Source: Hymenobacter sp. BT18 (GTDB lineage Bacteria; Bacteroidota; Bacteroidia; Cytophagales; Hymenobacteraceae). Taken from it: a stretch of 64,000 nt of DNA. Numbering within the stretch: the first letter of the stretch is position 1; the number at the start of each line of letters is the position of its first letter. The notes beneath the pieces are model-generated. The model worked only from the letters and a program-made list of their open reading frames with translations. It had not been told where the DNA came from and ran no database searches. The position numbers were made by a program, and so were the translations under genes. Positions 1-64,000 of the stretch are shown one piece after another. The DNA lies in assembly GCF_012273015.1 (NCBI RefSeq), contig NZ_CP050954.1:1426001-1490000 (forward strand). The letters are read 5' to 3'.

Positions 1-1161
1 CGTAAGCTTTGATTCGCCGCTAACTTTTACAGAAGTACGTTGATACTGCGTCGTGGGCGTAATGCCCTTCTGATTGGTATTGGACAGCGAAAGCAGGTAA
101 TTAGATTTCTCATTACCGCCACCAACGGATATTGAGTTGGTGTAGGTTTTACCTGTATCAAAAAAGTCTTTTACGTTGTCAGGCTGCGCCACATATGGCT
201 TCACACGCTGCTGACCATCAATAACTTGACCCCAGATCCGAACTTGACCATCGAAGCGAGGGCCCCAGCTCCAGTTTTCTCGGGTATCAGGTTGATTAAC
301 GCTTGTTCCTTGACCGAACTCATTCTGAAAGTCTGGGAGTTTGAGAATGTTTTCCAGCGTGTACGACGTAGTATACGTTACCTCTGCTTTCTTACCACGC
401 TTAGCAGCACCACGACCTGACTTTGTCGTAATAACGATGGCACCGTTAGCAGCACGAGTGCCATAAAGTGCGGTAGCTGCTGGGCCTTTGAGAATGTTAA
501 CAGACTCCACATCGTCGGGGTTAACGTCGTTAGCACGGTTACCGGCATCAACACCGTTATTAAGATTATCCCCTGAACCGAAAGCATCATTGCTGATTGG
601 GATACCATCTACTACGTACAATGGTTGGTTGTTACCTAACAGCGATTTGTTGCCACGAATAACAACACGCGTTGAGCTACCTACTCCACCTGAAGCGTTG
701 GAGATTTGCACACCAGCTACTTTACCTTGTAATGAGTTAAGAACACTTCGGTCACGTCCCTGAGTAACCTGCTCAGCTGATATGGTAGTGGTTGAATAGC
801 CTAGTGCCTTTTTCTCACGCTCAACGCCGAGAGCAGTTACTACTACTTCGTTCAACTGCTTAGTATCAACTTCAAGCGCAACGTCAATAGTAGAGCTATT
901 GCCGATAACTCGCTCAATGTTACGATAGCCTACAAAGCTGAACTGCAATGTAGTAGCAGTACTTGGAATGCTTAAACTATATGTTCCATCAGAGTTAGTG
1001 GAAGCACCCACAGTGGTGCCTTTTACAAGTACCGTTACCCCCGGCAAGCCCTGATTATTTTCCCTGTCGGTGACCCGACCGGAAACTGTTCGCTCCTGAC
1101 CAACGGCTTGCTGCAACAAGACCGTAAGGAATAGGAAGCTCAGTAATAAGAGTTTTTTCAT
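1..1161 (-). CDS. SusC/RagA-family TonB-linked outer-membrane receptor, N-terminal part (runs off window)
   Basis: The frame is open from an ATG at 1161 to the left edge (387 codons), so the C-terminal barrel is missing. It opens with a signal peptide (MKKLLLLSFLFLTVLLQQAVG), then a carboxypeptidase-regulatory-like domain at about residues 23-107 (TVSGRVTD, GLPGVTVLVKGT), then a plug domain with the SusC hallmarks LNSLQGKVAGVQI, PLYVVDGIPI and LYGTRAANGAIVITTK. SusC proteins are outer-membrane transporters for oligosaccharides or peptides, energised by TonB and normally paired with a SusD lipoprotein encoded downstream, here outside the window. The substrate cannot be told. The gene is visibly less GC-rich than most of the window. 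Family assignment is secure. Confidence 0.93.
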   Translation of the reverse strand, partial: MKKLLLLSFLFLTVLLQQAVGQERTVSGRVTDRENNQGLPGVTVLVKGTTVGASTNSDGTYSLSIPSTATTLQFSFVGYRNIERVIGNSSTIDVALEVDTKQLNEVVVTALGVEREKKALGYSTTTISAEQVTQGRDRSVLNSLQGKVAGVQISNASGGVGSSTRVVIRGNKSLLGNNQPLYVVDGIPISNDAFGSGDNLNNGVDAGNRANDVNPDDVESVNILKGPAATALYGTRAANGAIVITTKSGRGAAKRGKKAEVTYTTSYTLENILKLPDFQNEFGQGTSVNQPDTRENWSWGPRFDGQVRIWGQVIDGQQRVKPYVAQPDNVKDFFDTGKTYTNSISVGGGNEKSNYLLSLSNTNQKGITPTTQYQRTSVKVSGESKLT

Positions 1162-1480
1162 TACAGAAAAGTGTGGTGAGTGAAAAGAAATCGGGCAAAA
1201 AAAGTAAAATTGATTGCTACAAGTATACATACAAAGTAGCGTTAAACAAGCCTGTAGCTTGGACAATCATTGGATATTGTCTTCGAGAGTATGTAAAATA
1301 TAAACAAACTGAACAATAATGATTATATCTATATAACAGTTTTTTATTGGCAGAATGCCTTTAGTGTTAGGCTGACCAATGATATACTGTGTAATACATC
1401 AAGACTCTATAGCTTAGGGTAATTTAACTAAGCCGGACATTTTTCGGATGTGATTTTATGGTGGGTCTCGAAGTGATTAA
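1162..1480. other. AT-rich intergenic region upstream of the SusC gene
   Basis: About 320 bp, clearly AT-richer than its surroundings, with no credible reading frame. It must hold the leftward promoter of the receptor gene, but I see no full TAnnTTTG match with a -33 TTG; the nearest is a CTACTTTG-like box on the minus strand near 1234-1241. The right end abuts the left terminal repeat of a decayed IS5-type element. Confidence 0.5.
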
Positions 1481-2335
1481 GAGTATGTTTGTGAATTAGG
1501 TAAGAGACAAATAAGAGCGAGTTAGTAAGTTGCAGGGAGAGTTCTTAGGCTCCTTCCGACTTATGGTTGACGGCTATTAACCCCTTACTGACTCGTAATG
1601 TCAAGTCATTGAGTGCTGCTGCCCATGTAACGGCGCCGACGCTCGTGTTTGCGCCACGTGTTCCACGCGCTGCCCTACGTGTGTCGCACAGGCTGCTAGT
1701 AGCGTGCGCTGCCCCCACAGTTTCCGCCCTGGATGGCAGTCTAATATATACTTCTACCGCCGGCAACGTCTGGGCCTGTGGCAGCAACTGAGTACAATGG
1801 TCAACGCTTTGGATCGGGTCGCGCACGACCGCCAGCCTATCCCGGCGCTGGCTTGACTGGACAGTCAGAGTGTCAAGTTGGCCCGCGCATCTATAAACAC
1901 CGCAGCTTGAATGCATACAAGCTTATCAACGGCCGCAAACGCCATATCATAGTCGATTCGGACGGCGTATTTGAGCCGCTCATGTGCACGCGGCCCACGG
2001 CATGACAGCACCGGCGCGCTGGCCCTGCTGCTATAGCGCCCCTAGCAGGCACGGCGCCTACAGCTGGTGCTCATCAATGCGACCTATCGCGGGCGCTTTG
2101 CCCAGCACCTCCTTGACTTGGGCCTGACGCAACAGATCAGTACTTGGCCGCCCACGCAATGTAACTTCGTGCCGATGGCGCGGCGCTGGGTCACCGAGCG
2201 CACCTTCGCTTGGCTGGCCTGCTTTCGCCGCATCGTAAGAGATTACGAATTCACTCCCACTAGCCATGTCGCCTAGTTACTGATTGCAAACCTTACCATG
2301 TGCCTCAATCGAATGTAAATCCCCAAACACGCTCT
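1481..2335 (+). mobile_element. Decayed IS5-family element with recognisable ends
   Basis: The left end (GAGTATGTTTGTGAATT, 1481-1497) and the reverse complement of the right end (GAGCGTGTTTGGGGATT, 2319-2335) form an imperfect terminal inverted repeat. Both ends are flanked by TAA (1478-1480 and 2336-2338), which fits the TNA target duplications known for some IS5 subgroups. The 855-bp span is a normal IS5 length. Inside is a frameshifted transposase on the plus strand. The ends are my own alignment and have diverged, so the element is old. Confidence 0.72.
1840..2318 (+). pseudogene. IS5-type DDE transposase pseudogene
   Basis: Fragments of an IS5 transposase occur in order but in different frames. 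The GRKRHIIVD core motif lies at about 1930-1960, HDSTGALALL near 2000-2030 is offset from it, and LINATYRGRFAQHLLDLGL then RRWVTERTFAWLACFRRI (2070-2250) carry the C-terminal catalytic region. An in-frame TAG after 'TSHVA' separates the last piece (LLIANLTMCLNRM, ending at 2318). The position where related transposases have the first catalytic Asp (DSQSVK) reads TGQSECQ. With at least two frameshifts and internal stops it cannot make an active protein. Confidence 0.85.
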
Positions 2336-2507
2336 AAGTGATTGATAGCGGAGGGCGAAGTAGCAGCTTTGTAGTGAGCAATGTAGTGGCTGAGTTAAAG
2401 TCGTGCTTCCTGCGGATTGGAGAAGCTGCCGCCGTCGAGCATTTTGGCCTTGAGCCGGCTCCAGAAGGACTCGCCCTGCGCGGCCCTGTGCTAGAGAGTG
2501 TGGACAG

Positions 2508-3268
2508 TCAGCGCATCCAATCGAGGGCAGCCAGCAGATGCGCCAGGGCCAAAAAGGAGGAAGCGGTTTTCTCGTAGCGGGTAGCGAAACCGCGCGCTTC
2601 TTTGAGGCGGCCGAAGAACCGTTCGGCTTTGTTGCGGTCGGCGTACAGGTTGGGGTCGTGGTGGCGCGGGTGTTTGCGCAGGGTTCTGGCCGGAATGACC
2701 GGCGTGGCCCCGCACGCGGCCACGGCGGCCAGCACCGCGTTGGTGTCGTACGCCCGGTCGGCCACCACCGCGCCGGGCGCTTGGGGCAGGCAGGCCAGCA
2801 GCCCGGGCAGTTGCGTGCAATCGGCTTGCTGGCCGGGCGTGAGCACCAGGCGCAGGCAGTTGCCCAGCGCGTCCACGACGGCGTGCACCTTCGTGGACAA
2901 GCCGCCGCGGCTGCGGCCTAGCGCTTCCGTCGCGGCGTCGCTTTTTTTTGCCCGGCCGCTGCTTTGTGCGCCTTGACCGTGGTCGAATCCACCAGCACCC
3001 AGGCGTAGTCCGGTTCCTGTACGGCACCGAACAAGGCCTGCCACACGCCCGCTTTGGCCCAGCGGCGGAAGCGCCGCGCTACCGTGTTCCACGGCCCGAA
3101 CCGCTCGGGCAGGTCGCGCCAACTGCAGCCCGTGCGCACGCGGTACACCACTGCGTTGACGAATTGCCGGTTGTCGCGGCCCGTGCCCCCACTGGTGCCC
3201 GGCTGGCCCAACGTGTGTGGTTCGACCAATTTCCATTCTCGCTCGGTTAACTCGTGGCGGCGCAACAT
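2508..3268 (-). CDS. IS5-family transposase made by -1 frameshifting
   Basis: The first frame starts at an ATG at 3268 (MLRRHELTEREWKLVEP, then NRQFVNAVVYRVRTGCSWRD) and carries the first catalytic Asp in VLVDSTTVKAHK. At 2941-2949 the coding strand has A8G. Slipping -1 there joins it to the second frame (SDAATEALGRSRGGLSTKVHAVVD), which supplies the second Asp (VVADRAYD) and the Glu (NKAERFFGRLK) and ends at 2508 inside the left terminal repeat. The fused product would be 253 residues, normal for the IS427 group, where programmed frameshifting on A runs is known. Without the shift, the first frame gives a 116-residue product with only one catalytic residue. Confidence 0.88.
2941..2949 (-). 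promoter_or_regulatory. Slippery A8G site for programmed -1 frameshift
   Basis: On the transposase strand, eight A followed by G sit exactly where the upstream frame (Q-K-K) must join the downstream frame (S-D-A-A-T). No other join restores the DDE triad. A simple sequencing indel in the homopolymer is the alternative explanation. Confidence 0.7.
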
Positions 3269-4017
3269 GCCGCAAAGCTAGCCCCACTGTCCACACTCTC
3301 TAGGTGAGTCGGCCCGGCAGAGCGCTTTGTTGACCAAGTCTTCGGGCATCATTTCGCGCACGTCCCAGCTGACGGCCTTGCGTGAGTAGGCATCTTGATA
3401 GCTGCCCAGGTAGAGCCAGCTGCCCTGCTTGGACAAGCAGGTGATGTTCTTCACCCAGCTTGATTAGGGGCAGTGGGGCGTGCTCCCAAGCAGGTGCTAG
3501 TTGCCCACGCCGCTGCCGCTAGCCGTATTCATTGCTCGGGGCAACCTACAGCACCGCACACAGTTCCCGTACTGATACACCATGGCGGTGCCGCTCAATG
3601 AAGCGGTAGCGGCTCACAACATCTCGCGGTTAAGTCTGCGCCTATCGCAGGCAACTGACCAAGGCTATTTTTAGGATATCTCATTCATGCTGCACCCGCT
3701 GCAACTCGGCGCACAAGGTCCACATCTCGAGGTCGCGTGCCAGTTCTTCACTGCCTAACTCTACGGCCACCTAATGCGCTTGTCGGCGATAGAACCAGCT
3801 GCTCGCTGATGTCTAGTTGCCGCATAACGACCCGAGCAGAGTGGTTTTCGCTAGCCAGACGTAAGGCTTCGGCCTTCAATGCGTCATCTTACTTGCGTCG
3901 TTTATCCGGCTTGTTTACGTGTAGAGTTGTTGCCATGATAAAAGAAGATTACACTCGTATTCTGTCGTGCATCATCAGACCACCTTAGCTATTGCTGACA
4001 GAGACATTTGCTAATGA

Positions 4018-5427
4018 TCACAAAATATACTGACTCAAATCCCGGTTACGGATCATGCCTTGTAGGCGTTCATCTACCAGCTCGCGGGTGATGAGAATCC
4101 GGGCGTTGGGACCAATCCGGTCGGGCACATCAAACAGAATGTCATTTAGAAGGCGGCTCATCACGGTGTGCAAGCGGCGGGCACCGATGTTTTCCACATC
4201 GGTATTCACATCGAAGGCTATTTCAGCCAGACGCTCCAGGGCACTATCGTCGAAGCTGAGGGCTACTTCCTCAGCTTGGAGCAGGGCTTCGTATTGCTTG
4301 GTCAGCGCATTCTTGGGGTCTTTGAGGATGCGGTAGAAGTCATCCTTGGTGAGGCTTTGCAGCTCTACCCGGATAGGAAAACGCCCTTGCAGCTCCGGAA
4401 TCAGGTCACTGGGCTTGGCCACGTGAAAGGCCCCGGCCGCAATGAATAGAATGTGGTCAGTGTTTATGACGCCGTATTTGGTGCTGACGGCCGAGCCTTC
4501 CACGATGGGTAGCAGGTCGCGCTGCACGCCTTCCCGGCTCACGTCGGGCCCGCCCCCGCCCTTACCGCTACGGCTGGCTACCTTATCAATTTCATCGATG
4601 AAGATGATGCCCGCATTTTCGGCCAGGCGGATAGCCTCGTCTTTTACTTCGTCCATGTCGATGAGTTTGGCAGCCTCTTCATCGAGCAGAATTTTGCGCG
4701 CCTCGGCAATGGTGACTTTGCGCTTGCGCGTTTTCTTGGGCAGCATAGAGCCCAGCATATCCTGCAGGCCAGCCATGGAGGCTTCGTCGATGCCCGCGGG
4801 GCCGCCTACAACTCCCAAGCCAGCGGTGGCGTTCTGCTGCACCTGGATTTCGATTTTTCGGTCGTCCAACTCCCCCGCACGAATTTTCTCCCGGAACCGT
4901 TCCCGCGTCCGCTCATTCAGTTCCTGATCTGAGTCGGGCATTACGGTGGGGTCGGTGGGGTTGCCAAAGCCGGGGGTGCGGTTTAAGCCTATTCCACTTA
5001 CCGGGGGAATCAGCGCATCCAGGATAACGTCTTCCACAGCCTGGGCAGCCTGGGATTTAACGGCTTCCTTGCGGCGCTGCTTCACCATGTTTACCGACTG
5101 CTCTACCAGGTCGCGCACCATGCTTTCCACATCGCGGCCCACGTAGCCTACTTCCGTGAACTTGGAAGCTTCTACTTTGGTGAAGGGCGCATCGGCAATG
5201 CTGGCCAAACGGCGGGCAATTTCGGTTTTGCCAACGCCCGTGGAGCCGATCATGAGGATATTGTTGGGCACAATTTCGCGCTGCATATCCAGCGGAGCGT
5301 GGAGTCGGCGCCAACGGTTGCGCAAGGCAATGGCGACATGGCGCTTGGCATCGTGCTGACCGATGATGTACTTATCGAGTTCGGCCACAATCTGGACCGG
5401 GGTAAGAAAACTAGTGGCGTCGAGCAT
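4018..5427 (-). CDS. hslU: HslU, ATPase subunit of the HslUV (ClpYQ) protease
   Basis: HslU is an AAA+ unfoldase that feeds proteins to the HslV peptidase in the cytoplasm. The 469-residue protein begins LDATSFLTPVQIVAELDKYIIGQ, has a Walker A (GSTGVGKT, about 61-68), the variable intermediate domain, Walker B IIFIDEIDK, and ends in YIL, the C-terminal tail that docks into HslV. I chose the ATG at 5427 because homology starts there; the frame is open 15 codons further up to 5472, but that extension is unlike the family. hslV is not in the window, so it is not next to hslU here. The 3' end faces the IS cluster. Confidence 0.96.
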   Translation of the reverse strand: MLDATSFLTPVQIVAELDKYIIGQHDAKRHVAIALRNRWRRLHAPLDMQREIVPNNILMIGSTGVGKTEIARRLASIADAPFTKVEASKFTEVGYVGRDVESMVRDLVEQSVNMVKQRRKEAVKSQAAQAVEDVILDALIPPVSGIGLNRTPGFGNPTDPTVMPDSDQELNERTRERFREKIRAGELDDRKIEIQVQQNATAGLGVVGGPAGIDEASMAGLQDMLGSMLPKKTRKRKVTIAEARKILLDEEAAKLIDMDEVKDEAIRLAENAGIIFIDEIDKVASRSGKGGGGPDVSREGVQRDLLPIVEGSAVSTKYGVINTDHILFIAAGAFHVAKPSDLIPELQGRFPIRVELQSLTKDDFYRILKDPKNALTKQYEALLQAEEVALSFDDSALERLAEIAFDVNTDVENIGARRLHTVMSRLLNDILFDVPDRIGPNARILITRELVDERLQGMIRNRDLSQYIL

Positions 5428-5525
5428 ATAAGGGCAGAGAAAAACAGTCGAAAGGAAGAGTGTGGGCAACACCTAAGGGTTGCCCGGCGCTCGGGGCAGC
5501 CTACGAAAAAAACAGCCCGGACGGA

Positions 5526-6593
5526 CTAAAGAGCAGGGTCCTTTTGAAAAATGGACGCGAGGCTCCGGGAGATGGTAAAGTAGTTGCTGGCCCCGCTGGC
5601 GTGGTAGTAGGCCCGAGTGTAATCGAGCTGGAACTGGCTGAGGCGGAACGTGAGGCCAAAACTCAGCCCGGCACCGGCCGAGCTGTTATCCAGGCGAAGC
5701 TCACGGCGGCGCAGGTGGTTGTAGCCGATGCGCACGTTGAAATTCTTACTCAGAATCAGTTCTCCACCCACCACAAAGTGCCGCGCAATTTTGTCGCCCA
5801 CTGACTTTTTAGGCTTTTTTTCCTCGTTGTTTTCATCCAGGGTACCGCGCTGGGTAGAGTCGAGGTATACAATATCGAACTGCTGCAGGTTGTGCGCGGT
5901 GATGGACATGCGCAGGGGCATGTGCTCGGGCTTGATGGAAGCTCCAATCTGCACATCCAAGGGCATAGGTTCCCGGTCGGAGCCGGTGTAAGGCTTGAAC
6001 TGGTACCCCAGGTTCTTCACCACCAGTCCCACGGTAAAGTCCTTCTCCGGGTGTTTGAATAGCCCGCCGGCATCGAGCAAGGCCCCCAGCGCATGATTGC
6101 CAGCAATGCCCGACACGGCCAGCTTGGCCGTGCCCGCCATAGTAAACGGGCCCGTAGTGACGGACTTGGTAACGCCCAGGGCGTACTCATTCACTGAGAA
6201 CTCGCCCAGTGGATTGCCGGCGGCGTCAAACTGGTCAAACCGACCGTAGTTCAAATACGTCAGACCAAAGCCCAGCCGCCCCAGCCGGTCGGAATTGTGC
6301 ACGTAGGTGGCGGTGCTCTGCTTGATGTCCGACAGATAGTCGATGTACGTGAGGGAGAGGCGACCATCCATCTGCTCGTTCAGCAGGGCGGGGTTACCGT
6401 AGAGCATGGTCACATCCGCGTCGCGGGAGGACACGTTGGCACTGCCCAGCCCCGCCAGCTTGGCGCTGGGCGGCAGGGTCAGGAACGAGAAAGCGCGCTG
6501 CCCACCCAGCTGAGCCATAGCTGCCGGGCCGGTTAGCAGCAACCCCAGCAGCCCGCTGCCAAACCCTATCCAAATGCGTAGCGCGTGCCTCAT
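5526..6593 (-). CDS. porQ: Type IX secretion system protein PorQ
   Basis: This 355-residue protein has a signal peptide (to about residue 27, ending AAMAQ) and is otherwise beta-rich, as expected of an outer-membrane barrel of the PorV/PorQ family. The signature follows the signal: GGQRAFSFLTLPPSAKLAGLG, NVSSRDADVTMLYGNPALL. PorQ is an outer-membrane part of the Bacteroidota type IX secretion system, which exports proteins with C-terminal sorting domains. It is transcribed leftward, 147 bp after lon and about 100 bp before hslU; the lon-porQ gap holds a long inverted repeat. Other T9SS core genes (porK-N, sov) are not in the window, which is normal. Confidence 0.88.
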   Translation of the reverse strand: MRHALRIWIGFGSGLLGLLLTGPAAMAQLGGQRAFSFLTLPPSAKLAGLGSANVSSRDADVTMLYGNPALLNEQMDGRLSLTYIDYLSDIKQSTATYVHNSDRLGRLGFGLTYLNYGRFDQFDAAGNPLGEFSVNEYALGVTKSVTTGPFTMAGTAKLAVSGIAGNHALGALLDAGGLFKHPEKDFTVGLVVKNLGYQFKPYTGSDREPMPLDVQIGASIKPEHMPLRMSITAHNLQQFDIVYLDSTQRGTLDENNEEKKPKKSVGDKIARHFVVGGELILSKNFNVRIGYNHLRRRELRLDNSSAGAGLSFGLTFRLSQFQLDYTRAYYHASGASNYFTISRSLASIFQKDPAL

Positions 6594-6616
6594 CTACTTA
6601 CTCTTAGCTGTTTGTT

Positions 6617-6717
6617 GTCAGTTGTTCGGCGCTGATTTGTAGCAGCCCGCAGCCTTCCGTTGTTGGTCTGCTGCTCACTTCCTACCGAAAGCTACCACTC
6701 CCTGCCGAACAACTGAC
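6617..6717. repeat. Long-range inverted repeat between lon and porQ
   Basis: GTCAGTTGTTCGGC at 6617-6630 is the exact complement of 6704-6717, enclosing about 73 bp. The flanks are also partly symmetrical (TGTTTGTTGTC and AACAACGAACAAC). It has no T run of an intrinsic terminator. It resembles a dispersed intergenic palindrome. Confidence 0.75.
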
Positions 6718-6740
6718 AAATAACAACGAACAACAAACGC

Positions 6741-9245
6741 TTATTGTACTTCTACACTGGGCGCGGGCAGCGGTAGCGCCTCGTCGCGCACTATTAACTT
6801 CATAGGGTGCGCCACTTTCTCCGCCAGCAAGGCCACGCGCAGCACATCATCCACCCGGTCGGCGTAGTGGATGGTAAGGTCCTTGAGGTACTCCGCCGGA
6901 ATTTCGTCGATGTCCTTGCGGTTTTTGTGGCAGAGGATAATGTCGCGCACCCCGGCGCGCTTGGCGGCCAGAATCTTTTCCTTGATACCGCCTACCGGCA
7001 GCACCTTGCCGCGCAGGGTAATTTCGCCCGTCATGGCCAGGTGGCTGCGGATTTTGCGCTGGGTGAACACCGACGCAATGCTGGTGAAGATGGCAATACC
7101 CGCGCTAGGACCATCCTTGGGCACGGCGCCCTCGGGGAAGTGAATGTGCAAGTCGTACTGGTCGAAGAGGCGGTAGTCGATATCCAGCTCCTCGGCCCGG
7201 CTGCGCAGGTAGCTGAGCGCCGTCACGGCCGATTCCTTCATCACGTCGCCGAGTTGCCCACTGAGAGTGAGTTTACCGCGTCCCCGGCTAAGCAGGCTTT
7301 CGATGAACAGGATGTCGCCACCCACTGAAGTCCAGGCTAGGCCTGTTACTACACCAGCCGTTTCGTTGTCCTGGTACTGGTCGCGGTCGAAAATGGCCGC
7401 GCCCAGAATGCGGGTAATGTCTTTGGGCTCCAGGGTAGCGGGGTAGGCTTCCTTCATGGCCTTGCTCTTGGCCACGTTGCGCACCACGCCGCCCAGTTTC
7501 CGCTCCAGGCTGCGCACCCCCGACTCGCGGGTGTAATCATCAATCACGCGCTGCAGGGCCGGCGTGCTGATGCTGACGTCCTTCAAACCCAGGCCGTGCT
7601 CGTGCAGGAGCTTGGGCCAGAGGTGCTTTTTGGCAATCTGGGTTTTCTCCTCCAAGGTATAGCCCGTCAGGTCGATGATTTCCATCCGGTCGCGCAGAGC
7701 GGGGTGAATGGTATCCAGGGAGTTAGCGGTGGCAATGAACAACACCTTGGAGAGGTCGTACTCGACTTCCAGGTAATTGTCGGTGAACGTGGCGTTCTGC
7801 TCAGGGTCGAGCACCTCCAAGAGTGCCGACTGCGGGTCACCGCGGAAGTCGGAAGCCAGCTTGTCGATTTCGTCGAGCACGATGACCGGATTGGAAACGC
7901 CAGCCTTCTTGATCTGGGAGATGATGCGGCCGGGCATAGCGCCCACGTAGGTTTTGCGATGCCCCCGGATTTCGGCCTCATCACGTACCCCACCCAGGCT
8001 CATGCGCACGTACTTGCGGCCCAGCGCTGCGGCTACCGAGCGGCCCAAGCTGGTTTTGCCCACGCCGGGCGGACCATACAGGCACAGAATGGGCGCTTTC
8101 AGGTCGTTCTTAAGCTTCAGCACCGCTAGGTACTCAATGATGCGCGCCTTCACCTTCTCCATGCCGTAGTGGTCCTGGTCGAGGATTTTCTGGGTGCGCT
8201 TGAGGTTGAAGTTATCTTTGGTGTACTCGGCCCAGGGCAGGTCCAGCAGAAACTCCACGTAGTTGAGGCTTACGGGGTACTCGGCGGCCTGCGGGTTGAT
8301 GCGGCTGAGCTTGTCGATTTCCTTGGTGAAGTGCTTGGCTACGGCTTCCGACCATTGCTTGGTTTTGGCCCGCTGCCGCAGCTTTTCCACTTCTTGGTCG
8401 GGGCCGTCGAAGCCCAGCTCGTCCTGCAGCACCTTGATCTGCTGCCGCAGGAAGTAGTCCCGCTGCTGCTGGTCGATGTCGGTGTGTACCTTGGTTTGGA
8501 TTTCGCGCTTGATTTCCAGAAGCTGAATTTCCTTTAGCATCAGCTCCAGGAGCTGGGTACCACGCTGCACCCCATCGGAGGTTTCCAGTAGCTGCTGCTT
8601 TACTCCCACCTCCACGTTGATGTTGGAAGAAAGGAAGTGCGTCAGGAACGACGGCGAGTCGATGTTGTCGACGGCCACCTGCGCTTCCTGGGGCACTTCG
8701 GGGTTGAGCTTCATCATCTTGGTAGCCGCATCCTTCAGCGACGCCACCAGCGCTTTTACTTCCTTGGTGCTTTTATTCGGAAACGAATCGGCCAGGTACT
8801 GTACCCGGGCCGTGAGGTAGGGCGTTTCCTGCAGCTGCTCTTCTATCTGAAACCGCGACTGGCCCTGAATGATGATGGTGGTGTTGCCATCAGGCAGCAC
8901 CAGCAGTTTCAGGATCTTGGCCATGGTACCTACCTGATACAAATCCTGCAGGCTGGGGTCGTCGCTCTGCCCGTTTTTCTGGGCTACCACACCCACAATC
9001 TTATTTCCCCGGTACGCCTTGCGCACCAGCCGAATGCTTTTCTTGCGCGTGACGGTAACGGGCAGCACCACGCCGGGAAACAGTACCGTATTGCGCACCG
9101 GCAGCAGCGGCAGGGAGGCCGGCGCCTCATCAGCGGAAATTGGCTGATCGGCATCCGGAACGGTAATGGTAACTACTTCGGCCGGATCGGCGGCCGCCAG
9201 CAGTACGCGGGCGAAGGCAACAGGTGAGGAAGAATCGTGACTCAT
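6741..9245 (-). CDS. lon: Lon, ATP-dependent serine protease
   Basis: Lon is a cytoplasmic AAA+ protease for damaged and regulatory proteins. The 834 residues contain the N-terminal substrate-binding domain (LPLLPVRNTVLFPGVVLP, from about residue 43), a Walker A GPPGVGKT, a Walker B VIVLDEIDK, and the C-terminal protease domain with the Ser-Lys dyad S714 (PKDGPSAG) and K757 (GGIKEK). The length fits the family; the N-terminus carries a 40-residue acidic leader, common in Bacteroidota Lon. It is divergent from the PorE-like gene at 9504, with about 260 bp between. Confidence 0.97.
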   Translation of the reverse strand: MSHDSSSPVAFARVLLAAADPAEVVTITVPDADQPISADEAPASLPLLPVRNTVLFPGVVLPVTVTRKKSIRLVRKAYRGNKIVGVVAQKNGQSDDPSLQDLYQVGTMAKILKLLVLPDGNTTIIIQGQSRFQIEEQLQETPYLTARVQYLADSFPNKSTKEVKALVASLKDAATKMMKLNPEVPQEAQVAVDNIDSPSFLTHFLSSNINVEVGVKQQLLETSDGVQRGTQLLELMLKEIQLLEIKREIQTKVHTDIDQQQRDYFLRQQIKVLQDELGFDGPDQEVEKLRQRAKTKQWSEAVAKHFTKEIDKLSRINPQAAEYPVSLNYVEFLLDLPWAEYTKDNFNLKRTQKILDQDHYGMEKVKARIIEYLAVLKLKNDLKAPILCLYGPPGVGKTSLGRSVAAALGRKYVRMSLGGVRDEAEIRGHRKTYVGAMPGRIISQIKKAGVSNPVIVLDEIDKLASDFRGDPQSALLEVLDPEQNATFTDNYLEVEYDLSKVLFIATANSLDTIHPALRDRMEIIDLTGYTLEEKTQIAKKHLWPKLLHEHGLGLKDVSISTPALQRVIDDYTRESGVRSLERKLGGVVRNVAKSKAMKEAYPATLEPKDITRILGAAIFDRDQYQDNETAGVVTGLAWTSVGGDILFIESLLSRGRGKLTLSGQLGDVMKESAVTALSYLRSRAEELDIDYRLFDQYDLHIHFPEGAVPKDGPSAGIAIFTSIASVFTQRKIRSHLAMTGEITLRGKVLPVGGIKEKILAAKRAGVRDIILCHKNRKDIDEIPAEYLKDLTIHYADRVDDVLRVALLAEKVAHPMKLIVRDEALPLPAPSVEVQ

Positions 9246-9446
9246 AGAGAAAGAAGTACCGCTGCGGTGTCAGATTGGCAGGAAGAAAACCATACCTACA
9301 CCCGCAGCGAACGGAAGCTACTGAATATACCGGATTGACAACTGCTGTGCCACGGCTGCGCGTTGTCATTTTCCAGGGAAAAAATCTGGCAGGGCGGCCC
9401 GCAACCGATTGAGGCAGCGCCCACGTGAGAAACGTAGAAATTCTCC

Positions 9447-9454
9447 TATTTTTG
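9447..9454 (+). promoter_or_regulatory. -7 box TATTTTTG upstream of the PorE-like gene
   Basis: An exact match to the Bacteroidota -7 pattern TAnnTTTG, 50 bp before the start codon at 9504. I see no TTTG at the expected -33 distance, so the call rests on one half of the signal. Confidence 0.45.
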
Positions 9455-9503
9455 AACCTACCAAGCTCCACTCAGAGCAGCGGTTCGCCGGTACAGTATT
9501 TTT

Positions 9504-11507
9504 ATGTCTCGAATTATTGCTTTTGCGTGGCTACTGCTTACGTTGGTAAGCCTGGCGTTGGGGGCCAACGCCCAAGGAAACCTGCGGCAGCGCCCGCTAA
9601 AACCCCGGCAAGTGCGCCAGCTCCGGCTGCGTCCCGACGGCACTCCGGAGTTTCTGAACGTAAACCGCCTCCCCTACTTTTACAATAAGAAAGCCCTTAA
9701 AGCCATTCAGCAGGCTGAAAAGCGCCACAACTATGCCCAGGCTCGTACCCTGCTGGAGCAATACGTAGCCCAGTTTGGCATCGAGAATTTCTACCGCGAC
9801 ACCAACATGCTCTGGCGCCTGGGCCAGTTGTGCGAACGAGCCAACCAGGAAGAAAAAGCCAAGGCCTACTACCGCTTAGCCCTGAAGCACCACCGCCAGG
9901 ACGTGCGCAAGGTCCAGCTGTACTATGACTCCCTGGAGCAGAAAGACACCGATTTGTACGTCCCGCTTAAGGAGTACTACGCCTTGGTGGAGTACCGGAA
10001 AAACATTGCCACCTTTCGCCCGCCCAAGGGCGTGTACACCAGCATGGGCTCGGCCGTGAACTCCGACGCACCGGATTATGGCCCTGCCATTACGGCCGAT
10101 GCCGACCTGCTGATTTTCTCCTCCAAGCGCAAGGTGCGCGGGCTCTATAGCATCGTCGACGAAGACCTGTACCTGTCGCGGCGCGAGGGCGAATCCTGGA
10201 CGGACGCCGAGCCCCTGCCCAAACCCATCAATTCCCAATACAACGAAGGCTCGGCCTGCCTGAGCAAGGATGGCAAAACCCTGTACTTTGCCCGCTGCGA
10301 GTGCCTGGAGTGCAACGGCAACTGCGACCTGTATGTGGCCAAGCTAGGGGCTAATGGCGAATGGAGCGTACCGAAAAGCCTAGGCGCACAGGTCAACTCC
10401 AAAGCCTGGGACTCCCAGCCCACCCTTTCACCCGGGGAGGACACCCTGTATTTCGCCTCCGACCGGCTCGGGGGCTTTGGCATGTCGGATATCTGGTTTA
10501 CCCACAAGCTGAAAAACGGAGAATGGTCGGCGGCCCAGAACATGGGCCCCATTGTAAACACCCGCGAAAGTGAGGTAAGTCCGTTTTACCACCCGCTCTA
10601 CCACGTCCTGTACTTCAGCTCGCGGGGGCAGCTGCTCAATTTCGGCGACTTCGATATTTACAAAACCTACCGGGTACGGGGCCGCTGGCAGGAGCCCAAA
10701 AACATCGGCCCCTTGGTCAATGGCAAAGGCTCGGAGTATTACTTCACCATCGACGGGGACTCCAAAAACCTGTACTACGCCCGCTCCGAAGAAAAAACCC
10801 TCAAAAACCTCGACCTCTACTCCTTCCCGCTGCCCATGGAAGCCCAGCCCCTGGCCACCACGCACGTAGAAGGCACGCTGCTGGATTCCGTATCCAGCAA
10901 GCCGCTCAACGGGATTGTGAGTGTTATCGACACGGATAATGGCATTGAAGTCGCCAGCAAATACCTCCGGGATGACGGCTCGTTTGACTTCGACCTGATT
11001 GAAGGCTCCCACTACGTGCTGCTCATTCAGAGCCCCGACTTTTTTAGCGTGGAAAAGCAGCTGGAGCTGAAAGGCGACACCGTGATGAAGCTCATGACGA
11101 ACTCCATCGACTACGGGCTGCCCCTGATTTTTAAGAACATTGAGTTCGACCAGGACAAAGCCAGCATCCGGGCCAGTATGCATCCCGTGCTGGACCGCAT
11201 TGCCCTGTTCATGGTTGACCACCCCGACTTCCGCCTCAGCATAGAAGGGCATACCGACTCGCGGGGCAACCCCGAGTTCAACGAAAAACTTTCCCAGGAC
11301 CGGGCCGAGGCCATCCGGCGCTACATCGAGCAGAAAGGGAAGCTCAAGCCCAACCGTATCGATAGTATGGGCTACGGCAGTACCAAGCCCCTCAAGGATG
11401 AAGTAACTGAGGAAGATGCCCGCACCAACCGCCGCGTAGAGTTCCGGATTATTAAGCCCGAAGGTGCTGGCGGCGCGAAGGATGCCGGGGCCGGCTCCGG
11501 GTGGTAA
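9504..11507 (+). CDS. PorE-like envelope protein: TPR, PD40 propeller, carboxypeptidase-regulatory and OmpA domains
   Basis: The 667-residue protein has a signal peptide (ending ALGANAQ, residue 24) and a helical TPR-like region at about 60-140. A propeller of WD40-like PD40 repeats covers about 190-440 (LIFSSKRKVRGLYSIVDEDL, KTLYFARCECLECNGNCDLY, DTLYFASDRLGGFGMSDIW, YFSSRGQLLNFGDFDIY). Then come a carboxypeptidase-regulatory-like domain (about 450-530) and an OmpA peptidoglycan-binding domain (about 545-655: IEFDQDKASIRASMHPVLDR, IEGHTDSRGN, RRVEFRI). This is the domain order of PorE, the T9SS component anchored to peptidoglycan. Unlike PorE of Porphyromonas it has no lipobox. Many Bacteroidota have several such paralogues, so a T9SS role is inferred. 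Confidence 0.82.
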   Translation: MSRIIAFAWLLLTLVSLALGANAQGNLRQRPLKPRQVRQLRLRPDGTPEFLNVNRLPYFYNKKALKAIQQAEKRHNYAQARTLLEQYVAQFGIENFYRDTNMLWRLGQLCERANQEEKAKAYYRLALKHHRQDVRKVQLYYDSLEQKDTDLYVPLKEYYALVEYRKNIATFRPPKGVYTSMGSAVNSDAPDYGPAITADADLLIFSSKRKVRGLYSIVDEDLYLSRREGESWTDAEPLPKPINSQYNEGSACLSKDGKTLYFARCECLECNGNCDLYVAKLGANGEWSVPKSLGAQVNSKAWDSQPTLSPGEDTLYFASDRLGGFGMSDIWFTHKLKNGEWSAAQNMGPIVNTRESEVSPFYHPLYHVLYFSSRGQLLNFGDFDIYKTYRVRGRWQEPKNIGPLVNGKGSEYYFTIDGDSKNLYYARSEEKTLKNLDLYSFPLPMEAQPLATTHVEGTLLDSVSSKPLNGIVSVIDTDNGIEVASKYLRDDGSFDFDLIEGSHYVLLIQSPDFFSVEKQLELKGDTVMKLMTNSIDYGLPLIFKNIEFDQDKASIRASMHPVLDRIALFMVDHPDFRLSIEGHTDSRGNPEFNEKLSQDRAEAIRRYIEQKGKLKPNRIDSMGYGSTKPLKDEVTEEDARTNRRVEFRIIKPEGAGGAKDAGAGSGW

Positions 11508-11514
11508 TGGCTCT

Positions 11515-11549
11515 GGCCTCACCCCCGGCCCCTCTCCCGTGGAGAGGGG
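11515..11549. repeat. GC-rich palindromic repeat, copy 1
   Basis: Contains the palindrome CCCCTCTCCCGTGGAGAGGGG preceded by GGCCTCACCCCCGG. A second copy in opposite orientation lies at 11686-11720, with the terminator hairpin between them. It looks like a dispersed intergenic repeat rather than a gene part. Confidence 0.7.
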
Positions 11550-11633
11550 AGCCAGCCGCGCTGCCCTGCCCATGCGGCTTCTTCGGCTAGCGCCTCCGAA
11601 GTCGCTACCACAAATAAAATTGTTTGTATGCGA

Positions 11634-11671
11634 CAACGCCTCGGCTTATCAGCCGAGGCGTTGTTTCGTTT
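11634..11671 (+). terminator. Intrinsic terminator of the PorE-like gene
   Basis: A 13-bp perfect stem (CAACGCCTCGGCT with AGCCGAGGCGTTG) and a 4-nt loop are followed by TTTCGTTT. It lies 127 bp after the stop codon and between convergent genes, so it may also slow leftward transcription. Confidence 0.8.
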
Positions 11672-11685
11672 GAGGTCGGCTAGCC

Positions 11686-11720
11686 CCCCTCTCCCGTGGA
11701 GAGGGGTCGAGGGTGAGGCC
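11686..11720. repeat. GC-rich palindromic repeat, copy 2 (inverted)
   Basis: CCCCTCTCCCGTGGAGAGGGG followed by GTGAGGCC, the mirror arrangement of the copy at 11515-11549; a further GGGGTGAGGCC follows at about 11730-11740. Confidence 0.7.
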
Positions 11721-11741
11721 ATCGGGGCCGGGGTGAGGCCA

Positions 11742-12242
11742 TTACCAGCTGAGCGTCTTACTTTCCTCTCCGCCGCGAAACAAAGTGCTTTGTTTTTGCC
11801 CACCAGCTTCCAGATTCACAATGTTCATCTGGTCGTCGAATTCTGCCAGCAGCAGCTGGTGGTGCAGCACCAGGCTACGCACTGGCTGGGCCGGCAGCTT
11901 GATGGTGACGTAAAGCCAGTGGGCATCACCTTCGCGCTGCATGCCCAGGTAGGTGAGCGGTAACGTTTCGCCGGGCTTGGTGCCGAAGTGCAACGTACGC
12001 TTGAGGTAAGCCGCCGTCAGCGGGTTGGTTTGGGCCGCGGGCATATCCGCCAGGCTGATGGACCGGGGCTGACCGGCGGACAGCGCCTTCTCGAAGTCAT
12101 CGGTAAAGACTTTCAGAGCAATTTCCAGCTGCTGCTTTTGCACGTTGTAGCGCACGTCCATCAGGCTGGTATGGTAGGCGTGGGCAAAAGCGGCCATGCT
12201 GCACAAGAGCAAGCCGAAGAGGAATAGCAGAGGACGACGCAT
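11742..12242 (-). CDS. DUF6702-family exported protein
   Basis: The 166-residue protein starts with a signal peptide (MRRPLLFLFGLLLCSMAAFAHA) and continues YHTSLMDVRYNVQKQQLEIALKVFTDDFE, the conserved opening of DUF6702, a Bacteroidota family of small periplasmic or surface proteins of unknown function, often found next to M1-type peptidase genes. The rest is predicted beta-rich. Its neighbours give no further clue: rseP lies upstream on the same strand, but a large hairpin separates them, so it is probably transcribed on its own. Confidence 0.8.
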   Translation of the reverse strand: MRRPLLFLFGLLLCSMAAFAHAYHTSLMDVRYNVQKQQLEIALKVFTDDFEKALSAGQPRSISLADMPAAQTNPLTAAYLKRTLHFGTKPGETLPLTYLGMQREGDAHWLYVTIKLPAQPVRSLVLHHQLLLAEFDDQMNIVNLEAGGQKQSTLFRGGEESKTLSW

Positions 12243-12258
12243 ATACTCAAGAAACGTA

Positions 12259-12360
12259 AAAACTCCCCGCCGGAACTGCTCACTCCGTGGGGCCTGGCTG
12301 AACGGCTGCCGTTCAACAATCAGACCACGGAACGAAGTTTCAGTTGCCGCGGGGAGTTTT
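12259..12360 (-). terminator. About 100-nt multi-stem hairpin, probable rseP terminator or structured repeat
   Basis: On the minus strand AAAACTCCCCGC (12360-12349) pairs with GCGGGGAGTTTT (12270-12259). Inside are further matched pairs: AACTG/CAGTT, CCGTGG/CCACGG, and an apical TGAACGGC-A-GCCGTTCA. The outer stem runs into T5, as in a terminator. The nested arms make it much longer than a normal terminator, and a small structured RNA or a mobile palindromic repeat is an alternative. Confidence 0.65.
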
Positions 12361-12374
12361 ATAAAGACGCAGTC

Positions 12375-13685
12375 TTAAAACAAAGACTTAATCAGGTCGT
12401 TGAAAATCACAAACACCATCAAACTCAGAATCATGGCCATGCCCACCTTTTGGGCATTCTCCAGAAACTTATCCGACGGCTTGCGGCCCGAAATCATTTC
12501 GTAGGTCAGGAACATCACGTGGCCGCCATCCAGGGCCGGAATAGGCAACAGGTTCATGAAGGCCAGCACCATGGAGAGCATGCCCGTCAGGGTCCAGAAC
12601 TTCAGCCAGTCGAAGGTGGCGCCGTACTGCTGGGCAATGGCCATGGGGCCACCCAACGACTTGCGGGCCGAAGCCTCCCCGCGGAAGATCTTACCAAAAG
12701 CCTTTATCTGGGTGGTGATAATGCCAAACGCCTGTTTGGTACCCGCCGGCACCGACTCGACCAAGCTATACTTGCGCGTGGCGTACTGCAGCAGAGACTT
12801 GGGCCGGAAGCCTACTTTCCCGTCTTCATCTACGTTTACTTTCAGCGCCACCGTCTGACCACCGCGCTCCACCAGCAACGGGGTTTCTTTGCCGGCGTTG
12901 TCCTTCAGGGCCTGCTGTAGCTCCGGGAAGAACTGAATAGGCTTACCAGCTACCTGGGCTATCCGGTCGCCGGCTTTCAGGCCGGCCTTGGAAGCCGGCT
13001 GCCCGGGCACCACTTCGGCTACCACAAACGGGTCGAGCGGGGCCACGAACAAGGACTGATCCTGGTCGGAGAGGCGGTCCATGAAGTTATTGGGCACCGG
13101 CACGTCAATCAGCTGGTTGCCGCGCTCCACAGTGTAGTAGCTGCCCGAGCCCAGCACCACCTCGGGGCTGTACACGTCGTTGAACTCGGTGAACGGGCGG
13201 CCGTTGATTTTTACAATCTTGTCGCCGGTGCGGAAGCCGATTTCCTGGCCCAACTTGTTGGGCACAATGCCATAGCGCACCTCGGAGGCGGGCAGGTAGC
13301 TTTCCCCGTAGAGGTAGGTGATAAACGTAAAAATCAGAATGCCCGTGAGCACGTTCACGATGATGCCGCCGAGCATCACAATAAGGCGCTGCCAGGCGGG
13401 CTTGGCGCGAAACTCGTAGGGCTTCGGCTCTTCTTTCAGGGCTTCGGTGTCGAGCGACTCGTCCACCATGCCCGTGATTTTTACGAAGCCGCCCAGGGGA
13501 ATAGCGCCCAGCATATACTCGGTTTCGCCAATCTGTTTCCCAAAAATCTTGGGCGGAAAGCCAATGGAGAATTTCTCCACCCGCATTCCAAACCATTTGG
13601 CCGTCAGCATGTGCCCGAGTTCGTGCACGCCTACCAAAATCGTCAGCCCCAAAATGAGCTGGCCGGCCATTACCAAAATATCCAT
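12375..13685 (-). CDS. rseP: RseP, site-2 membrane metalloprotease (M50)
   Basis: RseP cuts transmembrane segments of anti-sigma factors and leftover signal peptides in the inner membrane. The 436 residues show the zinc site HELGH (21-25) in the first membrane helix, a second helix near residue 105-125, two PDZ domains in the periplasmic middle (GFRTGDKIVKINGRPF; PASKAGLKAGDRIAQVAGKP) and the NLLPIPALDGGHVMF motif in the C-terminal membrane part. The gene follows dxr on the same strand, a pairing conserved in many bacteria. Confidence 0.95.
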   Translation of the reverse strand: MDILVMAGQLILGLTILVGVHELGHMLTAKWFGMRVEKFSIGFPPKIFGKQIGETEYMLGAIPLGGFVKITGMVDESLDTEALKEEPKPYEFRAKPAWQRLIVMLGGIIVNVLTGILIFTFITYLYGESYLPASEVRYGIVPNKLGQEIGFRTGDKIVKINGRPFTEFNDVYSPEVVLGSGSYYTVERGNQLIDVPVPNNFMDRLSDQDQSLFVAPLDPFVVAEVVPGQPASKAGLKAGDRIAQVAGKPIQFFPELQQALKDNAGKETPLLVERGGQTVALKVNVDEDGKVGFRPKSLLQYATRKYSLVESVPAGTKQAFGIITTQIKAFGKIFRGEASARKSLGGPMAIAQQYGATFDWLKFWTLTGMLSMVLAFMNLLPIPALDGGHVMFLTYEMISGRKPSDKFLENAQKVGMAMILSLMVFVIFNDLIKSLF

Positions 13686-13823
13686 TCAGTTGTGTGTTGT
13701 CAGTTAGGTAGTGTCTTGTTGGCAGTTGTGGTTGCCAGCCAGGCGGTTTTAATGGTACAGTTGGCGTTGCCAGGGCAGAAAGTCTTCAGCGAAGCTTAGC
13801 CATTTTCCGCCCGCCGTGCGCAG

Positions 13824-14990
13824 CTAAAACCGAACCAGTTCCTGGGCGACGCGCCGCGTTTCGGCGTCGGTTTGCACGTAGTCGTCCAGCGTAGGAGCAG
13901 CAAGGTACGAAACCCGCGCGAGGCTCGATTCCACCACTTCCGACATTTCCAGAAACCCGATCTTATCCTGCAGGAAAGCGGCTACGGCCACTTCGTTGGC
14001 GGCATTGAGCACGCAGGGGGCGTTGCCCGCCTGCCGCATGGCCTCAAACGCCAGGGCCAGGTTGCGGAACGTGCTGGTATCGGCCGGCTCGAAAGTCAGC
14101 TGGGGGAAATCCAGGAAGCGGAAGCGCGGGAAGCTGTTGGGCAGGCGCTGCGGGTAGCCCAATGCGTACTGGATGGGCAGCTTCATATCGGGCAGGCCCA
14201 GCTGGGCTTTCAGGGAGCCATCCTCAAACTGCACCAGGGAGTGAATGATGCTCTGCGGATGCACTACTACCTCAATCTGGTCGTTGCGCAGCCCAAACAG
14301 CCATTTCGCCTCTATTACCTCCAGCCCCTTGTTCATCAGCGAAGCGGAGTCAATGGTGATTTTGGCGCCCATATCCCAATTAGGATGCTTGAGAGCTTGG
14401 GCCTTCGTGACCTGGGCCAGCGCAGCCCGGTCGCGCCCCCGGAAGGGCCCACCCGAAGCCGTCAGCACAATTTTCTCAATGGGATTTTGCTCCTCCCCTA
14501 CCAGGCACTGGAAAATGGCCGAGTGCTCGGAGTCGACGGGCAGGAGCTGCACGCCGTGTTGCTTTACCAGCTCCGTAATCAGCTGTCCGGCCACCACCAG
14601 GGTTTCTTTGTTGGCCAGGGCTATGTTTTTGCCGGCCTGAATGGCGCGCACCGTGGGCAGCAGCCCGGCGTAGCCCACCATAGCCGTCAGCACCACGTCG
14701 GCGTCGGAGCGGCCGGCTACCTCGGCCAGCGCAGCGGCGCCCGTCAGCACTTCGGTTTCGGGCTGGGAGGCCAAGGCGGCCTGCACCGCCGGATATTTCC
14801 GCTCATCCCCGATAACTACGGCCGCGGGCCGGAACTCGCGCGCTTGAGCAACGAGCAGCTCGGCATTGGACTGCGCCGACAAGGCCGTGACGGTGAAGCG
14901 GCCGGGCTGGGCCCGGAGCACCTCCAGGGCCTGCGTGCCAATGGAACCAGTAGACCCAAGCAGGGTAACGCGTTTGGGAGAGAAAGACAT
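13824..14990 (-). CDS. dxr: 1-deoxy-D-xylulose 5-phosphate reductoisomerase
   Basis: Dxr makes 2-C-methyl-D-erythritol 4-phosphate with NADPH, the first committed step of the MEP isoprenoid pathway. The 388 residues begin MSFSPKRVTLLGSTGSIGTQ, with the NADPH loop GSTGSIG. The metal and substrate motifs follow: PVDSEHSAIFQCL, TASGGPFRGR, HPNWDMGAKITIDSASLMNKG, LEVIEAKWLFG and the flexible-loop region HPQSIIHSLVQF. The frame is open upstream to 15083, but a good -7 box lies at 15025-15032, so the ATG at 14990 is the start. Confidence 0.96.
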   Translation of the reverse strand: MSFSPKRVTLLGSTGSIGTQALEVLRAQPGRFTVTALSAQSNAELLVAQAREFRPAAVVIGDERKYPAVQAALASQPETEVLTGAAALAEVAGRSDADVVLTAMVGYAGLLPTVRAIQAGKNIALANKETLVVAGQLITELVKQHGVQLLPVDSEHSAIFQCLVGEEQNPIEKIVLTASGGPFRGRDRAALAQVTKAQALKHPNWDMGAKITIDSASLMNKGLEVIEAKWLFGLRNDQIEVVVHPQSIIHSLVQFEDGSLKAQLGLPDMKLPIQYALGYPQRLPNSFPRFRFLDFPQLTFEPADTSTFRNLALAFEAMRQAGNAPCVLNAANEVAVAAFLQDKIGFLEMSEVVESSLARVSYLAAPTLDDYVQTDAETRRVAQELVRF

Positions 14991-15024
14991 GGGAATTCGG
15001 AAAAAGACGCGGGGCGCGAAGAGG

Positions 15025-15032
15025 CAAAAGTA
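15025..15032 (-). promoter_or_regulatory. -7 box TACTTTTG for dxr
   Basis: Exact TAnnTTTG match on the minus strand, 35 bp before the dxr start. It lies in a 16-bp string, CCGTACTTTTGCCTCT (15020-15035), that recurs inverted in front of the divergent gene at 15140. Confidence 0.6.
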
Positions 15033-15108
15033 CGGGGAAGTTTCCCGCACTGCCACCGCTGGCCGGATTTGGCCCCCGGGCATACAAGGCGGGTGGCCCT
15101 ACAAGCCG

Positions 15109-15116
15109 TACTTTTG
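15109..15116 (+). promoter_or_regulatory. -7 box TACTTTTG for the 163-residue gene
   Basis: Exact TAnnTTTG match 24 bp before the start at 15140. It lies within the second copy (15106-15121) of the same 16-bp string found in front of dxr, in opposite orientation. Confidence 0.6.
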
Positions 15117-15139
15117 CCTCTGCCGCATCCCCTATCCCT

Positions 15140-15631
15140 ATGAGTAGCCCTGCTTCCGAATCCCAGCTTTCCGCCTTCGATAAAGCCCGCAATGGCCTCT
15201 GGCTTAGTTTGCAAAAGCACCTTGAGACGGTATATGCCGCCGAAAAAAGCTTCCGCGTCGCCGTGCCGCGCACCGACGAACTGCCTTTTTCGGCAGCCCA
15301 GATAGAGCCCCAGCTGCTGTTTGAGTACCAGCAGCAACGCGCCCTGTTGCGCGACCTGTACCTGGACGAAACCACTCAGCTCGACAGCTTGGTGAAAGCC
15401 GTGCGCCAGAAAAGCTACCAGGAAGACGAGAAAAAGCTGCTCTGGCTGATGATCTTGGGCTACATGGACCTGGCCCACACGGTCTTTGCCCTGCTGGATA
15501 CGCACCGTCCCAGCCGCCAGGAACCTGATGAAGAACTGACCGATACCACGGCCCGCTTCGAGCGGATTCGCAATTTCATCCGCCTCAACATCCGGGGCAT
15601 TGCCGGGCTGCTGCCCAAGCTGGGCGGGTGA
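15140..15631 (+). CDS. Conserved-looking helical protein of unknown function
   Basis: The 163-residue protein has no signal peptide or membrane segment and is predicted almost wholly alpha-helical. It has an acidic, Gln/Leu-rich middle (EPQLLFEYQQQRALLRDLYL) and a hydrophobic stretch LLWLMILGYMDLAHTVFALL at about 110-130 that may be a buried helix. I do not recognise a family. It is divergent from dxr, with matched promoter boxes, and converges on a small operon at 15686-16829, so it is probably monocistronic. Start and promoter agree well, so it is very likely a real gene. Confidence 0.75.
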   Translation: MSSPASESQLSAFDKARNGLWLSLQKHLETVYAAEKSFRVAVPRTDELPFSAAQIEPQLLFEYQQQRALLRDLYLDETTQLDSLVKAVRQKSYQEDEKKLLWLMILGYMDLAHTVFALLDTHRPSRQEPDEELTDTTARFERIRNFIRLNIRGIAGLLPKLGG

Positions 15632-15637
15632 GGAGTT

Positions 15638-15684
15638 CGGTTTTCGTTGCTCGTTGTCAGATTTGAAACGAGCAAAGAAAACCG
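15638..15684. terminator. Bidirectional hairpin between convergent genes
   Basis: CGGTTTTCGTTGCTCG (15638-15653) pairs with CGAGCAAAGAAAACCG (15669-15684) with one mismatch. It fills the 54-bp gap between two convergent stops. T-rich arms on both strands suit a terminator for both genes. Confidence 0.65.
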
Positions 15685-15685
15685 G

Positions 15686-16372
15686 CTATTTCTGCAATGA
15701 CTCAGTCTTGGTTCGCTGATAAGTGCGCTGGCTTGCCTGCCGGAATTTGTCGTGCGCTACCGTGAAGAACGTCACGATAGAGTCGATTTCGGTGGTAACG
15801 GATACGCTATCCTCTGCTCCCACTGCAGTCTGTAGCGTAGTGATCTGGAATAGGGCTGGCGTTGCAAACTGCCCGTAGGCTTCCGAAATTCCTCCTCCAT
15901 CGGCCGCGAAATGCGCCACCACCTGCTGCCCGACAAGCTGATGGTTGGTATTGTACACCAAGCGGAGCAATTGGAATAAATACTCGCCGTCGTCGTGAAG
16001 CACCGTTATTTCCTGGCGGGCGGGCGTGTTTTCCTGCAGGGAGTAGAAATAGTAGGGTGCCTGCAGCTGCTCGGTGGCGGGGCGGGGCCGGAGTTGCAGG
16101 TAGCGCCCCTCCTGGGCGGGCGTAAGCTTGCGTAGCTTTTCGGTCCCCAGATTAAATCCACCGTCTTCCCCGGTGCGGTAAACGACGCGAAACGTATCCA
16201 GCCGGGGCACGGTAAACCACGCTGGATCCAGAAAATCATCGGGTTGAACGCGCACAACGGCCAGGGCGGCAGCCCCTGAGTCGGCGGAAGCAGCCGCGGC
16301 CTTCTCTTCTGGCTGCTCCGTTTGCGTGCAGGCCAGACACACGGCTGCCAGGGCGTAGCTTAATTTCTGCAT
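15686..16372 (-). CDS. Putative lipoprotein of unknown function
   Basis: The 228-residue protein starts MQKLSYALAAVCLACTQTEQ, a short hydrophobic leader with a Cys at position 15 that would suit lipid attachment, although the lipobox (CLAC) is not ideal. A low-complexity Ala/Ser/Glu linker follows, then a beta-rich body with no motif I recognise. It starts 4 bp after the stop of the upstream GreA-like gene, so the two are surely cotranscribed. Confidence 0.72.
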   Translation of the reverse strand: MQKLSYALAAVCLACTQTEQPEEKAAAASADSGAAALAVVRVQPDDFLDPAWFTVPRLDTFRVVYRTGEDGGFNLGTEKLRKLTPAQEGRYLQLRPRPATEQLQAPYYFYSLQENTPARQEITVLHDDGEYLFQLLRLVYNTNHQLVGQQVVAHFAADGGGISEAYGQFATPALFQITTLQTAVGAEDSVSVTTEIDSIVTFFTVAHDKFRQASQRTYQRTKTESLQK

Positions 16373-16376
16373 CGGC

Positions 16377-16829
16377 CTACTGGATACTTAAAATAGTAAC
16401 TGGTTTACCATTGAAGCTCACCTGCCCGCCGGCCCGCTGCCCCGCCAGCGCCAGGGCTACCGGCGCCGAAGCCGACACGGCAAAGTACTCCTGCTCATCC
16501 ACTACCAGCTTGCCCGCGCTGATACCCACGTAAAAGTGTCCCAGGCTGGTATGTACCAGCGCGCCGGGCCGCACCGTGTCGCAGGGCAGCTCGGGGTTGA
16601 TGCGCTGCAGCTCGCCCAGCAGCTGGCGGGCCTGCTGCAACTGCACAGCATTCCGGTCCCGCTCGTTCTGGGCCATGGCGCGGCCGGTTTCGTACTTGTC
16701 GCCGGCGCTGCTCTTGGTTTCGGAGTTGGCCGATTCCTGTGCCGCCTGAATGGCCGCTTGGCAGGCGTCGATGCGCTCCTGCACATAGACCAGGCAGAGA
16801 TGGTGAAGGTGGGGCTTTGAAGATATCAT
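16377..16829 (-). CDS. GreA/GreB-like protein (coiled coil plus C-terminal FKBP-like fold)
   Basis: The 150 residues begin with a helical region ending in SANSETKSSAGDKYETGRAMAQNE, a string typical of a Bacteroidota family that databases often label '3-oxoacyl-ACP synthase'. Nothing here resembles a ketosynthase. The shape, a helical hairpin then a small beta domain ending GGQVSFNGKPVTILSIQ, resembles the Gre elongation-factor C-terminal domain (compare GDEVTFNGKxY). It may therefore bind RNA polymerase, but that is inference. It heads a two-gene operon with the lipoprotein at 15686. Confidence 0.75.
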   Translation of the reverse strand: MISSKPHLHHLCLVYVQERIDACQAAIQAAQESANSETKSSAGDKYETGRAMAQNERDRNAVQLQQARQLLGELQRINPELPCDTVRPGALVHTSLGHFYVGISAGKLVVDEQEYFAVSASAPVALALAGQRAGGQVSFNGKPVTILSIQ

Positions 16830-16877
16830 ATAGAAAATTCAGGCGCTGACCTCATAATCAGCTATGCAGCCATTGCG

Positions 16878-17246
16878 CTATGGCAAACGGCGCTTCATGA
16901 TAAAGGAATAGAAAGGGGCTCCTCCACCATATTGGTTCATTCCATGAATTGCGGCCGAACCATTCACCAACTCAAACCCCTGCGCATTGAGCTTTTCTAC
17001 TTCCGCTAACACGGGTGCTAGATCATAGCGTATCTCGTTCTTATCCTTTTGGTACTCCCGTTCGACGCTCGGCTTGGAGCCAACAGTTACACTCAGATAG
17101 TTATTCCTACCAGACTGGAATACACTGATTACCGCGTACTCCTCGGTGCGCCCTGCAGCACTCAGCTGCTTCTGGTCTACAAAAGAAAATAAACCGAAGG
17201 CAAATGACAGACTTACCAAGGCTACTACTAGGTTCTTTTTCATCAT
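16878..17246 (-). CDS. Small exported protein of unknown function
   Basis: The 122 residues start with a signal peptide (MMKKNLVVALVSLSFAFGLFSF), followed by a domain with EEYAVISVFQSGRNNYLSVTVG and VLAEVEKLNAQGFELVNGSA. The latter resembles small Bacteroidota proteins annotated as DUF4177-like, where a conserved 'LxxxGWELV' follows a helix; I hold that only weakly. The ATG at 17246 (or 17243) is chosen because the signal peptide begins there; the open frame extends 25 codons further up. No operon partner. Confidence 0.7.
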   Translation of the reverse strand: MMKKNLVVALVSLSFAFGLFSFVDQKQLSAAGRTEEYAVISVFQSGRNNYLSVTVGSKPSVEREYQKDKNEIRYDLAPVLAEVEKLNAQGFELVNGSAAIHGMNQYGGGAPFYSFIMKRRLP

Positions 17247-17409
17247 GGGGCAAGTAATAAATGAATGTTTAGGTTCTGGCTTATGGGTTAGGTAGTAGGT
17301 ATATCGTGTCGCTATGTTCACTGAGCTTTCCTGCCCTTATCCCCTTTCCCTCCGCTAACATTTCAGCCGCCGCCGCTCAAGTTGCAGCAAATTATCTTAT
17401 CCTTACGCT

Positions 17410-19584
17410 ATGCCCGCCCCCGATTTCCTGGCTCTCCAGCTGCTCTCCCAAAGCCCCCACCCTATTCTGCGTCTCTCGGCCGACGGCAAGGTGCAGTACG
17501 CCAATCCGGCGGCGGAAAAGCTCCTGCTGTTGGTCCCTAAACAGCAAGTGCAGCACTGGGCAATCTTACCGGCAGGCACAGCCCCCGATGTGTTGCTGCC
17601 TGGGCAAACGTACCAGGTGATGGTGGTAGCCGACGAAGCCGCCCGCACCCTCTACTTCACCCCCACGGCCACCCAACAGCTGACGGAGCAGCGCGCTTTT
17701 TTCGAAACTATCTTCCACCACTTACCCACGGGCGTGGCCATCTTCGACGCCCAACACCGGTTTCAGTACGTGAACCCGGCTTCCATTCGCAGCCCGGAAG
17801 TGCGGGAGTGGATTATCGGCAAAGACAACTTTGAGTACTGCCTTTACCGCAACCGCCCCACGGCTATGGCCGAAGAGCGGGCCCGGCAGTTTGAGCGCGC
17901 CGTGCAAACCCGGGCCGAGGCTACCTGGGAGGAAACCATGCAGAGCCCCAATGGACCGCGGCACTGGCTGCGCATCTACCACCCGGTATTTGGGGCCGAT
18001 GGAGAGCTGCGCATGATTGTGGGCTCCAGCGCCGATATCACGGACCGCTACCTGGCCGAGCAGGAAACGCAACGCGCCAAGCAGGCGGCCGAAGCCGCCG
18101 TGCGGGCCCGGGAAACGTTTCTGGCAAATATGAGCCACGAAATCCGGACGCCCCTGAACGGGGTGCTGGGCATGACGGGCCTGCTGGCGCGCACGGAGCT
18201 TAGCCCCCAGCAGCAGGAGTACGTGAGCATCATCCGCAACTCGGGCACGCACTTGCTTTCGGTCCTGAACGACGTGCTGGACGTAGCCAAGATTACGTCC
18301 GGCAAGCTGGAGCTGGAGCACATTCCCTTCGACCTGAGCAGCGTCATCCGCATGGCCACCCAAACACAGGTGTTTCGGGCCACGGAGAAGGGCATTGGGT
18401 TTGTGCTGGAGCCGCTGGACTTGCCCGCCCTGCCCGTCCTTGGCGACCCGCACCGCCTCAGCCAAGTGCTGCTCAATCTGCTCAGCAATGCCATCAAGTT
18501 TACCCAGCAGGGGGAAGTCCGCCTGCTGGCTCGGTGCCAGGCTGAAACCCCGGAGGCCCTGACCGTTCATTTTCGGGTGAGCGACACGGGCATTGGCGTG
18601 CCCGCGGCCAAGCAGGAAGCCATATTTGCCAGCTTCTCGCAGGCCTACGCCGATACTACCCGCAATTTTGGGGGCACCGGGCTGGGCCTTACCATCTGCA
18701 GCAACCTGGTGGAGCAGCTGGGGGGCAACCTGGTGCTGTGCAGCGTGCCGGGTGAAGGCAGTACGTTCAGCTTCACGCTATCTTTCCCCAAAGCCGCTAC
18801 CGATGTGGGCGCAAGGGAGCCGTCGGCGGCCCTGGTCAGCGCGGAGCAGGTACGGGGCTGGCGGGTGCTGCTGGTAGAAGACCACGACGTGAACCGGCTG
18901 TTGGCCCAACTGGTGCTGGAGCAATATGGCGTGCAGGTAGATGCGGCCGTCAGCGGGGCGGCGGCTCTCACGCTGTTTGAGCAGCGGCACTACCAGTGCA
19001 TTCTGATGGATATTCAGATGCCCGACATGAGCGGCCTCGATGTGACGGCCGCCATGCGTCGGCACCCGGAGGTGGCCCGGGCCCGCACGCCCATCATTGC
19101 CTTCACGGCCAACGCCTTCCGGGCTGATACCGAAAAATACCTGGCGGCTGGCATGGACGACTGCGTAGCCAAGCCCTTCGACGAGGCAGAGCTGCTGCGC
19201 AAGATGCTGGCCCTGCACCAGAAAGCAACCAGCCCCAGTCTTTTCGATTTGGAGCAGCTGCGGCAGATGGCCCACGGCAGCCCTACCTTTGTGGCCCGGA
19301 TTCTGGATGCCTTCCTGCAACAAACGCCCGCGGTGCTTACCCAGCTGCAGGCCGCCGCCGCCCAGTCCGATTGGTTCGTCGTGAGCCGCTGCACGCATAA
19401 GCTCAAGCCTTCCCTGAAGCTGCTGCAAAGCGCCGCTCTGCTTAATACTATTGCGGTGGTGGAAGATGCCGCAGCGGCGCCCGAGCAACGGTTTACGGCC
19501 GTACAGGAGCTTTCTTCCCAGCTGCCTACTCTATTGGGACAAGTACAGGCCCACGTGCACACAACTGCCGCTTCGCCTAAATAA
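17410..19584 (+). CDS. Hybrid sensor histidine kinase (PAS-PAS-HisKA-HATPase-REC-Hpt)
   Basis: The 724-residue protein lacks membrane helices and is probably cytoplasmic. Two PAS-like domains (about 5-85 and 90-220) lead to the kinase core: H243 in [15 protein letters not shown], the N box [11 protein letters not shown], and G boxes DTGIGVP and GGTGLGL. A receiver domain has acidic pocket D491/D493, phospho-acceptor D534 ([11 protein letters not shown]) and K588. A C-terminal Hpt domain carries H663 (CTHKLKPSL). All relay residues for His-Asp-His transfer are present. An output regulator is not encoded with it; a receiver-only gene converges on it 16 bp downstream and is the obvious candidate partner. 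Confidence 0.93.
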
Positions 19585-19600
19585 CTTTTAGCAGGTCACC

Positions 19601-20026
19601 TTAGCAGAGTGGCTCGCCCGACGCCGCGTGCAGGCGCTCGGCCACGCGCTGCAGGGCCTGCAGGAACCGCTCGTACGTGAAAGGCTTCACCAAGTAGTCG
19701 GCTACGCGGAGCTCAAAGGCTTCCCAAGCGAAGTTCTCGTGGGCCGTCGTCAGGATAACCTGGGGCGGGGCGGGCAGCAGGCGCAGCATATCCAGCCCAC
19801 TTAGCTCGGGCATCTCCACGTCCAGGAATAAAATATCTACCCGCGGCCCGGCACTAAAAAAGTCCAGCCCCTGCATACTGCCCGTGAGCGTAGCCACAAG
19901 CTGCAACGACCCATCCAGCTGGATATAATGCGCCAGTGTCAGGCAATTGATTTCATCATCATCCAGAATAGCACAGGTTAGCCCTTGCACAGATGGAACC
20001 AAGCCGGATAAATCAGCAGCACTCAT
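19601..20026 (-). CDS. Receiver-only response regulator (LytTR-type receiver without DNA-binding domain)
   Basis: The 141 residues form one receiver domain: acidic pocket ILDDDEIN, phospho-acceptor in LFLDVEMPELSG, switch Thr in VILTTAHENFAWEAFEL, and Lys in DYLVKPFTYERFLQAL. This pattern is that of receivers normally fused to LytTR DNA-binding domains, yet the protein stops about 15 residues after the receiver. It could be a phosphate shuttle or sink. It converges with the hybrid kinase at 17410 and is probably functionally linked to it. Confidence 0.87.
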   Translation of the reverse strand: MSAADLSGLVPSVQGLTCAILDDDEINCLTLAHYIQLDGSLQLVATLTGSMQGLDFFSAGPRVDILFLDVEMPELSGLDMLRLLPAPPQVILTTAHENFAWEAFELRVADYLVKPFTYERFLQALQRVAERLHAASGEPLC

Positions 20027-20197
20027 AGAAAACTAACAGAAAAGCAAATGAATCGTGCCACTGGCTCCCTCCTACGAGGCCGCGCCGGGACCAGCGTAGG
20101 CAAGCAAAGTACACATTGAACGACAGGAATGAAATTCCTGACAGGTCAGGATACGTTTTCTACCGGCCGTACTCTACCGCCAACTCTTCCCCAGCAA

Positions 20198-21688
20198 TTA
20201 CCCAAGCAGGCCTTCTGCCAGCTGCCGGTCGTTGCTCAGGCGGGGCACTTTGTTTTGGCCGCCCAGCTTGCCCTGGCTTTTCATGTAGCGCTGAAATGCG
20301 CCGGCCGGCAGCGGCGTGAGCAGCAGGGGGGCGAGAATGTTACCAGAAAGCAGGTCGTCGTAGTACACGTTGCGCTGGCGCAGGCCAGCATCCAGGGCTT
20401 CGGCAAACCCGGCGAGGTTGTGGGGTGGGCGAGCAAACTCAATCAGCCACTCGTGGCGGGAAGGCACGGCGGGGTCGTCGCTCACGCGGGGTGCCACCGT
20501 AAACTCCACAACTTCGGCCTCGGGATATTGGCCCATGGCCTCGCGCAGGGTTTGCTCTACTTCCTCGCCAATGACATGCTCCCCGAAAGCTGACAGAAAG
20601 TGCTTGATGCGCCCCGTCACGACCACCCGAAACGGGTATTTCTGGGTGAAGCGCACGGTGTCGCCGAGGGAGTAGCCCCAGAGGCCGGCGTTGCTGCTGA
20701 GCACCACCGCATATTGCTGGTCCAGCTCTACCTCTGCAATGGTCAGGCGCGGCGGGTTGGGCTCGAAAAACCGCTCGGCAGGAATGAACTCGTAGAAAAT
20801 ACCGGCATCCAGCAATAGCAGCAGGCCGGGGTTGCCGGGCTCATCCTGAAATGCCAGAAAGCCCTCCGACGCCGGGAACAACTCAATGCTGTCTACCGGC
20901 CGGCCAATGGTTTCAAACAGCTTTTTGCGGTAGGGCTCGAAGTTGACGCCCCCGTACACAAACAAGTCAAACTGCGGAAACACTTCCCCCACCGGCCGGC
21001 CCGTGCGCTGCACGATCCGGTCGAAGTACATCTGCACCCAGGGCGGAATCCCTGAGATGAGCGTCATGGGCTGGCCCAGGGTTTCGTCTACTATCCGTTC
21101 CAGCTTGGTTTCCCAGTCTTCGATGATGTTGGTCTGGTAGCTGGGCAGCTGGTTGCGGCGCAGGTAGGCCGGCACGTGGTGGTTGGCAATGCCCGAGAGC
21201 CGGCCCGTGTGAATACCGCCCACGGCTTCCAGTTCCGGGGAGCCCGACAGGAAGATCAGCTTGCCATCCAGAAAGCGGCTTTTGCCGGTGCGGTGCACGT
21301 AGTGCAGCAGCGCGTCGCGGGCTCCGTCGATGTGGTTAGGAATGCTGTCCTTGGTAATGGGAATGTACTTGGCCCCGGAGGTGGTGCCGCTGGTTTTGGC
21401 CAGGTACAGCGGCTTGCCCGGCCAGAGCACGTTGGCCTCGCCGGTCTTCAGGCGCTCAAAATAGGGTTTCAGGCCTTCGTAGTCGCGCACGGGCACGCGG
21501 GCGGCCAGATCCTGGGCCGTGCGGGCGGCGCCAAGGTCATGGTCGCGGCCGAAGCTGGTGCGGGCGCCTTGGCGCAGCAGTTCCTGGAGTACCCGCTGCT
21601 GGGTGCCCACGGGGTCCTGCTGCCAGCGGGCATACTGGCGGGCAACGTACGCGGCCAGCGGCCGGCTCAGAACGGATTTGATACCCAT
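20198..21688 (-). CDS. GH3-family acyl-adenylate/amidosynthetase-like protein
   Basis: GH3 proteins belong to the ANL superfamily and join acids to amino acids via an adenylate. The 496 residues show an ATP-binding loop YLAKTSGTTSGAKYIPIT at about 88-105, PMTLISGIPPWVQMYF, a conserved YGGVNFEPY, and ELFPASEGFLAFQ. Bacteroidota carry such genes without auxin; the true substrates are not known. The open frame reaches 21766, but homology starts at the ATG at 21688, and a TATTTTTG box lies at 21764-21771 on the same strand. Divergent from the OsmC gene. Confidence 0.88.
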   Translation of the reverse strand: MGIKSVLSRPLAAYVARQYARWQQDPVGTQQRVLQELLRQGARTSFGRDHDLGAARTAQDLAARVPVRDYEGLKPYFERLKTGEANVLWPGKPLYLAKTSGTTSGAKYIPITKDSIPNHIDGARDALLHYVHRTGKSRFLDGKLIFLSGSPELEAVGGIHTGRLSGIANHHVPAYLRRNQLPSYQTNIIEDWETKLERIVDETLGQPMTLISGIPPWVQMYFDRIVQRTGRPVGEVFPQFDLFVYGGVNFEPYRKKLFETIGRPVDSIELFPASEGFLAFQDEPGNPGLLLLLDAGIFYEFIPAERFFEPNPPRLTIAEVELDQQYAVVLSSNAGLWGYSLGDTVRFTQKYPFRVVVTGRIKHFLSAFGEHVIGEEVEQTLREAMGQYPEAEVVEFTVAPRVSDDPAVPSRHEWLIEFARPPHNLAGFAEALDAGLRQRNVYYDDLLSGNILAPLLLTPLPAGAFQRYMKSQGKLGGQNKVPRLSNDRQLAEGLLG

Positions 21689-21763
21689 GCGGGGAAGTGA
21701 GTGAATGGGAAATGAGTAAATGAATGAAAATCCACCCATCAGCTCAGCGCTACCAGTTTCGGT

Positions 21764-21771
21764 CAAAAATA
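21764..21771 (-). promoter_or_regulatory. -7 box TATTTTTG for the GH3-family gene
   Basis: Exact TAnnTTTG match on the minus strand, 76 bp upstream of the start at 21688. A near match for the opposite direction (TATCTTTT, 21803-21810) sits 52 bp before the OsmC start. Confidence 0.45.
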
Positions 21772-21861
21772 GGACTTCGTGCTTTGAAAAAGCTTAATGA
21801 CTTATCTTTTCAGGGTCGGAGGACGTACGTCACTCAACTATTCACCCACACATTTACTCCC

Positions 21862-22290
21862 ATGATCAACCAACGTGGCAAGGCCGTCTGGAACGGCGAC
21901 ATCAAAGGCAGCGGCGAAATTTCCACCCAAAGCGGCACCGTGCAGGCGCCCTACTCGGTGGGCGCGCGGTTTGAAGGTCAGAAAGGCACCAATCCCGAAG
22001 AACTGATTGGGGCGGCCCACGCCGGCTGCTATACCATGTTCTTGACCAGCATCCTGACCAAAGACGGCAAGCAGGTGCAGCAGATCCGCACTGAGTCGAA
22101 GGTGACGCTGGATACCTCGGGCGACGTACCGAAAATCGTGAAGATTTCCCTGACGACGGAAGGTGAAGTAGCGGGCCTCTCGCAGGAAGAGTTTCAGCAG
22201 TACGCCGAGAAGGCCAAGGAAAACTGCCCCATTTCGCAGGTACTGAAAGCCGTACCGGAAATGGAGCTAGCGTCGGCCACGTTGAAATAA
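21862..22290 (+). CDS. OsmC/Ohr-family peroxiredoxin
   Basis: OsmC-like proteins reduce organic hydroperoxides through two cysteines. The 142 residues contain both: AHAGCYTMFL (Cys at about 54) and ENCPISQVL (Cys at about 121), in the OsmC spacing, with the catalytic Arg plausibly in the N-terminal part (VGARFEG). OsmC rather than Ohr is favoured by the sequence NPEELIGAAHAGC. I chose the ATG at 21862; the open frame starts 46 codons earlier, but those codons lie over the promoter region. Confidence 0.92.
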   Translation: MINQRGKAVWNGDIKGSGEISTQSGTVQAPYSVGARFEGQKGTNPEELIGAAHAGCYTMFLTSILTKDGKQVQQIRTESKVTLDTSGDVPKIVKISLTTEGEVAGLSQEEFQQYAEKAKENCPISQVLKAVPEMELASATLK

Positions 22291-22415
22291 GGAGGAAGTC
22301 AGTTGTTGCCCTTTTGCCATACCGCGCCAAGCTGAGGCGGCCTTGCTTACTTTGCCAACCGCAGCCTGTGAGTTGCCTTAGCTTGGCACTCGGCGGTGCA
22401 CAACCAACAACTGCT

Positions 22416-22423
22416 TACTTTTG
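22416..22423 (+). promoter_or_regulatory. -7 box TACTTTTG for the gene at 22450
   Basis: Exact TAnnTTTG match followed by C, 27 bp before the ATG at 22450. It supports that start over the alternative TTG at 22396, which lies upstream of the box. Confidence 0.55.
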
Positions 22424-22449
22424 CGGCTTCTCTTTTCCTCAAGCTACGT

Positions 22450-22926
22450 ATGCCTCCAGCCTCTACCCGTTTTCGACTTCAGCCCGCCAACACACAGCGC
22501 ATTCCTTTCTGGGGGCAGCTCTTCATTGGGCTCATCTGGCTGGGCTACGTGCTGGCCCTGATTTTCTCGGGCGAGGGCAGCAGCGACTTTCACTTCCTGC
22601 ACTACGTATTTCTGGTGTTTAGTCTGGTGTATCTGGGCTACGTGCTGGTGCACAACGCGCCCATTTTTGGCACGCAGAGCTACCTGGAATTCACCCCAGC
22701 TTACATCGTGCATAAGAATGGCCTTTTCCGGCCCAAGCAGGCCTTTGCGGCCGAAACCATTGCCGCCATTGAGCTGCTGCCCCGCCAGCTACGCCTCAAG
22801 CTGAAAGACGGCACCAGCTTCCCCTTAAGCCTGCGCGAGATACGCGGCGCCAAGCGCAAGCGTCTGGTTATCGACAAAGCCCGCACGTTTGCGGCCCAGC
22901 ACCAGATTCCCGTGCGGGAAGCGTAG
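22450..22926 (+). CDS. Small membrane protein with PH-like cytoplasmic domain, function unknown
   Basis: The 158 residues contain two adjacent membrane helices at about 19-37 (FWGQLFIGLIWLGYVLALIF) and 50-68. A soluble stretch follows with LEFTPAYIVHKNGLFRPKQAFAAETIAAIELLPRQLRLKL, a pattern seen in bacterial PH-like domains (a 'tail' of strands beginning with a preferred-conformation statement about membrane-anchored tests), but I cannot assign a family. It ends at a strong terminator shared with dnaA and is probably monocistronic. Confidence 0.72.
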   Translation: MPPASTRFRLQPANTQRIPFWGQLFIGLIWLGYVLALIFSGEGSSDFHFLHYVFLVFSLVYLGYVLVHNAPIFGTQSYLEFTPAYIVHKNGLFRPKQAFAAETIAAIELLPRQLRLKLKDGTSFPLSLREIRGAKRKRLVIDKARTFAAQHQIPVREA

Positions 22927-22951
22927 CTCCCTGTTAACGTATGTAAAAAAG

Positions 22952-22980
22952 AAGGCCGCCCAGGTAACAGGCGGCCTTTA
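22952..22980. terminator. Bidirectional terminator between the 22450 gene and dnaA
   Basis: AAGGCCGCC and GGCGGCCTT form a 9-bp stem around a 9-nt loop. A-rich on the left and T-rich on the right, it can serve both convergent genes. Confidence 0.85.
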
Positions 22981-23006
22981 CTTTATGTGCTTGAATAAGG
23001 AGCAAG

Positions 23007-24497
23007 CTATTTCGTAAACTTCTTGCGCAGCTCCTGCACCTGGCTCCGAAACTGCTTATCGGAGTCAATCAAGTCCGAAACAGTCTGCACGGAGTGGATG
23101 ACGGTGCTATGGTCGCGGCCGCCGAAGTGGTAGCCAATGCTTTTGAGGGAGTGGTTGGTGTGTTCCTTGGCAAAGTACATAGCCACCTGCCGGGCCGTTA
23201 CCACCTCTTTCTTGCGGGTTTTGGCCTTCAGCAAATCCACCGAAATACTGAAGAACTCCGCCACGGTTTTCTGAATAAAGTCCAGGTTTACCTCCGCCTC
23301 TACATCCTCAATGATGTGACGTAGGGCCTGCTTGGCCATTTCCAGGTCGATTTCGCGGCGGTTCAGGGAGCTTTGTGCAATGAGCGAAATCAGCACGCCT
23401 TCCAGCTCCCGCACGTTGGTATCCACGGAGTAGGCCAGGTACTCCACCACCTGCGGCGGGATGTCAATGCCATCCTGCTGCATCTTGTTCTGGATGATGG
23501 CCATGCGCGTCTCAAAGTCGGGGCTTTGTAGGTCGGCCGTGAGGCCCCACTTAAAGCGCGACAGGAGCCGGTCCTCCAGACCCACCAGGTCGCGGGGCGG
23601 CCGGTCCGAGGTCATCACAATCTGCTTCCCAGCTTGGTGCAGGTGGTTGAAGATGTGAAAGAACATTTCCTGCGTCTTGTCCTTGCCCGAGAGGAACTGC
23701 ACGTCGTCCAGAATCAGGATATCAACCAACAGGTAAAAGTTGGCAAAGTCCTGCACGGCATTGGCGCGCAGGCTCTCGATAAACTGGTTCGTAAACTTCT
23801 CCGCCGACACGTACAGCACGAACTTGTCGGTGTTCGAGGCCTTGATGTGGTTGCCGATGGCCTGCACCAAGTGGGTTTTGCCCAGGCCCACGCCCCCGTA
23901 AATCATCAGGGGGTTGAAGCTGGTAGTACCCGGCTTGTTGGCCACGGCCAGACCAGCCGAACGCGCCAAACGGTTGCAGTCCCCCTCAATGTAATTCTCG
24001 AAGGAATACGAGTTATTGAGCTGTGACTGCAGGTAGTTGCGGTCGATGACCTTAGACGCCTCGAAGGGGTTGCGCAGCTGGGCCGGTGCCACCGGTGCCG
24101 CCGCGGCAGCGGCCACGTTGCGGGCCGAAGCCGTAAGGGCACCGGCCGCCAGAGAGGCTGCTGGGGTAGATGCCGCCGACGGCGCCGCCATTTTCCGCGC
24201 CGTGGGGATATTCACGGTGCGGGGCTTGTTCTGGCTATTGCCTTGGTCTACCACAATGGAGTACTCCAGCCGCCCTTCCGGGCCCAGCTCCTGGTAGATG
24301 CCGCGCTTAAGCTCCTCCACGTAATGCTCTTCCAGCCATTCGTAGAAAAACTGGCTGGGCACCTGAATGACCAGCACATTATCGTGCAGGGCTACCGGCA
24401 CAATGGGTTCAAACCACGTGCGGAAGCTCTGCTCCCCAATGCTGCTCCTGATGACGCGAAGACAGTTGGCCCATACGATACGGCAATCCTTCAACAT
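23007..24497 (-). CDS. dnaA: DnaA, chromosomal replication initiator
   Basis: DnaA binds oriC boxes and opens the duplex. The 496 residues have domain I (CLRVIRSSIGEQSFRTWFEPI), a linker rich in Ala/Pro (about 105-145), and the AAA+ domain with Walker A GGVGLGKTH and Walker B ILILDDVQFLSGK. The C-terminal DNA-binding domain has the box-recognition signature YHFGGRDHSTVIHS. The start is the ATG at 24497 (MLKDCRIVWANCL); a TTG just before it is less likely. dnaN and recF are absent, and the gene is flanked by unrelated genes, as often in Bacteroidota. Confidence 0.97.
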   Translation of the reverse strand: MLKDCRIVWANCLRVIRSSIGEQSFRTWFEPIVPVALHDNVLVIQVPSQFFYEWLEEHYVEELKRGIYQELGPEGRLEYSIVVDQGNSQNKPRTVNIPTARKMAAPSAASTPAASLAAGALTASARNVAAAAAAPVAPAQLRNPFEASKVIDRNYLQSQLNNSYSFENYIEGDCNRLARSAGLAVANKPGTTSFNPLMIYGGVGLGKTHLVQAIGNHIKASNTDKFVLYVSAEKFTNQFIESLRANAVQDFANFYLLVDILILDDVQFLSGKDKTQEMFFHIFNHLHQAGKQIVMTSDRPPRDLVGLEDRLLSRFKWGLTADLQSPDFETRMAIIQNKMQQDGIDIPPQVVEYLAYSVDTNVRELEGVLISLIAQSSLNRREIDLEMAKQALRHIIEDVEAEVNLDFIQKTVAEFFSISVDLLKAKTRKKEVVTARQVAMYFAKEHTNHSLKSIGYHFGGRDHSTVIHSVQTVSDLIDSDKQFRSQVQELRKKFTK

Positions 24498-24638
24498 CAA
24501 TGAAAATCAGGCAAATGCGTGGTTGCGAGGGCAAAAAGGGAGAGGCAGAGCAAAGCTCACGAATGAGCCTTTTTTTTAGAGGGAGACAAAAATGTGGAAA
24601 AGTCCGGAGACAAAAAAACCCATTTCTGCTTGCGAATG

Positions 24639-25559
24639 TCAGGCTGTATGCACGGGTAGCACCGCCGCCTGCGCTACGCCCGGCCGGCGCGTGCCCCGCT
24701 CGAACACATAATCGATACGGCCCAGGTTGATGCCCGACCACCCTACCTGGTTTATCAGGGTCTGGTGCCCGTTGGGGCCCTTTACCACGTCCGGCTTTTC
24801 CAGGAACGTGTGTGTGTGCCCACCTAGTATCAGGTCGATGCCGGGGGCGCCGGCCGCCAATTTAAAATCGTCGATTTTCTCGTCTTCGTATTTATAGCCC
24901 AAGTGCGAGAGGCAAATTACCATGTCGCACTTCTCAGCCCCGCGCAGCTTGGCTACCATGTCGCGGGCCGTAGCAATGGGGTCGAGGTACTTGGTAGCGC
25001 CATAGTTGCGGTCGGCCACCAGGCCGGCCAGCTTGATGCCTACCCCAAATACCCCAATGCGGTGCCCGGCTTTCTCAAATACTTTATATGGCTGAAAGCG
25101 GCCGGCCAGCAGGGTTTCCGAGAAGTCGTAGTTGGCCGACAGAAACGGAAACGCGGCGTTGGGCAGCTGCTTCTGCAAGCCTTCCAGCCCGTTGTCGAAG
25201 TCGTGGTTGCCGAGGGTGCTGGCGTCGTAGCGCATCTGCGACATGAGCTTATACTCCAGCTCACCCCCAAAGAAGTTGAAGTAGGGCGTGCCCTGCCAGA
25301 TGTCGCCGGAGTCGAGCAACAGCACGTGGGGCTCCTGCCGGCGCACCTGCTCGATGAGGGCAGCGCGGCGGGCCATGCCGCCCATGCCCGCCCACTGGGC
25401 GGCGTTATCGGGAAATGGCTCAATGCGGGAGTGCATGTCGTTGGTATGCAGAATCACCAGCTTCGCGGCATCGGCCGCGGCAGCGGGTAGGCTCAAACCC
25501 AACAACCCCAAACTGGCCGCACCCAGCGTGCTATGTTTCAGAAATTCGCGACGGTCCAT
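24639..25559 (-). CDS. 5'-nucleotidase (UshA-type), metallophosphoesterase half
   Basis: The 306 residues start with a Tat-like signal (DRREFLKHSTLGAASLGLLG). They carry the dinuclear-metal motifs of the UshA family: LHTNDMHSRIEP, LLDSGDIWQGTPYF, LGNHDFDNG, LSHLGY and GGHTHTFLEKP. It lacks the C-terminal nucleotide-binding domain, which the next gene upstream (25717) supplies separately. The two lie on the same strand, 157 bp apart, and so look like a split UshA pair working in the periplasm. The start at 25559 is set by the signal peptide; the open frame above it runs through repeat DNA. Confidence 0.9.
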   Translation of the reverse strand: MDRREFLKHSTLGAASLGLLGLSLPAAAADAAKLVILHTNDMHSRIEPFPDNAAQWAGMGGMARRAALIEQVRRQEPHVLLLDSGDIWQGTPYFNFFGGELEYKLMSQMRYDASTLGNHDFDNGLEGLQKQLPNAAFPFLSANYDFSETLLAGRFQPYKVFEKAGHRIGVFGVGIKLAGLVADRNYGATKYLDPIATARDMVAKLRGAEKCDMVICLSHLGYKYEDEKIDDFKLAAGAPGIDLILGGHTHTFLEKPDVVKGPNGHQTLINQVGWSGINLGRIDYVFERGTRRPGVAQAAVLPVHTA

Positions 25560-25566
25560 CTGGTTT

Positions 25567-25710
25567 AATGTGGAGAATGTGGGGAATGTGCTGCGCTTCG
25601 CTAATGTGAAAAATATGAGGAATGTGAGGAATATGGGATGGAGAAGCATTTCTAATTAGCACATCAGCACATTCCCCACATTTTCCACATTCCCCACATT
25701 AGCGAAGCGC
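25567..25710. repeat. AATGTG-rich inverted repeat between the two nucleotidase genes
   Basis: The left arm (25567-25608) is a run of AATGTGG units (AATGTGGAGAATGTGGGG) followed by GCGCTTCGCTAATGTG. The right arm (25668-25710) is nearly the reverse complement with the two modules exchanged in order (CACATTCCCCACATT twice, then AGCGAAGCGC). It fills the whole intergenic region. It is a dispersed-repeat type structure, not coding. Confidence 0.75.
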
Positions 25711-25716
25711 TGCACC

Positions 25717-26475
25717 TTAGAGTTTCACTCGGCCTTCTACTTTGGCTTCTACTGGCTTGCCGGCTTTGGTAAGCTCTTGGATGTGCTCACTGATAGCGGT
25801 ACGCAGCAGTACGCCGGTTTTGCGTGGGGGCAGGGCCCGGAAAAACGTCATCTGGTCGCCGCCGCCGGCCAGATAGTCGCTGATGGCAATGGTGTAGGTG
25901 CGGCTGGCATCAAAAGGCTTCCCGCCGATGAGGATGTTGGTGGCTTTGCCCTCGGCCGTGGCCGTGTACACCGCCCCCGACAAGGCCATTTTCACCCGGG
26001 CAGCGTAGTCGAACATCTGCTGGACCACGGCGCCGGGGGCGTCCAGCACCACCAGCTCGTTTTCAAACGGCATCAACTCAAATACCGAGCCCACCGTGAC
26101 CGGACCAGCCGGCAAGGGTGCCCGCAGGCCCCCGTTGCTCATCACGCCCAGGTCGATGGGCTGCCCCAGTTCCCGCGAGGCCCGGGTGCGTTGTAGGTCC
26201 GACACGAAGTTGGCCAGCGGCGACTCGCCGGGGTTTTTCGTAATAGCAGCCGGCGCATTGCCCAGCACGGCGCTCATGGTTTCCTCTACCTTTTGATGAT
26301 AAGGCGCAATGGTGGCTTCGGCCTTGGGGTCGGCGGAAAGCTGCTTGCTCACGGGCTGGGCCGTGACGGGTGCTAGCTGGGCTGTGGCCTGATAGAAAGG
26401 GCGCTGGCAGCCGGCAGTCAGGCTGATACAGGCCAGCGCTGCCCCAAATAAAAAGCCAGAAAAGCTAGAATTCAT
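25717..26475 (-). CDS. 5'-nucleotidase C-terminal domain lipoprotein
   Basis: The 252 residues start with a lipoprotein signal (lipobox LTAGC, Cys 23). The body is the UshA C-terminal domain: SPLANFVSDLQR, IDLGVMSNGGLRAPLPAG, VTVGSVFELMPFENELVVLDAPG and ISDYLAGGGDQM. This domain binds the nucleoside in UshA-type nucleotidases. It has no metal site, and its partner is the phosphoesterase encoded just downstream at 24639. The ATG at 26475 follows a TATCTTTG box at 26500-26507 and fits the lipobox; the frame is open to 26664 but only with unrelated sequence. Confidence 0.88.
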   Translation of the reverse strand: MNSSFSGFLFGAALACISLTAGCQRPFYQATAQLAPVTAQPVSKQLSADPKAEATIAPYHQKVEETMSAVLGNAPAAITKNPGESPLANFVSDLQRTRASRELGQPIDLGVMSNGGLRAPLPAGPVTVGSVFELMPFENELVVLDAPGAVVQQMFDYAARVKMALSGAVYTATAEGKATNILIGGKPFDASRTYTIAISDYLAGGGDQMTFFRALPPRKTGVLLRTAISEHIQELTKAGKPVEAKVEGRVKL

Positions 26476-26499
26476 GCGAGATACACGTTGTAAAGAGGG

Positions 26500-26507
26500 C
26501 AAAGATA
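26500..26507 (-). promoter_or_regulatory. -7 box TATCTTTG for the nucleotidase pair
   Basis: Exact TAnnTTTG on the minus strand, 25 bp before the lipoprotein start at 26475. No -33 TTG at normal spacing; the nearest upstream TTG leaves 16 bp. Confidence 0.5.
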
Positions 26508-26643
26508 CACAGCCGCGCGTACCCAAGCAGCCAAGAGGTTTATGATTCACCACCAGGGAAGCTTCCTTTTCCAGGAATAGCCAGGCCCTTGGCGTAAGCC
26601 CAAAACGCTGCATAAGCCTGCGCCGATATCTAGGCCAATCCGG

Positions 26644-26651
26644 TATCTTTA
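26644..26651 (+). promoter_or_regulatory. -7-like box TATCTTTA for mutA
   Basis: Seven of eight positions match TAnnTTTG, 25 bp before the mutA ATG, in the divergent region shared with the nucleotidase promoter. Confidence 0.4.
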
Positions 26652-26675
26652 GCCCGTTTTCCACCCGCTTTTGCT

Positions 26676-28484
26676 ATGTCCGACACGCCGCGCCCAGGGT
26701 CTGTTTCCTTTGCCGAGTTTGCCCCGCTCACCACCGAGCAGTGGCAGCAGCGCCTCACCCGCGACCTGAAAGGCGCCGACCTGGCCGATCTGCGCTGGCA
26801 CACCCCCGAGGGGTTGGTGCTGGAGCCCTTTTACCACCGCGAGGCCCTGGCCTCCCTTGGCACGGTGCCTGCTCCGCAGGTCCCCGCCCTGCCCGGCCGC
26901 TGGCGCAACGTGCCTACCCTGGTCGTACCCGCCCACGACAACGGCCACGCCGCCATCGACCATGCCGCCCAGGCCCTGCAGCGCGGGGCCGATGGTATCC
27001 ACTTCGATATCACCGCCCCGGCTTTGTTTGATGTGGGCTATCTGGCGGCTACCCTACCCACTTCTTCCGCTTACCTGGCCTACACCGTGTGCCAGCAGCC
27101 CGACGAGTTTCTGCAGCGCCTGCTGGAAGCAGTACCACCCCACACCCTGCGCGGCTTTCTGCGCTACGCGCCCGGCCAAGGCAGCTCGCCCGACGACTAT
27201 GCCCTGCAGGTGGAGGCCCAGCGCCGCTGCCTGGAGCTGGCCCGCACCTGCCCCGATTTTTTGCCTTTAGGCATCAACGGCAACTTTTTTGGCAACCGGG
27301 GTGCCACGGCCGTGCAGGAAGTGGCCTACATCCTGAACACCGCTGTAGCCTTCCTCGACAACCTGCCCACCCCCGAGGGTGGTATCGACGCCACGACGGT
27401 GGCGGCCGCCCTGCACGTGCACGTGAGCGTGGGCACCAGCTACTTCCTGCAGATAGCCAAGCTGCGCGCTTTGCGCCGGTTGTGGGCTACGCTGCTGCAC
27501 GCCTTTGGCGTACCGACCGAAGTAGCTGGCCACCTGCACATTCACGCTACTACCTCCTCGTGGGTGCAAACCACCCTGGACCCGCACACCAACCTGCTGC
27601 GCGTGACCACAGAGGCCATGAGTGCCGTGCTGGGCGGGGCCGATTCGGTGTCCGTCACGCCCTTCGACAGCCTCTACGCCGAGCCCAATGAGTTTTCGAG
27701 CCGCATAGCGCGCAACGTGCCCATCATTTTGCGCGAAGAAGCCTACCTCGACCGGGTAGCCGACCCCGCCGCCGGCTCCTATTTCCTCGAAACCCTCACC
27801 GACCAGCTGGCCCAGGAGGCCTGGGCACTGTTCCAGGAAATGGAAGCCGCGGGGGGCATTTTGTCGGGCCGGGGCCGGATGATGGAGGCTATCCGCCAGA
27901 AGACCATGGAGCAGTTCCAGCGCATTGCCAGCGGCGAGCAGGTAATAGTGGGCACCAACCGCTTCCAGAACGCCCAGGAGCAGTTCAGCTTCGATGCCAA
28001 GAAACTGCTGCGCAGCCGCTCCTTTGATAGCACGCGGGCCGCCTATCCTTCGGAAGTACTGCGCCTGGCCACGGCCATGCACTTTGTGCGCAAGGAGCAG
28101 AAAAAGAAAAAGGCCGCCGTGGTGCTGCTCGGCACCGACACTATTCAGCTGATCTACGACTCCTTCGTGCGGCTGCTGCCCCCGGCCGAGCGCCCCGCGC
28201 TGGCCGAGGCCCCGCCGACGGGCGCTTTGTCCATCCTGTTTTCTTCGGCCGAGGAAGCCACGCTCATGTCGGCTACCAACGAGCAGTTCCGGCGCTTCTC
28301 GGAGTTTATTCTGCAGGAGCCCCAGGACGACCCCGAGGAAATGCTGGCCGACCACGACGCGCCTGTCCTGCTCTCCGCCGACCTGGCCACCATGCGCGAG
28401 GCGTTGCGCGTGTTCGGCTTCCAGGAGTTCACCCTCCACGGCCACACCACCGACGACGTGCTGGCCCGTTTGCAGGGACGGTAA
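26676..28484 (+). CDS. mutA: Methylmalonyl-CoA mutase small subunit
   Basis: The small subunit pairs with MutB to form the B12-dependent mutase that interconverts methylmalonyl-CoA and succinyl-CoA in propionate metabolism. The 602 residues start DTPRPGSVSFAEFAPLTTEQW and carry the mutase barrel (GADGIHFDITAP, FLPLGINGNFFGNRGATAVQ, HIHATTSSWVQTTLDPHTN, DSVSVTPFDSLY). The C-terminal region lacks the DxHxxG cobalamin motif, as expected of the non-catalytic subunit. mutB follows 171 bp downstream on the same strand, separated by a palindromic repeat. Confidence 0.93.
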   Translation: MSDTPRPGSVSFAEFAPLTTEQWQQRLTRDLKGADLADLRWHTPEGLVLEPFYHREALASLGTVPAPQVPALPGRWRNVPTLVVPAHDNGHAAIDHAAQALQRGADGIHFDITAPALFDVGYLAATLPTSSAYLAYTVCQQPDEFLQRLLEAVPPHTLRGFLRYAPGQGSSPDDYALQVEAQRRCLELARTCPDFLPLGINGNFFGNRGATAVQEVAYILNTAVAFLDNLPTPEGGIDATTVAAALHVHVSVGTSYFLQIAKLRALRRLWATLLHAFGVPTEVAGHLHIHATTSSWVQTTLDPHTNLLRVTTEAMSAVLGGADSVSVTPFDSLYAEPNEFSSRIARNVPIILREEAYLDRVADPAAGSYFLETLTDQLAQEAWALFQEMEAAGGILSGRGRMMEAIRQKTMEQFQRIASGEQVIVGTNRFQNAQEQFSFDAKKLLRSRSFDSTRAAYPSEVLRLATAMHFVRKEQKKKKAAVVLLGTDTIQLIYDSFVRLLPPAERPALAEAPPTGALSILFSSAEEATLMSATNEQFRRFSEFILQEPQDDPEEMLADHDAPVLLSADLATMREALRVFGFQEFTLHGHTTDDVLARLQGR

Positions 28485-28492
28485 AAACCACC

Positions 28493-28611
28493 TGTCATCC
28501 TGAACGCAGTGAAGGACCTTCTGACGTTGGCTGGCAACCGGCCAACATCTGTCGTTCTTCGGAGATAAGGTTCTTCGTTCTCGCTTGATGCGCGACATGC
28601 TCAGGATGACA
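28493..28611. repeat. TGTCATCCTGA inverted-repeat element between mutA and mutB
   Basis: Ends TGTCATCCTGA (28493-28503) and TCAGGATGACA (28601-28611) are exact complements. Between them are shorter internal palindromes (GTTGGCTGGCAACCGGCCAAC and CGTTCTTCGGAGATAAGG...). The element fills the gap in what is otherwise an operon. A related palindrome with TGTCATGCTGAGC ends occurs at 34192-34290. Confidence 0.8.
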
Positions 28612-28655
28612 AACGATTAGACAGCCTGTACCCGTTACGCCCCGCCCCCTACCCC

Positions 28656-30857
<2,202 letters not shown>

Positions 30858-30884
30858 CAAGCCATCAACAGCAAGCATAAGAAG

Positions 30885-32285
30885 ATGTCGTTGTTCTTAG
30901 AAGTAGATCGGCTGAAGGCAGAGTTGGATGTGTTGCGTCCGCTTTCGCCTGAGCAGGAAGCGCGTGTTCTGCAAAAGTTTCGGCTGGAGTGGAATTACAA
31001 TTCCAACGCCATTGAAGGTAACTCCCTGACGCTGGGGGAGACCCGCTCCCTGCTGCTGCACGGCCTCACTGCATCGGGCAAACCCATGCGTGACCATCTC
31101 GACATCAAAGGTCACAACGAGGCCGTGCTGGCGCTGGAAGAATTCGTGCGGAGCGAGTATCCCCTAACCGAGCAGTTCATCCGCGAGATGCATCAGGTGC
31201 TGCTGGGGGAAGCCTACCGGGTGAGTGCTCAAACGGCCGACGGCCAGCCCACCAGCAAACTCATTCAGCCCGGCCAGTACAAAACCAGCCCCAACAACGT
31301 GCTGACCAAGACGGGTGAAATGTTCTACTTCGCTACGGTGGAAGAAACCCAGGCGAAGATGACCGACCTCGTAACCTGGTACCGCGAGGAAGAAGCCACG
31401 CCTACGCTGCATCCCGTAGCCCTGGCCGCTGAGTTTCACTACCGCTTCGTCCGTATTCATCCCTTCGACGACGGCAACGGCCGCATGTCGCGCCTGCTGA
31501 TGAACCTGATTCTGTTGCGCCACGGCTACCCCATGACGGTCATCAAAAACGATGACCGCAACCGCTACTTAGCTGCCCTCTCCGCCGCCGATGCCGACGA
31601 ACCTGAGCCCTTTCTGCGCTTCATTATCGAAAACGTAGAGGCCAGTCTACGGCTGATGATTCGCGCCGCCAAAGGCGAATCCATTGACGAGCCGGATGAC
31701 TTGGACAAGAAGTTGGCGCTACTGAAGAAGCAGGTACTGAGCCGGAGCGAGTTTGACGAAATTACATGGAATGTAAAAACGCAAGCAAAATTATTCGATG
31801 ATTATATCCGCTTCTGGCTTACAGACTTTGTAGCAGAAATGACTCGGTTTAATGATTTATTTCAAAAATCTGAATTGAGCTTTCATGCAAGGTTTGATAA
31901 CACAGTTAATGTTGCTCAATCACCGCCTGCCGCAATAGACACCAATACTGCTCTTAAGGCAGCTGATGCCCGGTTTAATAGTCTAGACCCACTGGATTTA
32001 ATGAGTCAGGCTATGCTTTTATTTCGCTGGGAAACTTTTAGAGGCTTAGCAGAAACTTTTGACCAAACTGTTAATCTCTGTTTCGTATTCACAGAACGAC
32101 GCTTCAACCTATTATTTGCTGTTTATGAAAGCCAACATGGCGGCCAATCACAATCAGTCATTGAAGCTGACTATAAAACCAGTTACGACCTCGTCCGAAT
32201 TCACGAAATCAACCATCAACTCGCCACCAAAGTCTATGAATTCATTGCCTCTAAAGTGACCGAAGCCGACTCCGCCCCTAGTTAA
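30885..32285 (+). CDS. Fic-family protein with class II-type inhibitory motif and mosaic composition
   Basis: Fic proteins transfer AMP or related groups to proteins. The 466 residues contain the catalytic loop HPFDDGNGRMSR and, near the N-terminus, NSNAIEGNSLT, which fits the [S/T]xxxE[G/N] autoinhibitory helix, so activity is probably held in check by its own N-terminus. From about residue 292 (base 31761) the DNA becomes much AT-richer with different codon use, while the first part is as GC-rich as its neighbours. The C-terminal 170 residues are not a domain I know. It begins 27 bp after mutB but is unlikely to act with it. Confidence 0.9.
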   Translation: MSLFLEVDRLKAELDVLRPLSPEQEARVLQKFRLEWNYNSNAIEGNSLTLGETRSLLLHGLTASGKPMRDHLDIKGHNEAVLALEEFVRSEYPLTEQFIREMHQVLLGEAYRVSAQTADGQPTSKLIQPGQYKTSPNNVLTKTGEMFYFATVEETQAKMTDLVTWYREEEATPTLHPVALAAEFHYRFVRIHPFDDGNGRMSRLLMNLILLRHGYPMTVIKNDDRNRYLAALSAADADEPEPFLRFIIENVEASLRLMIRAAKGESIDEPDDLDKKLALLKKQVLSRSEFDEITWNVKTQAKLFDDYIRFWLTDFVAEMTRFNDLFQKSELSFHARFDNTVNVAQSPPAAIDTNTALKAADARFNSLDPLDLMSQAMLLFRWETFRGLAETFDQTVNLCFVFTERRFNLLFAVYESQHGGQSQSVIEADYKTSYDLVRIHEINHQLATKVYEFIASKVTEADSAPS

Positions 32286-32426
32286 ATCTCCCTCCCGGCC
32301 CGCCCTCCCAGCGGGCCGCTGCGGCTACTCGAAGCACTCGGCCAAAGCAAGGGCGTGAGCCTTACCTTTGAGTGCGTGAGCCGCCGTTAGGTACCTCCGC
32401 CACCCAAACGCTCATTGCCCCTTTGC

Positions 32427-32852
32427 ATGCGCATCGACGACATCGACCAGGAAGACGCGGATATTGACTACTTCGCCACCGATGCGGCGGGGCACGTGCT
32501 GCACGTGGCTTCGGGCGGGGGCGTGTTGCCCGAGTCGGTAGCCGCTTCCCAGGAAGACTTGCTACTGCTGCATCAGTATTTTCTCACCCTGCCCGAACGC
32601 GGGGAAGCCAAAGCCGTGGAGCCTGGGTTGCAGGGCAACGGACCAGTGCGCTACGCCCGGCGCGGGCTGTTCTCCTTCAACAAAGTGCGCCTGCACGAGC
32701 GAGACGATGCGCAGTATTACATAGTAGCCCGGCCCACCCGGCCCCTCACCGTGGCCGAGCTGCCGCCGCCGCTGGCGGAGCTGCTGCTCCGCACCCGCCT
32801 GCCCAGCAACGTAGGCAGCCTTGCTATGCTCGATATAACGGCTATTTCCTGA
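32427..32852 (+). CDS. Hypothetical protein, 141 residues
   Basis: An acidic soluble protein (MRIDDIDQEDADIDYFATD) with no signal peptide, membrane helix or motif I recognise. The middle (RRGLFSFNKVRLHERDDAQYYIVARP) looks like a small alpha/beta fold. I prefer the ATG at 32427 over the TTG at 32415. GC content and third-position bias are like those of neighbouring true genes. The function is not apparent from sequence or context. Confidence 0.65.
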   Translation: MRIDDIDQEDADIDYFATDAAGHVLHVASGGGVLPESVAASQEDLLLLHQYFLTLPERGEAKAVEPGLQGNGPVRYARRGLFSFNKVRLHERDDAQYYIVARPTRPLTVAELPPPLAELLLRTRLPSNVGSLAMLDITAIS

Positions 32853-33029
32853 CTTTGCTCCCGGCATGCTCCCTAGTGGGCCGACGTTGTCTCCGGGGCT
32901 TTATCTTCGAAGCGGAGAGTAGCACAGCCTTGAGGGTACGCGGGCATGGGCAGAAGGGCGGTTCTTTTGACGTCGGAAAACAGTCCGAACGGTGCTGGTT
33001 CGGCACGGAGCCGCCGCCTACATTCGCGT

Positions 33030-34172
33030 ATGCAGACACAACTACTGGCCGAACCTGCCGCCCCGGCGTTGAGCACCAAGCCGCACTACGCTATTCTGGA
33101 CGGGCTGCGGGGCGTGGCGGCCCTCACGGTGGTGGCCTTTCACCTGTTTGAGGCCCACGCCACCAGCCACCTCGACCAGCGCATCAACCACGGCTACCTG
33201 GCCGTGGATTTCTTTTTCCTGCTTTCGGGCTTCGTCATCGGCTACGCCTACGACGACCGGTGGGAGCACATGACGCTCCGGGAGTTCGTGAAAATCCGGC
33301 TGATTCGGTTGCAGCCGCTGGTGGTGCTGGGCATGGTGGTGGGGGCCGCGCTGTACTACTTCCAGGATTCGCCGCTGTGGCCCGGCATCAGTACGGTGCC
33401 CGGCTGGCTCGTGCTGGTGGTGATGCTCATTGGCTGCACGCTGCTGCCCGTGCCGCTGTCGATGGATATCCGGGGTTGGCACGAGATGCACCCGCTCAAC
33501 GGGCCGGGCTGGTCGCTGTTCTACGAGTACGTGGCTAATCTGCTGTACGCCCTGGGCGCGCGCAAGCTTTCCAACGCGGCCCTGGCCGTGCTGGTCGCTC
33601 TCACGGGGGCCGCCCTTATCCACTTCGCCGTTACGAGTGCTACCGGCGACGTTATCGGGGGCTGGTCCCTGGATGCCGAGCAGCTGCGCGTGGGCTTCAC
33701 GCGCATGCTGTTTCCGTTTTTTGGCGGGCTGCTGCTGTGCCGCGTAGCGCGCCTGGGCCGGGTCCGGAATGCCTTCGGGTGGTGCAGCCTCCTGCTCTTG
33801 CTGGTGCTGGCTTTCCCGCGCGTGGGTGGCCCCGACCACCTCTGGCAAAATGGCCTCTACGACTCACTTAGCATCATCCTGGTGTTCCCACTGATTGTGT
33901 GGCTGGGCGCCAGTGGGCAGGTTACAGGCCAAATATCGGCCCGCGTGTGCAAGTTCTTCGGCGACATTTCCTACCCGCTCTACATCACCCACTACCCCTT
34001 CATCTACACCTACACCGGCTGGGTGAGCACGCACAAGCCCAGCTGGCAGCAGGCTCTGCCCGTGGCTTTGCTCACTTTTGTAGCGGCCGTAGCCCTGGCC
34101 TACGCCGCCCTCAAACTCTACGACGAGCCGGTGCGGCGCTGGCTGCGCGGGCGGTTTCTGGCTGCCCGCTAA
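33030..34172 (+). CDS. Acyltransferase 3 family membrane protein
   Basis: The 380 residues begin, after a short soluble leader, with the family signature ILDGLRGVAALTVVAFHLFE (the conserved His in 'FHLFE'), then GYLAVDFFFLLSGFVIGYAYDDR with the Arg downstream, and about ten membrane helices ending in RRWLRGRF. Such enzymes O-acetylate or otherwise acylate cell-surface sugars and lipids in the inner membrane. The substrate cannot be inferred, as no glycan genes are nearby. The start at 33030 is set by homology; the upstream 28 open codons are Arg-rich and unlike the family. Confidence 0.9.
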   Translation: MQTQLLAEPAAPALSTKPHYAILDGLRGVAALTVVAFHLFEAHATSHLDQRINHGYLAVDFFFLLSGFVIGYAYDDRWEHMTLREFVKIRLIRLQPLVVLGMVVGAALYYFQDSPLWPGISTVPGWLVLVVMLIGCTLLPVPLSMDIRGWHEMHPLNGPGWSLFYEYVANLLYALGARKLSNAALAVLVALTGAALIHFAVTSATGDVIGGWSLDAEQLRVGFTRMLFPFFGGLLLCRVARLGRVRNAFGWCSLLLLLVLAFPRVGGPDHLWQNGLYDSLSIILVFPLIVWLGASGQVTGQISARVCKFFGDISYPLYITHYPFIYTYTGWVSTHKPSWQQALPVALLTFVAAVALAYAALKLYDEPVRRWLRGRFLAAR

Positions 34173-34191
34173 GGCTATGAGCGTGTTAGAA

Positions 34192-34290
34192 AATTGTCAT
34201 GCTGAGCTTATTGAAGCATCTCTATTGCTTCGTCTGAATACCAGTGCAACGAAGCGGTAGAGATGCTTCGACAAGCTCAGCATGACAATT
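34192..34290. repeat. Near-perfect 99-bp inverted repeat, likely also a terminator
   Basis: AATTGTCATGCTGAGCTT (34192-34209) is complementary to the right end at 34273-34290, and the pairing continues inward through GAAGCATCTCTA/TAGAGATGCTTC and GCTTCGT/ACGAAGC with few mismatches, leaving a short loop. It sits between convergent genes. The ends belong to the same TGTCATsCTGA type as the element at 28493. Confidence 0.85.
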
Positions 34291-34339
34291 CCTAAACTGA
34301 GGTTTCGAAGGGATACCGGACGGCTTGGGCATGGCTAGC

Positions 34340-34927
34340 TTACCCCAGCAGGTTGTTCAGCTGAGCATATTGCAGCAGCAGAATGGTTTTGGCGTCTTTG
34401 ATGGCGCCGGTCTGCACCATCTGCAGGGCTTCGGTGAAGGGCAGTTCCAGCACTTCTATGCTTTCCTGCTCGTGCTCCACCCCGCCTCCGGCGTGTACCC
34501 GCAGCTCCTCGGCGTACTCGGCCACGAAGAAGTAAAGGATTTCCGTGACCGAGCCTGGCGACATGTAGGCCTCCAGCACTTTGGTGACGTTACGCACCCG
34601 GTAGCCGGTTTCCTCTTCGGTTTCGCGCCGGATGCAGTCTTCCGGGTTGTCCTGGTCGAGCAAACCGGCGCAGGCTTCAATCAGCATGCCGGAGGCATTG
34701 CCATTGAGGTAGGTGGGCATCCGAAACTGCCGGGTCAGCACCACCGCTTGCTTTTCGCGACTATAGAGCAAAATCACGGCACCGTTGCCCCGGTCGTAGG
34801 CCTCCCGGCTTTGGGTGCTCCACTCCCCGTTGGGCTGCCGGATGTCGAAGGTGATTTTGCGGAGGGTATACCAGTTGTCAGACAGGACTTCCGTTTGCTT
34901 GATGTGAACCTCGGGGTTGGAAAGCAT
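34340..34927 (-). CDS. nudK: NudK-like Nudix hydrolase (GDP-mannose pyrophosphatase)
   Basis: The 195 residues follow Escherichia coli NudK closely in key segments: [47 protein letters not shown], the Nudix region [20 protein letters not shown], then [20 protein letters not shown]. NudK cleaves GDP-mannose to GMP and mannose 1-phosphate. The seventh Nudix-box residue is Asn where NudK has Glu, though the other acidic residues (ETEEET) are kept. Preceded by a TACCTTTG box. Confidence 0.87.
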
Positions 34928-34944
34928 AGCCAGGAGTTAAGGCT

Positions 34945-34952
34945 CAAAGGTA
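34945..34952 (-). promoter_or_regulatory. -7 box TACCTTTG for nudK
   Basis: Exact TAnnTTTG on the minus strand, 18 bp before the ATG at 34927, implying a very short leader. Confidence 0.5.
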
Positions 34953-35098
34953 GATGGCTGCTCATCCGAAGCAAGCAGCCAACGCCTCACACAATCATGT
35001 ACCCGGCCGCGCGAGCACGCCGGGGCGCCGGGGCAGAAAAAAGCCAGCCGATACGCCTGGCAGAGGCGGGCCGGTTTGAAACGTAACGAACCTACTCC

Positions 35099-35497
35099 TT
35101 ATCTGGCGGAAGCGTTGCGGTGGCGCAACGAATCGAGGCTCCACGGGCCGGAGCCCTGAAAGAAGATATAGAGAAACACAAAGCAGAAGAGTACCGCTGC
35201 CTCCCCTTGGTTGAGCAAGGGCAAGGCGCCCTGCGACGCGTGGGCCTTGAAGTAAGCCACGGCCATCTGCCCGCTGGCCAAGAAGGCGGCAGCCCGGGTA
35301 AACAAGCCAAAAGCCACCAGCACCCCACCCACTAGCTCCACGATGCCAGCCACGCCCATAAGCGAGGCCAGTTCTACGGGCGGCTGGTCGCCGGGGAAGC
35401 CCAGCAGCTTCTGGCTGCCGTGGAAGGCGAAGAGCAAGCCTACCACAATGCGGAGCAGGGCATAGATGTAGGGAGCGTAGCGGCTGAGGGTACTCAT
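35099..35497 (-). CDS. DoxX-family membrane protein
   Basis: The 132 residues hold four membrane helices and the DoxX signature ALLRIVVGLLFAFHGSQKLLGF near the N-terminus, with GIVELVGGVLVAFGLFTRAAAFL and MAVAYFKAH. DoxX-like proteins are small inner-membrane proteins; some act in redox or thiosulfate metabolism, but most have no known role. The start at 35497 (MSTLSRYAPY) is chosen because the family begins there. Confidence 0.88.
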   Translation of the reverse strand: MSTLSRYAPYIYALLRIVVGLLFAFHGSQKLLGFPGDQPPVELASLMGVAGIVELVGGVLVAFGLFTRAAAFLASGQMAVAYFKAHASQGALPLLNQGEAAVLFCFVFLYIFFQGSGPWSLDSLRHRNASAR

Positions 35498-35738
35498 AGC
35501 AGAAGACGGTTGATGGATAAGGTAAGACCAAGGCTGGGCTGTCACCGACGCCCGGCTATTCTTAACGCGGCCGTTAGCACCGGGGTTGGGAATCGGCCGC
35601 CCGGCTTTGGCACGTGGCTCAGGCTGAGAAAAGTGGCTATCCGAAAAGCTTCAGGCAACGGATACCAGCAGTAGGCTGGTCATGGAAGGCAACAAGCAGA
35701 AGTAGCTACCAGGGCTATTTCTCTAGCTTGCCTACACT

Positions 35739-36917
35739 ATGAAATTTCTTCTTCCCCTGTTGCTGGCAGGTCTCGCCGCGTCTCCCAACCACTTTTCAGC
35801 TGATGCTCCCTCAGCCAAGCCCCGGGCGCGCGACCTGGGCATCCCCTTTGAAGGTAAGCCAGGAGCCAACAACGCCATTACGGATGTACCAGGCGTGCAG
35901 GTAGGCTACAAAACGCTTATTCGCGGCAAAGGCACCCTGAAGTCGGGTAAAGGCCCGGTGCGAACGGGTGTGACAGTGATTATGCCCAAAGGCCGCACCA
36001 ACACGCCCGTGCCAGCTGCTTGGTTTAGCTTGAACGGGGACGGTGAAATGACGGGTTTGCCCTACGTGGAGGACTACGGCACCCTGGCGGGCCCCATTGG
36101 CATTACCAACACCAACAGCGTGGGCGTGGTACGCGACGCTATTGGGGCCTGGAGCATCAAGCAGTTTGCAACCAACGGACCCTTCGATTTTTCCTTTGGC
36201 TTGCCCGTAGTGGCCGAAACGTTTGATGGCATGCTCAATGACATAAACGGCCTGCACGTGACCAAACAGGATGTGTGGGATGCCATAGACGATGCCAAGA
36301 CGGGGCCAGTGGCCGAAGGCAACGTGGGGGGCGGAACAGGCATGGGGCTGTTTCTCTTCAAGGGCGGCAACGGCACAGCTTCGCGCCAGGTTACCGTCGA
36401 CACGGCCCACTACGTGGTGGGGGCATTTGTCCAGGCAAACTTCGGCGGCCGCCAAGATCTGCAGGTGGCCGGAGTGCCCGTAGGTCGGGAAATCAAGGAC
36501 CTGATGCCCATCATCACCACTAAACCAAAGGATGGGTCTATTATCGTGGTGGTGGCCACCAATGCGCCCCTGCTACCCTCCCAGCTTAAGCAGCTGGCTA
36601 AGCGCGTCACTATTGGAGTAGCACGCACCGGTGGGCTGGGCCGCAACAGCTCCGGCGACCTATTCCTGGCCTTCAGCACGCAGAGCCCCGTTACCAACGA
36701 GAAAGGCACACTGGAAACGTGGCGCTCAGTGCCGAAAGAACGCCTCGATGCGCTGTATCAGGCTACGGCTCAGGCCACCGAAGAAGCTATTATCAACGCT
36801 CTGGTAGCCGCCGAAACCATGGAAGGCATCAATGGTAACACCATTTACGGCTTGCCGGCCAACCGCCTGCAGGAAGTGATGCGCAAGTACAACCGCTTGG
36901 TAGAGCCTGCTAAATAG
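35739..36917 (+). CDS. P1-family (DmpA/S58) aminopeptidase
   Basis: The 392 residues have a signal peptide (MKFLLPLLLAGLAASPNHF), then RARDLGIPFEGKPGANNAITDVPGVQVGY, the N-terminal signature of DmpA-type peptidases. GPIGITNTNSVGVVRDAI and GNVGGGTGMGLF follow. The autocleavage site lies in GRNSSGDLFLAFST: S305 before Gly-Asp is the predicted nucleophile released when the chain splits. These enzymes remove N-terminal residues, including D- or beta-amino acids in some members. A secreted location is indicated. Confidence 0.9.
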   Translation: MKFLLPLLLAGLAASPNHFSADAPSAKPRARDLGIPFEGKPGANNAITDVPGVQVGYKTLIRGKGTLKSGKGPVRTGVTVIMPKGRTNTPVPAAWFSLNGDGEMTGLPYVEDYGTLAGPIGITNTNSVGVVRDAIGAWSIKQFATNGPFDFSFGLPVVAETFDGMLNDINGLHVTKQDVWDAIDDAKTGPVAEGNVGGGTGMGLFLFKGGNGTASRQVTVDTAHYVVGAFVQANFGGRQDLQVAGVPVGREIKDLMPIITTKPKDGSIIVVVATNAPLLPSQLKQLAKRVTIGVARTGGLGRNSSGDLFLAFSTQSPVTNEKGTLETWRSVPKERLDALYQATAQATEEAIINALVAAETMEGINGNTIYGLPANRLQEVMRKYNRLVEPAK

Positions 36918-36980
36918 CCTGCGTAACAAAGCAAGGTCAAGTTATAGGCTTACTTGCAGCATTATTCTGACTTGCCGCCC

Positions 36981-37712
36981 ATGTCTACTACCCGTCTGCA
37001 GCTGCTGGGCCACGCCAGCTTCCGCATCACCACGCCCGAGGACTACATCATCTTGCTGGACCCCTGGCTAACCAGCAACCCCTATGTACCTGACCACCTG
37101 CGCCAACCCGAGCGGGCCGATCTGGTGCTCCTCACCCACGGCCACGACGACCACTTCGACCCTGAGCTGCCCGCCTTGTTGGGGCGTACCGGGGCCCGGG
37201 TAGTGGCACCGGCACCCGTGCGCTTTCACCTGAACGAGCAAGGCGTGCCCACCGGCCAGTGCGAGGCTATGAACGTAGGCGGGAGCATAGACGTGCTGAA
37301 CCTGCGCCTGACCATGACGGTGGCACATCACGCCGCCCACGTGGATATGCCGGATGGCGCCACCGGTTTTGCGCACGAAGGTGTAGGGTTTGTGCTGCGC
37401 TTCTCCGATGGCACCGTATTGTACCTGGCCGGCGACACAGCCCTATTTGGCGACATGCGCCTGCTGGCTGAGCTCTACCAGCCCACTGTAGCAGTGCTGC
37501 CTATCGGCGACCGGTATACCATGGGTCCGCGGGAAGCCGCCTACGCCGCGCAGCTTCTGAACGTGCACCACGTGGTGCCTTTTCACTATGGTACCTTCCC
37601 TTCGTTGTTGGGTACGCCCGAGCAGTTGCGGGCGCAGCTCTCCCCTGCTGTAGCCGTCACGGTACATGCCCTCGAAGCCGGAGAAGAGCTTGTACTTAGT
37701 GGGCTACGCTGA
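36981..37712 (+). CDS. UPF0173-type metal-dependent hydrolase (metallo-beta-lactamase fold)
   Basis: The 243 residues begin LQLLGHASFRITT and carry the zinc motif THGHDDHF, then a second His set (AHHAAHVD), LAGDTALFGDM and a late VPFHYGTFPSL. This is the UPF0173 arrangement, related to the YcbL/UlaG hydrolases; no substrate is established. Start at 36981 rather than 36954 because homology begins there. It lies 63 bp after the P1 peptidase and may be cotranscribed with it. Confidence 0.88.
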   Translation: MSTTRLQLLGHASFRITTPEDYIILLDPWLTSNPYVPDHLRQPERADLVLLTHGHDDHFDPELPALLGRTGARVVAPAPVRFHLNEQGVPTGQCEAMNVGGSIDVLNLRLTMTVAHHAAHVDMPDGATGFAHEGVGFVLRFSDGTVLYLAGDTALFGDMRLLAELYQPTVAVLPIGDRYTMGPREAAYAAQLLNVHHVVPFHYGTFPSLLGTPEQLRAQLSPAVAVTVHALEAGEELVLSGLR

Positions 37713-37774
37713 GTTTCTCAGTCCGGCTTCCTAGCTGAGTGGGCTTCAAGAGCGGGGCCCACCCAGCCGGGTGT

Positions 37775-38263
37775 TTACTCCGGCAGCACCTTCAGGGCTT
37801 CTTCGTTGCCTTGCTGTAAAGCCAGGTCACGGGCGGAAAGGCCACGTACGTCGCGCACAGCCGTATCGGCGCCGGCTTGCAGCAGCAGGGGCAGCATGTT
37901 GTGGCGGCCAAACAAGGTGGCGAACATCAGGGCGGTACCGCCGTTGCCATTCTGCAGGTTGACATCGGCGCCGTACTCAATAAGCAGCTGCGCTACTTCG
38001 GGGTAGCCTTTGAAAGACACCCCCATAAGCGCCGTATTCCCGGCCATATCCTGCACGTTGGGGTCGGCCCCGGCGGCCAGCAGGGCCCGGGTGGCCGCCA
38101 CATGGCCGTCGTAGGCTGCTACGATAAGCGGCGTGAAGCCTTTGCCATTCTGCAGGTTGACATCCAGCTGCGACGCTGTCAGCAGGTCCTGCAGGTCGGC
38201 AACGCTACCCCGGCGGGCAGCATCGAATAGTAAATCTTCGGGGCGGTCAGAAGTAAAAGACAT
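37775..38263 (-). CDS. Ankyrin-repeat protein
   Basis: The 162 residues are four to five ankyrin repeats: DLLFDAARRGSVADLQDLL, KGFTPLIVAAYDGHVAATRALLAAGADPNV, AGNTALMGVSFKGYPEVAQLLIEYGADVNL, GGTALMFATLFGRHNMLPLLLQAGADTAV and a capping repeat. No signal peptide or other domain. Ankyrin proteins mediate protein contacts; no partner is evident. The start at 38263 is set by repeat homology. Confidence 0.9.
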   Translation of the reverse strand: MSFTSDRPEDLLFDAARRGSVADLQDLLTASQLDVNLQNGKGFTPLIVAAYDGHVAATRALLAAGADPNVQDMAGNTALMGVSFKGYPEVAQLLIEYGADVNLQNGNGGTALMFATLFGRHNMLPLLLQAGADTAVRDVRGLSARDLALQQGNEEALKVLPE

Positions 38264-38671
38264 GGCTGAACTTGAAAATAAGAAGCGCAAAGCTGCTACT
38301 AAACCCATAAACGTCCAGGGAAAGATAGTAGCATAATTAGGGCGTTTTTCTGTCGCGCGTTTCGAGGCCACCAGTAGTACTGATCTTAGGCTTAGTCCGC
38401 GGAGCGACCGGAATTGACGTGGGGCACGCTGCAGCAAAAGCCGTTAGTTATGAGGGGATTGCGAACGGTTGTTAGGCAGAAAATTGGATAACTCCGGTCC
38501 TCCTTTTATAGAACGATAAAAATATTGACCTGAACAATTTTAAGAGCTAAATGTTCATCTGAGCTTCATAATTACCTCGTACAAGATTTGGGCGTTTTGC
38601 AATTTCTTCAAAAACGAAGCTAGATTTGGGCACTCTTCACAACCATCACCCCAAAAAACTTTCTTTTTTTC
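38264..38671. other. AT-rich intergenic region with promoter of the HEIGH protease
   Basis: About 400 bp between the divergent ankyrin and metalloprotease genes. The right half is strongly AT-rich and ends in a good promoter (38596-38628). I see no open frame of note, no RNA gene and no repeat in the remainder. Confidence 0.6.
38596..38628 (+). promoter_or_regulatory. Complete Bacteroidota promoter TTTG-N21-TAGATTTG
   Basis: -33 TTTG at 38596-38599 and -7 TAGATTTG at 38621-38628, spaced 21 bp, both exact. The predicted start of transcription is about 35 bp before the ATG at 38672. Confidence 0.72.
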
Positions 38672-39484
38672 ATGAAAAACGCAAAACTCTTAGTAGCCGC
38701 TCTGTTGATGGCCGGCACCGCGCTGTTCTCGAGCTGCAGCAAGCAGGAAGAAGTGACCAAGAACGATGCGCCCAGCGAAGAAACCCTGTCGCAGATCCGG
38801 GCTCTGGGCTTCAGCACCCACGACGTGAAGCGCGATGGTGACGCTTACGTGGTAGAAGGCGACATTCGCCTTACTTCCGCTGACCTCAAGAATTCTTATG
38901 CGAATGGCAAATTGCTGCGGGTAGGTAGCGAGGAGCAGTACCGCACCACTAACCTGGTAAGTGTGGGTTCTACTACCCGCACCATTTACGTGGCTGTTAG
39001 CTCTACGCTACCTTCGGCCTACGTTACGGCTACCGACGAAGCCATTCGCCGCTATAACGCTGAAGGCCTGCGCCTACGCTTCCAGCGCGTTTCTTCAGGC
39101 TACAACATCCTGCTCACCAAAGCCCCCAGCGGTTCCTCTTACCTGGCTTCGGCCGGCTTCCCCACTTCAACTGGCAATCCTCACAACCAAGTGTTGGTGA
39201 ACTCCACCTACCTGGGTTCTAACCCCGGCACCAACTACCTGGCTACCATTCTGGCCCATGAAATTGGCCACTGCATTGGCTTCCGCCACACCGACTACAT
39301 GAACCGCGCTTATAGCTGCGGCGGTGCTTACACCAACGAAGGGGCCAGCACCGTGGGCGCTATTCTGATTCCTGGCACGCCTTCCTCGGCCGACCCCAAC
39401 TCCTGGATGCTGGCTTGCGTGGGCACGGGTGTGAACCGCCCCTTCAACACCAACGACCGCACCGCACTCAACTACCTCTACTAG
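38672..39484 (+). CDS. Secreted HEIGH-type zinc metalloprotease (M57-like) lipoprotein
   Basis: The 270 residues start with a lipoprotein signal (lipobox LFSSC, Cys 22). A prodomain-like stretch precedes a metzincin-type zinc site LAHEIGHCIGFRHTDY, with ligands H196, H200 and H206 and catalytic E197. It belongs to the Bacteroidota 'dual-action HEIGH' peptidase group related to M57. The codons are strikingly biased to highly used ones, and the gene has both a full promoter and a strong terminator, which suggests good expression. Probably exported to the cell surface; substrates unknown. Confidence 0.88.
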   Translation: MKNAKLLVAALLMAGTALFSSCSKQEEVTKNDAPSEETLSQIRALGFSTHDVKRDGDAYVVEGDIRLTSADLKNSYANGKLLRVGSEEQYRTTNLVSVGSTTRTIYVAVSSTLPSAYVTATDEAIRRYNAEGLRLRFQRVSSGYNILLTKAPSGSSYLASAGFPTSTGNPHNQVLVNSTYLGSNPGTNYLATILAHEIGHCIGFRHTDYMNRAYSCGGAYTNEGASTVGAILIPGTPSSADPNSWMLACVGTGVNRPFNTNDRTALNYLY

Positions 39485-39512
39485 TAGCTGCGTCATCCGT
39501 CATCACCCCACA

Positions 39513-39548
39513 AAAAGCCCCGCCATCCTCCTGGCGGGGCTTTTCTTA
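39513..39548. terminator. Terminator of the HEIGH protease gene
   Basis: AAAAGCCCCGCC (39513-39524) pairs with GGCGGGGCTTTT (39533-39544) around an 8-nt loop, followed by CTTA. Also placed to serve the convergent YitT gene. Confidence 0.88.
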
Positions 39549-39568
39549 TGCGGCACTAGTGCTTGGGG

Positions 39569-40558
39569 CTAGTGCAGCGGGCGTTTTTTTACCAGACCGC
39601 CCTTGGTTTCCCGTACGCTGCTCATCACCACAAAGGCCTGCGGGTCCAGCTTGTCGATTTCTTCCGTAAGACGGGCTACTTCCAGGCGGGTAACAACCGT
39701 GAAGATGATGTCCATGCTTTGGAGCTGGTCGCCGCGGGTGCCGTAGCCGCGCTTGCCCACGTAGAGGGTAGCGCCCCGGCCCAGGGTTTCCGTCACCATG
39801 CGGCGGATGTCCTCGCTGCGCTGGGAAATGATGGTTACGCCGGTGTATTCCTCAATGCCTTCAATGATGAAGTCGATGGTTTTGGCGGCCGATAAGTAAG
39901 CCAGAATCGAATACAGTGCCGTATCGATGGACAGCAGCAGGGCCGCCACGCCAAAGATGAGGATGTTGATGACCAGAATAATGTCGCCAACGGACAGGGG
40001 CGTTTTGCGGCTGATGTACACGGCCAGGATTTCGGTGCCATCCAGCACGGCCCCACCCCGCATGGCCAGCCCAATACCGGCCCCCAGAAAAAAGCCCCCA
40101 AACACGGCAATGAGCAGCTTATCCTTGGCAATGACGGGAAAGGAAATAACCAGCAGCACCAGGGCCAGCCCCACAATAGCCAGGAAGGTGCGCAGCGCAA
40201 ACGCCCTGCCCAGCTGGAAATAGCCCAGGATGATGAACGGAATGTTGATGATGACAATCAGCAATGACAATGAAATGCCGGTCAGTTGATTGGTCAGCAG
40301 CGAAATACCCGTAACCCCGCCATCGATAAACTCATTGGGTAGCAAAAACCCCTTGAGGCCAATGGCGGCGGAAAATATGCCCGCCACTACCAGGGCAACC
40401 TGCACGCTCTGGCGGCGCACCCAGCGGCGGCCTTCGTGGATGGCATCGAAGGCGTCCTGGGTTTCCTGGTCGAAAGTGGCCATAATGGGTGAGTCAACGT
40501 GAAGTCGGCGGGCCTTTTTTTCCCGCAGGTGTTTAATAAGAAGTTGCTGGAGCAGCAT
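39569..40558 (-). CDS. YitT-family membrane protein (DUF161 + DUF2179)
   Basis: From the ATG at 40558 the protein has 329 residues: a 50-residue soluble leader, five to six membrane helices (QVALVVAGIFSAAIGLKGFL, NEFIDGGVTGISLL, IINIPFIILGYF, LLIAVFGGFFLGAGIGLAMRGGAVLDGTEIL), then a DUF2179 cytoplasmic domain (RRMVTETLGRGATLYVGKRGYG, DPQAFVVMSSVRETKGG). YitT proteins are inner-membrane proteins of unknown transport activity. An alternative start is the ATG at 40483 (MATFDQETQDAFDAI); the sequence does not decide between them. Confidence 0.88.
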   Translation of the reverse strand: MLLQQLLIKHLREKKARRLHVDSPIMATFDQETQDAFDAIHEGRRWVRRQSVQVALVVAGIFSAAIGLKGFLLPNEFIDGGVTGISLLTNQLTGISLSLLIVIINIPFIILGYFQLGRAFALRTFLAIVGLALVLLVISFPVIAKDKLLIAVFGGFFLGAGIGLAMRGGAVLDGTEILAVYISRKTPLSVGDIILVINILIFGVAALLLSIDTALYSILAYLSAAKTIDFIIEGIEEYTGVTIISQRSEDIRRMVTETLGRGATLYVGKRGYGTRGDQLQSMDIIFTVVTRLEVARLTEEIDKLDPQAFVVMSSVRETKGGLVKKRPLH

Positions 40559-40663
40559 GGGCGTTGATTTTCGATTAAATAAAAGCCGCCTGCTGATTGC
40601 AGCGTACGGCCGCCTCGCGGCCGATTGGCGGCGAAACACACAAAATCATCCGAAAACCTGCTG

Positions 40664-41023
40664 CTATGGAGCGTTGGGAAAAATGCTGGTCCGCAGCCGT
40701 TGCCGTTGCCCATTCAGGTCAGCCGCCAGACCTCGGGCACGAGCCGTACCGATACGCAGCTGCCAGCCCTTTGCGCCGGCCCGTGGCCCTTCCCCACTGT
40801 GCACCCACCACGGGCTGCTGAAGCCGGAGGTGTGGTCATCGGCCGAGGCCAGGAAGGTGTGATGCGCCACGACGACCAGCTGCCACTGCTTGGGCGCGGA
40901 GCCCGGCGTCTTCAGCCAGTACTGACTTTCCGGCGCCGACGCCGCGCTGCACGCTGTCTGAGGCCAGCTACTTAGCAGCAGGCCCAGCAGCAGGCGTAAC
41001 AGAACAACGGAAAAGGCAAGCAT
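40664..41023 (-). CDS. Small putative exported protein
   Basis: The 119 residues open with a convincing signal peptide (MLAFSVVLLRLLLGLLLSSW, then ACSA) and have no motif I know. A -7-like CATCTTTG on the same strand at 41045-41052 lies 22 bp upstream of the ATG, which raises the odds that it is real. The C-terminal half is Arg/Gly-rich. It could still be a chance frame in GC-rich DNA. Confidence 0.45.
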   Translation of the reverse strand: MLAFSVVLLRLLLGLLLSSWPQTACSAASAPESQYWLKTPGSAPKQWQLVVVAHHTFLASADDHTSGFSSPWWVHSGEGPRAGAKGWQLRIGTARARGLAADLNGQRQRLRTSIFPNAP

Positions 41024-41113
41024 ACAGGAAGGCAGGAGCGGCAGGCAAAGATGCTGCTTGTCTATGGGAAACGCGGAGCCTATCAGAAAGTTGGGCCGGC
41101 GACTTTTCTCCGG

Positions 41114-42268
41114 TTAGCCAATCAGCCGAATCAGCCAGTGCTGAAATGGCCGCCGCTGGGCCACCCAGAAACCCAACCGCAGCAGAGCGGGCCAGGCAGC
41201 CAGCAACTGCATCAGACGGTAGCTGCGCTGCAGGCGCCGCCCCAGCCGCTGGTGCACGGCCCGCTCGTAGTTCTGCAGGTAAGCTAGGCTGAAATTCTGC
41301 TGCTGAAAGCACCGGATGGCCTGCTCGGCAGCCAGAATTCCGCTGATGACGGCTTTATCGATGCCGTGTCCCTGCAGCGGGTCAATAAGGGAGGCTGCGT
41401 CGCCGGCCAGCAGGCAGCGGGGCCCGGCCAGCGGCAGCTTGCGGCCCGCCAGCGGCAAGCCAAAGCCCGTAACCTCCGTGAGCGGCTGGGCCGCCGCAAA
41501 CCGAGGTGCCAGCTGCGGATGTTCCCGCAGCAGCTGCCGGAGCGCCTGCTTCATGTCTACGCGGCGGGCGGCCACCTGTGCCGAGAGCAGCCCAAACCCG
41601 ACGTTGTACACCCCGCCTCCTACCGGAAATACCCAGCAGTAGCCGGCCGGGTAGTCGCGCAGGAAATAAAACTCACTGGTATGCGCATCGGTGCCGACCA
41701 AACCGATATAGTAGGCCCGCACGGCCGCACAGTGGTAGTTGCGGTCGAGCGGGCGGGGCAGCACTTTGCGCACAGCTACCGAGTTAGCCCCGTCGCAGGC
41801 CAGCAGCAGTTGAGCAGTGAGCGGGGGCTGGCTGGCATCAGCACTGAGCAGCTGCACACCTTGCTCACTGGTGTGCACATCCCGCACCGCGTAGCCTTCC
41901 AAAATGGTGGTAACGGTGTGGCGCCGCACCAGCTGCAGCAGCTGGTCGTCAAACTGCTGCCGGGGGCTGTTGAAGGTGGGTTTCTTCCATTGAATCAGCA
42001 GCTCCTGGCCTGCGGGCCCAAACAACCGGCTGGCGGCAGCCGACGCCTGAGGCTGCACGGTCCGCAACTCCTGGTACCAGGCTTCGGAAAGCCGGCGAAT
42101 GGCCGTGAGCGTAGGCCCCGGAATGGCGTCGCCGCATACTTTGTCGCGGGGGAAGCAGGCTTTGTCTACCAGGGCCACACGCAAGCCGTGCCCGTGCAGA
42201 GCCAGGGCCGCTGCCGTACCCGCGGGCCCAGCGCCCAGAATCAGGATGTCGTACGTATAGTTGGGCAA
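41114..42268 (-). CDS. FAD-dependent oxidoreductase of the geranylgeranyl reductase type
   Basis: The protein starts PNYTYDILILGAGPAGTAAALALHGHGLRVALVDK, the FAD-binding GxGxxG with its Glu/Asp-end motif, then FPRDKVCGD, LLACDGANSVAVRK and a C-terminal LLAGDAASLIDPLQGHGI. This pattern fits the geranylgeranyl reductase-like group that reduces isoprenoid or similar double bonds. No ATG precedes the FAD motif. A TACCTTTG box at 42295-42302 places the start just below it, so I use the TTG at 42268 (384 residues); a GTG at 42274 is possible. Confidence 0.85.
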   Translation of the reverse strand: MPNYTYDILILGAGPAGTAAALALHGHGLRVALVDKACFPRDKVCGDAIPGPTLTAIRRLSEAWYQELRTVQPQASAAASRLFGPAGQELLIQWKKPTFNSPRQQFDDQLLQLVRRHTVTTILEGYAVRDVHTSEQGVQLLSADASQPPLTAQLLLACDGANSVAVRKVLPRPLDRNYHCAAVRAYYIGLVGTDAHTSEFYFLRDYPAGYCWVFPVGGGVYNVGFGLLSAQVAARRVDMKQALRQLLREHPQLAPRFAAAQPLTEVTGFGLPLAGRKLPLAGPRCLLAGDAASLIDPLQGHGIDKAVISGILAAEQAIRCFQQQNFSLAYLQNYERAVHQRLGRRLQRSYRLMQLLAAWPALLRLGFWVAQRRPFQHWLIRLIG

Positions 42269-42294
42269 GGACACGCGGTAGAAAGCACAGCGCC

Positions 42295-42302
42295 CAAAGG
42301 TA
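42295..42302 (-). promoter_or_regulatory. -7 box TACCTTTG deciding the start of the FAD oxidoreductase
   Basis: Exact TAnnTTTG on the minus strand. Transcription would begin near 42288, only 15-20 bp above the TTG/GTG starts, and rules out the longer frame that opens at 42367. Confidence 0.5.
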
Positions 42303-42502
42303 GGCGTTGCCGCCGCTTTTGCAGCAGCATATGGCTCCGCCAGCGCAATGGCACGTGGTCTATTCAACCGTCAGCTCAGCAGAAGCTAAATGCACAGCTT
42401 TTTCTATATAGGCCTCATACGATTAGCAGTCTGACGGGCGTTGGCAACTGCAGGAGCTTGCGTGAACGGCCCGGGGCGGGGTTCAGCGGCTCAGCTACAG
42501 CT

Positions 42503-43237
42503 ATGCGCTTATTGATTGTATTGGCCGGCGCGCTGCTGGCTATGTGCGGGCAGCCGCAATGGTCGTTTCGGGAAGACCAGCTGCGCTTTCCGCGCGTGCG
42601 CACAGCCTATGCCAACCACCTCCCAGCGGTACACGCGCTGTTTACGCGGGCGGGCATCAACCCGGAGGAGCCTGAGCTATTTCTGCGGGCCATCAAAACC
42701 CGGCAGCAGCTGGAAGTCTGGGGGCGCACCCAGGGCCAGGGCACCTACCACCTGCTGCGCTCCTATCCTATTGCCGCGGCCTCAGGCACGCTGGGCCCCA
42801 AGCGGCGGGAAGGCGACCTGCAGGTTCCCGAAGGCTTTTATTATATCGACCGGTTTAACCCCAACAGCAATTTTCACCTGTCGCTGGGTTTGAACTACCC
42901 CAATGCCGCCGACCGCCAGCGCAGCGACGCCCTGCACCCGGGTGGGGACATTTTTATTCATGGCTCCAATGTGACCATCGGCTGCGTGCCCATCACCGAC
43001 ACGTGGATAGAAGAACTTTACGTGCTGCTGGTGGAGGCGCGCAGCGGCGGCCAGGAGCAGATTCCGGTACACATATTCCCCTTCGACCTAACCACGGCCA
43101 ACTTGGCGGCGCGAACGAAAAGCCCCCACTACTCCTTCTGGCAGGAGCTCAGCCCGGGTTACCGCTTCTTCGAGCAGCGTCGCGTTCTGCCCGCAGTTAG
43201 CGTGACGGCGCAGGGGGCCTACGCCGTGGTGCAGTAG
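42503..43237 (+). CDS. L,D-transpeptidase-family protein (YkuD)
   Basis: The 244 residues start with a hydrophobic export signal (MRLLIVLAGALLAMCG, possibly a lipoprotein with Cys 15). The YkuD catalytic motif follows: H153 in DIFIHGSNVTIGCVPITD and the nucleophile C161. The segment KRREGDLQVPEGFYYIDRFN is typical of the YafK/ErfK type. Such enzymes form or remove 3-3 peptide cross-links in murein or attach proteins to it. The reading frame continues upstream to 41366 but overlaps the opposite gene there, so the ATG at 42503 with its signal is the start. Confidence 0.9.
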   Translation: MRLLIVLAGALLAMCGQPQWSFREDQLRFPRVRTAYANHLPAVHALFTRAGINPEEPELFLRAIKTRQQLEVWGRTQGQGTYHLLRSYPIAAASGTLGPKRREGDLQVPEGFYYIDRFNPNSNFHLSLGLNYPNAADRQRSDALHPGGDIFIHGSNVTIGCVPITDTWIEELYVLLVEARSGGQEQIPVHIFPFDLTTANLAARTKSPHYSFWQELSPGYRFFEQRRVLPAVSVTAQGAYAVVQ

Positions 43238-43292
43238 CCTGGAGCGCAGCAAGGCTTGGCAGTAAGCCCCGGAATTGCCGTAGTTTGCGGCT

Positions 43293-43853
43293 ATGGCTGC
43301 CCCTCGTTCCCTTGATGATTTTCCGATTCCGGCTAACCTGCGCGAATCGGCCGTGCTGGTCCCTGTGTTTCGCGACGACGCCGGCGAGCTGCAAGTAGTG
43401 ATGGTGCGGCGGGCCGATTTTGGCGTGCATGGCGGCCAGCTGGCTTTCCCCGGCGGCAAGCCCGAGCCCGCAGATGCCGACCTGCAAGCCACCGCCCTCC
43501 GTGAGGCGCAAGAAGAAGTAAGCCTGGCCCCTGCCAACGTCGATATTCTTGCCTTGCTGCCTACGGTGGTTGTTCCTTCCGGCTTCCGGATAACTCCTTT
43601 CCTGGGTCGTATCCGTCGGCCCGACGTGTGGCAGTGGCAGGCCGCGGAAATTGACGAAGTGCTGGAAATTCCGCTGCGCCATTTGGCTGATGCAGCTAAC
43701 CACACGGAGGAAACCTGGCAGCTGGCGGGCTGGCCCGATGCCCGCCGGGTTCCTTTTTACCGGGTGGGCAACAACTACCCGCTCTGGGGCGCCAGCTACC
43801 GCATCCTGCAGCCACTAGTGCCGCGCCTGCTGGCTGGAGAGTGGGGCGTGTAG
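43293..43853 (+). CDS. CoA pyrophosphatase-type Nudix hydrolase (NudL-like)
   Basis: The 186 residues carry RESAVLVPVFRDD, HGGQLAFPGGKPEPAD and ATALREAQEEVSL, which together form the CoA-specific Nudix signature of NudL/PCD1-type enzymes that split CoA to 3',5'-ADP and phosphopantetheine. TVVVPSGFRITPFLGRI then supports the same family. A TAGTTTG box precedes the ATG at 43293 by about 12 bp. No operon partners; the gene lies between two exported-protein genes. Confidence 0.88.
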   Translation: MAAPRSLDDFPIPANLRESAVLVPVFRDDAGELQVVMVRRADFGVHGGQLAFPGGKPEPADADLQATALREAQEEVSLAPANVDILALLPTVVVPSGFRITPFLGRIRRPDVWQWQAAEIDEVLEIPLRHLADAANHTEETWQLAGWPDARRVPFYRVGNNYPLWGASYRILQPLVPRLLAGEWGV

Positions 43854-43941
43854 TGGCCGCAGCGGCCAATAGTTTGGCACGAAATTGCGTTTTGAAGAAA
43901 ACAGCCGCTACAGGAGTTCTATTCCACTCGGCCTTTTACCT

Positions 43942-45027
43942 ATGAAACGACTGTTTTTTCTGTTTGCCATCCTCTGCCTGCCCCTGGTGGAAATATTGGC
44001 CCAGGTCAACCAAAGCCTTTGGTACTTTGGCAATCAGGCCGGCCTTAGCTTTGCTTCGGGCCAGCCAGTGCCGCTCACCGACGGCAAGATGAACACCTAC
44101 GAAGGCTGCGCCGTAGCCACCAATGCGCAAGGGCAGCTGCTGTTTTATACCAACGGCGTAAACGTCTGGAACCGGGAGCACCGCCTCATGCCCAACGGCC
44201 GCCGGCTGATGGGCGACGCCAGCAGCGCCCAAAGCGCCCTGATTGTGCCCGACCCCGGCAGCGCCAATGTGTTCTACATTTTCACCACGGACTTGCAAGG
44301 GCACGGCAACGGGCTGCGGTACTCGGTAGTTGACCTTACCCGCGACAATGGCCTGGGCGACGTACCCCGCGCCAACCTGCTGCTGATTACGCCCGTGGCC
44401 GAAAAGCTGGCCGCCGTACCGCACCGCAACGGCCGCGACGTATGGGTGGTGGCGCACCGCTGGAACTCCAATGCTTTCGTGTCCTACCTTGTTACGGCCG
44501 AGGGCGTAGATGCCACGCCCCACCTGAGCAACGTGGGCAGCATGTATGCTGGGCCGGGCCGCAACGCCATTGGCTGCCTGAAATTCTCCCCCGACGGCAC
44601 CCAGCTGGCTACGGCTATCTGGCGGGAGACCAACAAGTTTGAGGTATTCAGCTTCGACCGCACGACGGGCCTGGTGAGCAACCCGCGCCAGTTTGGCCCC
44701 TATGAGGAAGCCTACGGGGTAGAGTTTTCCCCCGATGGCAGCAAGCTGTATGGCACCAGCAACGGAGCCGGCGGCGGCAACGCGCAAATCTGGCAGTTTG
44801 ATCTGCGCACGGGGGATGCCAAGGCCATTGGTAAATCGGCCAACCGTAAAGTAGGCTCCATGCTGCTGGGCCCCGATGGCCGCATCTATGTAGCGCGCGA
44901 AGACAACCCTTTCCTGGGCGTTATCCAGAACCCCAATGCCAGCGGGGAGGCCTGCCAGTACGTGGACGATGGCGTTAACCTGGCCGGGCGTCGGAGCCGG
45001 CTCGGGCTGCCCAACTTTATCCGCTAG
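43942..45027 (+). CDS. Secreted propeller protein of the QxxWYFG family (short form)
   Basis: The 361 residues have a signal peptide (MKRLFFLFAILCLPLVEILAQ), then NQSLWYFGNQAGLSFASGQP, the opening of a Bacteroidota family whose members usually continue past GLPNFIQ into PKD and type IX sorting domains. WD40/PD40-like blades follow (LKFSPDGTQLATAIW, VEFSPDGSKLYGTSNG, GPDGRIYVAREDN). Here the protein ends RSRLGLPNFIR and a stop, so only the propeller is present and I see no sorting domain. Possibly a natural short form or a truncated one. Confidence 0.8.
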   Translation: MKRLFFLFAILCLPLVEILAQVNQSLWYFGNQAGLSFASGQPVPLTDGKMNTYEGCAVATNAQGQLLFYTNGVNVWNREHRLMPNGRRLMGDASSAQSALIVPDPGSANVFYIFTTDLQGHGNGLRYSVVDLTRDNGLGDVPRANLLLITPVAEKLAAVPHRNGRDVWVVAHRWNSNAFVSYLVTAEGVDATPHLSNVGSMYAGPGRNAIGCLKFSPDGTQLATAIWRETNKFEVFSFDRTTGLVSNPRQFGPYEEAYGVEFSPDGSKLYGTSNGAGGGNAQIWQFDLRTGDAKAIGKSANRKVGSMLLGPDGRIYVAREDNPFLGVIQNPNASGEACQYVDDGVNLAGRRSRLGLPNFIR

Positions 45028-45048
45028 CACCCTGCTCCGGCAGCAGGC

Positions 45049-46452
45049 CTACTGCACTTTCCCCAAGCGAAACCGCAGGAAGCCCGCCGCTCCCGACACG
45101 TAAGGATTATCTTTTGAGACAAACCCCGTCACGTCGCGGGTGCTGATGCCGGCCTCGTAGATGGGCGTGGTAAGCGTAATGCCCAGCGGGATGCCGAAAC
45201 CGTAGCCGGCTCCACCATTTACCCCGCTGCTCAGGCGCAGCCAGTGCCAGGGCTTGTAGTCGAGGGCCGCGCCCACGAAGGTATTGGGCAAGCTACCCGC
45301 TACCTGGTTTAGCGGCGTGGATACTTCCACGCCTGCTTCCAGGTTTTCGCTTACCCGCAGTCCGGCGCCTACGCGCAGCTTGCCGGGCAAGCTGGTTTGC
45401 AGCTGCTGGCCTGCCTCATACACAAACAGGCTGTCGGTGCCGGCGGCGAAGATGCGGGCGGCTTCCGTGAAAAAGTCGTAGCTGTCGACGCCGTTGGAGC
45501 TGAGCTGCTTGATTTTTTGGTCCTGGGCCGTGAGCAGGTTGCCTTCCCACTTCATCCGGCCAATATCCGTTACGGCTATTCCCACGCGCAGCAGCTTGCC
45601 GGCTTCAATGGCCACGCCGAAATCGAAGCCGTAGCCCTTGCCCACCGGCTGCAGCCCATTGGCCCGCTCGCGGAGGTTAAAGCCTGGTTGGGTAGCTACT
45701 TTTCCGTAATCAACGTCGAACAAGGGCGAAAGCGCCGAATACGACGAGGCTTTGCCATCGGCAACCTGCACGTCCAGCACGCCCACGCCCTGAATGTAGC
45801 GGTAACCCACCCCGCCGGAAACCCGAAACTTGGGCAAATCCACCAGCTGCCGCCCAAAGGCCACGTTGTACTCGTTGTACCAGGCCAGCTGAATCTTCGT
45901 GCCATCCAGCACTTCCGAGACCAGCGGCGCCGTGGCCGGATCGAAGTTCTGAAAAACCGGGGCTTCGCGACCCAGGAACATAATCTCGGCGGCGTTCTTA
46001 TTCAGCCCGACGTGGGAGCTCACCCGCTGCCGGTTGCTGATGGCCAGCGTCCCGAACAGCGGCAGGTTCAGCGACACGGCGACCGTCGTAGCGTCGGCGT
46101 TCAGGTTCAGGGCATTATCGGAGGTAAAATCCCGGGACAGGCTCTGCTTTTCGGCCTGCGTAAGTTCCCGGCCCGAGGCATCCAAGAAACGTCGAATGGT
46201 AGCTTTGGTGAGGGACTGGGAGCCCACGCCAAACCCAAATTCCCCAACCGTAAAAGCAATTTTGGGGCTTCCCACCCGGGAAAGGTTGGCTGGGTTTACA
46301 CCAATGGCCTGATAATCGGTGGCGAAAGTGACGCCCAGACCGCCGCGCCCTACTTGGCCAAAATTGCTGAAATCGGACTGCGCCAAGGCTGCTGAGGGCA
46401 ATGCCAGACTGAGCGCCACGGCGCTCCAGAGACGAGTAGAGGACCGAACCAT
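45049..46452 (-). CDS. DUF5723-family outer-membrane barrel protein
   Basis: The 467 residues have a signal peptide (to about 24, ALPSAALAQ) then NPANLSRVGSPKIAFTVGEFG and alternating beta strands to the C-terminal residues FLRFRLGKVQ. This fits the Bacteroidota DUF5723 family, probably an outer-membrane barrel with resemblance to PorV-type proteins. No function is established. It converges on the propeller gene at 43942 with 21 bp between. Confidence 0.8.
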   Translation of the reverse strand: MVRSSTRLWSAVALSLALPSAALAQSDFSNFGQVGRGGLGVTFATDYQAIGVNPANLSRVGSPKIAFTVGEFGFGVGSQSLTKATIRRFLDASGRELTQAEKQSLSRDFTSDNALNLNADATTVAVSLNLPLFGTLAISNRQRVSSHVGLNKNAAEIMFLGREAPVFQNFDPATAPLVSEVLDGTKIQLAWYNEYNVAFGRQLVDLPKFRVSGGVGYRYIQGVGVLDVQVADGKASSYSALSPLFDVDYGKVATQPGFNLRERANGLQPVGKGYGFDFGVAIEAGKLLRVGIAVTDIGRMKWEGNLLTAQDQKIKQLSSNGVDSYDFFTEAARIFAAGTDSLFVYEAGQQLQTSLPGKLRVGAGLRVSENLEAGVEVSTPLNQVAGSLPNTFVGAALDYKPWHWLRLSSGVNGGAGYGFGIPLGITLTTPIYEAGISTRDVTGFVSKDNPYVSGAAGFLRFRLGKVQ

Positions 46453-46475
46453 ATAGGGAATACGTAACGTAGGCA

Positions 46476-46533
46476 GTAGCTTGCGCGGCCCCAGCTTGGT
46501 GGCGGGTTAGAACCTGCCGCTGGCGCAAGCTAC
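46476..46533. repeat. GTAGCTTGCGC palindrome between DUF5723 and meaB
   Basis: GTAGCTTGCGC (46476-46486) and GCGCAAGCTAC (46523-46533) are exact complements, with a second inner pair GGCGGGTT/AACCTGCC. It lies between the divergent starts and is close to the meaB start codon (46560), where it could affect both promoters. Confidence 0.78.
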
Positions 46534-46559
46534 CGTTTCCGCCTCATAGTTGCTTTGTC

Positions 46560-47534
46560 TTGGCTAAACGCTTTTCCGCTTCCGAATACGCCGACGGCAT
46601 CCTGGCCGGCAACCGCCTCATTCTGAGCCGGGCTATTACGCTGGTGGAAAGCACCCTCGCCTCCGACCAGCAGCTTGCCCAACAGGTACTCGACCAGGTA
46701 CTACCCCACGCGGGCCGAGCCGTGCGGCTGGGCATTACGGGCGTACCCGGCGTAGGAAAAAGCACGTTTATTGAAGCGCTGGGGCTGCACCTGGTAGCAA
46801 AGGGCCACCGCCTCGCGGTACTGGCCGTGGACCCCAGCTCGCCCCGCAGCGGGGGCAGCATCCTGGGCGACAAGACGCGGATGCAGCAGCTTTCCATGCA
46901 TACCCAGGCCTACATTCGTCCTTCACCGGCAGGCCGTTCCCTGGGCGGCGTCACGCGGAGCACCCGCGAGGCCCTGCTGCTCTGCGAAGCAGCCGGGCAC
47001 GACGTCATCTTCGTGGAAACGGTGGGTGTCGGCCAGAGTGAAACCGCCGTTCACGGCATGGTCGATTTTTTTCTGCTGCTGATGCTGGCCGGGGCCGGCG
47101 ACGAGCTGCAGGGCGTGAAGCGCGGCATCATGGAAATGGCCGACGCCGTCACCATCACCAAAGCCGATGGTCCCAACGAAGTCGCCGCCCGCCGCGCGCG
47201 CCGGGAGTACCAGAATGCCCTCCACCTGTTTCCGCTGGGCGCTTCGGGCTGGAGCCCGGACGTCACCACGTGCTCGGCCCTCACCGGCCAAGGCATTCCC
47301 GAGGTATGGAGCGTGGTGGAAGACTACGTGCGCCACACCCAGCAGAACGGCTATTTCCAGCAGCGGCGCCAGGAGCAAAACCTGCACTGGCTTCAGGAAA
47401 CCATCCGCCAGGGCCTGGAAGAGCAGTTCTACGCCCGGCCGTCCGTGCAGGCCCAACTAGCTGCCGTGCGGCAGCTAGTGCTTAGTGGCCAGCGCTCCGC
47501 CTTTGCCGCCGCCGCCGATTTGCTGAAGCTCTAA
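46560..47534 (+). CDS. meaB: MeaB, GTPase chaperone of methylmalonyl-CoA mutase
   Basis: MeaB (ArgK-like) guards and reloads the cobalamin of methylmalonyl-CoA mutase with GTP. The 324 residues have Walker A GVPGVGKST at about 61-69, LAVDPSSPRSGGSILGDKTRM, the switch VETVGVGQSE and a NKxD-like TKADG. No ATG lies in frame upstream. The start is taken as the TTG at 46560 (AKRFSASEYADGILAGNR), where homology begins. It is 16 kb from mutA-mutB, its likely partners. Confidence 0.93.
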   Translation: MAKRFSASEYADGILAGNRLILSRAITLVESTLASDQQLAQQVLDQVLPHAGRAVRLGITGVPGVGKSTFIEALGLHLVAKGHRLAVLAVDPSSPRSGGSILGDKTRMQQLSMHTQAYIRPSPAGRSLGGVTRSTREALLLCEAAGHDVIFVETVGVGQSETAVHGMVDFFLLLMLAGAGDELQGVKRGIMEMADAVTITKADGPNEVAARRARREYQNALHLFPLGASGWSPDVTTCSALTGQGIPEVWSVVEDYVRHTQQNGYFQQRRQEQNLHWLQETIRQGLEEQFYARPSVQAQLAAVRQLVLSGQRSAFAAAADLLKL

Positions 47535-47557
47535 GTCATTTCCCTATGGGCACAAAT

Positions 47558-47588
47558 AAAAAAGGCGCCTGCTTGGGGCGCCTTTTTT
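47558..47588. terminator. Bidirectional terminator of meaB and the M61 gene
   Basis: A6GGCGCC and GGCGCCT6 flank a 7-nt loop, between convergent genes whose stops are 56 bp apart. A strong textbook structure on both strands. Confidence 0.92.
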
Positions 47589-47590
47589 AT

Positions 47591-49387
47591 TTATAAGTTC
47601 TTCTGCCAGACTTGGCGCAAGGCCAGCTGCTCGGGCGTAGCCTGGGGGTCGAGGCTGAAGTTGTAGCGCTTGATTTCGTCGCGCTCAATGGTGCGGCAGC
47701 GAATCTTCTTTTCCGCGCCCTCGTGCCGGACGGTCAGCTCTACCTCCTCACCGGGCTTGCCACTCTGCATGGCCGTCAGGGTTTGGCGAATGGTTTCCGG
47801 GGCAATAACGGCGCCGTTGAAGGCCACGAACTGGTCGCCCTTGCTCACGCCACAGGCCTGCAGGGTGGAACTCACCTCCGAAAACACCAGACCCGCCGGC
47901 TGCATGGCGTAGCCGTTGGTGCCCAGGGAGGCGAGCTTTCGGCCCGTGCGCAAGCTGGCATCGTAGCGGATGCCCACCTTCTGGTAGTAGGCCTGCAACG
48001 GCAGGGGCTCGGCATTTTCTACGTAGCGCGTGAAGAAGTCCCGAATCTCGGGGTAGGTGAGCTTGGTGAAGTCGTCGAAAAAGGCTTGCTCGCTTACGGG
48101 CTTGCTGGGGCCGTACTTTTTGGCCAGCTCCAGCAGCACGTCGCGCAGCCCCCGCTTGCCCCCCGACAGCTCCAGCAGCCGCAGGTCCAGCAAAGCCGCC
48201 GTCATGGCCCCGCGCTGGTAGATGTTGCCGTACTGCTGCTGCCCCTCATCGGTAAAGGAGTTCAGGCCCAGCTTTTTCAGAGAATAGGTGGTGTCGGCAC
48301 GCAGGTGGTCGTAGGCCACTTTATCGTGCAGGGTGTTCAGGTAATTGTCGAGCGTAGTGAGGCCACCGCGCAGTTGCATCATGTGCGCGGCCCATTCCGT
48401 GGTGCCCTCATAAAGCCACAAGTGCTGGGAACCGGTAGGCTTTACAAAGTTGAAGTGCTCAATGATTTCGGAGTGGATGTTGAGCGGCGTCACGATGTGA
48501 AAGAACTCGTGGGCGGCCATATCGGTAATCTGCTGGGCGTATTCGGGCGTGAGCGGCTGCTCCTTCAACGTGTACTCCGAGCTGTAAGAATGCTCCCAGG
48601 CGCCCTGGCTTTGGTCTTCAAAGTGGTACAGGAAGGCGTAGCGCTTCACGGGCAGCTGCACCAGAAAGCTCTGGGCGGCGCCCAGCATCTTTTGCATGTC
48701 GGCCAGCAGCGGGCCCGCCTTGATCTGGTCGGTTTTGGAGTAGCAGTACAGCGCTACCTCGGCATCGCCCAGCTTGGTGGTGGCTTCCGTGAGCCGGCCC
48801 AGCAGAATGGGTGAGTCCACGGCCTGGTCGTAGTCCTTGGCGTGGTAGTAGCCCTGGGCGTCGGGCGTGAGGGCCGAGCCGGCTTTCCAGCCGCTGGGGT
48901 AGTTGATTTTCAGGCGCAGTGGCGCGTTTTGCAGGCCCTGAGGGTAGCCCAGAATGGTTTGGCCATTAAGTAAGGCGTGGTCCTGCTCCAGGGAGGAGCC
49001 GCACATGCGGTAGATGGCATGCTCTTTTACCGGCGTATCCCAGGTTTCGGCAATGGTGTAGCGGATTTCACGGGTTTTGCCGGGGTCGGCCAGCTGCCAT
49101 TGGTTGGTGGAAATCTGCTTGGCCTCTACGGGCTTGCCCGCCTTGTCGAAGGCCTCAAACTTGCGCACGAAGCGGCCCATGTCCATTACCTGGTAGGTGC
49201 CAGGCGCGGTGGAGGCAAACTGATAAATGCCCTGGTCTTTCTTGAGCTTGGGCAGCTGCAGAGTTACTTGGAACTCGTCGGTGGAGCGGGCCGGGTCAAT
49301 GCTGACGGTGTACGTCAGCTCGGAGGAAGCCAGAGCGGAGCTAAGCGGCAGTAAAGCCAGCAGGGCGCCGGATACTAAGGTTTTCAT
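47591..49387 (-). CDS. M61-family glycyl aminopeptidase-type metalloprotease
   Basis: The 598 residues have a signal peptide (MKTLVSGALLALLPLSSALA), a beta-sandwich N-terminal domain, the zinc site MAAHEFFHIVTPLNIHSEII with Glu ligand downstream (LWLYEGTTEWAA), a helical domain, and a C-terminal PDZ domain (LQACGVSKGDQFVAFNGAVI). M61 peptidases are exported; some remove Gly or Ala from peptide N-termini. The start at 49387 fits the signal peptide. A terminator (49419-49446) separates it from the DUF5916 gene upstream. Confidence 0.92.
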   Translation of the reverse strand: MKTLVSGALLALLPLSSALASSELTYTVSIDPARSTDEFQVTLQLPKLKKDQGIYQFASTAPGTYQVMDMGRFVRKFEAFDKAGKPVEAKQISTNQWQLADPGKTREIRYTIAETWDTPVKEHAIYRMCGSSLEQDHALLNGQTILGYPQGLQNAPLRLKINYPSGWKAGSALTPDAQGYYHAKDYDQAVDSPILLGRLTEATTKLGDAEVALYCYSKTDQIKAGPLLADMQKMLGAAQSFLVQLPVKRYAFLYHFEDQSQGAWEHSYSSEYTLKEQPLTPEYAQQITDMAAHEFFHIVTPLNIHSEIIEHFNFVKPTGSQHLWLYEGTTEWAAHMMQLRGGLTTLDNYLNTLHDKVAYDHLRADTTYSLKKLGLNSFTDEGQQQYGNIYQRGAMTAALLDLRLLELSGGKRGLRDVLLELAKKYGPSKPVSEQAFFDDFTKLTYPEIRDFFTRYVENAEPLPLQAYYQKVGIRYDASLRTGRKLASLGTNGYAMQPAGLVFSEVSSTLQACGVSKGDQFVAFNGAVIAPETIRQTLTAMQSGKPGEEVELTVRHEGAEKKIRCRTIERDEIKRYNFSLDPQATPEQLALRQVWQKNL

Positions 49388-49418
49388 GAAAAACGAACGG
49401 GGTGGAAGAAACGAAAAA

Positions 49419-49446
49419 GCGCCCCGGCACGAGGTGGCCGGGGCGC
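49419..49446 (-). terminator. Terminator of the DUF5916 gene
   Basis: On the minus strand GCGCCCCGG and CCGGGGCGC form a 9-bp stem around a 10-nt loop, followed by T5CGT3. It lies 20 bp after the DUF5916 stop. Confidence 0.85.
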
Positions 49447-49465
49447 GAAGGTACAGGGGAAGAAA

Positions 49466-52000
49466 TCAGGCCCGGCGCTTGCGCAGCGTCAGGTAATCGA
49501 GAAAATACAGAACCTTCACCGACAGCGAGTTGCTATGAGGCGTGTTGATTGTGCGGCTCAGGTTGTCGAAGTAAAGGGGCGTCGATTCTTCGGCCAGCAG
49601 CTCATTGGACAGGGCATTCTTCCAGACCACGTTCACCTGGGAGCCGGGCGCAAACCACCAGGAGAAGTTGGCGTCCACGTTGAAAGCATTAAAGGCATTA
49701 TCACGGTTGCGGCGGTAGTCTACCTTCAGTTCCTGCCCCTGGGGGCGCAGCACCGTAAAGTCGTAGTAGTGCACGCTGCTGGTGTAATGGCGCGTGCGGA
49801 TGTTAAACGACATGCGGTTGTTAAACGTGTACGTGCCCGTTATCGTGTTCACGTACGTCATCACGCGTCGCCGCCCCAGCAGGATTTGGCCGGCCGCGGC
49901 CAACGGGCCATCCTGGAACTGGTCGGGGTCGAGGCCGCCATTCACGTAGCCTACCTGGTTGGGACGGGTGTTCCACTCGAAGTTGTAGCGAAAGGACAGC
50001 TGGTTGCTTACCCGGTACCGGGGGCTTAGGCTGACGCCATACCCCGTGCGCCGCGGCCGGATGCCATCCCGCTGAAACCACCGCCCGGCGGTTGATAAGT
50101 CAAACGCCAGCTTTTTGCGGTAGTCCGTGGAGATAAAGCCGTTGCCGCCGACGTTGGCCGGAAACCGCACGTAGTACGTGCCAATTTCGGTGCGGGGCTC
50201 AAAGTAGTCGTGGGCCTGCGCCGTGTAGTCGCCATTGAAGCCCACGGTGATAAAGCTCTTGGTAAACGTGGTATTGCCCCCGAAGTAGGCTCCGGCGCTG
50301 GTGTAGGCCGTGGGCCGGTACAGCAGCCGGTGCTCCAGCACCAGGTAGCTATAGGCGTTGTTTACTTTCCAGAATGGCTTGAAGCGGTTGAAATTGAGCT
50401 CCGCCACCTGCGAAATGGAGTTGTTGCTGAACAGGATGCCCAGGTCGTTGGGGTTATAGCCGTTGGATTCGATACCCTGGCTCAGGCGCCAGGTAAAGCC
50501 CCCGCTGATTTTGCCCACTCCCAACAGGTACTTATACCCATCCTGGTCGCCTACCTCGGTATCGGAGTTGAAGTACTGCCCGCGCCGCCGCGAGTACACC
50601 ACCTGCCCATCCACGGCGTAGGAGTTTTTCTTGTTGGCCAGGCGAAACAGGCCGCCCGTCACGTTGGCGTCGTAGGTGCTACCCTGGCGCGTCACGTTGG
50701 TGTTGATCAGCGACACATACGAGTTGTTTTTCAGACTCTGGTCCAGCACGAAAATGTTGTAGTTGGCCAGAGGCTGTGTCAGAATGCGGCGCTGCTCGCC
50801 CTGCTCATCTTCGGCCGTGGCATACATGTTTGCCGCTACGGCGTTGAAGAGGCCCACGCCCAGCCCCTTGCTGGTGCGCCCCGATATCTTGGTGGCATTC
50901 AGCAGCCGGCTTTCCCCGGGGTTTTGCACCAACCGTTCCCCCGGCTTCAATTGCCCTTCGGCGTCGTAAAAGCCCATAGGCTGAGCTCCCACGCGGCGGG
51001 AGTAAAACAGGTTGCCTTTGTTGAACAGCTCCGTGCCTTCGGTAAAGAACTGGCGGTTCTCGTTGTACTGCACTTCAAACGGCGTCAGGTTTAGCACCCG
51101 GTTGTCGCTCACGGTCTGTCCAAAGTCCGGCACCAGTGTAGCATCCAGCGTAAAGCTTTCGTTGATGCCCCACTTCACATCGGCTCCTCCATTGACGCTC
51201 GTGCTGGTGTTGCGCACGCCCTGCTGTTTGTAGGGATAGTGGTTGACATAGGTAGAAATGTAGGGCGTAAACGAAAGCCGCAGCGGAGCTTTGATGTCGC
51301 GGATGCCCACCAACTCGCCCCATTGGTTCAGGAAGCCGTTGACCTCGGGCTTCACCTCGCTCCAGAAAAACCCTTGCCGCAGAATCTGGCGGTTGCGCAT
51401 GAAGTTCAGCCCCCACACCTGCTCCTGCTGGGTGCTGAAGCGAATGGCGGAATAAGGAATGCGCAGCTCGGCCACCCAGTCGGTGCCGCGCAAGGCCGTC
51501 CGGCTTTCCCACACGGCATTCCAGTTAAAGTCTTCTCCTCCTGCAGGAGAATAGCGGGCATCCATCTGCACGCCGGAGGGTGTCACAAAGAAGCCGTAGC
51601 CATTAAGCTTGTCGTGGTAGGTATCCAGGAAAATGCCGAAGAAGTCGGTGTTGCCGATATCGTCGCGGGCGCCCAACTCCCGGGGTATTGAGTCCAGTGA
51701 GACATCATGCATGATAGCTCCCACGTAGAGGGCCGCATCATCATAGAGGATGCGTACTTCTGTGGGGTGCTTCTCGTGGGGGCCGGGGTTAGGCCTATTC
51801 TGAATAAAGTCGGTGGCAACGGGTGCCTGCTGCCAGACGGCCTCATCCAGTAAGGCATCCAGCTTAGGCGCTGCCGTGGTGATGCGGACGGCTTGTAGCT
51901 GCCGTACGGCCGCCGGAGCCGGCGAAGCAGCAGTTTGGGCCAGGGCGCTGCTGAGCATACAGCTCAGCCCAGCCAGCAACAGAAGGCCTGCACGTAACAT
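49466..52000 (-). CDS. DUF5916 protein with N-terminal CBM9-like domain
   Basis: The 844 residues start with a signal peptide (MLRAGLLLLAGLSCMLSSALAQ). A CBM9-like sugar-binding-type domain follows at about 35-230 (PKLDALLDEAVWQQAPVATDF, EVRILYDDAALYVGAIMHD, DTYHDKLNGYGFFVTPSGVQ). After that comes a long beta-rich region consistent with an outer-membrane barrel (FFTEGTELFNKGNLFYSRRVG, LSPRYRVSNQLSFRYNFEWN). This is the DUF5916 arrangement common in Bacteroidota; its role is unknown. The ATG at 52000 is used; upstream open codons overlap the terminator of the next gene. Confidence 0.85.
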   Translation of the reverse strand: MLRAGLLLLAGLSCMLSSALAQTAASPAPAAVRQLQAVRITTAAPKLDALLDEAVWQQAPVATDFIQNRPNPGPHEKHPTEVRILYDDAALYVGAIMHDVSLDSIPRELGARDDIGNTDFFGIFLDTYHDKLNGYGFFVTPSGVQMDARYSPAGGEDFNWNAVWESRTALRGTDWVAELRIPYSAIRFSTQQEQVWGLNFMRNRQILRQGFFWSEVKPEVNGFLNQWGELVGIRDIKAPLRLSFTPYISTYVNHYPYKQQGVRNTSTSVNGGADVKWGINESFTLDATLVPDFGQTVSDNRVLNLTPFEVQYNENRQFFTEGTELFNKGNLFYSRRVGAQPMGFYDAEGQLKPGERLVQNPGESRLLNATKISGRTSKGLGVGLFNAVAANMYATAEDEQGEQRRILTQPLANYNIFVLDQSLKNNSYVSLINTNVTRQGSTYDANVTGGLFRLANKKNSYAVDGQVVYSRRRGQYFNSDTEVGDQDGYKYLLGVGKISGGFTWRLSQGIESNGYNPNDLGILFSNNSISQVAELNFNRFKPFWKVNNAYSYLVLEHRLLYRPTAYTSAGAYFGGNTTFTKSFITVGFNGDYTAQAHDYFEPRTEIGTYYVRFPANVGGNGFISTDYRKKLAFDLSTAGRWFQRDGIRPRRTGYGVSLSPRYRVSNQLSFRYNFEWNTRPNQVGYVNGGLDPDQFQDGPLAAAGQILLGRRRVMTYVNTITGTYTFNNRMSFNIRTRHYTSSVHYYDFTVLRPQGQELKVDYRRNRDNAFNAFNVDANFSWWFAPGSQVNVVWKNALSNELLAEESTPLYFDNLSRTINTPHSNSLSVKVLYFLDYLTLRKRRA

Positions 52001-52136
52001 TGAATAGAAAAATAGAGGTGAAAACCGATAGAAAGCCGGAAAGAAAAGCCAGGACCAAGGACCGCCGGCAGAAAAGCTGTGCTGCCATAGATGGGGACTG
52101 CGGGCCAACCGTTGCCTGCCGCCGGGCAATGGGCAT

Positions 52137-52172
52137 AAAAAAACCGGCGCCTGATTGTGACGCCGGCTTTTT
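52137..52172 (-). terminator. Terminator of the blaI-M56 operon
   Basis: On the minus strand CCGGCG and CGCCGG (with A/T extensions) surround an 11-nt loop, followed by T7. It lies just after the M56 stop at 52180. Confidence 0.85.
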
Positions 52173-52179
52173 ACATCCA

Positions 52180-54798
52180 TTACTCACTCACTGAAATCTG
52201 GACGGTTTGTTTGCGCTTCTGCCCGGGCGTGGGTTCCGGCACATCAAGCAGGCGGCGGTACTTGCGGGCCATGGCCGCCGATTGGGCTTTCCCGTTCACG
52301 GTCAGACCGTCGTCGTTGAGCTGAAACTGAAAGCTCTTTTCCGTGGCTCCGAGCAGGCCATCCTTGCGCAGCTCCGCCCGAATCTCGTCGGAATCCATGT
52401 GCGGCGGGGCAGGTGGGGCGGGCGGCGCCGGGGCAGCATGGTGCGGAGGTGCCGGTGGCGCTGGTGCCACAGCCAGATGCGGGGCCCGCGGAGCGCGAGG
52501 AGGCTGCGGAGGCCGGGGTACCGTACCCGAGTAATTAATATTGGTGCTGGAGTTGCGCGTCACTACAAACGAGCCCGTATTGAGCTTACGGCCAGTTTTT
52601 TCGGCAAAGAGGCGGAGGTACTTGTCGCGCAGGGCCGCCGACTGCTTTTTGCCGTTCACGGTCATCTCGCGGGCATTCAAGCCAAGCTGGTAGTGGTTCA
52701 GGTTCTTGATTAGCCCGTCACGGAGCAGCTGCTGGGTCAGGGCACTTTCAAATTTGCGGTCTTCCCGGTTCCGGACAGCATCCGCCCGGCGCAGCGCTTC
52801 GTCGTGGCGGCGCATTTCCTCGTCCTGGCGCTGCAGGGCGCGGTCGTGGTCCAGCATTTCCCGGTCAAAGTCCCGCATTTCCCGGTCGTGCTCCCGCATG
52901 GCTTCATCGTGCAGGCGCATGGCTTCGTCCATTTGGCGCTGCTCCTGGTCGCTCAGGCCTTCGTGCCGGGCTTCGTCCAGTTCTTCCTGCTGTTCCCGTA
53001 GCCGCTCCTGGCGCTCCTGCAGCCGTTCCTGAGCTTCTTCAATCCGGTCCCGCTCTTCCTGGGTCTCGGCTTCCCGGTAGGCTTGGTCGAGTTTGCGCTC
53101 TGCCAGTCGTAAGGCCTCGCGGGTTTGCTCCTGCCAGTCGGCACCCGCGCCGTTGCTGTTTTCCCAGTTAAAGCTGAACGTATGGCCCGAGCCGTTTTGG
53201 AGGCGAGAGAGTTGGCGGAGCTTCACCATATCCTTTTTGCTGGGCCCCGGCATCGGGAAACGCTGCGGGGTGCCGTTATCAAACTGGAAGTTGAAGTCCG
53301 GGTTGCCCTGATTACGGAATACGTAGCCATTGGGCGCCACCCGGATAACCTCCGTGGTGGTCTTGCCTTTCTTGCCGGCTTTCGAGGCAGTTTCTACCGG
53401 CTGGCCATTCACCATCAGGTTGGTTACGCGGCCTTTCTTGTCCTTTTCGATTACCACCGTGTTGGCCCCCCGACCGGGCATCATCCCCGGAGCGGGGGCA
53501 TCAACGATGACAACCTGCTCATTGGCTCGGCCGCGCTTGGTCTTTTGGCGAGACTTTGGATCATCCTCCTGCAGCTCATCTACCTCAACCTGGGCGGGCA
53601 CCTTCGCTACCTGGGGCGCTAATTCAGATACCACCTGCTGTTTGGTCGTATCATCGGCCATAAATGAGGCCGGCAACAACGTACCGAGGGGGTTTTGGGG
53701 ATGAGCCAGTGGACGCGGGTCGGCCAGGGCCACGGCCGTGCTCAGAAGCATAAAGCCTCCCAGCACCACGCAGGCTGCCATAAACCCTTCGGTAAAGGTG
53801 GGCGCGGTGCGGCCCTGCACCAAGCGACGGACCCGGCTCAGCAGCGTGCCCCGGCTCCCTACGGCGGCCATGGCCAGCTGCGGAGTCAGGCGGGGCGCAA
53901 GGTTGAGCTCGGCCAGGGCCGTGAGGGCCCGGGCCAGCGTCAGCGGGTTGCCACCCACGAGGGCCGTGGCCGTATCGTCGCAGCAGTTTTCGCGCTCTAC
54001 GCGCAGCGTCGCCGTCACAAACCACACGGCGGGATGGTAGAAAAACAGGATTTCGGCTACCGACTGCACCAGGTTCATGAGGTAGTCGCGGCGGGCTACG
54101 TGGGCCAGCTCATGCGCCAGAATAGCCTCCAGATAGGTTTGGCTAAGCCCCGTAACCGTGCCGAGCGGCAGCAGAATCACGGGCCGCAAGTGGCCTACCA
54201 CCATGGGGACGCGCACCAGCGCCGATTCCAGCAAGGCCACCGGCCGCTGCAGATTGGCCTTTTCAGCCAAGGTACCCAAGCGGCGCTGCCACTCCAGGCC
54301 CAGGGGCTGCACGCGGTAGTGGCGCAAGCGCTGCACGTAGGCAAGGCCCCCCAGCAAGCGGAGCGTCATGGCCAGCAGCCCGAGCAGCCAGGCCGTCACG
54401 AGCACGGGCAGGTTCTGATCAAAATACTGCTGCCAGGTGGCAATCTTGCCAACGGGCTCCACAGCTGCTGTAGGTGTAGCGGTAGATGCGGCCTCCTGCG
54501 TGGGTTGCCAAGCAGCCAGCCGGATATCAGCAGTATCTGCCGGCAGTTGCAGGGTTGAAGGTACTTCCGTGAGGGCAGCGTAGTAGTAACGCGCGAAGGT
54601 GACGGTAGCCAGCAGCAGCATGGTACCCAGGGCCAGACCGGCTACGCGGTAGCGCACGGCGGCGCTGTGCTTGCGCAAGAGCAGCAGCAGCCCGCCTAAG
54701 GCCAGGGCTACTACTGCCCCCTGCCACAAGGAGTGGACGAGCGTCCAGCCCAATGCCCGAACCAGCGCGGGCGACAACGTTTGTTCAAGCCAGTTCAT
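52180..54798 (-). CDS. M56-family membrane metalloprotease with heptad coiled coil and tandem 'TVNGKxQSAA' modules
   Basis: The 872 residues begin with the BlaR1/MecR1-type membrane protease: helices at about 20-42, 50-68, 130-152 and 330-352, the zinc site AHELAH (HELAH 229-233) and ENCCDD (E270). The part after the last helix is not a penicillin-binding domain. It holds a Glu/Arg-rich helical region, seven exact heptads with Met/Leu first and Asp fifth (627-675), and a module LxRDGLI...TVNGKxQSAA...KYxRL repeated twice around a Pro/Ala-rich linker. Its start overlaps the blaI stop by 4 bp (ATGA), so translation is coupled. By family it should cut the repressor after sensing a signal; the signal is unknown. 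Confidence 0.9.
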   Translation of the reverse strand: MNWLEQTLSPALVRALGWTLVHSLWQGAVVALALGGLLLLLRKHSAAVRYRVAGLALGTMLLLATVTFARYYYAALTEVPSTLQLPADTADIRLAAWQPTQEAASTATPTAAVEPVGKIATWQQYFDQNLPVLVTAWLLGLLAMTLRLLGGLAYVQRLRHYRVQPLGLEWQRRLGTLAEKANLQRPVALLESALVRVPMVVGHLRPVILLPLGTVTGLSQTYLEAILAHELAHVARRDYLMNLVQSVAEILFFYHPAVWFVTATLRVERENCCDDTATALVGGNPLTLARALTALAELNLAPRLTPQLAMAAVGSRGTLLSRVRRLVQGRTAPTFTEGFMAACVVLGGFMLLSTAVALADPRPLAHPQNPLGTLLPASFMADDTTKQQVVSELAPQVAKVPAQVEVDELQEDDPKSRQKTKRGRANEQVVIVDAPAPGMMPGRGANTVVIEKDKKGRVTNLMVNGQPVETASKAGKKGKTTTEVIRVAPNGYVFRNQGNPDFNFQFDNGTPQRFPMPGPSKKDMVKLRQLSRLQNGSGHTFSFNWENSNGAGADWQEQTREALRLAERKLDQAYREAETQEERDRIEEAQERLQERQERLREQQEELDEARHEGLSDQEQRQMDEAMRLHDEAMREHDREMRDFDREMLDHDRALQRQDEEMRRHDEALRRADAVRNREDRKFESALTQQLLRDGLIKNLNHYQLGLNAREMTVNGKKQSAALRDKYLRLFAEKTGRKLNTGSFVVTRNSSTNINYSGTVPRPPQPPRAPRAPHLAVAPAPPAPPHHAAPAPPAPPAPPHMDSDEIRAELRKDGLLGATEKSFQFQLNDDGLTVNGKAQSAAMARKYRRLLDVPEPTPGQKRKQTVQISVSE
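52774..52920 (-). repeat. Seven exact heptad repeats in the M56 protein
   Basis: Codes for residues 627-675: seven consecutive 7-residue units of the form [ML]-x-x-x-D-x-x, rich in Arg, Glu and His. They are flanked by more irregular coiled-coil sequence on both sides. This predicts a long parallel coiled coil in the periplasmic part. Confidence 0.85.
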
Positions 54799-55193
54799 TG
54801 GGCAGGGTCGTTTTGGTTTTCGATTTCGTCCAGGAGCGTGCGGATCTGGTCCAGCTCTTCGCGGGAAGTGTTGCGGTTGCCGAGGGCCTGCATCACCAGC
54901 TTCAGGGCCGAGCCGCCAAACGTGGCATCCACAAACCGGTCGAGCAGCAGGCCTTGCGTTTCTTCCTGGCGCACGGCCGGGCGGTACACGTGGGTCTTGC
55001 TCTCATCGTCGCGGTGTACCAGTCCTTTGTCCAGCATCAGCTGGAGCAGCTTGAGGGTGGTGGTGTAGCCTATCTCCCGCTTTTCGCTGAGGTAGTCATT
55101 AACAAAACGAACGGTGCTGGGACCGTGCTGCCACAGCACCTGCAGAATTTCCAGCTCCGACTCCGTAGGCTTGGGGGGCGGGGATTTGCTCAT
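54795..55193 (-). CDS. BlaI/MecI/CopY-family repressor
   Basis: The 132 residues start KPTESELEILQVLWQHGPSTVRFVNDYLS, the winged-helix opening of the family, and continue REIGYTTTLKLLQLMLDKGLVHRDDESKTHVYRP. The rest forms the C-terminal dimerisation helices with LVMQAL. Relatives are cut by an M56 protease, which releases the operon. It overlaps the M56 gene by 4 bp. Three palindromes of TACGA-N6-TCGTA cover the promoter, which suggests self-repression. Confidence 0.93.
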   Translation of the reverse strand: MSKSPPPKPTESELEILQVLWQHGPSTVRFVNDYLSEKREIGYTTTLKLLQLMLDKGLVHRDDESKTHVYRPAVRQEETQGLLLDRFVDATFGGSALKLVMQALGNRNTSREELDQIRTLLDEIENQNDPAQ

Positions 55194-55212
55194 AGCTCAG
55201 AAAGGTTAGTCA

Positions 55213-55228
55213 TACGAATCAGTTCGTA
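55213..55228. promoter_or_regulatory. Predicted BlaI operator 1 (TACGA-N6-TCGTA)
   Basis: TACGAATCAGTTCGTA, a 16-bp palindrome with 6-bp perfect arms (TACGAA/TTCGTA). It lies just downstream of the -7 box, over the predicted start of transcription. Confidence 0.8.
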
Positions 55229-55231
55229 CTT

Positions 55232-55263
55232 CAAACATATACGAAGCATATCGTAGAAGCAAA
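55232..55263 (-). promoter_or_regulatory. blaI promoter TTTG-N20-TATGTTTG
   Basis: On the minus strand the -33 TTTG is at 55263-55260 and the -7 TATGTTTG at 55239-55232, spaced 20 bp, both exact matches to the Bacteroidota consensus. Operator 2 fills the spacer; operators 1 and 3 lie on either side. Confidence 0.8.
55240..55255. promoter_or_regulatory. Predicted BlaI operator 2 (TACGA-N6-TCGTA)
   Basis: TACGAAGCATATCGTA lies within the spacer between -33 and -7, abutting the -7 box. Its right arm also forms TCGTAGAA-N9-TTCTACGA (55251-55275) with the left arm of operator 3. Confidence 0.8.
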
Positions 55264-55270
55264 TTTATTC

Positions 55271-55286
55271 TACGATTTATTTCGTA
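55271..55286. promoter_or_regulatory. Predicted BlaI operator 3 (TACGA-N6-TCGTA)
   Basis: TACGATTTATTTCGTA lies upstream of the -33 element. The three sites start 27 and 31 bp apart, on nearly the same face of the helix if the repeat distance is three turns. Confidence 0.78.
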
Positions 55287-55351
55287 CAATATTTCAGCCG
55301 TCTGAAATCAGCTGTATATCACAGCTTTGTTTGATGACCCGAAATCCTGCG

Positions 55352-55720
55352 CTACCGTTGCCCGCCCCGCTTCCGCACCAGCGTAATCTGGGCCCGGTGA
55401 CAGATACCGCCCAGGGGTGGGTTGAACTTGGCCACCTTCACTTTCACGGAGCGGATGTGGGGAAACTCCTCCATCACCCGATCAATAACGCGGTAACCCA
55501 GGTGCTCCAGCAAGCGGGCCGGGGCCAGCATTTCCTCCCGCACTACCCGGTACAGCACTTCGTAGTTGACGGTTTGCTGCAGGTTGTCGGAGGCCCCCGC
55601 CGCGTGTAAATCCGTGCGGATGTAGAGGTCAACCCCGTACTTATTCCCGATTTTCTGCTCCTCGTCGTAGTAGCCGTGGAATGCGAAAAACTCCATGCCT
55701 TCCAGTGCAATCTGCCCCAT
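55352..55720 (-). CDS. folB: Dihydroneopterin aldolase
   Basis: FolB cleaves 7,8-dihydroneopterin to 6-hydroxymethyl-dihydropterin in folate synthesis. The 122 residues are of standard length: GQIALEGMEFFAFHGYYDEEQKIGNKYGVDL, with the conserved Tyr in HGYYDEE, NYEVLYRVVREEM with the catalytic-region residues, LLEHLGYRVIDRVMEEFP and VKVAKFNPPLGG with the catalytic Lys. It lies in the same direction as blaI but upstream of the blaI promoter, so the operator array sits in its 3' region. Confidence 0.93.
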   Translation of the reverse strand: MGQIALEGMEFFAFHGYYDEEQKIGNKYGVDLYIRTDLHAAGASDNLQQTVNYEVLYRVVREEMLAPARLLEHLGYRVIDRVMEEFPHIRSVKVKVAKFNPPLGGICHRAQITLVRKRGGQR

Positions 55721-55845
55721 GCGGTAAGTGAGTAACTAAATGAAGTAGTGAAATCAATGGTGAGCGGGCAGCAAGCTCCGAAACAAATTCCGGATAGCTG
55801 GGCCAAGCGTTGAATTCGCCTCCTACTGCACCCGCTGTACAACAA

Positions 55846-55872
55846 AAAAGCTGCCCCACGGGAGCAGCTTTT
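55846..55872 (-). terminator. Terminator of the DivIVA gene
   Basis: AAAAGCTGC and GCAGCTTTT form a 9-bp stem with a 9-nt loop; on the minus strand it runs into T6. It lies about 100 bp after the DivIVA stop. Confidence 0.82.
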
Positions 55873-55968
55873 CAGGCTTATATAAATCGTCCAGTGGCGC
55901 TGGCGTCGAGCTAATTTTGCGGCATCGATTTACCCACTGCTCGACTTCGGCCTGGCATTAGTGGCACG

Positions 55969-56985
55969 CTATATTTCGTCGAAGAAAGATTTCTCAGCCT
56001 CTGCTTTCTGCATGCCGGGGTGCGTAGCGGGCGAAGGCTGCGTGATTTCCGGGTGGCCGGGGCCTACGGGCTGAATATCGGGGGCAATGGGTTCTACGCG
56101 GGGCTCCACCGGGTTGGGCACGGTAGCGGGACCGGGCTCATGAATGCGCGAAGGATCTACGCGGCCCGGGTTTTCGTCGGGCGTGCGGTTGGGCTGAATG
56201 TCGGGGCCAGGCGTTTGGGCCGGGGCGCCAGGGTCGGGCTGCTGGCCGGGCTTGGGGTTATAAGCTCCGGGCTGCGGACCAATGGGCGCCCGCTCAGCAG
56301 CGGAGGTGGCTCCAACAGCCGGTGCGCTGGGTCGGGCACCGTTTACGGCCGCGGCCGATGAGGTAGCAGAAGTATGTACAAGCATGGCAGAGTCGGCTTC
56401 AGGTGAAGGTTCAGGTTTATTCACCTTTACGCTGGCCGCCCGGGAAAGGATAGCCGCCATGGAGGATTTCGGCCGGTTACGGCTTTTCTCCACCTTGTCC
56501 AGGGCATCGGTAGCCAAGTGCTGCAGGTCGCGCACGAGGCCTTCGAGCACACCTTCCAGCCGCTGGTGCTCCTGCCCCAGCAGATTTACTTCCGTCTGCA
56601 TCTCGGCAATGGTTTTTTCGGCCTGCTTGTAGGCATCGTCTACCACCGAGCGGGCTTTCTGGCGGGCATCGGCCAGCAGCTGCTCGGCCTTGAGCTGGGC
56701 TTCGCGCACGCGCAGCTCGGCGTCGCGCTGGGCTTGCTCGGTGATGCTGTTGCCGGTGTCTTCCGCCGTTTTCAGGGTGCGGTAGAGCGAGGACTCCACT
56801 TCGCGCATCTTCTGTACTTCCTGGGTGGCATGTTCCAGCTTCAGGCGCAGCTCCCGATTTTCGTCGCCCATTCGCTCCCACTGCTGGGAGAGGGTATTGA
56901 GAAAAGCTTGCACTTCGTCCTTATCGAGGCCCCGAAAGGCCTTTTCAAAGGTTTTTTGCCGGATATCGAGGGCAGAAATTTTCAT
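55969..56985 (-). CDS. DivIVA-domain protein with long Pro-rich tail
   Basis: The 338 residues start MKISALDIRQKTFEKAFRGLDKDEVQAFLNTLSQQW, the N-terminal DivIVA lipid-binding motif with its conserved F/Y-R-G loop. A coiled coil follows to about 170, then a disordered Pro/Ala/Gly tail (PGQQPDPGAPAQTPGPDI). The last residues, KSFFDEI, are acidic-aromatic and look like a docking peptide. DivIVA proteins mark curved membrane and recruit partners in division or polarity. The Bacteroidota role is little known. Confidence 0.88.
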   Translation of the reverse strand: MKISALDIRQKTFEKAFRGLDKDEVQAFLNTLSQQWERMGDENRELRLKLEHATQEVQKMREVESSLYRTLKTAEDTGNSITEQAQRDAELRVREAQLKAEQLLADARQKARSVVDDAYKQAEKTIAEMQTEVNLLGQEHQRLEGVLEGLVRDLQHLATDALDKVEKSRNRPKSSMAAILSRAASVKVNKPEPSPEADSAMLVHTSATSSAAAVNGARPSAPAVGATSAAERAPIGPQPGAYNPKPGQQPDPGAPAQTPGPDIQPNRTPDENPGRVDPSRIHEPGPATVPNPVEPRVEPIAPDIQPVGPGHPEITQPSPATHPGMQKAEAEKSFFDEI

Positions 56986-57064
56986 AATTCAGGGGAATGA
57001 GCAAAGGAAAGGGTGGCGCCGGTCAGGCAGCCGGCGCAAGGCAGGAAACAGCAGCTGCCACGGC

Positions 57065-58006
57065 TTATTGCTCGTTGCTCAGGGTTAATTGCCACACAAC
57101 CAAACTCCGGTCGTCGCTACACGAAACTAGCCGATTTTGCCGGCCCGACCAAAACAACTTGTTTACGGAAGTGCCGTGCCCGGCGTACCGGGCGCGGTCT
57201 ACCACCCGCAGCAGCCGCAACGAGTCGGCATCCCACAGCTTGATGGATTTATCCATGCTGCAGGTAGCCAGCAGCTGCCCGTCGGGGCTGAAGGCGAGGT
57301 GGTTGATGGCAAACAGGTGGGCCACAATACTGCTTTCTTCCTTGTAACCGGCCGCCACGTCCCAGCGGCGCAGGTGCGCGTCGCGGCCGGCCGTGAGCAG
57401 AAAGCGCCCATCGGGCGAATAAGCCGCAGTAAACACCGAGTTGGTAGCCGCGGCCAGCGTGTGCCGTACGGTGAGCGTATGGGCATCAAGCACGTACACC
57501 TGCGTATCGGAGGAGCCAATGGCCAGCTCGTTCCGCTCTTCATGCAGGGCAAGGCAGCGCAGGCTTTTATCGGTGAGGGGTACCAGGTGCAGCAAGCGCA
57601 GGTCGTGGGCGTGCAGCACCGCCAGAGTGCCGTTGCCCAGCGCCACGTACACCCGCTCCCGGGACGCAGAGTACAGAATATCGAAAATGGCAGCCGGGGG
57701 CAGGGCCGTGGCGTGTACCAGCTGGCGGGCCGTCAGGTCAATAGCCTGCAGGCCCTGAAAGTTGTGGCCGATCAGCAGCCACTGCCGCTCGGGCACATGG
57801 CGCAGGGCGTACACCGAATTCTCTACCCGGGCCACCAGCTCCCCGTCCTGCGTCGGGTCATCCACGTTCCAGCTCACCACAAAGCCGTCGGTGCCGGCGG
57901 AGTATACCACTGCTTCGCCAACGGCCCCGCTCAGGGCGTACACGCAGTCACGGTGGCCGCTGAGCGTGGCCAGTTTCTGCACCTGCGGACGAACAAGAGA
58001 AGCCAT
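57065..58006 (-). CDS. WD40-repeat protein
   Basis: The 313 residues are made of about seven WD40 repeats (LATLSGHRDCVYALSG, AAYSPDGRFLLTAGRDAHLRRWDV, HLAFSPDGQLLATCSMDKSIKLWDA, NRLVSCSDDRSLVVWQL), with no signal peptide, so probably one cytoplasmic seven-bladed propeller acting as a scaffold. A TACTTTG-like box lies at 58028-58034, just above the ATG. It is transcribed toward the DivIVA gene 79 bp away and could be coexpressed with it. Confidence 0.9.
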   Translation of the reverse strand: MASLVRPQVQKLATLSGHRDCVYALSGAVGEAVVYSAGTDGFVVSWNVDDPTQDGELVARVENSVYALRHVPERQWLLIGHNFQGLQAIDLTARQLVHATALPPAAIFDILYSASRERVYVALGNGTLAVLHAHDLRLLHLVPLTDKSLRCLALHEERNELAIGSSDTQVYVLDAHTLTVRHTLAAATNSVFTAAYSPDGRFLLTAGRDAHLRRWDVAAGYKEESSIVAHLFAINHLAFSPDGQLLATCSMDKSIKLWDADSLRLLRVVDRARYAGHGTSVNKLFWSGRQNRLVSCSDDRSLVVWQLTLSNEQ

Positions 58007-58131
58007 AGCGTACTATAAAATCGGCTGCAAAGTACGGCGGATTTTGCGGGGCAAAATTCTTTACCCAGGCCTAGCAACAGAATGTGCGCCGGAAACCCGA
58101 CTTTCGCTTACTGATCTACCTTGCCCGCCGC

Positions 58132-58800
58132 ATGCCGCTTTCCTCCGTTCTGCCCCTCACCGACAACGCCCTGCTGGGCTTGTGGAATTTGACGGAATCG
58201 GCTGCGGACTTAGCTTCCTTCCTACCCTACGCCAACTGGTACGCGGCCCACTGCCCCACCGGCCGCAATGAGGCCCGCACGCAGCAATGGCTGGCGGGGC
58301 GGGCCCTGGCCCATGTGCTGCTGGCCCACCTGCCGGAGCAAGCCGCCGGCCCCCTGGAAAATGACGCCAACGGGCGGCCTTTTTTCCGGGAAAACCCGGA
58401 ACTGGCGGTGTCGTTGTCGCACTCCGGGGCCTGGGTAGCGGCGGTGGTGAGCCGCCAGGGCCGGGTTGGCACAGATGTTGAACTAGTACGGCCCAAAGCC
58501 CGCATGCTGGCGCCCCGGTTTCTTTCAGCTAACGAGTTGCTGGATGCCGGGGATGAAGCCCTGAAATACAGCTTGTACTGGAGCGCGAAAGAAACCTTGT
58601 ACAAGCTGCACAGTTACCGGGCCCTGGTGTTTAAAGAGCAGATTCTGCTTGACCCGTTTCGGCTGCGGGAGGCCGGTGCCATGACGGGGCACCTGCTCCT
58701 ACCAAACTCCCGCAGCCAGCACCAGGTACATTACCGCTGCCTGTCGGCGTCCTACGTCCTCACTTACTGCCTCGATGCACCTACTTCTTCCCTTGCCTAA
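58132..58800 (+). CDS. 4'-phosphopantetheinyl transferase (Sfp type)
   Basis: The 222 residues carry the family motifs ENDANGRPFFRENPELAVSLSHSGAWVAAVVS, GTDVELVRPK with the metal-binding Asp/Glu, and YWSAKETLYKLH (WxxKExxxK). Such enzymes move phosphopantetheine from CoA to acyl or peptidyl carrier proteins. Sfp size and the KEA-type region suggest a broad-specificity enzyme. The ATG at 58132 is set by homology (upstream frame to 58084). The redoxin gene follows after 10 bp. Confidence 0.92.
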   Translation: MPLSSVLPLTDNALLGLWNLTESAADLASFLPYANWYAAHCPTGRNEARTQQWLAGRALAHVLLAHLPEQAAGPLENDANGRPFFRENPELAVSLSHSGAWVAAVVSRQGRVGTDVELVRPKARMLAPRFLSANELLDAGDEALKYSLYWSAKETLYKLHSYRALVFKEQILLDPFRLREAGAMTGHLLLPNSRSQHQVHYRCLSASYVLTYCLDAPTSSLA

Positions 58801-58810
58801 TTTCCTTGTC

Positions 58811-59419
58811 ATGAAGCTTCGCCGAATTTCTATCCTGGTTGCCAGCGCCTTACTGCTGGGTACGCTGGCCGTTGGCGTAGCCTGTGCTCAGGGGCCCGCC
58901 ACGGTCACGGACTTCACCCTAAAGAATGCGGCCAACGCCGATGTGAAGTTGAGCTCCTACGCCGGCAGCAAGGCCGTAGTGGTGGTATTTATTTCGCAGA
59001 ACTGCCCGTTTTCCCGCTTGTACCAGGACCGGCTGAGTGCTTTGGCCAGCACCTACGGGAGCCAAGGCGTCCAGTTTCTGTTTATTGACACGCCCATCAA
59101 CCTGGAAGCCAGCGCCGCTACGGAGGCCGACAAGCTCAAAATCAAGACTGATGGGGTGAATAGCCTCACCTATCTGCGCGACGACGCGGCCCAGGTAAGC
59201 ACGCTGCTGGGGGCCAGCAAAACGCCCGAAGCCGTCGTGCTACAGCCCACCGGCAATGGCTTTGCCGTGCGCTACCACGGCGCCATCGACGACAACCCCC
59301 AGGTGGAGGCCTACGTGAAGCAGCGCTATGTTCAGCAGGTGCTCGACAACCTGCTGGCGGGCCGGGCTGCTGGTGTAGCTTCCCAGCGGGCCGCGGGCTG
59401 CCTGATCAAAAAGAAGTAA
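58811..59419 (+). CDS. Exported redoxin-like protein with CPFS motif
   Basis: The 202 residues have a signal peptide (MKLRRISILVASALLLGTLAVGVACAQ). The thioredoxin-like core follows: FTLKNAANADVKLSSYAGSK, VVVFISQNCPFSRLYQDRL, FLFIDTPIN. The active motif CPFS has one Cys where thioredoxins have CxxC; a lone Cys near the end (AAGCLIKKK) may be the second redox Cys, as in related exported redoxins. Probably acts in the periplasm. Cotranscribed with the phosphopantetheinyl transferase (10-bp spacing), though no functional link is evident. Confidence 0.87.
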   Translation: MKLRRISILVASALLLGTLAVGVACAQGPATVTDFTLKNAANADVKLSSYAGSKAVVVVFISQNCPFSRLYQDRLSALASTYGSQGVQFLFIDTPINLEASAATEADKLKIKTDGVNSLTYLRDDAAQVSTLLGASKTPEAVVLQPTGNGFAVRYHGAIDDNPQVEAYVKQRYVQQVLDNLLAGRAAGVASQRAAGCLIKKK

Positions 59420-59446
59420 CCATTTAGCTTATCTACCTGCCACCAC

Positions 59447-59486
59447 TGCAAAGCCCCAACCGTCTACCGACGACTGGGGCTTTGCA
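59447..59486. terminator. Terminator of the redoxin gene
   Basis: TGCAAAGCCCCA (59447-59458) pairs with TGGGGCTTTGCA (59475-59486) around a 16-nt loop. It sits between convergent genes. Confidence 0.82.
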
Positions 59487-59528
59487 TGTTCGGTGCCTAC
59501 TAGGACATGAGGGGGCCGGCTTAGGGAG

Positions 59529-60410
59529 CTAGTCCTCCGTCTCGTCGTTAGCGGCTTCGGGCGCAGTTTCCGGAGCGTCGAGCAGGATGGACAGCAGCTG
59601 GGTCACCTCGGCCGACTTGGCTGGCTCCTGAATTTTCTCGAAGCTTACCGCCAGGTTACGCAGGGCCCGGCGCACAATATCCAGGTGCGAGCAGGGCTCT
59701 AGGAACATAGGGTTGGGCGTCAGGTTTAGCTGGGCTATGTAGTGCTCAATGTCGGTGCGGGAGAGGATGAGGCCGCGGTTGTAACAGTTGATGTAGAAGG
59801 GCTCCACATTGGGATTGGTGGGCCGGAACATGAGCACAAACAGATTTGGCAGATTCACCCCGTACACCGGCCAGCCCAGGCGCTGAGCCACCAGCAGATA
59901 AATTACGCACAGCGTAAGCGGGTTGCCGCGGCGCGTTTCGAGCACGCGCTGGAGCATGGAGTTGGCCGGGGAGTGGAAGTTCTGGGTATTGGCCGCAAAC
60001 TTGTGCGTTTTGAAAAGTACGTGGTTGAGCGTCTGCACCTGGTCGGCGGGGTGCATGGCCGGGCGGGTGAGCGTCCACACCTCAAAGCGCAGCTGCTCAA
60101 TGGAGCGGTTCAGGGCTTGCAGGTCGGCATCGGGGTACTGGTAGGAGTTCAACAGCCACATGCCCTCCAGCAGGTTTTCGCCACCCGAGTCGCGCCACAC
60201 GCGCAGGCGCTGCTGCAGCCCGTCGAACTGCAGGTGGTGAATCAGGTTCTCCAGGCGCTGCTGCTGGTCCGGGTTTAGGGTTTCTTCCCATGACTCTTCC
60301 AGAAACGGAATAATGCTTTCCCCCAGGGTCTGAATTTTTTCCTGAATCTGGGGGGCAATTTCCGGGTCGTCGAGCAGGGAAATAAGGGCTTTAATTTCTT
60401 TGTTCGTCAA
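59529..60410 (-). CDS. SirB1-like transglutaminase-fold protein
   Basis: The 293 residues carry a helical N-terminal region, then LNHVLFKTHKF, LETRRGNPLTLCVIYLLVAQRLGWPVYGVNLPNLFVL (the Cys of the fold in TLCVIY) and EPFYINCYNRG. This is the SirB1/Tgl-core2 family, without known enzyme activity in most members. The C-terminal tail is acidic (APETAPEAANDETED). Start ATG at 60410 fits the family's first helix. Confidence 0.87.
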   Translation of the reverse strand: MTNKEIKALISLLDDPEIAPQIQEKIQTLGESIIPFLEESWEETLNPDQQQRLENLIHHLQFDGLQQRLRVWRDSGGENLLEGMWLLNSYQYPDADLQALNRSIEQLRFEVWTLTRPAMHPADQVQTLNHVLFKTHKFAANTQNFHSPANSMLQRVLETRRGNPLTLCVIYLLVAQRLGWPVYGVNLPNLFVLMFRPTNPNVEPFYINCYNRGLILSRTDIEHYIAQLNLTPNPMFLEPCSHLDIVRRALRNLAVSFEKIQEPAKSAEVTQLLSILLDAPETAPEAANDETED

Positions 60411-60598
60411 GGGAGGCAGCGTAGAGTCAGAAGAGCGGAAAGCCTAGAAAATAGCACAGGAAGCACAAAGTAACGCAACGAAGGCAGGTTTTCCCCACCG
60501 CCGCTGAGAACTAACGCCCATTCGGGGGTAGATTGTTCACTTCCTTTACCAGCCGCCACGTGAGCAGCGGCCTGACGCCTGACCAGCTAATTTACTTC

Positions 60599-61051
60599 TT
60601 ACCGCAGCGCTTTGTGCAGACACACGCTGTTTTCGACCCCGGCATACTGGCCGTAGTTAGGAATGCGCGCGTACTGGCTTTTCTCGTAGAGGCGGATGGC
60701 TTCGGGCTGCTTTTTCCCGGTTTCCAGCACGCAAGCGGTGTAGCCTAGGTCCTGGGCCCACTGCTCTAACTCCCGCAAAACAGTGCCTGCCACCCCTCGC
60801 CCCCGAAACTCGGGGCGCACAAACATGCGCTTTACTTCGGCAGTGGTTTCGTCGTACTTCTTGATGGCCCCGCACCCCACTGGCTGATCGTCCCAGTACG
60901 CTACCACGGCGTGCTGAATCAGATCAATCTTATTAAACTGAGCGTAGAAGGCGTGCTCGGCCCCGTCACGGATGGCCAGGTCCTGGTCCAGCAGCGCCAC
61001 GAGCTCCTGAAAATCGGCATCGGCCGAAGTGGTCTTGCGTAAAGTCAGCAT
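60599..61051 (-). CDS. GNAT-family N-acetyltransferase
   Basis: The 150 residues form one GNAT domain: VAYWDDQPVGCGAIKKYDETTAEVKRMFVRPEFRGRGVAGTVLREL, with the acetyl-CoA loop RGRGVAG, then GYTACVLETGKKQPEAIRLYEKSQYAR. The target is not evident. The 188 bp before its 3' neighbour's start hold no other gene. Typical monocistronic acetyltransferase. Confidence 0.92.
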   Translation of the reverse strand: MLTLRKTTSADADFQELVALLDQDLAIRDGAEHAFYAQFNKIDLIQHAVVAYWDDQPVGCGAIKKYDETTAEVKRMFVRPEFRGRGVAGTVLRELEQWAQDLGYTACVLETGKKQPEAIRLYEKSQYARIPNYGQYAGVENSVCLHKALR

Positions 61052-61413
61052 ACCTCAAGATACGCGCCGGCGCACTACCAACCAAGGCGCACCCGGTTGA
61101 GGACGCGGTTAACAAGTAGACTGAAGACGTCAATTGTGATTTCATAAACGGTGCAACTAATTAAAGCAGCCCGAACCCCGTTACTACTTTGCCAAGGCCG
61201 TTCAGAGAGACAGGTATTATGCTCTCCTTAGCGCAGCCGGACGGTTTTCGGGAATTGCGCACTGGGTGCTGCTAGGCAAACAACATTTTTGCATTTTGCA
61301 AATATTTTATACTGATTATTTAATTAACACGTATTGACCAATTATATTTGGTCCTCCTTTGGTGCAAGTTCAAAAACCTGCACTAGGTATTTCTTCCTCT
61401 GAAACTTCTCCAT
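61052..61413. other. AT-rich intergenic region with promoter of the 61414 gene
   Basis: 360 bp. The left half is of normal composition and shows nothing; the right half (from about 61280) is AT-rich and carries a -7 box at 61343. No RNA gene or repeat seen. Confidence 0.6.
61343..61350 (+). promoter_or_regulatory. -7 box TATATTTG for the small exported-protein gene
   Basis: Exact TAnnTTTG, 64 bp before the ATG at 61414, in an AT-rich setting. No TTTG at the -33 distance. Confidence 0.5.
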
Positions 61414-61821
61414 ATGTCTACTTCTGCTATTTCCCGTTTTGTTGCCGGTTTGCTGCTGATCAGCGGCTTCGTCGTTTCTTCCGCCGCCGCTTCCGAGCCT
61501 TCAAACCCCGTAGAATCGGCCAGCCTTACCCGGCTGTCAGCCGCCGAAATCAGTGGCCGGGCCATGCACCTGACGGCATATTTCACGCAGGTTCTTGACC
61601 TGAAGGCTGGCCAGAAACGGGCCGTGTACCGGGCTACCGTGCAGCGCCTCGCCCACCTGAACCAGCTAAAGCGTACGCCCGAAAACGACGAGAACGTGAA
61701 CCGGGAATATTTCTCTGAGCTGAGCCAGGTGCTGACCGCCGGTCAGTATTCGGCCTTTACCTGGATGTGGACTGGAATGCAGCCCGTACTGCCCGCCTCC
61801 GCCCTTTCGCAGCGTCAGTAG
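61414..61821 (+). CDS. Small exported helical protein, Spy-like in outline
   Basis: The 135 residues have a signal peptide (SRFVAGLLLISGFVVSSAAAS) and a helical body: LTRLSAAEISGRAMHLTAYFTQVLDLKAGQKRAVYRA, then EYFSELSQVLTAGQYSAFTWMW. The pattern 'L(D)L...Q...V', then 'VLTxxQY', resembles Spy/CpxP-type periplasmic proteins with LTxxQ motifs, but similarity is too weak to assign. A good promoter precedes it and a perfect 21-bp terminator follows. Confidence 0.78.
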   Translation: MSTSAISRFVAGLLLISGFVVSSAAASEPSNPVESASLTRLSAAEISGRAMHLTAYFTQVLDLKAGQKRAVYRATVQRLAHLNQLKRTPENDENVNREYFSELSQVLTAGQYSAFTWMWTGMQPVLPASALSQRQ

Positions 61822-61843
61822 CCAGCACTACTAGCTAAATTAC

Positions 61844-61890
61844 AAACAGCAGGGGGCCGGATAGAATTGCTATCCGGCCCCCTGCTGTTT
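61844..61890. terminator. Very strong terminator after the 61414 gene
   Basis: A 21-bp perfect stem, AAACAGCAGGGGGCCGG plus ATAG and its complement, with a 5-nt loop, between convergent genes. Confidence 0.92.
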
Positions 61891-61919
61891 GGGTGCGTCT
61901 ACCAGTACCCGGTTTAGAG

Positions 61920-62780
61920 CTACTTTCTGCCCAGGTACTTCTTCGACTCCACCACCCGAAACGCCGGGTCGCTGGCAAAGATGCTCTGCATAGAGCCAAT
62001 GTGGGCCGCCCCAAACAGCGCCAGCACCCGCCGGGGCTTGGTTTGCAGGGCCTGCACTACAATGTTGGAGTAGATTTTATAGTCGCGGTTCTTGAATACC
62101 GAAATCAGCTCTGCCCCAATGTATTTTGGGTTGATGAAAGCCGTATCGACCTGGGCATCGGGCTTGGTGAAGCGGCCATTTACCACCCGAGCCGGCGTCA
62201 CGTACCGCAATCGGTACACCAGATTATAGAGCTCCGGCTGGTTGATGGCCACTTCGTAGTCATAGAGCGAAATGGCCCCCTGCTGGAGCTTGGTGCGCAG
62301 GCCGCCGGAGGCTTTGCTCAATTCCTGCTGGGCTTGCTGGTATAGCTCAATGTTCTGGCCGGTGCGCAAAATCCCCTGCGACGTGCCGCCAGGAGCATTG
62401 GCGCAGTAAATCCGGGAAAGACCAAGCTGCTTGCCCAGCCGGAAAGCCACCTGAAATATCTCACTGCGCCCCCCAGGCAGCGTGGCCAGATTCAGCTTGT
62501 CCTGACGGTACAGGGCGTAGAGGCTGTCGATTTCGCCTTGCTCCTCGGGCAGACTTTCCACGACCAGCATATCGGGCTTGTAGCGGGCCAACGCCGCCGT
62601 GAAGCGCCCGATATGCTGCTGGCCCTGGGCAGTCAGCACATCAGTAGTTGGGTAATCTTTGCTGTAGATCTGGTTGAGGTGGTCGGAGCCCACAATCATC
62701 ACGTCGGTAGGCGCTGACTGGGCTAGAGAGGCGGTGGCACTGCCGAAAGCCAGCAGCAGGAATAGTAAACGGCGTTTCAT
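61920..62780 (-). CDS. DUF5694-family exported protein (TraB-like)
   Basis: The 286 residues have a signal peptide (MKRRLLFLLLAFGSATASLAQ), then DVMIVGSDHLNQIYSKDYPTTDVLTAQGQQ and YKPDMLVVESLPEEQG. A late motif LALFGAAHIGSMQSIFASDP recalls the 'GAxH' of the TraB/GumN family, to which DUF5694 is related. Function unknown; probably periplasmic. It is followed by the terminator shared with the convergent gene. Confidence 0.85.
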   Translation of the reverse strand: MKRRLLFLLLAFGSATASLAQSAPTDVMIVGSDHLNQIYSKDYPTTDVLTAQGQQHIGRFTAALARYKPDMLVVESLPEEQGEIDSLYALYRQDKLNLATLPGGRSEIFQVAFRLGKQLGLSRIYCANAPGGTSQGILRTGQNIELYQQAQQELSKASGGLRTKLQQGAISLYDYEVAINQPELYNLVYRLRYVTPARVVNGRFTKPDAQVDTAFINPKYIGAELISVFKNRDYKIYSNIVVQALQTKPRRVLALFGAAHIGSMQSIFASDPAFRVVESKKYLGRK

Positions 62781-62917
62781 AGAAGAATAGAGAAGGTTGC
62801 CCTAGGGAGGCAGCAGCGCCAGGAAACGTTGCACCCCGGCCGATTATCCTTACCCTGATACTAACGCACTGGCAGTACAGGTTTGCAGGAATAAGCAGTG
62901 GCAACTTCGTGGGGATC

Positions 62918-63349
62918 TTAGCCTAGAGAGGTAAAAAACTGCTCCGCCCACATGTAGCCACCGCTGAAAATAATCAGTGCTAAAGCCAAGAGGAACAAAA
63001 AGGGGCTGGCACCAAAAGCCTCAAAAAACGTGAGGACTTTGGCCTGCCGTGGATCAGCTGGATTATACACTACACGCGCTTGGTCCCCAATTTTCCAGGA
63101 AATGGGTGCACTGTTGAAGTAATTATCATAGATAAAGGATTGCCCCGCAGGGGTTCTAAAAACGAAAACTGGTTTGTACGTTTCGTGCCCATCACTCTCA
63201 ACTGTATCTATTCTGAACACAGTAGCCACAGCACTACGGCCACTTTTGAGAAAATCTACTTGCTTTATAATCTTGTTCACTGCATAGATCAGCAACATTA
63301 TACCGACCAGAAAGGCCAGCATAAATGCCAGGTATTCCTTGTCTTTCAT
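62918..63349 (-). CDS. DUF3592-family membrane protein
   Basis: The 143 residues have membrane helices at both ends (AFMLAFLVGIMLLIYAVN and FLFLLALALIIFSGGYMW) and a beta domain between (ATVFRIDTV, YKPVFVFRTPAGQSF, WKIGDQARVVYNPADPRQAKVL), the DUF3592 layout. No role known. Together with the next gene it has a lower GC content than the window average. The spacing of 35 bp suggests cotranscription with the lipoprotein gene upstream. Confidence 0.85.
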   Translation of the reverse strand: MKDKEYLAFMLAFLVGIMLLIYAVNKIIKQVDFLKSGRSAVATVFRIDTVESDGHETYKPVFVFRTPAGQSFIYDNYFNSAPISWKIGDQARVVYNPADPRQAKVLTFFEAFGASPFLFLLALALIIFSGGYMWAEQFFTSLG

Positions 63350-63384
63350 AGGTATCAGAGGCAGTTGATCGATGCTACAACCGA

Positions 63385-63939
63385 TTACTCATCGGTTGCT
63401 GCATCTAGGAGCCTTACAAGACGGGGCTGCCCGCTTTTATCTACCGCAATTTCTCCTTCCCAGCCGATATCAGAATCTGGGATACTCATCCAAGCGTGGA
63501 AAATAAATTCCTCCTTCCTGTACCCTTGGTACGTTATGCTGTGCCAGCTGTAAGCAGCTACTTCCTCTGGTGAGCCAAGTAGTTCTTTAGTAAGCGTAGT
63601 GGTAAACAAGGGTTGACTATTATGCCACGCTTGGAGTTTTGTTTCATAGTTGTGCCCTGCAATTAAGAATTTACCCTTGTCATCCTGCACTGTATCCAGC
63701 ACAGCATTATCATTCAGGCTCTTCGTTACCCAGCTCAGTCGATAAGTAGCAGGCACATGTACTACCGTGTCGGCGCTGTGCGTGACTGTATCTGCAGGCC
63801 AATATTCCGTTCGCATCCTAAGCGTGCTACCATCAGCACTTGCTACCGACTGTGACGAAACGGAGGGACCATCACAGCTTACACCAAGCCAGCCCAAGAT
63901 TAGCAAACCCAATCTTGAGAGCAGAAGGCAATTCGACAT
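63385..63939 (-). CDS. Putative lipoprotein of unknown function (DUF4738-like)
   Basis: The 184 residues have a lipoprotein signal (LLILGWLGVSC, Cys 22), then a beta-rich body with ILDTV-like strands (YRLSWVTKSLNDNAVLDTVQD) and a final IPDSDIGWEGEIAVDKSGQPRLVRLL. It recalls DUF4738-type Bacteroidota lipoproteins, but I cannot be sure. AT-rich like its downstream neighbour. The gene starts 61 bp from the right edge. Confidence 0.75.
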   Translation of the reverse strand: MSNCLLLSRLGLLILGWLGVSCDGPSVSSQSVASADGSTLRMRTEYWPADTVTHSADTVVHVPATYRLSWVTKSLNDNAVLDTVQDDKGKFLIAGHNYETKLQAWHNSQPLFTTTLTKELLGSPEEVAAYSWHSITYQGYRKEEFIFHAWMSIPDSDIGWEGEIAVDKSGQPRLVRLLDAATDE

Positions 63940-64000
63940 ACCACTTTTCTTTAATAACTACACCTGAATAACTCCCACATTATACGCCTTCTCAATGGGT

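Follow-up and report, generated by a model that had tools for sequence, protein, structure and literature searches.

The window, by which we mean the whole analysed stretch of 64,000 nucleotides, contains on its minus strand a presumed operon that begins with a gene of the BlaI type and continues with the genes for an M56 membrane metallopeptidase and a protein with CBM9 and DUF5916 domains (Table 1). The repressor belongs to the Penicillinase_R (BlaI/MecI/CopY) family, since its PF03965 score exceeds the curated cut-off, and its relatives by sequence in the Protein Data Bank are 2g9w, BlaI (1sd4, 1xsd, and 1p6r), and MecI (1okr, 1sax, and 1sd6). Furthermore, the M56 peptidase gene adjoins the repressor gene, as in BlaR1/MecR1-type systems. 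On this 872-amino-acid peptidase, the Pfam matches were to the M56 and M48 models only and a penicillin-binding sensor domain was not found; the NCBIfam model blaR1_generic scored 80 of 400 bits and covered residues 132-282 only. Two look-alike stretches are seen by eye in its C-terminal part, around DGLIKNLNHYQLGLNAREMTVNGKKQSAALRDKY and DGLLGATEKSFQFQLNDDGLTVNGKAQSAAMARKY; they have no Pfam match and are a possible sensor part.

The classical scissile bond of BlaI and MecI is N-F (N101-F102). In a phmmer alignment to MecI, this position corresponds to Q-A in the window BlaI, and Q-A or R-A is found there in twelve aligned rows. It is thus doubtful that induction involves cleavage there, and the relief step may differ from that of the bla/mec systems. 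The window BlaI scored 42.1 bits with the CopY equivalog model TIGR02698 (cut-off 121.95), and its 132 residues include no cysteine, hence no Cys-X-Cys metal motif.

Table 1. Genes, promoter elements, and palindromic sites of the blaI locus (window coordinates)
Feature	Position	Strand	Remarks
blaI (group A), BlaI/MecI/CopY-type winged-helix repressor, 132 aa	54795..55193	-	PF03965, 86.1 bits (cut-off 22.6)
M56 membrane metallopeptidase, BlaR1-like peptidase part	52180..54798	-	HELAH motif; PF05569, 100.8 bits; 4-base overlap with blaI
CBM9 and DUF5916 protein, third gene of the presumed operon	49466..52180	-	PF19313, 682.7 bits; PF06452, 38.3 bits
Predicted operator site 1, TACGAATCAGTTCGTA	55213..55228	no strand	exact; immediately past the -7 element, where it would span the transcription start
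Predicted operator site 2, TACGAAGCATATCGTA	55240..55255	no strand	exact; inside the -33/-7 spacer; conserved in group A promoters
Predicted operator site 3, TACGATTTATTTCGTA	55271..55286	no strand	exact; upstream of the -33 element; group A promoters have three sites in 74 of 85 cases
-7 element, TATGTTTG	55232..55239	-	gap between sites 2 and 1; Bacteroidota-type promoter
-33 element, TTTG	55260..55263	-	gap between sites 3 and 2
folB	55352-55720	-	

The 158-bp intergenic stretch between folB and blaI carries three 16-bp palindromes of the form TACGA-N6-TCGTA. As the initial annotation had described, all three are exact, and they are the only exact copies in the window. It considered three such sites within 74 bp very unlikely by chance; 100 dinucleotide-preserving shuffles gave no exact match. 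The consensus promoter proposed with them also reads as described on the minus strand, with TTTG followed by 20 bases and then by TATGTTTG; this arrangement matches the TTTG/TAnnTTTG promoter type of Bacteroidota. The TACANNTGTA core of family operators is absent here, the operator being TACGA-N6-TCGTA with a variable centre.

Conservation of the sites and predicted operator classes of BlaI paralogues

We examined a genus sample of 81 genomes, consisting of the BT18 genome and 80 others drawn from the genus. Group A, with at least 66% identity to the window BlaI, is present in all 81 genomes with 85 genes; it is set apart from the other BlaI proteins by a wide score gap (169 versus 52 bits) and, with all 85 hits above this gap taken, is complete for these genomes. 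All 85 genes have exact N6 sites within 300 bp upstream, three in 74 cases and two in 11, and TACGA dyads with any other spacer from 0 to 12 were not found there. In a further set of 80 named loci (57-87% identity, the best being from Hymenobacter), at least one exact N6 site lies within 250 bp of the group A blaI in 79 and at least two in 78, and none has a dyad with another spacer (2 to 11). However, 44 of the 80 are from Hymenobacter or Hymenobacteraceae and overlap the genus sample, several of their contigs having the same length as contigs in it; they are thus not independent of that sample. Among the other 36 loci, which come from Pontibacter, Phaeodactylibacter, Saprospiraceae, Flammeovirgaceae, a Bacteroidales metagenome-assembled genome (MAG), and others, including a record labelled Aminicenantes, exact N6 sites are present at 35 and number two or more at 34. 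The exceptions in the named set are L338, which has no site, and L342, which has one exact and one near site. Dyads over the repressor's own promoter, expected for the BlaI/MecI/CopY family, are therefore present upstream of 85/85 and 79/80 group A genes. The contig filed as a Candidatus Aminicenantes MAG (L319) carries a group A blaI (63% identity) with N6 sites and is perhaps a misbinned Bacteroidota contig.

A match to M56 follows the group A blaI on its 3' side in 79 of the 80 named loci, and the single miss (L327) is at a contig end. Of the 44 Hymenobacter and Hymenobacteraceae loci, 32 have the DUF5916 gene in the flank downstream, as against none of the 36 others; some of the flanks are incomplete.

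At the level of the order, tandem N6 pairs separated by 3-10 bp occur in 77 of 291 genomes, among the matches listed, as compared with 1 of 291 for a reversed-pattern control. Among the 62 listed pairs from outside the genus, 59 stand directly before a group A blaI: in 53 cases a listed gene follows within 400 bp, and six more were recognized on inspection (51-54% identity). The remaining three precede a TonB-dependent receptor gene with a MarR gene beside it. The initial annotation had proposed to judge its operator reading by whether the sites are conserved in front of orthologous blaI genes; such conservation is found in the genus, in the named loci, and in the listed pairs outside the genus, and it supports that reading.

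The positions of the sites relative to the promoter are also conserved in the genus. The spacing of the first two sites is 31 bp in 74 group A promoters, and that of the last two is usually 27, 28, or 33 bp. Of the 85 promoters, 81 have TTTG between the last two sites, and 48 have strict TAnnTTTG there. Across 47 gaps of the 27-bp spacing, the columns of TATGTTTG are 91-100% conserved, and the 74 gaps of the 31-bp spacing contain TTG in 73 cases and the full TTTG in 29. Thus, the promoter elements sit in the gaps between the sites, with somewhat changed letters. A spacing of 31 bp is about three helical turns; as the second spacing is variable, there is no strong case for cooperativity. The initial annotation had also pointed out a longer palindrome, TCGTAGAA-N9-TTCTACGA, that links sites 2 and 3. 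This palindrome is present in the window but is not conserved across group A promoters: arms extended by at least 3 bp were found in 7 of 74 promoters with that spacing, as against 10.9% when the sides were re-paired at random, and we rejected it as a conserved element.

Genomes of the genus have one to six BlaI-type genes, among the matches listed. We examined 159 rows of BlaI loci in the genus (30 and 30 from two BlaI listings and 99 fetched), 157 of them distinct, with both duplicates in group D. Clustering at 50% identity gave five groups, of which groups B to E were sampled from part of the listed hits. Each group has its own operator class. Group B has TACGA-N5-TCGTA at 30 of 30 genus loci (two sites at 29) and N6 at none. 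Group C has ACTA-N6-TAGT in 21 of 21, in 20 of them in the AACTA form, and group D has AAC[TG]-N8-[AC]GTT, or AAC-N10-GTT, in all 19 distinct genes, seven of which show AACTG-N6-CAGTT. Both group E loci have TTCTA-N6-TAGAA. Upstream of the 21 genes of group C, the 19 distinct genes of group D, and the two of group E, no TACGA dyad was found.

The second blaI of the BT18 genome (C1:2619082) belongs to group B and is followed by an M56 gene. Close before its start are two TACGA-N5-TCGTA sites, 19 bp apart (C1:2619031-2619064; L019:3032-3065), and no N6 site within two mismatches was found in the 8 kb scanned. The M56 protein of this operon (L019:3439-4974) ends in a stretch resembling the Plug domain of TonB-dependent receptors (PF07715, 29.2 bits). 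Two of the four N5 matches of this genome lie away from group B (L026 and L027), and no complete frame of at least 100 amino acids was found over them.

Outside the genus, 23 group B loci were chosen by hand among the matches listed, mostly the best-scoring ones; N5 sites are found in 20 of them and N6 TACGA sites in none. The three others (L458-L460, 48-51% identity) have AACTA-N6-TAGTT instead. We constructed a BlaI tree of 139 rows, in which group A was sampled at every sixth row and the N5 class has 77 rows representing 67 distinct proteins. The N5 rows form one clade of 76, adjoining AACTA-N6 relatives, with a single exception, L461. As the operator class follows the BlaI phylogeny, BlaI is very probably the binder, and this is our main reason for naming it. 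The exceptional L461 (G338:C146:27310-28310) is a distant BlaI with 44% identity to group B that branches near group D with weak support (0.51); it combines a recognition-helix stretch like that of group B (PPYTTLAS) with an N5 site and is possibly a natural helix swap.

N6 sites elsewhere in the genomes

The initial annotation had suggested scanning the genome for TACGA-N6-TCGTA. In the single-contig genome of 4.69 Mb, we found five exact matches, namely the three blaI sites and a pair in one other intergenic region; about 2.6 are expected from the base composition of the window, and the reversed-pattern control gave one. In the genus, raw counts of N5 and N6 per genome are often equal to or below the reversed control (for example, 9 versus 11 in G007 and 12 versus 14 in G018). 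Raw genome-wide counts are thus near chance, and the case rests on clustering and conservation. Allowing up to one mismatch in the BT18 genome gave 42 sites (37 with exactly one), as against 68 in the reversed control, and the ten one-mismatch loci checked of the 37 overlap open frames of at least 266 amino acids. Since exact sites are few and sites with up to one mismatch are rarer than in the control, the regulon cannot be extended by relaxed matching, which was dropped.

The other N6 cluster of the BT18 genome, a pair at C1:4553930 and 4553953, stands about 60-100 bp before the gene of a TonB-dependent receptor with CarboxypepD_reg, Plug, and OMP_b-brl_3 domains and has a MarR gene on its other side. 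On the fetched locus, the tandem pair before the receptor is at L006:4931-4969, and a one-mismatch N6 site before the MarR gene is at L006:5511-5526. Among 30 MarR loci, one-mismatch sites at the MarR gene are also found in L218, L219, and L243. Tandem N6 pairs with a gap of 0-10 bp were found in 30 of the 81 genus genomes (32 pairs; none for the reversed control), and 24 of the 32 stand at the receptor orthologue. In the gap region of 27 distinct receptor pairs, strict TAnnTTTG is found in 7 and TTTG in 11, and many have TTTA. Receptor genes beside a MarR gene have the exact pair in 18 of 24 cases; in five of the other six, no site with up to two mismatches was found in the stretch examined. 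The receptor target is therefore not universal. Taken together, the best explanation of these sites is that the TonB-dependent receptor gene is a second, unlinked target predicted for group A BlaI, and that the tandem sites follow the receptor gene and not the MarR gene.

The other eight genus pairs include two before S41 peptidase genes (L265 and L471), two before short frames (L247 and L269), and one (L273) before a DUF1800 gene, with an aspartyl-protease-like gene in divergent orientation. In three relatives (L265, L471, and L472), the N6 pairs preceding S41 peptidase genes are 26 bp apart. In L247 and L269, the frames beginning beyond the sites gave no match in Pfam, and a GMC oxidoreductase gene near the L247 pair was rejected as a target because it ends towards the sites. 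N6 sites were also observed before other TonB-dependent receptor-like genes (CarboxypepD_reg and Plug), as a pair in L465 and singly in L467 and L469; outer-membrane receptors thus recur among the possible targets.

Proposed regulation and rival explanations

We consider that the three palindromes are predicted operators for the group A BlaI whose gene follows directly and which would switch off its own operon, and give this reading a probability of about 0.9. What was computed directly is the presence of the sites, their exact conservation, their spacing, where they lie in the promoter, and how operator class correlates with BlaI subfamily; from these we infer binding by BlaI, repression, and proteolytic induction. 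One BlaI dimer would occupy each TACGA-N6-TCGTA dyad, and three dimers would bracket the -33 element, the -7 element, and the start point, so that RNA polymerase could not use the promoter. As the elements are sited in the gaps between the dyads, occlusion of the promoter is the simplest mechanism of repression. In this way, blaI and the genes for the M56 and DUF5916 proteins would be repressed by the product of the first. By analogy with bla/mec, activation of the M56 membrane peptidase might then remove BlaI and lead to derepression. A beta-lactam sensed through a penicillin-binding domain is unlikely to be the inducing signal, because no such domain was found on the M56 protein.

A different regulator could own the sites and also control the blaI operon, one candidate being the MarR-family protein encoded beside the second cluster. 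In the BT18 genome, the MarR gene is indeed flanked by two exact sites and one with one mismatch, one-mismatch sites recur at this gene in the three relatives mentioned above, and in many relatives it adjoins the site-bearing receptor gene. However, among the matches listed, a clear MarR orthologue (at least 60% identity) is present in only 34 of the 81 genus genomes, whereas group A BlaI and its sites are present in all 81. At the best 30 of these 34 MarR loci, the exact pair is restricted to those with the receptor gene next door (18/24), and no exact site was found at those without it (0/6), on which ground we rejected MarR as the binder. Receptor pairs also occur where the fetched flank contains no MarR gene (L248, L251, L254, L264, and L270), and the change of operator class with the BlaI group likewise counts against MarR. 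We therefore regard ownership of the sites by another regulator as very improbable. Still less credible is the idea that the palindromes are recombination sites of an invertible promoter rather than operators. Phase-variable promoters of this kind occur in Bacteroidota, and here inverted-repeat sequences do flank a promoter; but each unit is already a complete palindrome, one of them sits inside the promoter spacer, the conserved TTTG (81/85) is oriented towards blaI, and the length of the spacer tracks the BlaI subfamily.

A third alternative is that groups A and B read the half-site indiscriminately, so that promoters of the N5 and N6 types form a single cross-regulated network. The two groups have the identical half-site TACGA and are co-resident in the same genomes. 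A switch of spacer was nevertheless never seen: N6 is found only at group A (85/85), and N5 only at group B (30/30 in the genus and 20/23 outside, the other three being AACTA-N6). When the spacer changes by one base, one half-site turns by about 34 degrees around the helix, and rigid dimers are usually intolerant of such a shift. Cross-regulation of this kind seems unlikely to us, though less so than the two explanations above, and the one-base difference in the spacer of the shared half-site may keep the circuits of the sister repressors apart.

A more comprehensive view can be proposed, for which we see somewhat better than even odds. According to it, a strict length code operates, in which two BlaI paralogues of one cell share the TACGA half-site and are separated only by the spacer, N6 (across the Bacteroidota sampled) or N5 (across the order sampled). 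Group A would be a regulator of the envelope and not a resistance switch, co-controlling the outer-membrane DUF5916 protein, the TonB-dependent receptor, and, in some species, S41 peptidases.

Novelty and comparison with known systems

In the openly licensed literature, we found no signal, operator, or regulon for the BlaI-type genes of this genus. Among titles and abstract openings of openly licensed articles on BlaI operators, on BlaI in Bacteroidota or Hymenobacter, and on half-site and spacer, neither the TACGA-N6 operator nor the N5/N6 split nor the receptor target was found. We conclude that the kind of system is known, as the repressor family is, and that the operator consensus and the one-base difference in spacer within the family are new to that literature; the surprise lies chiefly in the exact spacer code between paralogues. 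An exact operator can now be assigned, as a prediction, to one large orthologous BlaI group together with a first unlinked target. Furthermore, the paralogues provide a natural series (TACGA-N6, TACGA-N5, AACTA-N6, and AAC-N10) that allows protein sequence to be related to half-site and spacer. It makes testable how a winged-helix dimer sets the distance between half-sites and how cross-talk between duplicated repressors is avoided. In further Bacteroidota genomes, clustered N6 sites should also predict targets of group A.

In the staphylococcal BlaI-BlaR1 and MecI-MecR1 systems, the repressor gene lies next to a gene for an M56 peptidase. The present locus resembles them in that the repressor gene stands beside the gene for a membrane M56 peptidase and in that the repressor is similar to MecI and BlaI of solved structure. 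It differs in that Pfam shows no penicillin-binding sensor domain on the peptidase, the repressor gene is followed by the genes for the M56 and DUF5916 proteins, there is no beta-lactamase, and the operator letters are not of the TACA/TGTA type (PMC7253601).

Clostridium thermocellum BlaI_0696 and BlaI_1845 are described as autoregulating repressors encoded beside BlaR1-type genes; their inverted repeats form ordered arrays and are found at very few promoters (PMC8457756). They have GTCTAT/GACTAT half-sites and two dyads per promoter, whereas the group A promoters of this genus of Bacteroidota have TACGA-N6-TCGTA and mostly three dyads.

The CopY/CopR copper repressors belong to the same protein family, and the CopY_TcrY profile matches the window BlaI at 9.2e-11, far below its cut-off. 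The 16-base cop operator RNYKACANNTGTMRNY, in the form quoted from PMC7253601, can be rewritten in our own alignment as RNYKA-N6-TMRNY. In the same alignment, the half-sites of groups A, C, and E fit the NYKA of this operator, and AACTA of group C fits RNYKA. Unlike the quoted operator, the sites described here have no conserved CANNTG centre and begin with T where that operator has a purine, and a promoter can carry as many as three of them. The initial annotation had regarded the sites as differing from the TACA/TGTA-type operators; this stands for the letters, but the 5-N6-5 frame fits the 16-base operator of the CopY branch, again by our own alignment. The fit of the half-sites to NYKA suggests that group A retains the 5-N6-5 frame of the family with its centre freed, and that the frame of group B is one base shorter.
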